A stretch of DNA of 36,574 nucleotides, taken from assembly GCA_900315935.1 (NCBI GenBank), contig ONBB01000018.1, forward strand, positions 1 through 36,574. The letters run 5' to 3'. Below the pieces are notes generated by a model. That model had not been told where the DNA came from. It did not search any database and was given only the letters and a program-made list of their open reading frames with translations. The DNA comes from an uncultured Bacteroidales bacterium. Lineage in GTDB: Bacteria; Bacteroidota; Bacteroidia; Bacteroidales; P3. Shown piece by piece: positions 1 to 36,574 of this stretch; position 1 is the first letter of the stretch; each line of letters opens with the position of its first letter. The position numbers and the translations under genes are program-made.

Positions 1-153
1 CGAATACTTTTCGTTAATATAGCAATCATATAAATAGTTGCTTCTCGGGTACGCCCAAATAGTGTCCTGTGCCCGTAAAGGATTTAATCCGAGTGCCGCC
101 ATAGCCAACAGCAATGCAGACACTCCCCATTTCCTTAATCGTTTCGTTTTCAT
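1..153 (-). CDS. Secreted protein, N-terminal fragment (runs off left edge)
   Basis: An ATG at 153-151 on the minus strand opens a frame that stays open for 51 codons to the window edge. The N-terminus is a textbook signal peptide: basic MKTKRLRK, a hydrophobic stretch WGVSALLLAMAALGL, then NPLRAQ with probable cleavage after the Gln of RAQ. The mature part begins DTIWAYPRSNYLYDCYINE. A matching Bacteroidota promoter lies 36 bases upstream, which supports both the strand and the start. Too little of the mature protein is present to name a family. Export across the inner membrane is the only function that can be inferred. Confidence 0.8.
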   Translation of the reverse strand, partial: MKTKRLRKWGVSALLLAMAALGLNPLRAQDTIWAYPRSNYLYDCYINEKYS

Positions 154-188
154 AGTGTTGTTGTTTAGTTCATAATGTTTTGACACTG

Positions 189-220
189 CAAATATATAAC
201 ATGTTTTTGATTCTACCAAA
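189..220 (-). promoter_or_regulatory. Bacteroidota-type promoter for the left-edge gene
   Basis: On the minus strand TTTGG (220-216) and TATATTTG (196-189) are separated by 19 bases. This fits the -33 TTTG / -7 TAnnTTTG pattern known for the primary sigma factor of Bacteroides. The -7 element is 36 bases upstream of the ATG at 153. Confidence 0.75.
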
Positions 221-281
221 TATTTCTTTCTCTAGAATGCATTCCAGTCTCGCGCCGCATCCCCACAGGGGTCCCTGGTAT

Positions 282-325
282 GGAAGAAGAGAGGAAGAAG
301 AGGGGAAGAAGAGGGGAAGAAGAGG
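282..325. repeat. 11-bp tandem array, 4 units of GGAAGAAGAGR
   Basis: Units at 282-292, 293-303, 304-314 and 315-325 are identical except for the last base of the first one (A instead of G). The period (11 bp) and the GGGGAA core at the unit junctions match the arrays near 11,981 and 28,113. Confidence 0.9.
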
Positions 326-450
326 GTGCATTTGAGGTGTTGGGAATCAGCCTGTTGTGTTTTGGCCATTTGGGCCTTTTTTTCGGAAAAAATTCAAAAA
401 ATTGTCAGTTTTTTGGGGGGCATTTTTGCCACTTTCCGGGGGTGGAAATG

Positions 451-464
451 TTAAAATATTTTAA
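451..464. promoter_or_regulatory. Perfect AT palindrome upstream of the recombinase gene
   Basis: TTAAAATATTTTAA is a perfect 14-bp palindrome ending 17 bases before the -7 element at 482. It could be an operator or simply AT-rich promoter DNA. Nothing in the sequence decides between these. Confidence 0.35.
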
Positions 465-481
465 CCAAAGGTTTTTTTTCG

Positions 482-489
482 TATCTTTG
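482..489 (+). promoter_or_regulatory. -7 element TATCTTTG of the recombinase gene
   Basis: TATCTTTG, in the context TTCGTATCTTTGCA, fits TAnnTTTG. I see no convincing TTTG -33 box at the usual spacing. The element ends only 6 bases before the ATG at 496, so a transcript from it would be essentially leaderless. Confidence 0.55.
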
Positions 490-495
490 CACCCG

Positions 496-1395
496 ATGAC
501 AGTCGACGAGGCCATAGCACGATTCCACGACTATATCGCCCATGAGCGGCGGATGGCGGCGGGCACGGTGGGAAACTACCTGGCCGACCTGCGCGATTTT
601 GCCGACCACCTGCGGCAGCAGAATATGGTTGATATAGAGGATATTACTTCTCGCGAAGTGCGCGAGTGGCAGATGGAGCACCTGGGGCGCGGCGAGGCCG
701 CCGGCACGGTGAAGCGGCGCCTGTCGTCGCTGGGCAGCTTCTTCCGCTACCTGCGCCGCCAGGGTATGCTGGAGGCCGACATCATGGCCAAGGTCAGCGC
801 CCCGCGCCAGCCCAGGCGCCTGCCGGTGTTCTTCAAGGAGGGCGAGCTGGAGCACCTCTACGACGAGGGTATCTTCGGCGACGATTTCCTGGGCCGTCGC
901 GATGCGCTGATGCTGCGCCTGCTCTACGAGACGGGCATACGGCGCTCCGAGCTGGCCGGCCTCACCGAAGCCTCGGTCGACCTCTCGTCCCTCACGCTCA
1001 AGGTGCTGGGCAAGAGGAACAAGGAACGCCTCATACCCATCGAATCGGAGTTGGCACACAATATTTCGGACTATCTCGCGTTAAAGCATCAGGAAGTGGG
1101 CGAGAGCGAGTGGCTGTTCGTGAACCGCAAGGGCAGGCCCATCACGGCGAACGTGGTCTACCAGGTGGTGAAACGGTACATGCCGGCCCTGTCGAATGCC
1201 GACCGTATCAGCCCCCACGTGTTCCGCCACAGCTTCGCCACCCATATATTGAACGAGGGCGGCAACATACAGGCCATCAAGGAGCTGCTCGGCCACGCCG
1301 ACCTGGCCACCACCGAGGTCTACACCCACGTAACGCGCGAGCATTTGAAAGAGGTATACAAGCATGCGCATCCGCGCAGCAGAAGGAATAAATAA
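496..1395 (+). CDS. Tyrosine recombinase, XerC/XerD type
   Basis: This 299-residue protein has the XerC/D layout: an N-terminal SAM-like core-binding domain (about residues 1-90) and a C-terminal catalytic domain. The full active-site set is visible: R149 (TGIRRSE), K173 (GKRNKER), H241 and R244 (HVFRHSF), H267 (LLGHADL) and the nucleophile Y276 (TEVYTHV). Xer enzymes resolve chromosome dimers, and the length is normal for the family. An upstream extension to 280 would add 72 low-complexity residues, so I chose ATG 496, where the protein begins MTVDEAIARFHDYI as Xer proteins do. The adjacent hpf gene, 27 bases downstream, matches a gene order familiar from Bacteroides chromosomes. That favours a housekeeping Xer over a phage integrase. 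XerC and XerD cannot be separated here. Confidence 0.92.
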   Translation: MTVDEAIARFHDYIAHERRMAAGTVGNYLADLRDFADHLRQQNMVDIEDITSREVREWQMEHLGRGEAAGTVKRRLSSLGSFFRYLRRQGMLEADIMAKVSAPRQPRRLPVFFKEGELEHLYDEGIFGDDFLGRRDALMLRLLYETGIRRSELAGLTEASVDLSSLTLKVLGKRNKERLIPIESELAHNISDYLALKHQEVGESEWLFVNRKGRPITANVVYQVVKRYMPALSNADRISPHVFRHSFATHILNEGGNIQAIKELLGHADLATTEVYTHVTREHLKEVYKHAHPRSRRNK

Positions 1396-1422
1396 CAACC
1401 CAATAAAGAAAGGAGAACGATT

Positions 1423-1710
1423 ATGAACACAACCATCAACGCCGTCAAGTTCCGCACTGACGAGAAACTCGAGAAGTTCATCCACGACAAGGTGGGCAAG
1501 CTGGACCGCATGATTGACAACGCGGTGGGCTGCGAGGTAACCCTCAAGGTGGACAAACCCGAGAGCGACAACAACAAGATTGCCGACATACGTCTCAACG
1601 TCCCCGGCAAGGACCTCTTCGTTACCAAACAGGCCGACACCTTCGAGCAGGCCGTCGCCGACTGTGTGGACACGCTGAAGGTGCAGATAGAGAAGTATAA
1701 GAACGCCTAG
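1423..1710 (+). CDS. hpf: Ribosome hibernation-promoting factor, short form (HPF/RaiA family)
   Basis: This 95-residue protein of the HPF/YfiA family binds the 30S decoding region and keeps ribosomes inactive in stationary phase. It shows the family pattern: an N-terminal strand (INAVKFRTDEKLEKFIHDKV), a central strand pair (CEVTLKVDKPESDNNKIADI) and the final helix (FEQAVADCVDTLKVQIEKYK). It is the short form, without the C-terminal dimerisation domain of long HPF. The start is supported by AGGAG at 1411-1415. The gene begins 27 bases after the recombinase stop and is followed by a strong hairpin, so the two probably form one transcript. Confidence 0.93.
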   Translation: MNTTINAVKFRTDEKLEKFIHDKVGKLDRMIDNAVGCEVTLKVDKPESDNNKIADIRLNVPGKDLFVTKQADTFEQAVADCVDTLKVQIEKYKNA

Positions 1711-1726
1711 CTGTAGCCAGCAATCG

Positions 1727-1762
1727 GTAGGGGCGGCGCGCCATACGGCGCGCCGCCCCTAC
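1727..1762. terminator. Strong hairpin between convergent genes
   Basis: GTAGGGGCGGCGCGCC and its exact complement form a perfect 16-bp stem with the loop ATAC. On the plus strand TGTTTTAT follows, giving a terminator for hpf. It lies 15 bases beyond the stop of the convergent giant gene, so it may act for both, though the minus side has no T-tract. Confidence 0.8.
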
Positions 1763-1777
1763 TGTTTTATACATACC

Positions 1778-4700
1778 TCAGCGCAGCAGCAGCACGGACC
1801 CGGTGGCCGAATAGTAGGTGTCCGGTTGCAGCAGGGTGGAGTAGCGCAGGTGCCACACGTAGTTGCCCATCGGGCAGGGGTCTCCGTTGTTTGCCCGGCC
1901 GTCCCACTGCTGGTTCACGTCGTTGCTGCTGTATACTATCACGCCGTTGCGGTTGAAAATGCGCAGCTCGGCACGGCTCAGGCCGCGGCTGACGATGTAG
2001 AAGCGGTTGTTGGTCTCCTGGTCGGGGGTGAAGGTGTTGGGTGCCACTATGTCGTGGTGCAGCACATAGAGGGTATGCGAGGCGGTGTCGGTGCAGTGGC
2101 CGTCGGTTACCACGAGGGTAACCACCACCGAGTCGGCACCCTTGGTGGCCGAAGCCTGCAGGTGGCGCGAACTTTCGCCCATCAGCATGCCGTCGACATA
2201 CCAGTGCCGCTCTGTATAGTCGGGGCTGAGGTCGTAGGCGTTGAAGTTTACCTGTCCCGGGCGCAGTGCACCGGGGTTCACCTTGAGCACAGCCTCCGGT
2301 TTGGCGGCAGGAGCCAGGCGTAGGGTGTCGGTAACGGGGCAGTGGGGCAGCTCGGCATAGTCGACATAGACTGTATAGGTGGTGGTCTCTGTGGGTTTCA
2401 CCGAGATGTGTCTGCTGTATTCCTGCCCGGTGAGGGTTGGGTCGTCGGGGAAGGCGTTCCAGAGCAGGTAGGGCACATTGCAGGTGGCCGTGATGTGGTG
2501 GTAGAGCGAGTCGCAGTCGTAGTCATGCGCAATGGTGAGGGATGGGAGGTCGAGGCGTGTCAGCTCGATGCCCAGCACACTGTCGCAGCCGTGGATGGTA
2601 GCCAGGGTGTCGGCGTAGAAGCCGGCCTCGCTCAGCTCATGCTGCCGGAATAGGTAGGTGGCTCCCTGGCAGAAGGTATCTATCTCGACCTCCAGGGTGG
2701 AGCGGTGGACGGTCAGGTTGAGGGTTACCACGCTGTCGCAGCCGCGTGGCGTGGCGACCGTGTCGATGGCGGTGCGGTTGTCGCTGTGGTAGGTGATGCC
2801 GTCAATCCATACAAGTGAGTCGCATACCACCTGCCAGTCGGTGGCATAGGTGCGCGGCACGATATGCAGGTGCTGGGTTACCAGGCTGTCGCATCCGAAG
2901 GCGGTGCTGTCGGCGTGGAAATAGGTGCCGCTGGTGGTCAGCAGGGTGTCGAAGAAGGTCATGCGGCTGTCGTGGCATAACGTGTCGTAATGGACGATGT
3001 CGTAGGACGGCATCAGTTGCAGGCTCAGCGTGCGCACGCTGTCGCACCTGCCGTAGGCGGTATACAGGTGGCGTTCGCGGCTCACCACACCGTTGCTTTG
3101 CTCGAAATCGATGGTGGTGTCAATCCAATGGTAGGTGCGGTTGGTGTTGCAGATGGAGTCGGTGTCCAGGAGGTGGTAGGTGGGCAGCACGCGCAGTGTG
3201 TGGGTCAGCGTGTCGTGGCAGCCGTTGCGATCCACCGTATAGCAGGTAACGGTGGTGTCGCCCTGTGGTGCGACCTGCTGGCTGCCGCTGCCGCCCCCCT
3301 CCCAGGTATAGGATGCGGCGTGCAGTACATCGAGCGTGTCGGGCGCGTCGTTGTCGCAGCGTTCCTCACGTCCTGCAATCGTGGCGTCCGGGTGGGGGTA
3401 CACAATGTGGATGGATCGCCGCAGGGTGTCGAGGCATTGGTCGCTGGCGATGCCTGAAACGAGCGTGATGTTGTAGAGGCCGGTGTCTGTCAGGTGGAGC
3501 ATCACTATGTCGGTATAGGCAGTGCTGCTGTCGGGCAGAATCCATCTGGTACTCTCGCAGTTCTCGCCGGTGCCGATGGGTGTGATGCCGTCGCCCGAGA
3601 TGGTGCTGCGGTTGGTCAGCGTGAGGTTGAACTCACAGTCGGCCACCGTCAGTGCCGTGTCGAACAGTGCCAGTGGGTAGCGTGCGCCGGCGAAGGCACT
3701 CATGGTGAACTTGCAGGTGGGGTTGTCGATGAACGACAGCTCGCAGTAGTAGGTCATCGAGTTGTCCGACCGCACCCAGATGCTGGCCGAGTCGGAGAGG
3801 GTGGTGGCATCCTGGTTGGAGTACCAGCGGTAGTGGAAGCCGCCCGGGGCGGTGAAACGGTTGTCGGGTACATCGCTGCACCCTTCTGTGAGCAGGCGCT
3901 TGGTGGCGCACTCGAGGGTGAAGTAGGCATAGCCGAAGTGCGACCCCTCGCCGCAGTCGTTGGTGGTGAGCCTCACATAGATGGTCTGTCCAGAGTAGGT
4001 GCTTAGGTCCAGTCCCACCGTGGTCCAGTCCTTCCACAGCACCTCATTGGCTGCGGTGTTCCAGCCCAGGTTGGGGTTGGCGATGAAGAAGGCCAGGCCG
4101 CAGGAGTCGATGAGTTCGTCGTTCTGGTTCAGTATCTCCAGTCGGAAGCGTGGCTGCAAGTCGGCCGAGTGTTCGGGGTCCTGCAGTACGGCGGCATATT
4201 TCAGTATTAACAGGTTGGCCTGCGCCGAGTCCACGGTCATTCCATAGGTGATGCTCTCGGCCTGGGCGGTGCCGCTGCCGCCAGTGGTCCAATTGCCCAG
4301 ACGCACCGATGCCTTTTCGCCCGCAGGCACTGAGCGCAGCAGGCCGCCGGTACGCGCATCGCGCTCGGTGGTGTCGAAGTGCACGGTGTGGCGAGACGCG
4401 GCACTGAGGTAGCCGTGGTCTATCACGCCCACATGCTCCGAAGGACTGTTGTAGGAACCGTACTTGCAGGTTACATAGGAGGCCCGCAGGTCGGTGTAGT
4501 CGATGCAGCCCAGCCCGCCCTTGGGTGTGAAGGTGAAGAATGTGTCCACCTTCATGGGGCGGCAGAGGCTGTCGCTACAGAGGCTGGAGACATAGAAGGT
4601 GTAGTCGGTCAGTGGGTCGAGCCCATTGATGCTGAATGGCGAGGCGGTAGCTGTGGCCACTAGTCCTTGTCCCTGGCTGAAGCCCGTGGCGCCATACTCT

Positions 4701-7700
4701 ACACGCACCATGGGCGAGCCTTGTTGTTGCCAGATTATGGTGGTGTGCTCGGCACCCGTTTCGCCCAAATGGAAGCCATAGGCTGCACAGTCGCTTACCG
4801 ACAGGCTGTCGATAAGGGTGTTGTTTTGAACGCGGAGCACCAGGAACCGGCCGCTGCCGAAGTAGTTGTCAAGCGTGTGGAAGCACAGCTCTCTCCTGCC
4901 AGCGGGTACGTGGAACGATGTCAGCGAGTCAAAAGTGGATATGTCGTCGGCATCGCCCATTGCGCCAACAACAATGGTTTGAGCCTGCGCCTGTGCTTGT
5001 GCGTAGAACATTATGTTCAGCCTCCGCAGGCTGTCGGTATCAAACATCGGTAGCACCATGAATTTTGTTCCCCCTGTAGTATTCAGCACCATCCAGTTGT
5101 CGGGTTGGGCGCTCACGGTGGGCAGGCAGTAGGGGAGGGGTTCGGGTGGTGGCAGCGTGGCAACGACCTTGGGTTGGCGGCAGGTGGAGGTGGCAGAATC
5201 GCATTTCACGTATAGGCTGTATACGGTGTCGGGCAGCAGCTGTAGCGCCATGGGTGGGTCGGTGGCGCGCAGGGTGGTGCCGGTGTTGTCTTCCCCGAGG
5301 CGATATTCTATATAGAATGGGTGGTCAATGCCTGTGGTATTCCAGTTCAGCAGCAGCTGGCCACCACCCATCTGTTGCATCGTAATGTCGCGGGGTAGGG
5401 CGCAGGCGCTTATCTCCACCCGGCGAATTTTGATGGTGCCAATGCCTACAGCCTGCAGGGTTGGGCGGCGCGATGTGCCGGTGATGAGCCGCAGTGTCTG
5501 CCAACTGCCGGCCGGTAGGCGTAGGGACTGGTCGCCTGCTAGCAGGGCTACCGAGGCGGATGAGAACCACACTTCGAGGTCAATCGCCAGGCTGTCGTCC
5601 GGGAGGATGGGCAGGGTTGCCATCACTTGCTGGTTGCCATCGACGGTCAGCGTCAGGCAGCTGTCGGCTATCTGTGCCGCCGTGGCGGCAAGTGCATCGC
5701 TGGACAGGATCCAACCCGGGGGCAGTCCTGTGGCAAAGTCGGTGCAATAGGGGATGGCTATCTGTTGTGATGTGTGCCATTGCAAGGGTCCATAGCATGG
5801 AGCAGCATTTGAGGTGCAAAGGGGATAATAGTCGTAAAGGGTGTTGTCGTCCAGTCCAGAAAGAGACATGCTGTCGGATACCATCACGGAGGTGCCGCTG
5901 CCGGGAGTGAATCCTGCCGACCCGTATTCAACCATGCCGTTGCCATGCAGCAGCACTTGGTTGTCGTCTCGCATGGTTGCAGTTACCCAAGGGCATGGAG
6001 AGACGGCGATATTCTCAATGGATGAGACTGGACCTATCGGCACCAGTCCTATGAAACGTGCCCCACCATTATAGCCTTCCAGCGAGACGTGCTGGGTGCG
6101 ACGGGTGCCGGTGGGTGCGACAAGGGTGTCGATAACGAGCATGTGGTCCCAACTGCCACTGTATTCCATGACGCCTACAGCCACCGACCCTTGTAGGGTA
6201 ATGTACAGATGCAACCGTCGGATGCTGTCAATATCCATCTCGGGCAGTTGCAAGGCTCCCGAGGGTGGTGCGGGGAGGCAGAAGGGCAGGCTCACCTCGG
6301 AGGGCAGGGTTACCTCCAGGGGTGGGATGCATGAGGGGGTGGTGCTATTGTCTCGCGTGTAGATCCAATAACTCTGTCCTGGCATAAGTCCCGTGAGGGT
6401 GTGGTGGCGGCCGGTGGCATGGAACAGGGTGCCACTGCCTTGGGCAAAGCCTGCAGGGCCGTATTCTATGTAGTTGTCAGTTGTGGGCCAGTCGAGGGCA
6501 AGCGAACGGGCGCTGGTAGGTGCAACGGAGGGAGTGAAGCCGCGCGTTACGGCAAGGCTGTCTATCCTTATTTCGGCAGCCTGGCTCAATGCCATGGCAC
6601 ACAGTGCTATGCGGCGACCCATGGGTGGGGGCAACAGGGTGGTCGTGCGCTGCCATGAGGCGGTGGCAGTGTTGGCAAGGGTGTCGAGGGCAACGAAGGT
6701 GTTGGGATCGGCTTCTCCATTGACGTATCCCACCACAAGCCGTGCGTTGGCCGCATTGGAGCTGTGCATGCTGAGGCGTACTTGCATGCTGTCGCTGTCG
6801 CCGGTGAGGGTAGGAAGCATGACCAGGCTGCGGCTGTCGACCGTGGTATGGCATTTGAGCAGCAGGGTGTGGTTGGTGCCGGCGGTGCTGATGGAGGGAG
6901 TGTTGTTGTAGGTGCGTCCCACTAGCCAGCCATCGGGCAGTCCGGCAGCTGTGGCAACTTCGAATTGTTCACAATAGGGGGTGGTAGCGGGGTTGGAGGT
7001 GGAGAGTTTCACTGCGATGCAGTTGGGAGTGGTATCGCAGACGGGGGTGAGGTAGAGGTCGTAGTTGATGCCGGCATCCATGCCGGGGATGGTATAGGTG
7101 GTTCCGAGGACGGTGTCGGTGGTGCCGGTGCCGGGGGGGAAGCCGTGGAGGCCATACTCGATAGCTACGGCCGACGGGGCGTTGAGGGATTGCCAGGTGG
7201 CCTGGCCGTCAGCGGAGATGGTGGCATCGCCAATGCCGCAGGGGGCTACATTGACATCGTCGATAAAGAGGGTGCAGGTGTCTTGGGGCAGGAACCGTAG
7301 GGCAAGGTAGCGATGGGTGGTGGGCGACAACGTGGCAAAGAGGCGCTGCCATTCGCGGGGGCGGGTCAAGTGCAGGGTGTCGTGGACGGTAAAGGTGGAC
7401 AGTGAGTCGCGGTCGCGCAGGGTACCCAATAGCAATGCGCCGGCAGTGAGGGCTGCATTGTTGGAGGCATGGGCGTACAGGGAGACAACCATCTGTCCCA
7501 GATTGTCCATGGGGGGTAGCACGATGGTGCTGTTGGCACGAAGCATCAGGCTGCGGTAGGGCGACACACAGTTCATGTCGCTCACTGAGGCGGCGGTATT
7601 GTGGTAACGCCAATTCCAAGGGATGCGGCCGGTGGTGATAAGGTCAAAGGATTGGCAGTATGGGGTGGGCACGGTTACGGGATGGGTGCGAATGGTGCGC

Positions 7701-10486
7701 GAGGTAACATTGTCAGTGGCAACGATACCGGTGGAGCCATAGCCGCGATAGTAGGCACCACCTACGCCGCCACATTCACACAGCGAGCGGAAGGTGAAGT
7801 GGTATTGGGTATTGGTGTCCAGGGCGCTGATAGTGACGGGTGAAGTGTAGAAGGTATCGATGTGGGTGGAACCGCCTCCGGAGAGGGTTGCCTCTATTCC
7901 CAGGGATCCCTGGTTTTGCCATGAAAGGGTAACATCAGCGCTGTCGATATTGGAGATGGCTATGTCGCTCACGGCGCACGGCTCCAGGCAGAGGTCATCC
8001 ACCCACACACGGCTTTCGGTGCGGCCACCCACCAGCATGATGGCTATATGGTCGTGCGCGGCACCCAGGTCAATCAGGTGGTGCTTCCATGTGTTGAGGG
8101 TTCCCAGGTTGAGGGTGTCGGTTGCGACGAAGGTGTTGTAGTCGTTGACATCCGCCATGTGGCCCACAAGCATCCGCGTGCCGGTGGGATTGTGCGAGGT
8201 GTTGGTCCAGAAAGCAAGGGTGAGGTGCTGCGAGGAACTGACGATGTCGGGCAGCAGGGCGACGGTTTTGCCGTTGGCATTGGATCGGAAATAGAGCGAG
8301 CGGGGCGAGGAGTGGTTGCGGCTCGAGTTGGCCAGCGGGTAGCTGCCAAGCGTGGAGGCGCGGCGCCAGGTGGCGGGGTAGCCATTGTTGGCCAGGGCGT
8401 CGAAGTTCTCGCAATAGGGGGCGGTAACGGGCACGGGGGCGGTGAGGAAGCGCACCGTGAGGTGGTGGCAGTCGGCGCCGACGGCATCGGACAATGGCAG
8501 CAGGTGAACCGCATAGTGTGTGCCCGGCAGCAGGCCGGTGAGGGTGATGCTGTCGGCCAGAGTGAGGATGGTGCCGGTGCCGGGGACGAAGTCGGCGGTG
8601 GCAGAGCCCACGGCCTTATACTCCAACCGCACACTGTCGCCGTGGTGCATGTGCCAGTCGAGGCGCGCCGAGGTCTGTGTGATGGCCGAGACGGTGGCCG
8701 AGGCGATGGCGTCGTGGTGCAGGGCCAACGCGTCGAGGTGCCAGTTACCATCGGTGCGGAACGCTACGAGGTGTCCAGCCGGCAGGTCGAGTGGCAGCAG
8801 GCGGCGTGTCCAGCCGGTGCCAGTATAGGTGGTCAGCGGAACAAAGGGGCTGTAGGGGGTGGCCATGGTGCCCACGGTGAGGGTGCCGGCCCCCTGGCCG
8901 CAGAATTCCAGCCAGAGGGTGTCCGTGCTATTGGTATTTACCATCGGGAGGCTCACGGTGGAACCTGCCGCCAGCTGTAGGCTGCGCGTGCCTTGGTAGG
9001 CGGTGGTGGAGGCGGTGCCGCTGCCCGTGGGGCATACCCATCCCAGCGGCAGGCCGCCTTCCTCGAAGCCGCTGCAGTAGGGGGCGTTGACGGCGTGGGC
9101 GAAGGTGGCGAAGCTGTGGCGGTCGTAGGCACAGGGCTGGTCGCCACAGGCGGGGTAGACCAGCAGGTCATACTGTGTCGATGGCGACAGCGAGCCCAGG
9201 GTGTAGGGATGTGTGGTGGCGGTGAGGAGTGTGCCGCTGCCGGGAGCGAAGCCCCGGGGGCCGTATTCCAGCAGCACGTCGGAAGGGCCGGTGAGGTGCT
9301 GCCAGTCGAGGGTAACGCTGCTCTCGGTGAGGCTGTAGAGGCGAACGCTGTCGAGGAGGCATCGGCCTACGCGCAGTTTTTCTATATAGAGTGTGCCGTT
9401 GCCGATGGCCTGCAGGGCGATGTAGCCGCCGGTGCCGCTGTAGGGTGCCAGGCTGACGTGGCGGGGCTGCCAGAGGGCTGTGGCCTGCAGCGTGTCGATG
9501 GCGACGAAGCTGGATGCCTCGCCCGGGAAGGTCATCGCCCCGACCACGAGGCGTGCGTTGCTGTCGGCACGCAGCAGCAGGGCCAGGTTGAGGTTCGAGG
9601 TGAGGGTGGTTTCCTGGAGTGGGAGGGTGAGGAGGGTGCTGTCGCGGGCGTCGAGGGCGGTGGTGGTGCTGTCGTACCAGGTGGGTACCAGCGATGGGCC
9701 GGGCAGGGTGGTGGCGCTGACCTGCTGCGGTGCCGAACCGTCGCAGCCCACACTGAAGGTGTAGGTGGTCGAGGGGGTGAGGCCCGTGAGGGTGATTGGC
9801 GGCACGGCGTTGGGGATGGTGATGCCGTTGTAGGCGAGGGAGACGCTGCCGGCGCCGTAGGCTTCCCAGTCGAGTGTAAGCTGGCGGGCGCCGAGGTGGC
9901 TCACCGTGGGCAGGGTGGTGCCGCAGGGGCCGATGCGCAGGTCGTCGAGGTAGCAGTAGGCGGCCGAGCCCTGCATCGAGCGTTGGAGCCGGAAGGCGAG
10001 GCGGCGGCCGGTGCCGGTGTAGCGGCCGAGGTCGACCACCATTTCCTGCCATTGGCCGGGGCGCGCCACCTGCAGGGTGTCCACCGGGGTGAACTGGCGT
10101 GTGTAGCGGCCGGTGTCGACGCAGAGTCCCACCTCCAGTCGGGTCGAGGTGCTGGCCGCATAGTAGCGCATCCGCAGGAAGAGCCCGTCGAGGCTGGTGG
10201 TGTCCAGTTCGGGGGTGATGACGATGCTGTAGTGCGAGGAGGCGATGGTGCCGCTGTAGAGCATCAGGGCGCGGGTGCCGCTGTGGCGCTGGGTGCTGTC
10301 GAGGCCGGGGGGAGGCCCCAGGTCGTAGTTGCGCGACGCCACCCAGCATGGCGGCAGGGTGGCGTAGGCTCCGTGGTTGTCGAAGTCCTCGCTGAAGGGC
10401 AACGACAAGGGGTTGCAACCTGACTGTGCCGCCGCAGAGAAGGCGGCGGCACAGAAGAGGATGCTCAGTATGTGGCGCAGTTTCAC
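1778..10486 (-). CDS. Giant modular cell-surface protein with T9SS type B sorting domain
   Basis: This 2902-residue secreted protein starts with a signal peptide (MKLRHILSILFCAAAFSAAAQ). About nine modules of 180-250 residues follow. Most open with a P(Y/F)C..F motif (about residues 469, 690, 941, 1170, 1400, 1579 and 1785). Each has a jelly-roll-like segment (LVVGxM...FxxxDTL) and a fibronectin III-like segment (VEYGxxGFxxGxGT, then LxPxTxYxxY). From about residue 1990 comes a different ligand-binding-like domain, then PKD/Ig-like segments and repeats ending GCDSVVTLNLTV. Residues about 2815-2902 (APNTFTPDQETNN to the end) form a CHU_C / gliding-motility C-terminal domain, the type B T9SS signal. 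I infer export by T9SS and surface attachment or release, as an adhesin or glycan binder; no enzymatic domain is recognised. The start is GTG and overlaps the tnaA stop as GTGA; no ATG lies near it. Confidence 0.9.
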   Translation of the reverse strand: MKLRHILSILFCAAAFSAAAQSGCNPLSLPFSEDFDNHGAYATLPPCWVASRNYDLGPPPGLDSTQRHSGTRALMLYSGTIASSHYSIVITPELDTTSLDGLFLRMRYYAASTSTRLEVGLCVDTGRYTRQFTPVDTLQVARPGQWQEMVVDLGRYTGTGRRLAFRLQRSMQGSAAYCYLDDLRIGPCGTTLPTVSHLGARQLTLDWEAYGAGSVSLAYNGITIPNAVPPITLTGLTPSTTYTFSVGCDGSAPQQVSATTLPGPSLVPTWYDSTTTALDARDSTLLTLPLQETTLTSNLNLALLLRADSNARLVVGAMTFPGEASSFVAIDTLQATALWQPRHVSLAPYSGTGGYIALQAIGNGTLYIEKLRVGRCLLDSVRLYSLTESSVTLDWQHLTGPSDVLLEYGPRGFAPGSGTLLTATTHPYTLGSLSPSTQYDLLVYPACGDQPCAYDRHSFATFAHAVNAPYCSGFEEGGLPLGWVCPTGSGTASTTAYQGTRSLQLAAGSTVSLPMVNTNSTDTLWLEFCGQGAGTLTVGTMATPYSPFVPLTTYTGTGWTRRLLPLDLPAGHLVAFRTDGNWHLDALALHHDAIASATVSAITQTSARLDWHMHHGDSVRLEYKAVGSATADFVPGTGTILTLADSITLTGLLPGTHYAVHLLPLSDAVGADCHHLTVRFLTAPVPVTAPYCENFDALANNGYPATWRRASTLGSYPLANSSRNHSSPRSLYFRSNANGKTVALLPDIVSSSQHLTLAFWTNTSHNPTGTRMLVGHMADVNDYNTFVATDTLNLGTLNTWKHHLIDLGAAHDHIAIMLVGGRTESRVWVDDLCLEPCAVSDIAISNIDSADVTLSWQNQGSLGIEATLSGGGSTHIDTFYTSPVTISALDTNTQYHFTFRSLCECGGVGGAYYRGYGSTGIVATDNVTSRTIRTHPVTVPTPYCQSFDLITTGRIPWNWRYHNTAASVSDMNCVSPYRSLMLRANSTIVLPPMDNLGQMVVSLYAHASNNAALTAGALLLGTLRDRDSLSTFTVHDTLHLTRPREWQRLFATLSPTTHRYLALRFLPQDTCTLFIDDVNVAPCGIGDATISADGQATWQSLNAPSAVAIEYGLHGFPPGTGTTDTVLGTTYTIPGMDAGINYDLYLTPVCDTTPNCIAVKLSTSNPATTPYCEQFEVATAAGLPDGWLVGRTYNNTPSISTAGTNHTLLLKCHTTVDSRSLVMLPTLTGDSDSMQVRLSMHSSNAANARLVVGYVNGEADPNTFVALDTLANTATASWQRTTTLLPPPMGRRIALCAMALSQAAEIRIDSLAVTRGFTPSVAPTSARSLALDWPTTDNYIEYGPAGFAQGSGTLFHATGRHHTLTGLMPGQSYWIYTRDNSTTPSCIPPLEVTLPSEVSLPFCLPAPPSGALQLPEMDIDSIRRLHLYITLQGSVAVGVMEYSGSWDHMLVIDTLVAPTGTRRTQHVSLEGYNGGARFIGLVPIGPVSSIENIAVSPCPWVTATMRDDNQVLLHGNGMVEYGSAGFTPGSGTSVMVSDSMSLSGLDDNTLYDYYPLCTSNAAPCYGPLQWHTSQQIAIPYCTDFATGLPPGWILSSDALAATAAQIADSCLTLTVDGNQQVMATLPILPDDSLAIDLEVWFSSASVALLAGDQSLRLPAGSWQTLRLITGTSRRPTLQAVGIGTIKIRRVEISACALPRDITMQQMGGGQLLLNWNTTGIDHPFYIEYRLGEDNTGTTLRATDPPMALQLLPDTVYSLYVKCDSATSTCRQPKVVATLPPPEPLPYCLPTVSAQPDNWMVLNTTGGTKFMVLPMFDTDSLRRLNIMFYAQAQAQAQTIVVGAMGDADDISTFDSLTSFHVPAGRRELCFHTLDNYFGSGRFLVLRVQNNTLIDSLSVSDCAAYGFHLGETGAEHTTIIWQQQGSPMVRVEYGATGFSQGQGLVATATASPFSINGLDPLTDYTFYVSSLCSDSLCRPMKVDTFFTFTPKGGLGCIDYTDLRASYVTCKYGSYNSPSEHVGVIDHGYLSAASRHTVHFDTTERDARTGGLLRSVPAGEKASVRLGNWTTGGSGTAQAESITYGMTVDSAQANLLILKYAAVLQDPEHSADLQPRFRLEILNQNDELIDSCGLAFFIANPNLGWNTAANEVLWKDWTTVGLDLSTYSGQTIYVRLTTNDCGEGSHFGYAYFTLECATKRLLTEGCSDVPDNRFTAPGGFHYRWYSNQDATTLSDSASIWVRSDNSMTYYCELSFIDNPTCKFTMSAFAGARYPLALFDTALTVADCEFNLTLTNRSTISGDGITPIGTGENCESTRWILPDSSTAYTDIVMLHLTDTGLYNITLVSGIASDQCLDTLRRSIHIVYPHPDATIAGREERCDNDAPDTLDVLHAASYTWEGGGSGSQQVAPQGDTTVTCYTVDRNGCHDTLTHTLRVLPTYHLLDTDSICNTNRTYHWIDTTIDFEQSNGVVSRERHLYTAYGRCDSVRTLSLQLMPSYDIVHYDTLCHDSRMTFFDTLLTTSGTYFHADSTAFGCDSLVTQHLHIVPRTYATDWQVVCDSLVWIDGITYHSDNRTAIDTVATPRGCDSVVTLNLTVHRSTLEVEIDTFCQGATYLFRQHELSEAGFYADTLATIHGCDSVLGIELTRLDLPSLTIAHDYDCDSLYHHITATCNVPYLLWNAFPDDPTLTGQEYSRHISVKPTETTTYTVYVDYAELPHCPVTDTLRLAPAAKPEAVLKVNPGALRPGQVNFNAYDLSPDYTERHWYVDGMLMGESSRHLQASATKGADSVVVTLVVTDGHCTDTASHTLYVLHHDIVAPNTFTPDQETNNRFYIVSRGLSRAELRIFNRNGVIVYSSNDVNQQWDGRANNGDPCPMGNYVWHLRYSTLLQPDTYYSATGSVLLLR

Positions 10487-11859
10487 CCCAAACGGCGGAA
10501 CTGGCAGGTGAAGTGGCGCATCAGCTCGGCTTCCCAGGTGATTTCCAGACCGCGGGTAATCTGGTGGCGGCGGTCGTAGACGTTCTTGAGGGCGGCGGCG
10601 ATGACGTCCATGTGGTTGTTGGTGTAGACGCGGCGCGGGATGCAGAGGCGCACGAAGTCGAGGCCGCCGAAGCGGTTCTCACGCGTAACGGGGTCGCGGT
10701 CGGCCAGCACGTAGCCGATTTCGCAGGCGCGGATGCCGGCCTCGAGGTAGAGCTCGCAGGTGAGCGTCTGGGCGGGGAACTCCTCCTTGGGTATCTCGGT
10801 CAGTATCTTGTCGGCGTCGACGAAGATGGCATGGCCGCCGGCGGGGCGCTGGTAGGGGATGCCGTACTCGTCCAGCTTGTCGGCCAGGTACTGCACCTGC
10901 TTGATGCGGGTCTCCACCATGTCGAACTCGCAGTTCTCCTGCAGGCCCACGGCCAGGGCGTCCATGTCGCGGCCGTTCATGCCGCCGTAGGTGAGGAAGC
11001 CCTCGAAGGGGATGCAGAACAGCTTGGCGCCTTCGTACCAGTCTTCCTTGTTGGTGGCGATGAAGCCGCCCATGTTGACCAGGCCGTCCTTCTTGGCGCT
11101 CATGGTCATGCTGTCGGCGTAGGAGAACATCTCTTTCACTATCTCGCGGATGCTCTTGTCGGCGTAGCCTTCCTCGCGGGTCTTGATGAAGTAGGCGTTC
11201 TCGACGAAGCGGGCGGAGTCCATGTTGACGGGCACGCCGTAGCGGTGGCAGAGCTCGCAGGTCTCGCGGATGTTCTTCATGCTCACGGGCTGTCCGCCGA
11301 CGGTGTTGTTGGTAACGGTGAGGACCATGAAGGGCACGTTGCCCTTGTTCTCGACGAGCACTTTCTCAAGCAGTTCGAGGCTGACGTTGCCTTTGAAGGG
11401 CAGCTCCAGCTGGGTGTCCTTGGCCTCGGGGATGGTTACGTCGATGGCGAAAGCCTTGCGGCTCTCGATGTGGCCCTTGGTGGTGTCGAAGTGGGCGTTG
11501 CCGGGGATGACCATGCCGGGCTTGACCAGGTAGGAGAAGAGCACGTTCTCGGCGGCGCGGCCCTGGTGGGTGGGGATGACGTAGTTGAAGCCGGTCAGGG
11601 CGGTGATGGTGTCCTTCATGTGGTAGAACGAGCGGGCGCCGCCGTAGCTCTCGTCGCCCATCATCATGGCGCTCCACTGGCGGTCGCTCATGGCGCCGGT
11701 GCCGGAGTCGGTCAGCAGGTCGATGTAGACGTAGTCGCTTTTGAGCATGAAGATGTTGTTGTGGGCCTCTTCGAGCCATTTCTCGCGCTCGGCGCGGGTG
11801 GACTTCTTGATGGGTTCTACCATCTTGATTTTCCACGCTTCAGCAAAGGGTATTTCCAT
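10483..11859 (-). CDS. tnaA: Tryptophanase (L-tryptophan indole-lyase)
   Basis: This PLP enzyme cleaves L-tryptophan to indole, pyruvate and ammonia in the cytoplasm. The 458 residues match the fold-type I beta-eliminating lyases end to end: IDLLTDSGTGAMSD, THQGRAAEN, DSARFVENAYFIK, the PLP lysine in MSAKKDG (second Lys, K257), LTYGGMNGRDM, PAGGHAIFVDA and a C-terminus of LMRHFTCQF. Tyrosine phenol-lyase is the close alternative. The start MELPF-like MEIPFAE, the THQGRAAENVLFSYL stretch and HFDTTKGH resemble the Bacteroides tryptophanases I know. I chose ATG 11859; the frame continues upstream to 12024 but reads through promoter and array DNA. The stop TGA overlaps the GTG start of the giant gene downstream. 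A TAnnTTTG promoter lies about 50 bases upstream. Confidence 0.93.
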   Translation of the reverse strand: MEIPFAEAWKIKMVEPIKKSTRAEREKWLEEAHNNIFMLKSDYVYIDLLTDSGTGAMSDRQWSAMMMGDESYGGARSFYHMKDTITALTGFNYVIPTHQGRAAENVLFSYLVKPGMVIPGNAHFDTTKGHIESRKAFAIDVTIPEAKDTQLELPFKGNVSLELLEKVLVENKGNVPFMVLTVTNNTVGGQPVSMKNIRETCELCHRYGVPVNMDSARFVENAYFIKTREEGYADKSIREIVKEMFSYADSMTMSAKKDGLVNMGGFIATNKEDWYEGAKLFCIPFEGFLTYGGMNGRDMDALAVGLQENCEFDMVETRIKQVQYLADKLDEYGIPYQRPAGGHAIFVDADKILTEIPKEEFPAQTLTCELYLEAGIRACEIGYVLADRDPVTRENRFGGLDFVRLCIPRRVYTNNHMDVIAAALKNVYDRRHQITRGLEITWEAELMRHFTCQFRRLG

Positions 11860-11907
11860 AATGGGTGAGTGGATTTTTGATTGTTTTAAAATGAATGTTT
11901 CGCGATG

Positions 11908-11939
11908 CAAAAATACAAAAAAAATTTGATATGGCCGAA
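11908..11939 (-). promoter_or_regulatory. Probable tnaA promoter
   Basis: On the minus strand TATTTTTG (11915-11908) fits the -7 consensus. TTCGG (11939-11935), one base off TTTGG, lies 19 bases upstream as a weak -33. The -7 element is 48 bases before the ATG at 11859. Confidence 0.55.
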
Positions 11940-11980
11940 TTTTTATAAAAAAAAGTGTTAAATCGGACAGCTGCCACCTG

Positions 11981-12052
11981 GGGGAACGGTAGGGGAATGG
12001 TAGGGGAACGGTAGGGGAATACAAAGGCTCTGGAAGGATATGGTACCATATC
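11981..12052. repeat. Dispersed element: 11-bp array plus conserved core and palindrome (copy 1)
   Basis: GGGGAACGGTA (11981-11991), GGGGAATGGTA (11992-12002) and GGGGAACGGTA (12003-12013) are followed by a partial fourth unit. A 32-bp core (12012-12043, containing ACAAAGGCTCTGGAAGG) matches 28089-28120 on the opposite strand at 31 of 32 positions. The element ends in a perfect 16-bp palindrome, GATATGGTACCATATC (12037-12052). It lies between two divergent promoters. Confidence 0.85.
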
Positions 12053-12120
12053 GTTACACAGTGGTGAGTTATGCGTTTTTAACCTAATAAGTGTTAAAAC
12101 GGGGCTCGGAAAAGTTTTTC

Positions 12121-12151
12121 TTTGCCAGTTTCCAAAATCTTCGTATATTTG
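12121..12151 (+). promoter_or_regulatory. Promoter of the 11.8-kb surface-protein gene
   Basis: TTTGC (12121-12125) and TATATTTG (12144-12151), with 18 bases between them, fit the Bacteroidota -33/-7 pattern. The -7 context TTCGTATATTTGCA is nearly identical to that of the amidase promoter at 31148. The start codon is about 100 bases downstream. Confidence 0.75.
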
Positions 12152-12193
12152 CATTTTGTACCACAAGGCTCTGATTGGTGTATTATATTATAT

Positions 12194-12207
12194 GCCAATT
12201 AATTGGC
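12194..12207. promoter_or_regulatory. Palindrome in the 5' leader of the 11.8-kb gene
   Basis: GCCAATTAATTGGC is a perfect 14-bp palindrome about 40 bases downstream of the predicted transcription start. It could be an operator or a small hairpin. Its role is unknown. Confidence 0.4.
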
Positions 12208-12249
12208 CGAGTTGTGCGCTGTTAAAATGTTGTTGATAAATTGAAAAAA

Positions 12250-15200
12250 ATGAAGACACCTAATATGAAATTGAAATCGAAACTCCTTTACACTCTTCTC
12301 GCAGCCATTGCGGTGAGTGTTTTGCCGATGAAGATTCAGGCCCAGACGGGACGGTCGTTCACCATCTCCAGTGGCCAGGTAAAGTGGCTCCTGGGGGGGC
12401 AGAGTGGCTCCACCCAGATAATGTCCTACCGCCCGGATGGCTCGCCCGACTACGGTACCTACACCGGTAGCGACGTTACCTTCCAGGTCGACGGCGGCGC
12501 CAACTATCTCGCCCTCAACCCCGCAGGCGACGGCTCGCTGACGGTAACCAACTCCTTCTCCGACCGCTGCGTGTGGCACAACTCCGACAACCCCGGCTAC
12601 TGCTACCAGGAGGTTGAAGGCTACCGCTACTACCTCCGCGGCACCGTCGACGGCTTGAGCGTATGGAAGGTCGCCGTGGGTCAGCCCATCGGCACCGCCA
12701 CCAAGTGGACCGCCCTCGAAGCCGGCGGCTACCTCGACCAGAATTTCGTCCGCAACGGCCAGTCCGTCGTGGCCCGCTACTGGATGATGTTCGACGGCAG
12801 CCTCCCCAAGATGTCCTGTGAGGCTTTGCACCGTCCCGAGTCCAGACGCTTCGTCGCCCAGACCGGCAACGCCTATACCTACTACTGCCCCAACGGCTCC
12901 GGCACCGGCTCCACCGGCGTCGCGGCCGTGCTGCTGCCCGTGCAGACCATCGAGCATGCCGCCAGCGTCCCCGACGCCGCCTCGCAGAATATCGGCGTGG
13001 CCGACATCAGCGGCACCCAGACCCTCAAGCTGGGCGAGAGCTTCAGCCCCGCGGTCGTATACACCCCCGAGGCACAGGCCGGCGCCAACTACAACCTCAC
13101 CGAAGCCTACCGCGAGGTGCGCGTCTGCACCAAACTCAAGGGTCTCACCCTCGCCGGCATCGGCAACGAGTACGTCCACGGCGACCACGGTATCCCCACC
13201 TGGACCTCCTATTACTACTACAGCAGCGATGGCTACGCCACCCGCCGCACCTCCACCCCCACGCCCGTAAGCACCTTTATCTCCTCTGCCTCCGTCAACC
13301 AGTGGCATTGGGAACTCGACAACGCCTCCAAGCGCTACCTCACCATCTCCGGCGAGAACACCGCCAGCCCCACCATCACCTGCATCGCCACCCCGGCTCC
13401 CAACGATGTTACCGCCACCCTCACCGTTTCCGTTACCACCACACAGGGTATCACTGAATCCGCCACGGTAACCTTCACCGTCTCCTCCGATTTCGACCGT
13501 CAGACCCTCACCGAGAGTGAGAACTCCGTCTTCATCAACGGTGCCGTCTTCGGCGGCGGCCGTATGGCCGACATCGATGGCTCCACCGACGTCCTCGTCA
13601 TCAACTGCGACTCCGTCTCCCGCGTCTATGGCGGCAACGACATCTGCGGCACCGTCCGTGACAGCGCCCAGGTCGTCATCGGCAACACCGCCACCTCCGA
13701 CTTCCTCGGCATCAACTCCGTCTACGGCGCCGGCAACGGCTTCTACTCCTACGACGGCACCTCCGCACCCTTCACCGTCTGCAACACCGCCATCGGTGTG
13801 GGTACCCAGGTGCGCAATTGGGGCGACAACTCCGGCGACATCATCGCCACCGTCGACGTGCCCACCAACGTGCCCCTTATATATAAAACTAAAGTATTCA
13901 TTAATTCCGCGTACGCGCGTATAGACACCGTCTTCGGCGGCGCCCGCAACGCCGACGTGGTCCTCCGCCCGGGCATCGCCGCCAACATCGTCGACACCCT
14001 GGCCTCCGTAACCGTCAACAACGGTATCGTCTATGCTGTCTTCGGCGGCAACAACGTCGGCGGCTGCATGAACAACGACACCCTCAACCATGCCCGCTCG
14101 GCTGTCAACATCAACAAGACGGTCCTCAACCCCAACCTCGCCACCGACACCGCTGTGGTCAACAGCTTCTACACCCGCTTCGGTCGCGAGTACGCCCTTC
14201 GCTACGTCTTCGGCGGCGGCAACAAGGTCTTCTCGGCTCTCCGCTCCGACGTCTATGTCAACGGCGGTATGATCGACACCTGCTTCGCCGGCGGCAACAT
14301 GGCCTCCGTCTACCGCGCCAATGTCTATGTCGACTGTAACGACACCAACAAGATCTACCACAACGGCTGGGTAACCGACCACGATTGGGACACCGAGGCC
14401 GACATGGTCGACAAGTGGGTCGGTACCCGCGGCAACTACAATATCCGCGCCCTCTTCGGCGGCAACAACCGCGCCCCCATGGAGTGCGTGCCTGACGTGC
14501 TCCTCATCGCTGGCGGCATCGGCGTCGTCTACGGCGGCGGCAGCGCCGGCGACATGGTCAACGAACGTCTCAACATCGCCTCCGATGTTACCTACGTCGA
14601 GCGCCACCGCAACGCCATCACCAACGCCAAGAACGAATTCAACGAGGCCAAGAACCGCCTCGTGGCTCCGCAGGCCGCCCTCGGCACCTTCATCCACGTC
14701 CCCGCCACCTCCACCGACCTCTGGGTCGACTATCTCTACGGCGGCTGCCGCTCGGCCAACGTCAACCACGCCACCCTCGTCCACCTCGAGGGCGGACACA
14801 TCGGCACCGTCTTCGGCGGCTGCAACATCAGCGGTAACGTCGGCTGGGCCAAAGTGCAGAGTGCTACCGGCCGCGGCCGCGGCGGCACCTACGTCGTCAT
14901 TGACGAGGGCGCCAAGGTCTACGTCGACGTCTTCGGCGGCTCCAATGGCTACTACCACTGCGTCGACAACGAGCAGGCCGCTGCCGCCAAGTACATCGCC
15001 GACCCCCAGTTCACCGACAACCAGGGCACTCCCTTCGACCCCTTCAACGACTATGTCGGCTTCCTCCGTCCCACCCACAACTACACCCACCTCCTCATGA
15101 ACGGCGGCGAGGTGTATGGCAACGTCTACGGCGGCGGTAACCACGCCACCGTCGGTTACTTCAACTCCACCTACGGCTATCCCGATGCCAACGCAGCCGG

Positions 15201-18200
15201 CGGCTTCGCCAGCGGCGAGGCTTCGCCCAAGCACGGCTCCGTCCACCTCTCCCTCATGAAGGGTACCATCCACGGCAACGTCTTCGGCGGCTCCAACATG
15301 TCCACCGTCTACGGCCTCTCCTATTTCTACATCGGCAACAAGGCCGACGGCGAATACGTAACCGTCCTCGGCGACGTCTATGGCGGCAACGACCGCCTCG
15401 GCGATGTCGGTAACGGTGTTACCCTGCCCTTCGCCGACGCCTCCGGCACCGAGCTGACGGCCTCCGACGGCACGCCCCTCAACGACGGCGGTGTCGCCAA
15501 CTATAATACATATATATATGTACAGGGCACCCCGCAAATCAACCGCCTCTTCGGTGGCGGCAACGGCGCCTACAACTACGGTGAGCAGCCCGAGTACGGC
15601 GAGCCCCTCGAGGCTTTCTGCACCAGCACGGCCAACCACACCACCGTCCCTGTGCTCGCCTCCGCTTTCATCGACATCAACACTGACCCCACCGCTCGCA
15701 TCGACACCGTCTTCGGTGGCGGCAACGCGGCCGACGTGCAGGACCACGTCAAGGTGCTCCTCAACACCACCAACCACGACATCAACGACACGACTGTCGG
15801 CGTTATCTTCGGCGGCAATAACCAGGCCTCGATGAACTGTGTCCCCGAGGTGAAGGTCCAGAAGGGTGTCGTCAACACCATCTTCGGCGGTGGTAACATG
15901 GGCCACATGCTCGCCACCACCGACGCCATCCTCGACCAGTGCGGCAATACCGTCCCCTCCGTCTCCTCCTATGTGCTGCTCAACAGCGACGAGGCCACCG
16001 TCCTCGGTGCCGTCTTCGGCGGCTGCAACAAGGCCGACGTCCACGGCATGGCCTACGTGCAGGTTGTCAACACCTCCGACCACGGCGTCGACACCATCTA
16101 CGGTGGTAACGATGTCTCCGGCCGCATCACCGGCGACACCCGTGTCGACATCTTCGGCGGTAACGTCGGTACCGTCTACGGCGGCTCCAACGGCTACTAC
16201 GACTACGAGGAGCACGGCATCAACGACTACCGTGTCCGCACCTTCAACCACGCCCAGAACACCGGCGAAATCCTCTATGAGAATTCCATCGGCTCGCCCT
16301 ATGTCGACGAGACCACCGTCAACATCTTCGGCGGCTATGTCAAGAACAATATCTACGGTGGTGGCCGCATGGGCGACTGCCGTCTGACCAACGTCATCAT
16401 CAACGACGATGTCTGCCCCGGCACCGCCGGTGGCGGCGCCATCCTCCGCGGCCGTGTCTACGGCGGTGGTGAGGGTGATACCGCTCGCCTCGACATCGCC
16501 CACCGCGGTAACGTCCGCGAGGCCACCAACGTCGAGCTCCACCACGCCTCCGACATTATCGCCATCGCCTACGGTGGCGGCAAGGGTGGTGATGTGCACA
16601 ATGCCAACCTGACCTCCTTCGACACCTGGGACGAAAGCTTCCAGAGAATCTTCGGCGGCTGCTGGGGTTCCGATGTTACCGGTACTGCCCGCACCACCAT
16701 CGACGCCAACATGACCATCCTTGCAGGCGACGAGAGCATCTACACCGCAGAGCAGATTTTTGGCGGTAACGACTTCACCGGCAACTGCTTCCGCTCCGAA
16801 CTCATCCTCAACAGCGGCCGCTTCGACACTGTCTACGGTGCCGGTTGCGGTAAATACCCTGCTACGCCCTACCTCACCTCCACCGGTACCTACACCCAGA
16901 ACCGCGACCTCTATGTGCCCAACAACGAAGAGGTGGTGGTTACCGTCAACGGTTCCGACCCGCTTGACCCCTCCGAGACCACCGTCTGGGTCAACGGCAT
17001 TCTCTTCGGTGGCGGCCAGATGGGTACCACCATGCGCTATGTCAAGAACAGCATGGGCCATTACATTGATGCCAGCAACAATGAAATCACCTCTGCCGCC
17101 CAGGCAAAGGTGGCCGACACCAACCTCACCGTCGCCAACGCCCACACCGACGCCAACGACTATGCCTACATCAGCGTCAATGTCCACGGTGGCCAGTTCG
17201 CCAAAGATATTTTCGCCGGTGCCCAGGGTGAGGAAGGCCACAGCCAGCTGGTCTATGGCCTCAAGATGCTCAACATGGACGGCGGTTATGTCAAGCAGTC
17301 CATCTATGGCGGTTCCCAGTCTGTCTCCGACGGCTACAGCCGCCAGGAGTGCAACAGCGATGGCGCAAACGACGGCCGCATCGACGTAACCACCACCATG
17401 CGTCCCAGCTCTGTCCTGAACCTCGTCGGCGGCACTGTCGAGAACCACGTCTACGGCGCCGGCTTCAAGGGCTTCACCTACGGCTCCGTCTATGTCAACG
17501 TCGGTCGCGACGCTGTCGAGAATTCCACCGTATGGCGCACTCCTTACGGCCCCGCCGGCAACCGCACCGATGCCGCCTACGCCGACTTCAAACCCGGCGT
17601 TACCGACGGCATCGCCCCCGCCCTCACCTTCGGCGAACCTCTCATGCTGATAGCTTCCGTCTACGCCGGTGCCAACTGGGGTCAGAACGCTGGAAGCTAC
17701 GAATTTACCGGCAGAGGATTTTATGGTGGTGAAAGTCGCATTCTCATTGATGGAAAAGATTATTCCGACGACAATGTGATGATGGAAATTGGTAATTCCA
17801 TCCTGGGTGCTGGTACTTCCGTTCTCGGCGGCGACCTCTTAAGCAGAATTGACATCCGCAACTATGGCGGTCAGTTTATGTGCGATGCGGAGCAGGATTT
17901 GATGGCCGTCCAGCGTGCGGACGCTCTATATCTTCATAATACGGGTATTAGATATCTCGGTATCACTGATGCCTCTTCTGCTTTATATAGTCCTAATTAT
18001 GCTATCAACAAGGTTGATACGGTCAACGCTGTTGGCTATAACATCATAGAGATAGAAGCTCCTAAGGCTGAGATTTCTCTCCTTCGTTTCTTTGAGGATG
18101 TTGATGATATGACCTGCTACGACTATACCACCTACCCGCAGGCTGGCAACTGCCTCGTTCCCGCTACCCTTGCCGATTTGAACGGAGGTACTCAGGTCTG

Positions 18201-21200
18201 CACCTATGGTGAAGATACTGCCTGCTCCAAACTTAATCGAATTGATCCTAACAATCATAAATACACCGCTCTGTTGATGAACAATGGTGTTACCGTTGAT
18301 GTGCATACCGAAGAGACAGGCTATGGCGGAATCATTGGCTATGGCTACCTTATTGCTCAAGACGGCACCAAGCCTGTTGTTCGTGCTCGTATCAAGAATA
18401 ATTCCACTAATCCCAATGATGGCGGTTTCAGTGAAACCTGTAATAGCAGCAATATGGGTGATGATGGTAGTATGCAGTATCGAACCTATGCTGCTGACGG
18501 CTATCGTTACTGGGCGCCAGGAGGTGGTTTGAGCACCCGCGAGGTGGTACTGCTTGCGCACTCTAATCCTACGCTCCTCGACGAGGATAAAACCATTAAG
18601 GTTACTTCGTCCGATGGCGAAGATGAGCACAACTATAGCCTAGCACACACCCAGATTGTTCTTCCCCCCAGCAAGGCAGGTAACTACTACAAACTTGGTG
18701 TTTCTGGTATCAAGATTAGTGAGGAAAACGATGTAATCAATCTTGTCGATATTACTTGGCGCCCATCTGACTGGAATGCTCCGCAGAATGACGAGTGGGC
18801 CACTCATGAGACACAAGGGTCTAGTGCCAGTGATTGGTTCATCCCTGGAGGCAATCCTGCAAGCTTTGTATCAGAGGAGGCTATTCAGAAAGACCCCAAC
18901 ACCACTTTTGGTATTTTCATGGCTTGTGGCGAGGGTTTCACTACAACTAGGCCGAATACAGAAAACTCCTCTCAGGTGTCGCAAGGTATGACGGTGATTA
19001 CTTCCAACCCCAATGCGGATGTTAAAGGCGATCATAGAGATAGTCCTCGCAAGGGTTTCTATTCCTACACTGTAGCTTCCAACGATGTCTCTCCTGTCAT
19101 GGATCTCTATCTGACCTATGACAACTCCTTCTTCAACTCTGTCCTCGGCTCTGTCAAGTTTGTGTTGGTAGAGTATGGCCCTTCCGGTCAGCCCACGGGC
19201 GACTCTATTTTAGTTGAGGCTTATGTCTCTACCATCATCAATGAGTTCAAGGATATGGAATTCGATCTCATTGCAACCTCTAACGAGGGCGAGTCGAACA
19301 CCTTCCTGCGTCGTGGTATACTTCCTGCTACACTGAGTACCCGTAGCCTCTATATTGAGTCGGTCAAATGGTTCCCCACCAAGCCGAGTCCGGAGAAATC
19401 CATCCCCTATGAGAGTGGCGATCCGCTGGGCTTCACCCTCTCCGGTCACCGTGAAAATCCGGGTTACATCCTTACCAATGACCCGGTGGCCAACCGCTAC
19501 CGCTTCGCCGTCAATGTGCAGCCTGCTGACAACTCTTCCGAAGGAGCAACCTCTGATATCGGATGGTATTCTATAACTAACCATAGTACCGATGTCTACA
19601 CACTGGCCAAGTCCGATCCTGCCACAGGCAATTCGGTCAACAAGGGTAATCTAGCCTCGCTTCTTCCCGTAAGTGCGGCAAATGTTGATACAACCGACCT
19701 CACGGGAGGATTAGATCCTCGCGGTGTTCAGGTAGGTATTCTTGATGGTCGTGGCTTGGCGGGTCTCAATTTCGAACTCTTCTACGATGGCCGCTTTGTT
19801 ACTGAGTGGCGCGGCTACTATGTTGGCGACATTGTTTTGGGCATGAACAGCTATGTTCAGGGCTGCGATGGTTGTGCCCCCAACCCCTTCACTATCACAC
19901 TCCACGTCAAGGTACGTCCTGGCACCGATACCATCTTTGTCGGCACAGTGGATGCGCTTGACCGTGCCCGTCCCGACCTTCCCGGTTCTACATGGCCCTA
20001 TGTAGAGAATCCTCCCAGCATGGATGAGAAGGGGCGTCGTCCCAAATATTGGGTGAAGACCCTCAAGGATGTTGAGGCTATCTGGAAGGAAGGTACCGTG
20101 GTGTGCGTTGTCGATGAGGTTATTGTTGACGAAGACATGACGGAAGGCAACTCGAAGCTGTTTGGAAGCACCAATGCTGAAGAACCGATGGAGATTATCC
20201 GTTACACAGGACACCATAGCGATAAGCCCAACGAGAGTGGCGTATACCGCGGACCCATGATTAATGTTACCGGAGGCGGTAGAGTTGCTTTCCGCAATGT
20301 AATTTTCAAGGGAAGTGCAGTGGGTATGCTGGGCAACACCTATGCCAGCCACTGGCCTGCCAACACGCCCAATTTGATGACCTCTAAAACTTCCACTGAA
20401 CATCTCGTGGCTGATACCAACTTGGTATATGGTCCCATACTTGCCATCACCGATGGTGGTTATGTTTCCCTTGAGAACAATGTAGTGTTTGAGGAAAACT
20501 GGAATGCCTATACCGGAGATAATATTAAACAGCGTGGTGGAGCCATTAGTATTACCGATAGTCGTATTTACGATGCTGGAGGCAATGAAATTGTTGGCGA
20601 CGCACGTAGTACACTCCGTCTGCATAACAATGTAACGGTGCAAAATAATATTGTTGTTAACAACCGAGAAACATTGAATCACAGCGACAATGGTGCCATA
20701 TATCTCGACAAGGCTAATTTGCAATTAGGTAAATCTTCTTTGGGCACTGCAATCAAGATTATTGATAATCACATTGATAAGGTTGTGTCCACAGGAGCCA
20801 AGGCTAGCAGCGTTAAGCCAGAGACGACCTACTGGACTCCTCAGTACGATACGAATACACCTCCAGCCTTGGATAAATGGATTATGGATACCGCTGTAAT
20901 CAATGCTTTGCCCAAGGGTAATGTCTTCTTGACCCGTTCTGCTGGGGACTGGGATGAGGACGGTGTGCCTGATTATGCCCTTGAGGATACTTGGGAGGAC
21001 TATTCCAGCGCAGTTCGGTACTACAATGAAGAGCCTACTGCAGGTACTCGGATAGGAATCTCTCGTTGGTTCCCAGGCGATCCTTCTAAGGGTGAGACCC
21101 CGCGTGATACTATCCAGATTGCATATCACGAAGAATCTGGTACCAATGTTTCGAAGGGTATTTATGAAAAGGGTACTTTCTCATCGGATGAGGGCTATAA

Positions 21201-24075
21201 AATTATGTATAGTCCAATGGTTGACCGAAATCATATCTACGAATATCGCTGCGCAACATTCCGTCATCAAGACATAGCCGTTGGCGATACCGATCCGCTG
21301 CTTTCGGTCTGGGATGACGATTTGGGTGATATGCGTACGATTGCGGTGGACGATGAAGCCTTGGAGTACAAGATAGATCCTATGGCTACCTGTCCCAACG
21401 GAGGCGACTCTCTGATTTATCGTGTCCGCAATGGTTTCTTCCCATACACCTATCGTTGGTTCAACAACGCTGCCACCAATCCTTCACACGCAACCCTCTC
21501 TTCGCGCAATACAGAGACGACCAATATTGCTGTTATGAGTGATATTGAAAGCGGCAACTATTCGAGATTCTTCGATGCTGTAGCAGACACTATAGTGTTG
21601 CCTTATGTTGCGCTTCCCATTGACAACACTCCGCAGGTGCTTGACTACACTGTTACGGCTACGGATGCTTTCGGCTGCCAGGTGTCCAAACGCATCAATA
21701 TCACTATTAAGAAAGACCGCGATGCGGGCAATGCCTTCGCCAAGACGACAACCTACGGCACAAGTGGCACCACCCTCACGGAGCACTGGACCGACACGAA
21801 CTCCTACCTCAACGATCCTACCGTTGTGGCAGCGGGTGAACGCACCTACCGCGGCGTGGTCATCACTCCCTATGCCTGGCCGTCGCACAGCACTGCCGAT
21901 GCTAGCTATGATATCATTACGGCCACTGGTGCCAATGCCCAGTATGCCCACCTGCAGGCCGGTGGAGTCATTGACCTTGCCACCACCAGCTTCTGCGAGG
22001 GCGATGTCATCAACCTCCAGGCAGCGGATAATGCGTCTTCCGCATGTGATGAAAATGGACGCTCGAGCATGGGCTTCATCATGTGGGACTTCGATCCCTA
22101 TGTAGACCAGGTCTATTCTCCCACCTCCAACTACATTGTTCCTCCCGCCGATGCCACCGTCATGGCTTACTATGGCCCGATAAACTACTGGACCGATGTT
22201 ATCTACGATGAGGCTTCCGCTGGTGCCAAGAACGACCCCAACTACTACTTCACTCGCACCAATAACGAGGGCTACATCACCACCTACAACGACGATGTCC
22301 ACATCTACAACGAGGCCGGTCTGGCTTGGCTCATCAGCATCGCCAACGGTCTCAACCTCCAGCAGCTCCGCCAGTTCTACTTCAACCAGATCTACCTCCA
22401 CAAGAAGTCTGACGGCACGCCTTACGACATGGGTTGCTACAAGTGGACGCCCATCGGCAACGCCCAGCATCCTTTCCGTGGCTGGTTCATCGGTGTCGGC
22501 AGCACATACAATGACACCGCCAGACTTGCCAACGGCGACTATGTTGTCATCAAGAACCTCGTTGTCGACGAGCCCCTGATGTCCAATGTCGGCTTCTTCG
22601 GCCACATTGACACTGCCCGCATCAGCGGCATCAAGTTCGAAGGTGCCCTTATGCGCGGTGCCCACCACGTGGGTACCCTCGCCGCCCGCTCGACGCACGC
22701 CCGCATCAACAACGTGGCCGTCGTCGACAGCCTCGAGCGCGATGTAACCACCACCCTGCTTGTAACCCACAACATCTCCGGTGGTCTCATCGGCTACTCC
22801 GAGAACGACATCATCAACAGAACCTCCATCAAGGCCAAGTACCTCGGCGATGCCGTCTACAGCGGCGGTGTGGTCGGTTATGGTAACAAGTCCACCATCG
22901 CCAACAGCGCGGCACGTAACGACAACCGCATGAACGGCCTCTACCTCGGCGGTATAGCCGGTTACCTCAACGGCGATGCCCCGGTCTCCGGTCTCTTCCG
23001 CGCCAAGCGTGCCGGCAATCCCTCGGTGCTGCGCAACAACTATGTGCGCTTCACCACCCACTCCAGCGCCACCCAGGTGGGCGGTCTTGTCGGCCACGCC
23101 GAGAACACCATCATGGAGAACAACTATGTCTACGGCCAGGTTACCAGCCTCTTCTCCGATGGCGGTGTCGCCTCGACGCTGGGCAACAATGCCAATGTCT
23201 CGCACAACTACTATGCCAGTGCCGCGGCCGACAAGGCTGTCGGTTCCACCTCCGGCAACGCTAATCTTTCTGATTACGCCTCCTTCCAGGGTTCCGGCAA
23301 CGCCGTTACCATGAGCGACCGTGTCGACGGTGTGAACAACCTCACCCGCGTACTTAATATCTGGGTGCGTGAGCAGAACACCAACGGTGGCGAATACCTC
23401 ACCTGGACTTCCGACATGGTGGGCGACAACCACGGCTACCCGGTCTTCGGCACTCCCGACCTCATCCCGGTCTACGACAGCGTTGTCCTCGAGAACTGCG
23501 GCGAGGTGGAATGGAACGGCATCCTCTACCATGAGGACACCCGCCTGGTGGTCAACTTCATCGACTCTGTCCAGATGATTGACTCCACCCTGGCCACCAT
23601 CATCCGTGTGCACCACGCCACCTACACCCAGTACGCCGACTCGGCCACCGTCGGTCTCGAGTACTCCGGCTATGGCTTCTATGTCTCCGCCGCCGAGAGC
23701 GAGCTCCTGCGCCGCACCCTCGACAGCGCCGGCTACGCCACCCTCGTCCTCACCGACACCCTCCAGGGCGTCCATGGATGCGACTCCATCATCACCCTCT
23801 CCCTCACCTTCTCCGGCACCAAGGGTGTTACCGACGTCAAGCCTGTGGCTGACATCAAGGTCTACCCGAACCCCACCACCTCGGTGGTCAACGTGGCGAC
23901 CGACGAGATGTCCCGTATCGAGCTCTACGACAACGGTGGCCGCACCCTGCAGAACCACCAGGTCCACGGACAGCCCGTCTTCTCGCTCGACCTCTCGGTC
24001 TATCCTGCCGGTGTCTACTACATCCGCGTCCACACCCCGCATGGTGTAACCATCCAGAAAGTCATTAAACGATAG
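12250..24075 (+). CDS. Giant repeat-rich surface protein with T9SS type A sorting domain
   Basis: This 3941-residue protein begins with a signal peptide (MKLKSKLLYTLLAAIAVSVLP...IQAQ). Residues to about 430 are Ig-like with Thr-rich strands. Residues about 430-1820 hold some 33 copies of a VFGGGN/VYGGSN motif every 40 residues or so, probably a beta-solenoid. About 2610-2850 looks like a right-handed beta-helix (VTGGGRVAFRNVIFKG, GGYVSLENNVVFEEN). About 3350-3680 contains GLUG-like repeats (SGGVVGYGNKSTIANS, VGGLVGHAENTIMENNYVYG). A GCDSIITLSLTF segment and the T9SS type A domain (about 3868-3941, KVYPNPTTSVVNV to IQKVIKR) end it. I infer a surface-anchored adhesin or matrix protein. Starts at TTG 12241, ATG 12250 and ATG 12265 are possible; 12250 is chosen, and 12265 would also leave a good signal peptide. 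Codon usage changes sharply within about 17,700-21,720. Confidence 0.9.
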   Translation: MKTPNMKLKSKLLYTLLAAIAVSVLPMKIQAQTGRSFTISSGQVKWLLGGQSGSTQIMSYRPDGSPDYGTYTGSDVTFQVDGGANYLALNPAGDGSLTVTNSFSDRCVWHNSDNPGYCYQEVEGYRYYLRGTVDGLSVWKVAVGQPIGTATKWTALEAGGYLDQNFVRNGQSVVARYWMMFDGSLPKMSCEALHRPESRRFVAQTGNAYTYYCPNGSGTGSTGVAAVLLPVQTIEHAASVPDAASQNIGVADISGTQTLKLGESFSPAVVYTPEAQAGANYNLTEAYREVRVCTKLKGLTLAGIGNEYVHGDHGIPTWTSYYYYSSDGYATRRTSTPTPVSTFISSASVNQWHWELDNASKRYLTISGENTASPTITCIATPAPNDVTATLTVSVTTTQGITESATVTFTVSSDFDRQTLTESENSVFINGAVFGGGRMADIDGSTDVLVINCDSVSRVYGGNDICGTVRDSAQVVIGNTATSDFLGINSVYGAGNGFYSYDGTSAPFTVCNTAIGVGTQVRNWGDNSGDIIATVDVPTNVPLIYKTKVFINSAYARIDTVFGGARNADVVLRPGIAANIVDTLASVTVNNGIVYAVFGGNNVGGCMNNDTLNHARSAVNINKTVLNPNLATDTAVVNSFYTRFGREYALRYVFGGGNKVFSALRSDVYVNGGMIDTCFAGGNMASVYRANVYVDCNDTNKIYHNGWVTDHDWDTEADMVDKWVGTRGNYNIRALFGGNNRAPMECVPDVLLIAGGIGVVYGGGSAGDMVNERLNIASDVTYVERHRNAITNAKNEFNEAKNRLVAPQAALGTFIHVPATSTDLWVDYLYGGCRSANVNHATLVHLEGGHIGTVFGGCNISGNVGWAKVQSATGRGRGGTYVVIDEGAKVYVDVFGGSNGYYHCVDNEQAAAAKYIADPQFTDNQGTPFDPFNDYVGFLRPTHNYTHLLMNGGEVYGNVYGGGNHATVGYFNSTYGYPDANAAGGFASGEASPKHGSVHLSLMKGTIHGNVFGGSNMSTVYGLSYFYIGNKADGEYVTVLGDVYGGNDRLGDVGNGVTLPFADASGTELTASDGTPLNDGGVANYNTYIYVQGTPQINRLFGGGNGAYNYGEQPEYGEPLEAFCTSTANHTTVPVLASAFIDINTDPTARIDTVFGGGNAADVQDHVKVLLNTTNHDINDTTVGVIFGGNNQASMNCVPEVKVQKGVVNTIFGGGNMGHMLATTDAILDQCGNTVPSVSSYVLLNSDEATVLGAVFGGCNKADVHGMAYVQVVNTSDHGVDTIYGGNDVSGRITGDTRVDIFGGNVGTVYGGSNGYYDYEEHGINDYRVRTFNHAQNTGEILYENSIGSPYVDETTVNIFGGYVKNNIYGGGRMGDCRLTNVIINDDVCPGTAGGGAILRGRVYGGGEGDTARLDIAHRGNVREATNVELHHASDIIAIAYGGGKGGDVHNANLTSFDTWDESFQRIFGGCWGSDVTGTARTTIDANMTILAGDESIYTAEQIFGGNDFTGNCFRSELILNSGRFDTVYGAGCGKYPATPYLTSTGTYTQNRDLYVPNNEEVVVTVNGSDPLDPSETTVWVNGILFGGGQMGTTMRYVKNSMGHYIDASNNEITSAAQAKVADTNLTVANAHTDANDYAYISVNVHGGQFAKDIFAGAQGEEGHSQLVYGLKMLNMDGGYVKQSIYGGSQSVSDGYSRQECNSDGANDGRIDVTTTMRPSSVLNLVGGTVENHVYGAGFKGFTYGSVYVNVGRDAVENSTVWRTPYGPAGNRTDAAYADFKPGVTDGIAPALTFGEPLMLIASVYAGANWGQNAGSYEFTGRGFYGGESRILIDGKDYSDDNVMMEIGNSILGAGTSVLGGDLLSRIDIRNYGGQFMCDAEQDLMAVQRADALYLHNTGIRYLGITDASSALYSPNYAINKVDTVNAVGYNIIEIEAPKAEISLLRFFEDVDDMTCYDYTTYPQAGNCLVPATLADLNGGTQVCTYGEDTACSKLNRIDPNNHKYTALLMNNGVTVDVHTEETGYGGIIGYGYLIAQDGTKPVVRARIKNNSTNPNDGGFSETCNSSNMGDDGSMQYRTYAADGYRYWAPGGGLSTREVVLLAHSNPTLLDEDKTIKVTSSDGEDEHNYSLAHTQIVLPPSKAGNYYKLGVSGIKISEENDVINLVDITWRPSDWNAPQNDEWATHETQGSSASDWFIPGGNPASFVSEEAIQKDPNTTFGIFMACGEGFTTTRPNTENSSQVSQGMTVITSNPNADVKGDHRDSPRKGFYSYTVASNDVSPVMDLYLTYDNSFFNSVLGSVKFVLVEYGPSGQPTGDSILVEAYVSTIINEFKDMEFDLIATSNEGESNTFLRRGILPATLSTRSLYIESVKWFPTKPSPEKSIPYESGDPLGFTLSGHRENPGYILTNDPVANRYRFAVNVQPADNSSEGATSDIGWYSITNHSTDVYTLAKSDPATGNSVNKGNLASLLPVSAANVDTTDLTGGLDPRGVQVGILDGRGLAGLNFELFYDGRFVTEWRGYYVGDIVLGMNSYVQGCDGCAPNPFTITLHVKVRPGTDTIFVGTVDALDRARPDLPGSTWPYVENPPSMDEKGRRPKYWVKTLKDVEAIWKEGTVVCVVDEVIVDEDMTEGNSKLFGSTNAEEPMEIIRYTGHHSDKPNESGVYRGPMINVTGGGRVAFRNVIFKGSAVGMLGNTYASHWPANTPNLMTSKTSTEHLVADTNLVYGPILAITDGGYVSLENNVVFEENWNAYTGDNIKQRGGAISITDSRIYDAGGNEIVGDARSTLRLHNNVTVQNNIVVNNRETLNHSDNGAIYLDKANLQLGKSSLGTAIKIIDNHIDKVVSTGAKASSVKPETTYWTPQYDTNTPPALDKWIMDTAVINALPKGNVFLTRSAGDWDEDGVPDYALEDTWEDYSSAVRYYNEEPTAGTRIGISRWFPGDPSKGETPRDTIQIAYHEESGTNVSKGIYEKGTFSSDEGYKIMYSPMVDRNHIYEYRCATFRHQDIAVGDTDPLLSVWDDDLGDMRTIAVDDEALEYKIDPMATCPNGGDSLIYRVRNGFFPYTYRWFNNAATNPSHATLSSRNTETTNIAVMSDIESGNYSRFFDAVADTIVLPYVALPIDNTPQVLDYTVTATDAFGCQVSKRINITIKKDRDAGNAFAKTTTYGTSGTTLTEHWTDTNSYLNDPTVVAAGERTYRGVVITPYAWPSHSTADASYDIITATGANAQYAHLQAGGVIDLATTSFCEGDVINLQAADNASSACDENGRSSMGFIMWDFDPYVDQVYSPTSNYIVPPADATVMAYYGPINYWTDVIYDEASAGAKNDPNYYFTRTNNEGYITTYNDDVHIYNEAGLAWLISIANGLNLQQLRQFYFNQIYLHKKSDGTPYDMGCYKWTPIGNAQHPFRGWFIGVGSTYNDTARLANGDYVVIKNLVVDEPLMSNVGFFGHIDTARISGIKFEGALMRGAHHVGTLAARSTHARINNVAVVDSLERDVTTTLLVTHNISGGLIGYSENDIINRTSIKAKYLGDAVYSGGVVGYGNKSTIANSAARNDNRMNGLYLGGIAGYLNGDAPVSGLFRAKRAGNPSVLRNNYVRFTTHSSATQVGGLVGHAENTIMENNYVYGQVTSLFSDGGVASTLGNNANVSHNYYASAAADKAVGSTSGNANLSDYASFQGSGNAVTMSDRVDGVNNLTRVLNIWVREQNTNGGEYLTWTSDMVGDNHGYPVFGTPDLIPVYDSVVLENCGEVEWNGILYHEDTRLVVNFIDSVQMIDSTLATIIRVHHATYTQYADSATVGLEYSGYGFYVSAAESELLRRTLDSAGYATLVLTDTLQGVHGCDSIITLSLTFSGTKGVTDVKPVADIKVYPNPTTSVVNVATDEMSRIELYDNGGRTLQNHQVHGQPVFSLDLSVYPAGVYYIRVHTPHGVTIQKVIKR
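13540..17700 (+). repeat. Coding tandem repeats: about 33 VFGGGN-type units
   Basis: The motif (V/I/L)(F/Y)GG(G/N/C/S)(N/R) recurs about 33 times over roughly 1390 residues, a mean spacing near 42 residues. Between motifs, strand-like segments such as ADVxxxVxVNGG alternate with turns. Examples are TVFGGARNADV, NVYGGGNHATV, TVFGGGNAADV and AVFGGCNKADV. Later units decay to YGAG/YAGA. The DNA copies are not identical, so the duplications are old or under selection at the protein level only. Confidence 0.85.
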
Positions 24076-24100
24076 TGTAACAGTCAAAAAAGCACATGAT

Positions 24101-24301
24101 ATGAAAAGAATCTATGTCAAACCTGCCCTTGAGGTTTACGATTACCTTGCCGAGGAGGGTTATGCCAACACCGTCGCCCTCCACCGCGACTATGTTCTCA
24201 TCGAGGGCAACGACCACAGCACCACTCGTGCCTCGGAGGAAATCACCGATATCACCGATGCCGACGGCGAGTACACTGCCTCTACTTGGGAAACCTGGTA
24301 A
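24101..24301 (+). CDS. Small KxYxKP protein of unknown function
   Basis: This 66-residue ORF starts 25 bases after the stop of the giant gene and ends 35 bases before the lipoprotein gene, all on one strand. Its start, MKRIYVKPALEVYDYLAEEG, fits a pattern (MKKxYxKPxxEVxxLxxE) that I know from many small Bacteroidales proteins near surface-protein and lipoprotein genes. I know no established function for them. The rest is acidic (EEITDITDADGEY) and ends TASTWETW. There is no signal peptide or membrane segment. Codon usage matches the flanking genes. It could be a cytoplasmic partner of the secreted proteins or a precursor peptide; the sequence does not decide. Confidence 0.75.
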   Translation: MKRIYVKPALEVYDYLAEEGYANTVALHRDYVLIEGNDHSTTRASEEITDITDADGEYTASTWETW

Positions 24302-24336
24302 TAAAGTGATTACTTAAAACGAAAGAACAACTCATT

Positions 24337-26841
24337 ATGAATACAAGAAAAACATTTTCAGCGTTCTTCGGACTGCTCTTCGCGGTGGCGTTCTTCACCG
24401 CCTGCGAGGAGCCGGAGACCCTCTCCGAGCTCTCTTTCTCCTCCACCATCGAGGGGCTCGTCTCCAGCGACACCACTTCCAACGGTGCCAAGGTCTATCT
24501 CCAGAATGAGAAGTGGATCTACTGGGAGGATGGCGACGTCATCTCCATCAACAGCAACACCGGCGAGGGTTCCGTGCTCAACTACATGGCCCAGCTGGCC
24601 AACATCAACGCCGGCTTCATCAACGACCCCGACGGCGACTGGCAGGATTTCAACGGCCTTTTCCTCTCCTCGCTTCCCGAGGGTTCCAGGTACTTCCTCG
24701 GCCTGCACCCCTACAACCGCTACAACGTCATCACCCCCGCCGGTCCCACTTCCAGCGACTTCAGCGAGGTGCAGGTTGTTGTGCCCGATGTGCAGCCCGC
24801 CACCTCCGACATCAGCTTCGCCCGCAATGTATTCCCCATGGTGGCCTGGTACGGCGGCGAGTGGCGCCCCGAGCAGCCCTCCACTCCCTTCAACCTCGAC
24901 TTCCACTCCCTCGGCGGCCTGGTGCGCATCCAGTTCTTCACCTCTGGCGCGACGGCTTCCACGATTCAGAGCATCTCATTCACAGAATACACCGGCCAGG
25001 CCATATCCGGTAATTTCCGCGTGCGCGACTACAAGACCCACTACCCCTACCTCGAGCCTGTTTCCGGCGCCTCTACCAACACCATCACCATGCCCGTCGG
25101 TCGCGACGTGGTGGCCGGCGACGGTGTCATCACCTGTTACTTGGTTCTCCCTGCCACCACCCCGAACAACGGATACACAAGATACCATCTTACGGCACGC
25201 ATCACCTATGCCGGTGGCGTAGAGGAAAATCTTGGTGACGTCACCGTTTCTCTCCGTCGCAATGGTATCACCTACATCCGTGCCCTCGACGTCAATAATA
25301 ATAGTAACGGCCTCGTCGGCAACGGCACCCCGGAGCGCCCCTACAAGATCTACACCGTGCGCGATATGCAATATGTGCGAAGTGCCTTCGGCACCCCGGG
25401 TGCTGCCTATATCAACGGCCGCGAGGTAACCGAGCAGACCGTCTTCCACGTCATGCGCAATGATATCATCCTAAAACCGTCGAACTGGCTTGCAGGCATT
25501 CCCGGCTTCAAGGGCCGCATGATTTTCAAAGCGCAGACCTCCAACAAGGCCGGCATCGTCAACATCTCCGGTGTGCCCATCTTCGAGAGTGTCTCTCCGC
25601 AGGGCATTGTCGAGGACATCCCCGTCCGCGCTGCGGGCGTCGACGACGGCCCGAATGGGGCTGGGCAAGTGTACAACTCTGACGAGATCTATTCCCCCCT
25701 CGTCCACACCAACTACGGCACCATTGCCAACTGCCGCGTCCTCAACCTGGATCGTGATGCCTACGATACCCTTGTGAACCAAGAACCTCCTGGCGCGAAG
25801 ATGATGAAGGGTGCCGAATTCCCTGACCAGGGCGTGCAGAGCGCGCAGCGCCACCTGGCCGGCATCTGCGCTGTCAACCACGGCCTCATCATCGGCTGCA
25901 ACAGCGAGGCTTACTTCGCCACCTCGGCCGGCAACGTTGCCGGCATCTGCTACGAGAACTACGGCACCATCCGCAACTGCGCCGCCGCCACCCCCATGCA
26001 GGTGGGTCTTGTTGCCGGAGAAAAGAAGGTGGCCGGCATCTGCCATCGCAACGTGGCCCCGCTCGACAAGGGCATCTATGACTCCTACTTCACCATGAAC
26101 CAGACCGAGGGCAACGATTTCCATTGGAGTGGCATCGTTTCGTCCAATGCCTCTACGGTCGAGCACTGCTATACCTCCGCCACCACTTATATCAACACCA
26201 GCGGCAGGTTCTGCGGTATTGCGCAGGATAATATAGGCGTCATCAATTATTGCTATTTCCAGGGTCGTGTTACGGCTCCTTCCCTGGCTGGCATTGTGGG
26301 CTTCAACAGCTATGAGGGTACCATGACCGGCACCGTCACCAACTGCTATGTCCTGGCTGCCCAGATGATATTCCCCGGCGATGCCGACGAGTGCACGGCC
26401 GGCGGCATTGCCGACACCAACATGGGTACCATCCACAACTGCTTCCTCTATGCCCCCCGTGTCCTCAAGCCCAACGTTGCCCGCTCCTACATGGTGGGTG
26501 CCATGGCGCACGAGTACCTCGAAGGCAGCGTCACCAACAGCTACGTCTTCCAGACGGGTACCCCCATCGACCCCTTCTTCTACGTGCAGATGGTTCCCGG
26601 TGTCTCCGGCTGCTTCCATGTGGGTCCCGCCACGGCGCCTGCCGGCGTAACCGTCAAGACCTCCTCCACGGCCAGCGAGATGCTTGAACCCCTCAACGCG
26701 GGTCGCGGCAGCAACGGTGCCGAGTGGGAGCTCACCACCGTGGGCGGCGTCTCCATCCCCGTCCTCAAGCCCTACACCCGCTCCAACAACCCCGACCCCT
26801 ACCCCGTAATAACCAAAGGGCGCCGGTTTGCCCGCCGCTAA
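24337..26841 (+). CDS. Surface lipoprotein with fimbrillin-like N-terminus and GLUG-like repeats
   Basis: This 834-residue protein begins MNTRKTFSAFFGLLFAVAFFTAC; the lipobox FTAC places the lipidated Cys at residue 23. It is followed by EEPE, an acidic tract like the Bacteroidota signal for lipoprotein export to the outer leaflet. Residues about 30-340 resemble fimbrillin (FimA/Mfa)-like domains: WIYWEDGDVISI, FNLDFHSLGGLVRIQF, YIRALDVNNN. From about residue 345 a GTPERPYKIYTVRDMQYVR segment leads into GLUG-like repeats (NYGTIANCRVLN, LAGICAVNHGLIIGCN, GNVAGICYENYGTIRNC), similar to the C-terminal third of the giant protein upstream. It ends ITKGRRFARR with no T9SS domain. It is the last gene of the three-gene cluster and is followed by a terminator. 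A role as a partner or anchor of the giant protein is inference. Confidence 0.85.
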   Translation: MNTRKTFSAFFGLLFAVAFFTACEEPETLSELSFSSTIEGLVSSDTTSNGAKVYLQNEKWIYWEDGDVISINSNTGEGSVLNYMAQLANINAGFINDPDGDWQDFNGLFLSSLPEGSRYFLGLHPYNRYNVITPAGPTSSDFSEVQVVVPDVQPATSDISFARNVFPMVAWYGGEWRPEQPSTPFNLDFHSLGGLVRIQFFTSGATASTIQSISFTEYTGQAISGNFRVRDYKTHYPYLEPVSGASTNTITMPVGRDVVAGDGVITCYLVLPATTPNNGYTRYHLTARITYAGGVEENLGDVTVSLRRNGITYIRALDVNNNSNGLVGNGTPERPYKIYTVRDMQYVRSAFGTPGAAYINGREVTEQTVFHVMRNDIILKPSNWLAGIPGFKGRMIFKAQTSNKAGIVNISGVPIFESVSPQGIVEDIPVRAAGVDDGPNGAGQVYNSDEIYSPLVHTNYGTIANCRVLNLDRDAYDTLVNQEPPGAKMMKGAEFPDQGVQSAQRHLAGICAVNHGLIIGCNSEAYFATSAGNVAGICYENYGTIRNCAAATPMQVGLVAGEKKVAGICHRNVAPLDKGIYDSYFTMNQTEGNDFHWSGIVSSNASTVEHCYTSATTYINTSGRFCGIAQDNIGVINYCYFQGRVTAPSLAGIVGFNSYEGTMTGTVTNCYVLAAQMIFPGDADECTAGGIADTNMGTIHNCFLYAPRVLKPNVARSYMVGAMAHEYLEGSVTNSYVFQTGTPIDPFFYVQMVPGVSGCFHVGPATAPAGVTVKTSSTASEMLEPLNAGRGSNGAEWELTTVGGVSIPVLKPYTRSNNPDPYPVITKGRRFARR

Positions 26842-26853
26842 CCGATAAACTGG

Positions 26854-26881
26854 GAGGCCCGCTGCATTCGCAGCGGGCCTC
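26854..26881 (+). terminator. Terminator of the surface-protein operon
   Basis: GAGGCCCGCTGC and GCAGCGGGCCTC form a perfect 12-bp stem with the loop ATTC, followed by TTCTTA. It starts 12 bases after the lipoprotein stop codon. Confidence 0.85.
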
Positions 26882-26889
26882 TTCTTATA

Positions 26890-26914
26890 ACTCCCCCTAA
26901 CTTAGGGGAGGAGT
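26890..26914. repeat. Right-end remnant of the DUF559-associated repeat
   Basis: The palindromic right end CTAACTTAGGGGAGGAGT stands alone, followed by GAGATGGCCAATTTAGGG. The same flank follows the right end at 27832, so this is the remnant of a full unit whose left part is lost. Confidence 0.75.
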
Positions 26915-26994
26915 TTGAGATGGCCAATTTAGGGGGAGGAGTGTGGCTAATTTAAGGGGAGGAGGAGGCTGGAGCGGTGTGCGTGGTATTTTCA

Positions 26995-27148
26995 CTCCCC
27001 CTCTAAGTTAGAGGGGGTGCCCGCAGGGCGGGGGCGTGTGTCCAGTCCGCGGCTGCACACTCTTTTGTCCGCGCCCCTAATCTCCGTCCGCGCACACACT
27101 CCTCCGTCCGCGCTTCGCGCGTCCACCTCCCCTAACTTAGGGTAGGAG
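26995..27148. repeat. DUF559-associated repeat, unit 1 (154 bp)
   Basis: The left end is ACTCCCCCTCTAAGTTAG within a palindrome, then a small hairpin GCCCGCAGGGC and GGGGGCGTGTGTCC. The right end is CCCCTAACTTAGGGTAGGAG. The two ends are inverted copies of each other. There is one full internal ACACTCCTCCGTCCGCG copy before CTTCGCGCGTCCACCT. Confidence 0.85.
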
Positions 27149-27160
27149 CGTGATACCAAA

Positions 27161-27220
27161 ACTCCCCCTCTAAGTTAGAGGGGGTGGCGCCGCCTGCGGC
27201 GGCGACGGGGGCGTGTGTCC
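27161..27220. repeat. DUF559-associated repeat, unit 2 (left end only, fused to the gene)
   Basis: The left palindrome ACTCCCCCTCTAAGTTAG is followed by a variant hairpin (CGCCGCCTGCGGCGGCG in place of GCCCGCAGGGC) and GGGGGCGTGTGTCC. The DUF559 reading frame ends inside this unit, so the repeat encodes its last residues and stop codon. No right end is seen. Confidence 0.8.
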
Positions 27221-27622
27221 CCATTCTGTAAGCATTGTTCCACAGAAACCGTTCCGCTGCCCTTGGGCAAAGAGCCGTATGTCGTCCAGTATATGGTTCG
27301 GGCGCTCAAAGACGATGCGGTTTTCGTACCGCAGCACCGTGATGCCGTGTTCGGCCAGTAGGAGCCTATCGCGGTCGAAGTCCTCCTGTCGCCGCCCCCA
27401 GATGCCGTTGTTGTGCACCTGCCCGTCCAGTTCCAGCGCCAGACGTAGCGCTGGGCAGTAGAAGTCAAGGATGGCAAGTCCCACACTGAACTGACGACGG
27501 AACATCAACCCTTCAATCTGTCTTCCTTTGAGTCTTTTCCACAGCGCTGCCTCGGCCGGAGTGCCGTTGGTACGCAGGTCGCGGCGGAAGTCTTTCAGAT
27601 AATTTAGGTTGTGGGTTTTCAT
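27170..27622 (-). CDS. DUF559 endonuclease-like protein
   Basis: This 150-residue protein belongs by recognition to the DUF559 family, related to the very-short-patch-repair (Vsr) type of the restriction endonuclease-like fold. Visible features are the N-terminal RRDLRTNGTPAEAALWKRL, the core DFYCPALRLALELDGQVHN with the likely metal-binding Asp/Glu, then RDRLLLAEHGITVLRYEN. The family core ends near ILDDIRLFAQG. The last 25 or so residues (ending TPPSPPQAAPPPLT) are encoded by the flanking repeat and are probably not functional. The biochemical role of the family is not established; a nuclease acting on its own repeat is conjecture. No TAnnTTTG promoter is evident upstream. Repeat units lie on both sides. 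Confidence 0.85.
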   Translation of the reverse strand: MKTHNLNYLKDFRRDLRTNGTPAEAALWKRLKGRQIEGLMFRRQFSVGLAILDFYCPALRLALELDGQVHNNGIWGRRQEDFDRDRLLLAEHGITVLRYENRIVFERPNHILDDIRLFAQGQRNGFCGTMLTEWGHTPPSPPQAAPPPLT

Positions 27623-27659
27623 TATTGTGTTTTTTTAATATTTGCTATATCTAGTTTCA

Positions 27660-27832
27660 ACTCACCCTCTAAGTTAGAGGGGGTGCCCGCAGGGCGGGGG
27701 CGTGTGTCCAGGCCGCGCCAGCGCGCTCTTCTGTCCGCGCCCCTACTTTCCTCCACGCATACACTCCTCCGTTTGCACACACTCCTCCGTCCGCGCTTCG
27801 CGCGTCCACCTCCCCTAGCTTAGGGGAGGAGT
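27660..27832. repeat. DUF559-associated repeat, unit 3 (173 bp)
   Basis: It has the same ends as unit 1: ACTCACCCTCTAAGTTAG on the left and CCCCTAGCTTAGGGGAGGAG on the right. The internal part has two ACACTCCTCCG copies, one ending TTTG and one TCCGCG, one copy more than unit 1. Confidence 0.85.
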
Positions 27833-27872
27833 TGGAGATGGCCAATTTAAGGGGAGGAGTTGAGGTACCAAA

Positions 27873-28065
27873 ACTCCCCCTCTAAGTTAGAGGGGGTGCC
27901 CGCAGGGCGGGGGCGTGTGTCCAGGCCGCGGCTGCACACTCTTCTGTCCGCGTCCCTACTTTCCTCCGCGCATACACTCCTCCGTTTGCACACACTCCTC
28001 CGTCCGCTCACACACTCCTCCGTCCGCGCTTCGCGCGTCCACCTCCCCTAACTTAGGGGAGGAGT
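27873..28065. repeat. DUF559-associated repeat, unit 4 (193 bp)
   Basis: It has the same ends as the other units and three internal ACACTCCTCCG copies, which accounts for its extra 20 bases over unit 3. Its right end forms a 9-bp stem (CCTCCCCTA/TAGGGGAGG, 28042-28062) followed by AGTTTTTGG, so it may also terminate plus-strand transcripts. Confidence 0.85.
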
Positions 28066-28088
28066 TTTTGGAATGGTTCCATATCCTA

Positions 28089-28156
28089 CCATATCCTTCC
28101 AGTGCCTTTGTATTCCCCTAGAGATCCCCTACCGTTCCCCTAGAGAGCCCTAGAGC
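28089..28156. repeat. Dispersed element: conserved core plus 11-bp array (copy 2)
   Basis: The 32-bp core (28089-28120, containing CTTCCAGTGCCTTTGTATT) matches 12043-12012 on the other strand with one mismatch. It leads into four 11-bp units: TTCCCCTAGAG (28113), ATCCCCTACCG (28124), TTCCCCTAGAG (28135) and AGCCCTAGAGC (28146). The last unit contains the stop codon of the MerR-type gene. Confidence 0.85.
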
Positions 28157-28464
28157 ATACCCTTGAGGTCGACCAGGAACTGTCGCACCTCCTGCAGGTG
28201 CCGTGCGGCGTCGGCGCGCGGGTCGCCCTCGGGCCGCTGGCGCAGCTGCTCGCGGGCACCCTCGAGGGTGTAGCCGCAGTCGCGGGTGAGGTAGTGGATC
28301 CTTTTCAGCAGCTCGATGTCGCGGGCGGTGTAGCTGCGGGTGCCACGGCGGTTCTTCACCGGGCGCAGCTGGTCGAACTCCGTCTCCCAGAAGCGCAGCA
28401 CCGATGGCGCCACGCCTAGCGTCGCGGCGGCCTCGCCGATGGTGTAGTAGAGTTTTTGTTCCAT
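28150..28464 (-). CDS. MerR-family transcriptional regulator
   Basis: This 104-residue protein has an N-terminal MerR winged helix-turn-helix (about residues 6-75): YYTIGEAAATLGVAPSVLRFWETEF, then RSYTARDIELLKRIHYLTRDCGYTLEGAREQL. The RFWE variant of the usual RYYE is common in small Bacteroidota MerR proteins. The C-terminal part is too short for a ligand domain, so no inducer can be suggested. It lies 100 bases downstream of lptD on the same strand, separated by a 9-bp tandem array, and is probably co-transcribed with it. Its TAG stop falls within an 11-bp repeat unit. No terminator with a T-tract is seen downstream on this strand. Confidence 0.88.
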   Translation of the reverse strand: MEQKLYYTIGEAAATLGVAPSVLRFWETEFDQLRPVKNRRGTRSYTARDIELLKRIHYLTRDCGYTLEGAREQLRQRPEGDPRADAARHLQEVRQFLVDLKGML

Positions 28465-28482
28465 ATCTTGTGTCTTTTGTTT

Positions 28483-28568
28483 CTAGCGGTTCTAGACAAT
28501 CTATTTTTTTCTAGCGGTTCTAGATTTTCTAGTGATTCTAGATTTTCTAGAAATTCTAGTTTATCTAG
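28483..28568. repeat. 9-bp tandem array with TTCTAG core between lptD and merR
   Basis: CTAG occurs at 28483, 28492, 28511, 28520, 28529, 28538, 28547, 28556 and 28565. There is a degenerate CTAT at 28501 and one extra base before 28511. Apart from that the period is exactly 9 bp, with unit nnTTCTAGn. The last CTAG contains the TAG stop of lptD. Confidence 0.92.
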
Positions 28569-31108
28569 TATGAATAATACCCCTGGTTCTCCTGGTACTG
28601 CTGGCGCTTCTCGTACTTCACGTCGCGCAGGGCGTCGGCCTTGACGTTGATTTGGAAGAACCAGCTCTTGTAGTAGCCGAAGGGCACCCAGCTGAACTTC
28701 ATCTCCCAGCAGTGCAGGTCGCGCGAGATGTCGACGGTGGTGTAGGACATGCCTTTGTTGACGAAGTCGTAGCCGGTAGTGGCTGCGATGCGCCATTTGT
28801 CGGTCAGGCTCACGTTGCCGCTCACGGAGAGGCTCTGGGTGGTCTGGTGCTCGAGGCTCATCTCGCGCGCCACGAAGGTGTTGACGTAGTTGAACGTGTA
28901 GTTGATGCTGATGTTCCATGGCACCGAGAAGTCATAGTAGCCGCCGGTCATGAGCACGGGGTTGTAGTTGTAGGGTGTCTGCAGGATGGTGGTGGCGGCG
29001 CGGCCCTGGCTGTTGCCGCTGTTGTTGCCGCTGGAGAAGGTGCTGTTGTTGAAACTGAAGCTCACCTGTGCGCTCCAGGTGGAGCTCTGCTGCCGGAACA
29101 GTTTGCGGTCGCGGTGCCACAGCAGCTCGTCGTGCAGGTTGCCCATGCTGTCGATGACATAGGGCGAGAAGGAGCCGTTGTAGCTCAGCACCAGGTTGCG
29201 GAAGAGGGTGGTGCGGCCGCTGACTGAAAGAGGGGAGAGGCGGAGCGAGTCCTTGGCCAGGTCGTAGCTCATCGAAAGGGTGAGGTTCTCTATCAGTGTT
29301 ATTTTCTTCACCTCGGCGGTGGTGTCGAAGGGGTTCTGCCACTTGAGCTCGAGGTTGTTGCCGAGCGATGCCTGCAGGGCGCCGCTCTGTCCGTCGGGCG
29401 GGCCGCCGTAGAGGCTGTGCTGGAAGATGGAGTAGCGGTGCACGTATCCCGTGGTGTCGGTGTACGACTTCCACCAACCCAGGCTGGCCGCCCCGAAGTC
29501 GGGGTGGTAGGAGAACGAGAGGCTGGGATTGAGCACGTGGCGCAGCGCCTTCAGCGGGCCGCGCTTGAACTGGAACATGCCGTAGATGCGGGTGGAGAGC
29601 GAGGAGCTCACGCTGAAGTCGCGGTTGGCGCGGAAGCCGCGCACCGTGTCGGTGGTCAGCTTGCCGGTGGCGGGGTCGTAGGTGCGGTCGATGGTGCTCC
29701 AGTGCCACCGCTCCTTGAGCTGCAGCGAGTTGGTCCAGTTGAAGTACTTGAGCACCTTCACCGTGCTGGAGAGGGGCACCGAGTGCTGCACGCCGTACTG
29801 CATCAGGTCGAGGGTGCGGGGAGTGAAGAGCTCGCTGTCGGCGGTGGTGATATTGTTCTCGGCGTTGAGCACGTAGGAGAGCGATATGTTCTCGTACCAG
29901 CGGTAGGCGCCCGACGGGTTCTTCCGCCGCAGGGGGTAGATGGTGATGGAGGAGAGCGAGAGCGACGGCAGCTTGATGTTCATCACGCCCGTCTGTGCGT
30001 TGTAGCTCTCGCGCGCCGAGAGGTTGAGGTTGAGGTAGGAGCCCAGCTTGGTGCTGTAGCTGATGGAGGAGGTGGTGGTGCTGTTGAAGTAGTCGCCCCG
30101 GTTGGAGGTGTTCTTGTTGTAGTTGCGGCTCTGCAGGTTGACGTTGGCCGAGAAGCGGCGGTAGGGGTGCGCCTTGGCGTCCTGGTCGTGCTGCCAGGTG
30201 AACTTGAAGTCAGTGTACTCGTTGTAGGTGTTGTCGTCGCCGTAGATGCCCTCCTTGGTGATGCCGTAGCGGGCGTCGAATGTGCCCTTGTACTTGTACC
30301 GCTTGTAGTAGTTGGCCTTGGCCTCGGCGGCCCAGGAGAGGTTGGTGTATATGTCGCCCAGCAGCGAGAGGTCCCAGTAGTCGCCCAGGGCGAAATAGTA
30401 GCCGCCGTTCTGGAGGTAGTAGCCGCGGTAGTTCTGCCAGCCGTAGGAGGGGATGAGCACGCCGGAGGTGCGGCTCTTGGTGATGGGGAAGAAAGCGAAA
30501 GGCAGCGCCACCGGCGTGGGCACGTCCTCGATGCTGAGCCAGGCCGGGCCGGTAACGATCTTGTTGCCGGTGATGAGCTTGCTCTTGGTGAAGTTGACGG
30601 CGAAGTGCGGATGGGCGTAGTTGCAGGTGGTGTAGCTGCCGCCGGAGAGGTACATCACGCTGTCGTTGATTTTCTTCACGCGGTTGCCGTGCAGGAAGCC
30701 CTCGCCCTCCTGGGTGATGACACCGTTGATGATGCCCTTCTTGGTAACGTAGTTGAAGGTGAGCGTGTCGGCGTGGTAGTCGGTGCCGTCCTGGTGGAAG
30801 AAGGGGCGCCCGATGGTGTTTCCGGCGGAGTCCTGTGTGCCGTGGGCGTGCAGGGTGTGGGCCTCGAAGTCCACCTCCACGCGGTCGGCCTTGAGCAGCA
30901 TGCTGTCGTAGTCGATACTGCCGTCGGTGAAGAGGAACGCCTTGCGGGTCTTGAGGTCCATCGCCACCGAGTCCTTGGCCTGGTACTTGACCACCTTGTC
31001 CACGCCGTCTTTCGACACCGCCATCAGCGTGTCGATATCCACCTGCCCCCATGCCGGCCGGCACAGGGTCAACAGCAGTGCAAACAGTATGAACTTCAAC
31101 CTTTTCAA
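28565..31108 (-). CDS. lptD: LPS-assembly outer-membrane protein, LptD-like
   Basis: This 847-residue protein would insert LPS into the outer leaflet of the outer membrane. A signal peptide (MKRLKFILFALLLTLCRPAWGQ) is followed by an OstA/LptA-like beta-jellyroll part (about residues 40-180: YQAKDSVAMDLKTRKAFLF, LKADRVEVDFEAHTLHA, FHQDGTDYHADTLTFNY). A long barrel follows, with the conserved PVALPFAFFPITKSRTSGVLIPSYG stretch and many alternating aromatic strands to the C-terminus. It lies divergent to an amidase gene, a pairing familiar from Bacteroidota. The start is TTG at 31108, because a stop lies five codons upstream with no ATG between and the signal peptide begins exactly here. The stop TAG lies inside a CTAG repeat. 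Confidence 0.88.
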   Translation of the reverse strand: MKRLKFILFALLLTLCRPAWGQVDIDTLMAVSKDGVDKVVKYQAKDSVAMDLKTRKAFLFTDGSIDYDSMLLKADRVEVDFEAHTLHAHGTQDSAGNTIGRPFFHQDGTDYHADTLTFNYVTKKGIINGVITQEGEGFLHGNRVKKINDSVMYLSGGSYTTCNYAHPHFAVNFTKSKLITGNKIVTGPAWLSIEDVPTPVALPFAFFPITKSRTSGVLIPSYGWQNYRGYYLQNGGYYFALGDYWDLSLLGDIYTNLSWAAEAKANYYKRYKYKGTFDARYGITKEGIYGDDNTYNEYTDFKFTWQHDQDAKAHPYRRFSANVNLQSRNYNKNTSNRGDYFNSTTTSSISYSTKLGSYLNLNLSARESYNAQTGVMNIKLPSLSLSSITIYPLRRKNPSGAYRWYENISLSYVLNAENNITTADSELFTPRTLDLMQYGVQHSVPLSSTVKVLKYFNWTNSLQLKERWHWSTIDRTYDPATGKLTTDTVRGFRANRDFSVSSSLSTRIYGMFQFKRGPLKALRHVLNPSLSFSYHPDFGAASLGWWKSYTDTTGYVHRYSIFQHSLYGGPPDGQSGALQASLGNNLELKWQNPFDTTAEVKKITLIENLTLSMSYDLAKDSLRLSPLSVSGRTTLFRNLVLSYNGSFSPYVIDSMGNLHDELLWHRDRKLFRQQSSTWSAQVSFSFNNSTFSSGNNSGNSQGRAATTILQTPYNYNPVLMTGGYYDFSVPWNISINYTFNYVNTFVAREMSLEHQTTQSLSVSGNVSLTDKWRIAATTGYDFVNKGMSYTTVDISRDLHCWEMKFSWVPFGYYKSWFFQINVKADALRDVKYEKRQQYQENQGYYSY

Positions 31109-31150
31109 CCCCTGTTCACAACATTATTTTCACCATTCAATAATTCTTCG

Positions 31151-31158
31151 TATTTTTG
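31151..31158 (+). promoter_or_regulatory. -7 element of the amidase operon
   Basis: TATTTTTG in the context TTCGTATTTTTGCATTTT nearly matches the promoter at 12144. A clear -33 TTTG is not seen. The start codon is 67 bases downstream of the element. Confidence 0.65.
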
Positions 31159-31171
31159 CATTTTCGATTTG

Positions 31172-31179
31172 CAAAGATA
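31172..31179 (-). promoter_or_regulatory. -7 element of lptD
   Basis: On the minus strand TATCTTTG (31179-31172), followed by CAAAT, fits TAnnTTTG. It lies 64 bases before the TTG start and faces the amidase -7 element 13 bases away. No good -33 box is seen at 19 bases. Confidence 0.6.
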
Positions 31180-31224
31180 GAACTATTTATGCAATTCAGA
31201 AAACAAAAATATATAACATTGAAT

Positions 31225-32967
31225 ATGAGACGATTATTTTTACACCTGATAGCTATGGTGCTCCTTGCGGCACCCCTCCACGCGCAAAAAAAAGATACCT
31301 ATCGCGTGCGCACGGTGGTGATTGACCCGGGCCACGGCGGTGCCAAACCCGGTGCCAAGGGTTCGCGCTCGTTCGAGAAGGACATCACCCTCGACATCGC
31401 CCTCAAGTTCGGCAAGCTGCTCAAGGACAACTACCCCGACCTGAAGATTATCTACACGCGCACCACCGATGTGGACATCTCGCTCGCCGAGCGCGCCCAC
31501 ATCGCCAACCGCAACAAGGCCGACCTCTTCATCTCCATCCATGCCAACTCGCACCCCACTTCGGCCCCCACCGGCGTGGAGACCTTCGTCATGGGCCTCT
31601 CGGAGAGCCGCGCCAACCTCGAAGTGGCCAAGACCGAGAATGCCGACATACTGCTCGAAGCCGACTACAAGAAGAACGAGGCGTACAAGGGCTTCGACCC
31701 CAATGCGCCGGAGAGCTTCGTCATGCTGGCCATGTTCCAGAACGCCTTCATCGACAAGAGCCTCAACCTGGCCCAGGCCATTCAGAACCAGTACAAGCAG
31801 AACCTGCGCACCATCAACCGCGGTGTGAAGCAGGCCGAGCTCTTCGTCCTCTACAAGACCACCTGCCCCTCGGTGCTCACCGAGGTGGGCTTCATCTCCA
31901 ATCCCACGGAGGAGGCTTTCATGCTCAGCGAGGAGGGTCAGGCCAAGATAGCCGTCAGCCTCTTCAACGCCTTCATGGTCTACAAGGCCACCGAGGAGGG
32001 CAGCGACCGCCCGGCCAACCCCAGGATTGACATCCCCGGCTACCAGGCCAAGCCCAAGGAAGAACCCAAACCCGCACCCGCGGTAGCCGAGGCTCCCGCT
32101 GAATCCAATCAGAATAATCAGAGTGTTCTGAATAATCAGAATATTCCGAATACTCCGACCATCCCGACCCCCACTGTCGACACGGTTCCTGCCCCCATCG
32201 CTGTGGCCGAGGTGCCGGCTCCCGAGCCCAAGCCTACGCCCACGGTGGCCCTGCCCGCCGTGCCCGAACCCACGCCTGCGCCCGTAGCGCCTCCTGCGCC
32301 GGAGCCTACGCCCGAGCCCACGCCGATGCCGGAACCCGAACCCATGGCAGCTCCTGCCCCCGAAGCCGCCTCGGCTCCCACCCTCACGTCGCCGGTCAAC
32401 ACCGCCGCCGAAGACGCCAGGCAATACTATACCGTCCAGTTCCTCACCTCCAACACCTCCTACGAGGAGGGCAATCCCGCCCTCGGTGGCGTGCAAGGTG
32501 TGGTACGCACCCACAATGGCAAGTTCTATGTCTACTCCACCGGCCGCTTCGCCACCTTCCAGGAGGCTTCCGACTACAGCCAGCACCTCAAGGCCACCAC
32601 CCGCTTCAAGGACGCCTGGGCCCTGCTGCGGAAAGAGCCGGCAACACAAACCACTCAAAATAATCCGAGTAATCAGAATGTTCAGAGTACTCAGAATAAT
32701 CAGAACATTCAGAACACTCAGAAAAACCAAACCACCTACCGCATCCAGTTCTGCACCGCCACCCGCGAGATGAAAGCCGGCGACCCCGACCTGCAGGGCA
32801 TCACCGACTTCCGCTGCGCCAAGTCGGGCAACCTCTACGTCTACACCACCGGCAACTACGCCACCCGCGCCGAGGCCAACAAGGCCCTGGCCGAGCTAAA
32901 AAAGAAAACCCGCTTCAAGGACGCCTATGTCTTCGCCATCCGCAACGGTGCCCGTGTCAACCAATAA
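31225..32967 (+). CDS. N-acetylmuramoyl-L-alanine amidase with two SPOR-like domains
   Basis: This 580-residue exported zinc amidase cleaves the bond between MurNAc and the stem peptide, usually to split daughter cells. A signal peptide (MRRLFLHLIAMVLLAAPLHAQ) is followed by an Amidase_3 domain (about residues 28-255). Its zinc and catalytic residues are H37 (DPGHGG), E51 (SFEKD), H106 (SIHANS) and E220 (LTEVGF). A Pro/Ala/Glu-rich linker (about 275-390) leads to two SPOR-like domains, about 395-470 (YYTVQFLTSNTSYEEG) and 503-575 (TYRIQFCTATREMKAG), which in the family bind denuded septal glycan. Two 9-bp arrays lie in the linkers before each SPOR-like domain. ATG 31225 is chosen, since the frame upstream reads through the promoter. 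It heads an operon with the GldA-like gene 12 bases downstream. Confidence 0.92.
   Translation: MRRLFLHLIAMVLLAAPLHAQKKDTYRVRTVVIDPGHGGAKPGAKGSRSFEKDITLDIALKFGKLLKDNYPDLKIIYTRTTDVDISLAERAHIANRNKADLFISIHANSHPTSAPTGVETFVMGLSESRANLEVAKTENADILLEADYKKNEAYKGFDPNAPESFVMLAMFQNAFIDKSLNLAQAIQNQYKQNLRTINRGVKQAELFVLYKTTCPSVLTEVGFISNPTEEAFMLSEEGQAKIAVSLFNAFMVYKATEEGSDRPANPRIDIPGYQAKPKEEPKPAPAVAEAPAESNQNNQSVLNNQNIPNTPTIPTPTVDTVPAPIAVAEVPAPEPKPTPTVALPAVPEPTPAPVAPPAPEPTPEPTPMPEPEPMAAPAPEAASAPTLTSPVNTAAEDARQYYTVQFLTSNTSYEEGNPALGGVQGVVRTHNGKFYVYSTGRFATFQEASDYSQHLKATTRFKDAWALLRKEPATQTTQNNPSNQNVQSTQNNQNIQNTQKNQTTYRIQFCTATREMKAGDPDLQGITDFRCAKSGNLYVYTTGNYATRAEANKALAELKKKTRFKDAYVFAIRNGARVNQ
32107..32169 (+). repeat. 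In-frame 9-bp array (nnTCAGAAT type) in the amidase linker
   Basis: Seven consecutive 9-bp units start with AATCAGAAT (32107), AATCAGAGT, GTTCTGAAT, AATCAGAAT and ATTCCGAAT and decay to ACTCCGACC and ATCCCGACC. They encode three-residue repeats such as NQN-NQS-VLN-NQN-IPN. The DNA is AT-rich against GC-rich flanks. Confidence 0.85.
32653..32733 (+). repeat. In-frame 9-bp array between the two SPOR-like domains
   Basis: Nine consecutive 9-bp units (for example AATCAGAAT 32671, GTTCAGAGT 32680, ACTCAGAAT 32689, ATTCAGAAC 32707) encode a Gln/Asn linker of the type NQN-VQS-TQN-NQN-IQN-TQK. The period is exact throughout. Confidence 0.88.
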
Positions 32968-32979
32968 CCGCCCCATCCC

Positions 32980-33675
32980 ATGATTGAGATTCAAGACATC
33001 ACCAAGACCTTTGGTTCCCAGACTGCCGTCGACCACGTCAGCTTCAGCGTGGGCAAGGGCGAAATCGTGGGCCTGCTGGGTCCCAACGGCGCCGGCAAGT
33101 CCACGCTGATGAAGATACTCACCTGCTACATCGCCCCCACCGAGGGCGACGCCACCGTTTGTGGCTGCAGCATCTACGACGACCCGCTTGAGGTGCGTCG
33201 CCACATAGGCTACCTGCCCGAGCATAACCCGCTCTATCCCGACATGTACGTGCGCGAGTACCTGCGCTTCGCCGCCGGGCTGGGCGGTGTGAAAGACTGC
33301 AACGCCGCCGCCGACCGCATGATTGAGCTCACCGGCCTTACCCCCGAGGCTCACAAGCGCATCGGCCAGCTCTCCAAGGGTTACCGCCAGCGCGTGGGTC
33401 TGGCGCAGGCCATGATTCACGACCCCGAGGTGCTCATCCTCGACGAGCCCACCACCGGCCTCGACCCCAACCAGCTGGAGTTCATCCGCTCGGTCATCCG
33501 CCAGGCCGGCCGCGACAAGGCGCTCCTCCTCTCCACCCACATCATGCAGGAGGTCGAGGCCATGTGCAGCCGCGCCGTCATCATCAACCACGGCCGCATC
33601 GTCGCCGACGACCCCGTCAGCAACCAGACCGCAGCCCAGCTGACAGAAAAATTCCACCAATTAACAGAAAACTAG
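32980..33675 (+). CDS. ABC transporter ATP-binding protein, GldA-like
   Basis: This 231-residue ABC ATPase has Walker A GPNGAGKS (34-41), the signature LSKGYRQRVG (131-140), Walker B LILDEP (152-157) and the H-loop H187 (STH). The stretches RRHIGYLPEHNPLYPDMYVREYL, LTPEAHKRIGQLSKGY and EPTTGLDPNQ resemble GldA, the ATPase of the GldAFG system of gliding Bacteroidota. GldA proteins as I know them are near 300 residues, so this one lacks a C-terminal extension. No permease (GldF/GldG) gene lies beside it; its partner must be elsewhere or the protein serves another exporter. It starts 12 bases after the amidase stop and ends 4 bases before pyrF, so it is co-transcribed with both. Confidence 0.87.
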   Translation: MIEIQDITKTFGSQTAVDHVSFSVGKGEIVGLLGPNGAGKSTLMKILTCYIAPTEGDATVCGCSIYDDPLEVRRHIGYLPEHNPLYPDMYVREYLRFAAGLGGVKDCNAAADRMIELTGLTPEAHKRIGQLSKGYRQRVGLAQAMIHDPEVLILDEPTTGLDPNQLEFIRSVIRQAGRDKALLLSTHIMQEVEAMCSRAVIINHGRIVADDPVSNQTAAQLTEKFHQLTEN

Positions 33676-33679
33676 CCCT

Positions 33680-34558
33680 ATGACCCGCCAAGAATTAATC
33701 TCCCTCATCCGTGAACGCAAGTCGTTCCTCTGTGTCGGCCTCGACACCGACCCGGCCAAGCTGCCCACCCACCTGCAGGGCACGCCCGACGCCGTCTTCC
33801 AGTTCAACCGCGCCATCATCGACGCCACCATCGACCTCTGCGTGGCCTACAAACCCAACCTGGCTTTCTATGAGGCCCTCGGCATCGACGGCCTCCGCCA
33901 GCTCAAGATGACCATGGACTACCTCCACGGCCTCGGCAAGCCCGCCTTCACCATCGCCGACGCCAAGCGCGGCGACATAGGCAACACCTCCGAGCGCTAC
34001 GCCCGCGCCTTCCTCGACCCGCAGGGCGACTTCAACTTCGACTCCATCACTGTGGCACCCTATATGGGTGCCGACTCGGTCCAGCCCTTCATGGCCTACC
34101 CGGGCAAGTGGGTTATCCTCCTCGCCCTCACCTCCAACAAGGGCGCCTTCGATTTCCAACTCCTGCCAACCGGCAACACTAGTGATTCTAGAAATTCTAG
34201 CATTTCTAGTATTTCTAGCACCTCTACCCCCACCGCAATCCCCCTCTACCAGCGCGTCCTGGAAACCTCGCGCCAGTGGGGCACGGACGACAACCTGATG
34301 TACGTCGTCGGCGCCACCAAGGCCGACATGCTGGCCGACGTGCGCCGCCTGGTCCCCGACGCCTTCCTGCTGGTGCCCGGTGTAGGTGCCCAAGGCGGAA
34401 GCCTCGAGGAGGTCTGCCGCCACGGCATGACCGCCGACTGCGGCCTGCTGGTCAACTCCTCGCGCGGCATCATCTACGCCTCCTCCGGCAACGACTTTGC
34501 CGAAGCCGCCCGCGCCGAAGCCCTCAAACTGCAACAGCAAATGGCCGCCCTGTTATGA
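33680..34558 (+). CDS. pyrF: Orotidine 5'-phosphate decarboxylase, type 2
   Basis: This enzyme converts OMP to UMP, the last step of de novo pyrimidine synthesis. The 292 residues show the type 2 (Bacteroides/mycobacterial) form: FLCVGLDTDPAKLP, YKPNLAFYEALG, the catalytic D94-K96-D99 motif (ADAKRGDIGNT), VAPYMGADSVQPF, LALTSNKGAFDFQ, VVGATKADML, LLVPGVGAQGG and GLLVNSSRGIIYA. Between FQLLPTGN and IPLYQRVLETS there is a low-complexity Ser-rich insert (about residues 167-184) encoded by a 9-bp TTCTAG array. It replaces a short loop in other Bacteroides-type PyrF sequences I know. The rest is intact, so the enzyme is probably active. It starts 4 bases after the GldA-like gene, and its TGA overlaps the next start (ATGA). 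Confidence 0.93.
   Translation: MTRQELISLIRERKSFLCVGLDTDPAKLPTHLQGTPDAVFQFNRAIIDATIDLCVAYKPNLAFYEALGIDGLRQLKMTMDYLHGLGKPAFTIADAKRGDIGNTSERYARAFLDPQGDFNFDSITVAPYMGADSVQPFMAYPGKWVILLALTSNKGAFDFQLLPTGNTSDSRNSSISSISSTSTPTAIPLYQRVLETSRQWGTDDNLMYVVGATKADMLADVRRLVPDAFLLVPGVGAQGGSLEEVCRHGMTADCGLLVNSSRGIIYASSGNDFAEAARAEALKLQQQMAALL
34178..34226 (+). repeat. In-frame 9-bp TTCTAG array inside pyrF
   Basis: CTAG occurs at 34179, 34188, 34197, 34206 and 34215, exactly 9 bp apart. The units GATTCTAGA, AATTCTAGC, ATTTCTAGT and ATTTCTAGC encode S-R-N, S-S-I, S-S-I, S-S-T. The unit is the same as in the lptD-merR gap. Confidence 0.92.
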
Positions 34559-35010
34559 ACAATCCTCGCCTTGCCCTCCGCATCCTGCTGGTGCTCAGCT
34601 TGATAAGCGCTGCCCTGTCAGCCATCGCCTACCTCGGCCTGGCTCTCTTGATGCCTACCTTCGACCGCGTATACAGCGACAACCCCACCCTGCTGCCCGA
34701 CCAGATGGGCGTCATGTGGGAGCGTATGGCAGCCGTGCCGCGGCTCCTCTATGCCGTGCAGGGCGTTATGGCCGTCCTCTCCTTCGTGGGATGCATCCTT
34801 ATGTGGAACCTGCGCCGCTCTGGCTACCATGCCTACGCCATCGCCCAACTCCTTCTTCTGCTCCTCCCCCTCCTCTTCCTCGGCAAAGGCTACCTCGGCC
34901 TCGGCGACCTGATGCTTACCGCCCTCTTCCTGCTGGTCTACTACCTCCTCCTGCGCCAGCTCGGCATCTTCTCCGCCGCCAAGGAAGAACCCTCCGATAT
35001 GGGGAGTTAA
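34555..35010 (+). CDS. Small inner-membrane protein of unknown function
   Basis: This 151-residue protein has four predicted transmembrane helices (about residues 8-33, 63-84, 91-110 and 113-133). A loop of about 30 residues (TFDRVYSDNPTLLPDQMGVMWERM) lies between the first two, and the C-terminal tail is charged (AAKEEPSDMGS). I do not recognise the family. The ATG overlaps the pyrF stop as ATGA, which indicates translational coupling and makes this the last gene of the amidase operon. No clear terminator hairpin is seen in the 205 bases that follow, which hold CTAG-containing AT-rich DNA and no gene. Confidence 0.8.
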   Translation: MNNPRLALRILLVLSLISAALSAIAYLGLALLMPTFDRVYSDNPTLLPDQMGVMWERMAAVPRLLYAVQGVMAVLSFVGCILMWNLRRSGYHAYAIAQLLLLLLPLLFLGKGYLGLGDLMLTALFLLVYYLLLRQLGIFSAAKEEPSDMGS

Positions 35011-35215
35011 GTCATTGATAAGTCCGTGTCAAGTTATAGTCGGGTCCTAGGTAAGTCCTAGTTTTAGAGGGATATAAAATCCGTTACCCTTATAGGGGAA
35101 GGAGTCCATCCTCAAAGAAGTTCGTATTGTTTCACCCGCTTAAACGAGACACCTTTATAGGCGTAAATGCAAGAAGATCATTGTTATAATTGTTTCTTAA
35201 TATTAGCAACTCACC

Positions 35216-36574
35216 GTGAAACGAAAACCATTCCTTTTCGCCCTTCTGTTGGCTGCCCTGCCGTTGCGCACTTTGGCCTATGACTTCTCTGCCGTCGCCC
35301 CGAGCGGGCAGACGCTATATTACAATATTGTGAATGGCGAGGCACAGGTAACATATCCTGGTTCTAGTGATATTTTTTGGCCCAACACATTTGCCAAACC
35401 CTCAGGCGACCTCATCATTCCCGCCAGTGTAACCCATGGCGGAACCACCTATGCAGTAACTTCCATCGGAGAAAGGGCATTTATAGCTTCCAGCCTGACT
35501 TCTGTCAAGATACCGAATTCGGTAACCTCTATTGGGGCATGTGCATTTATTGCAAATGTTTACAATTTAACCTCAATCGAGTTGCCCAACAGCGTAACCA
35601 GCATCGGGGAGTATGCGTTCCAATATTGTGGTTCTTTGACCTCCATAAATATTCCCAACCAGCTAACCACCATCGAAAGAGGTGTGTTCTATGGATGCCG
35701 CGGCCTGACATCGATTGAAATACCCAAATCGGTAACCCATATTGGGGACTACGCCTTCAGTGCCGGGGGGACGCTTACCGCATTAGGGGAAATCCGTTTC
35801 AGAGGCCAGGCACCCCCGACGTTCGGCACTGGAGTATTCGATTATCACTCCGCCAATCTTTCGGTGTTAGTCCCCTGCGGCAAAAGAACCGCCTATGCCT
35901 CTGCGCTGCCACAATTCAGTAATTTCTCGGAGGTGATGACCCACGACTTCGCCGCCGTTCCAGACGATGCGGTGCATGGGCAGGTGGACACCTTCGCGTT
36001 TCCCACCTGTGCACAGCCCACCGTCTCATTTTCCGCCACGGCACAGCCGGGCTATCGTTTCTACCGCTGGAGCGACGGCAGCCGCGAGAACCCGCGCACA
36101 ATCAGCCTGGTCTCCGACACCGCCATTGTGGCCCATTTCGAGGCAGTGGTGTACGACACCGTCTATGTCCATGATACCACAGTTGTGCGCGACACCATCG
36201 TCGTCCACGACACCACCGTGGTCCATGACACGATGGTGGCCTACCTGGTGCATGTGTCCGATACGGCACTGGTAACTAGACATCTCCATGACTCGACGGT
36301 GGTCAACAACACCTACTACGACACCTTCTACGTCTTCACCCACGCCGTCGACACGATGCACATCCTCGACACCATGATAGTCAACCACTTCCGGTACGAC
36401 ACCGTCATCCGCAATGTCTATCAGTATGACACGACCATCGTCAACAACTACGCCTTCGACACCACGGTCTACAATTCCTTCCGCTTCGACACCACGCTGG
36501 TGTTTGACACAATGATAGTTAACGTGTACAACTTCGACACCAGCGTCTACAACCGCTACCAGTTCGACACCACG
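35216..36574 (+). CDS. BspA-like leucine-rich-repeat surface protein (runs off right edge)
   Basis: A GTG at 35216 opens a frame without a stop for 453 codons to the window end. A signal peptide (MKRKPFLFALLLAALPLRTLA) is followed, from about residue 60, by LRR_5 (BspA/TpLRR) repeats: YAVTSIGERAFIASSLTSVKI, SVTSIGACAFIANVYNLTSIEL, SVTSIGEYAFQYCGSLTSINI, QLTTIERGVFYGCRGLTSIEI. About residues 225-310 hold an InlB B-repeat-like unit (PGYRFYRWSDGSRENPRT). From residue 313 come Asp-Thr repeats, first six residues long (HDTTVV, RDTIVV, HDTMVA), then mostly ten (YDTTIVNNYA, FDTTVYNSFR, FDTSVYNRYQ). Such proteins are usually surface adhesins. A C-terminal sorting domain would lie outside the window. 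No other start before 35216 preserves the signal peptide. Confidence 0.85.
   Translation, partial: MKRKPFLFALLLAALPLRTLAYDFSAVAPSGQTLYYNIVNGEAQVTYPGSSDIFWPNTFAKPSGDLIIPASVTHGGTTYAVTSIGERAFIASSLTSVKIPNSVTSIGACAFIANVYNLTSIELPNSVTSIGEYAFQYCGSLTSINIPNQLTTIERGVFYGCRGLTSIEIPKSVTHIGDYAFSAGGTLTALGEIRFRGQAPPTFGTGVFDYHSANLSVLVPCGKRTAYASALPQFSNFSEVMTHDFAAVPDDAVHGQVDTFAFPTCAQPTVSFSATAQPGYRFYRWSDGSRENPRTISLVSDTAIVAHFEAVVYDTVYVHDTTVVRDTIVVHDTTVVHDTMVAYLVHVSDTALVTRHLHDSTVVNNTYYDTFYVFTHAVDTMHILDTMIVNHFRYDTVIRNVYQYDTTIVNNYAFDTTVYNSFRFDTTLVFDTMIVNVYNFDTSVYNRYQFDTT

Follow-up and report, generated by a model that had tools for sequence, protein, structure and literature searches.

DUF559 nuclease genes among dispersed palindromic repeats: a candidate mobile-element family with non-autonomous copies

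Results

A DUF559 gene lies in a cluster of repeat units with ends of one design

The window, the whole stretch of 36,574 nt that was analysed, belongs to an uncultured Bacteroidales genome of 2.29 Mb (G000; sister genome G001). Between 26.9 and 28.1 kb it holds a cluster of hairpin units around a single DUF559 gene:

26891..26913, + strand: orphan right-end palindrome (CTCCCCCTAACTTAGGGGAGGAG)
26921..26964, + strand: two decayed right-end pieces (AATTTAGGGGGAGGAG type), repeat family D5
26994..27148, + strand: short unit 1, putatively non-autonomous; left end 26994-27019, right end 27126-27148
27161..27220, + strand: left end 2; hairpin, second hairpin (GGCGCCGCCTGCGGCGGCG), then GGGGGCGTGTGTCC
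27170..27622, - strand: gene for a DUF559 (PF04480) nuclease of the Vsr/EDxHD fold, 150 aa
27660..27831, + strand: short unit 3; left end 27660-27685, right end 27809-27831
27873..28064, + strand: short unit 4; left end 27873-27898, right end 28042-28064

The ends follow one another as L1-R1, L2-DUF559, L3-R3 and L4-R4, preceded by the orphan right end; units 3 and 4 share 95% identity over 136 nt. The original prediction, made from the letters of the window, described four left ends with matching right ends surrounding the gene. All four left ends are real (26994, 27161, 27660 and 27873). With both strands counted, so that a single palindrome may score twice, the window contains 12 matches to the left-end motif (0.04 expected from shuffles) and 7 to the right-end palindrome (0.00 expected). 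Only three right ends are present in full, and L2 is followed by the gene in place of a right end. The unit ends are indeed inverted versions of one design (77–87% complementary over 25–34 nt), but the gene is not enclosed by a clean left–right pair; it sits between two left ends of the same orientation. Left end L2 encodes the stop codon (27170-27172) and the last 16 residues (GHTPPSPPQAAPPPLT) of the protein, as had been proposed. In G001 the orthologous cluster shows the same arrangement of gene and ends with one short unit fewer. A CRISPR array was rejected as an explanation, the repeats being hairpin units of varied spacing without regular array, and the window gave zero Rfam matches to known RNAs, introns included.

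A scan of G000 allowing up to three mismatches, in which a palindrome may count on both strands, found 50 and 62 matches to the left-end motif on the two strands; the reversed pattern gave 2 and 1. Widening the hairpin pattern to cover both repeat types of this genome gives 57 occurrences. The observation of a DUF559 gene among palindromic units is confirmed and extends more widely than first thought, with the repeats dispersed in dozens of copies genome-wide.

Repeat types follow DUF559 types within the genus

Among 59 genomes of the genus, G000 included, 23 have a PF04480 match, and full-length genes occupy 18 places in 14 genomes; the flanks of all 18 were read. The second DUF559 gene of G000 (C8) lies between fabF and fabZ and is flanked by inverted copies of a different palindrome. 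Three repeat types can be distinguished, (i) type A, that of the window, (ii) type B (CCTCACCCC...GGGGTGAGG) and (iii) type C (CATACCCC or similar), each beside a DUF559 gene of a different sequence type, even inside the single genome G000. Where flanks were long enough, 14 of 16 loci carry an inverted or direct repeat scoring at least 18 across the gene; L042 and L056 have none, yet show repeats on one side.

Repeat counts follow the matching DUF559 type. More than two type-A matches occur in six genomes (80, 24, 14, 9, 8 and 7), and A-type genes are present in four of them. G046 (98% complete) has 14 matches with no DUF559 detected, G034 (68% complete) likewise exceeds two matches with DUF559 undetected, and G009 has an A-type gene and a single match. 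Type-B matches number 68, 34, 27, 21 and 16 in five of the six genomes with a B-type gene; the sixth, G010, has one match, and its sole visible end is a variant. Two genomes have no B gene and 8 (G022) or 7 (G015) type-B matches, and the remaining 51 have 0–2. Paralogous proteins starting MAKLEQGILGPFRGKVGTVVGY or similar, which we take to be DUF6266-like, carry class-A units in several copies (L005, L008, L013, L022, L024, L122, L124, L125, L127); these paralogues and their units were probably duplicated together.

Filled and empty sites occur, and class-B short copies show no target duplication

Comparison with relatives, which the original prediction had suggested as a check, revealed both filled and empty sites. 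We read 30 loci out of 52 matched genomes for the fabF/fabZ/fabG junctions. Class-B repeats occupy fabF|fabZ in G000 and G001, and both fabF|fabZ and fabZ|fabG in G004, G007 and G012, with a DUF559 gene at one of the filled junctions; the junctions are empty in near relatives such as G024, G009 and G022. At etfB|etfA, G001 carries a DUF559 element and G012 a single palindrome, and among the 22 further loci read none has a DUF559 match near etfA. Beside the G001 element etfA lacks its start (ATGAACARCG); judged from the sequence, an in-frame ATG inside the element could take its place. These comparisons are between species, with exact junctions from few cases, and target-base deletions beside elements could be later changes. 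For copies found in a single genome, synteny guesses of the counterpart site in G000 or G001 gave no BLAST hit in four comparisons.

Twenty class-B short copies, selected as inverted pairs, were compared (13 in G012, 6 in G007, 1 in G001). Allowing up to two motif mismatches, the left terminus reads RG|CCTCACCCC in 20/20 and the right terminus GGGGTGAGG|CY in 19/20, the core measures 92 bp in 10/20, and target duplication was seen in 0/20. Copies that bear DUF559 end in the same letters, with two qualifications: L034 shows a single end, of variant sequence, and L055 differs at the base immediately beyond its end. Gene-bearing and gene-free class-B copies with shared termini, dispersed repeats that are multi-copy mainly in genomes with a matching DUF559 gene, the filled and empty sites and the fold of the protein support the proposed relation of autonomous and non-autonomous elements.

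Elements are found in-frame within host genes

In 15 of the 20 class-B short copies, including 13/13 in G012, some reading frame stays open across the element and 100 nt of flanking sequence to either side, counts that may partly reflect chance, since GC-rich frames stay open easily. Ten G012 frames were queried against Pfam, two of them without a match; the hosts so named are an ABC-F ATPase, an oligopeptide ABC ATPase, NqrA, a glycosyltransferase, TruB, a radical SAM protein, a beta-mannosidase-like protein and a transglutaminase. At the ABC-F linker the sequence is NICYRDLIDD in an empty relative and NI, 32 element residues and LIDD in G012, four codons having been replaced. The same loop holds other in-frame inserts in other genomes: G000, G002, G036 and G004 have a different in-frame inverted repeat of the TTGCGTTAATGCG...CGCAATCA type (L373, L375, L377, L378), which also occurs in etfB–etfA spacers of some relatives. 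Unrelated palindromic families seem to share this loop as an insertion hotspot.

Four units lie in-frame in menG of G000, within a frame of 404 residues, while none of 25 readable menG segments (of 29 other loci) in relatives contains a type-A unit. G001 has a one-unit menG copy whose frame is broken upstream of the unit, with a second, unit-free menG alongside; given this case, insertion is not always harmless.

DUF559 itself lies in-frame inside LeuS (three genomes), MetH (four, at the same site), HsdR (three, at two sites) and IspE (one), as well as within restriction-type genes. Pfam confirmed one host each of LeuS, MetH, HsdR and IspE, the others being named by reading. PDB chains of LeuS and MetH align on either side of the DUF559 stretch, not across it, and the Pfam matches of four DUF559-holding host ORFs (L282, L289, L287, L064) include no intein or other splicing domain.

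DUF559 proteins have a Vsr-like fold and group largely by repeat type

The ORF in the window matches PF04480 with an E-value of 3e-23 (82.2 bits; curated cut-off 20.6). Its Vsr-like PD-(D/E)XK fold, which also resembles that of a homing endonuclease, agrees with the Vsr-type assignment made beforehand, and the closest solved functional relative of DUF559 is the homing endonuclease I-Bth0305I (PDB 3r3p). Residues E24, D53, E64, H70 and D81, candidates for the catalytic set, are invariant among 46 DUF559 sequences.

The tree of these proteins lost 30 of 127 rows because the sequence motif used missed them. All six proteins of type C are united there in a single clade (100/100) and those of type A cluster; of the seven proteins of type B, five group together (93/92) and L034 and L036 are unplaced. 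MetH-embedded proteins from three families form one clade (97/93), as do the HsdR-embedded ones (100/100); LeuS-embedded proteins group weakly (86/53). The single MetH and HsdR clades would be consistent with either old inheritance or homing at those sites. End orientation, with the hairpin outside or inside, clusters on the same incomplete tree (5 changes, compared with 10.3 and 8.0 after shuffling), using labels assigned by eye at 32 of 44 loci.

Inverted repeats flank many DUF559 genes across phyla

We compared 350 nt upstream with 350 nt downstream at the 77 of 80 named DUF559 loci that had usable flanks, and took 924 equally spaced windows from the same contigs as controls. The best inverted repeat across the gene scores at least 16 at 44/77 loci and in 2/924 controls; an inverted or direct repeat scoring at least 18 is found at 56/77 loci and in 10/924 controls. 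The 21/77 loci below threshold are exceptions to the expected company of gene and repeats, and qualify the prediction to that extent. By phylum, the higher threshold is reached in Bacteroidota (43/60), Pseudomonadota (3/4), unranked lineages (3/4), Acidobacteriota (2/2) and, at 1/1 each, Nitrospirota, Thermodesulfobacteriota, Doudnabacteria, Planctomycetota and Fidelibacterota; it is reached at neither the one locus of Verrucomicrobiota nor the one of Armatimonadota. By eye, most of 32 loci share an end design of CTCCCCTCC..GGAGGGG, an optional small hairpin and GGGGTGG, which occurs in either orientation relative to the gene. On a Pseudanabaena plasmid (L385), a cyanobacterial DUF559 gene lies between long inverted repeats (score 63) of the CCCCCAATTCTGGGGG type, another family in the same style.

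The ends resemble the BoxC/PIT triplex motif, and E. coli ycjD shares the anatomy of the window gene

The G-rich tail of the ends often mirrors the purine arm of the hairpin if A is allowed to become T, as in the triad rule of purine-motif triplexes. Informative purine hairpins number 276 in 154 DUF559 flank windows and 32 in 1294 control windows. Those of the DUF559 flanks are followed by a mirror copy only in 80 cases and by a direct copy only in 3; control hairpins lean the same way (11 mirror and 2 direct among 32), and the significance of the mirror-strand excess is overstated because hairpins of one array were counted separately. A hairpin with a mirror third strand within 350 nt is present at 59 of the 77 loci.

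Scattered palindromic DNA repeats of obscure origin occur in many bacteria; catalogues of the BoxC/PIT type go back to the 1990s, and we know of no agent for it. According to Holder et al. 2015 (PMC4666352), the intrastrand triplex motif is the former BoxC or PIT, with 23 copies in E. coli MG1655, its triplex folding has been studied in the E. coli motif, it is linked to instability, and transposases or integrases were never found near it. The ends described here are like it in combining a hairpin with a mirror third strand and in being dispersed, in inverted pairs, over many genomes. They differ in having a nuclease gene among the motifs and in entering Bacteroidota genes in-frame, that paper reporting only intergenic sites in MG1655.

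The E. coli gene ycjD is annotated DUF559. Its C-terminus and stop lie inside a triplex motif in strain CH4796 (SPSPQPSP) and in a decayed motif in an MG1655 derivative (SPSP), the same C-terminal anatomy as in the window gene; the 5′ side has a different palindrome. The repeat group tied to DUF559 probably includes this classic E. coli repeat. Of 5426 E. coli genomes, 3361 contain 80% or more of the ycjD query region; rows lacking ycjD still show 1–5 further query places, which are repeats or the fabI-side flank. A simple empty ycjD site was sought and rejected: in 3/3 ycjD-less strains viewed (L387, L388, L389), sapF instead adjoins two efflux genes, one MFS and one outer-membrane.

DUF559, not the Y1 transposase, predicts hairpin number in Bacteroidota

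PF04480, called at an E-value of 1e-15 or better and including in-frame and fused forms, is present in 162 of 395 Bacteroidota genomes. The genome search for PF04480 may have false negatives, as its E. coli control gave no match though most E. coli carry ycjD, unless that strain lacks the gene. The hairpin CCCCTCN{2,14}GAGGGG has a median of 7.5 copies in the 162 DUF559-positive genomes and 2 in the 233 negative ones (Mann–Whitney U test, 2e-24), whereas a control hairpin of the same composition has medians of 1 and 1 (p 0.97). Shuffles within families reached the observed association in 0/5000. A hairpin excess of at least 10 occurs in 68/162 positive and 13/233 negative genomes; the latter, with G046, G034, G015 and G022 in the genus, are the exceptions in which repeats occur without detected DUF559, an occurrence that the original prediction had named as evidence against itself.

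The Y1 (RAYT) transposase family is found in 208/395 genomes, with two matches in G000. Within DUF559-positive genomes Y1 goes with more hairpins (p 0.009), but in DUF559-negative genomes it has no effect (p 0.40), whereas the DUF559 effect is present in both Y1 strata (p 2e-9 in genomes without Y1). When stratified by family and the other label, shuffles reached the observed value in 0/5000 for DUF559 and 562/5000 for Y1. RAYT is disfavoured as the mover, its association vanishing without DUF559 and after stratification.

Discussion

We favour, at a probability of roughly 65%, a widespread family of mobile elements moved by a nuclease of the Vsr/EDxHD type and accompanied by non-autonomous copies. 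In this reading the autonomous copy is a single DUF559 gene among ends of one design, and short copies keep the ends without the gene. Each end is a purine-rich hairpin, often with a small second hairpin, followed by a mirror-image purine strand. The association, the matching of repeat and gene types, the shared class-B termini, the filled and empty sites, the in-frame insertions and the fold are observed; the part that DUF559 plays in movement is inferred. DUF559, the presumed catalyst, would bind its own folded end and nick or cut it, and host repair would insert the element, whether freed or copied, at a break elsewhere; a few target bases would be lost and none duplicated. Break repair fits better than a transposase because target duplication is absent and a few target bases are lost (two cases, etfA and ABC-F). 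Insertions in genes can be tolerated, since short copies often have open frames. Tandem arrays would grow and shrink through recombination between units. Counting against this reading are the genomes with many repeats and no detected DUF559, the A-type gene of G009 with its single match, the 21/77 loci below threshold, the position of the window gene between two ends of the same orientation, the broken menG frame of G001 and the further query places in E. coli rows that lack ycjD.

The chief competitor, to which we assign perhaps a one-in-five chance, takes DUF559 for an EDxHD/Vsr endonuclease that homes by cutting specific host sites or empty alleles, with the palindromes as passengers and the short copies as decayed homing elements. 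The relationship to I-Bth0305I speaks for it, as do the assignment of DUF559 to the EDxHD homing family in one paper (PMC9403480) and the single clades of proteins embedded at one site of MetH in three families and in HsdR. Such host-specific clades may equally reflect one old, vertically inherited insertion, however, the HsdR inserts lie at two positions, and site-specific homing would not yield gene-free short copies with near-identical termini at many unrelated sites. The elements differ from I-Bth0305I-type homing systems in these copies and in their terminal inverted repeats, and from homing endonucleases of introns or inteins in that the four host ORFs scanned with Pfam show no splicing domain.

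A different mover, be it RAYT/REP, an IS or repair-driven template switching at hairpins, with DUF559 a passenger in repeat-rich DNA, is unlikely. Repeats without detected DUF559 and the commonness of Y1, with its extra hairpins among DUF559-positive genomes, would suit it; yet the Y1 effect is lost in DUF559-negative genomes and on stratification where that of DUF559 holds, DUF559 types match different repeats even within one genome, and inverted repeats adjoin the gene itself. Least probable, and very unlikely, is a DUF559 that serves the host by processing or repairing triplex or hairpin repeats, or that uses repeats as terminators, with no role in mobility. Repeats by the gene end could terminate transcription, and the Caulobacter DUF559 protein VsrA is a predicted mismatch-repair endonuclease (PMC12907096), but DUF559 is patchy (full-length in 14/59 genus genomes) and the repeats vary between close species, enter coding genes and occupy both sides of the gene.

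Among known systems, the elements resemble MITEs with an IS transposase in having autonomous and non-autonomous copies with common terminal inverted repeats (class B), but differ from them in the absence of target duplication (20/20 copies) and in a sole gene for a Vsr-fold nuclease. REP sequences likewise are dispersed palindromes that form arrays and inverted pairs. In REP/REPIN–RAYT systems, by contrast, the partner enzyme has another fold, and here Y1 without DUF559 does not predict repeats. With Rickettsia palindromic elements, likened here by description, the DUF559-linked repeats share in-frame insertion into unrelated coding genes; those short palindromic elements with a conserved ORF occur in other genomes, and the portion of PMC10969869 covered names no mobilising enzyme. 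In the literature covered, mostly open-licence papers, we found none that joins DUF559 to these repeats, and repeats are absent from every title among open-licence papers naming DUF559 or PF04480.

A broader claim, for which we put the odds somewhat short of even, is that these elements form a new transposon-like class, in which a Vsr/EDxHD nuclease recognises triplex or hairpin ends and moves both its own element and copies that lack the gene, with no target duplication. The inserts would enter essential genes in-frame without being spliced out, and the nuclease would be the long-missing agent of BoxC/PIT repeats across bacteria, including E. coli. With a single-gene nuclease as partner, the question of that agent can be put to a direct test in Bacteroidota and, through ycjD, in E. 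coli K-12; such a partner may explain how palindromic repeats spread, even into working genes. If true, the claim would give selfish DNA a non-intein route in-frame into protein genes (LeuS, MetH, TruB, NqrA) and might account for the instability that has been reported where triplex motifs occur.

Two further features of the window were noted. TCTAG repeats spaced by 9 nt (family D3) lie at 28467-28567, directly upstream of a merR-like gene, and an ORF of 3944 aa with many repeated segments spans 12241-24075 on the + strand, its C-terminus presumably type-IX-secretion-like.
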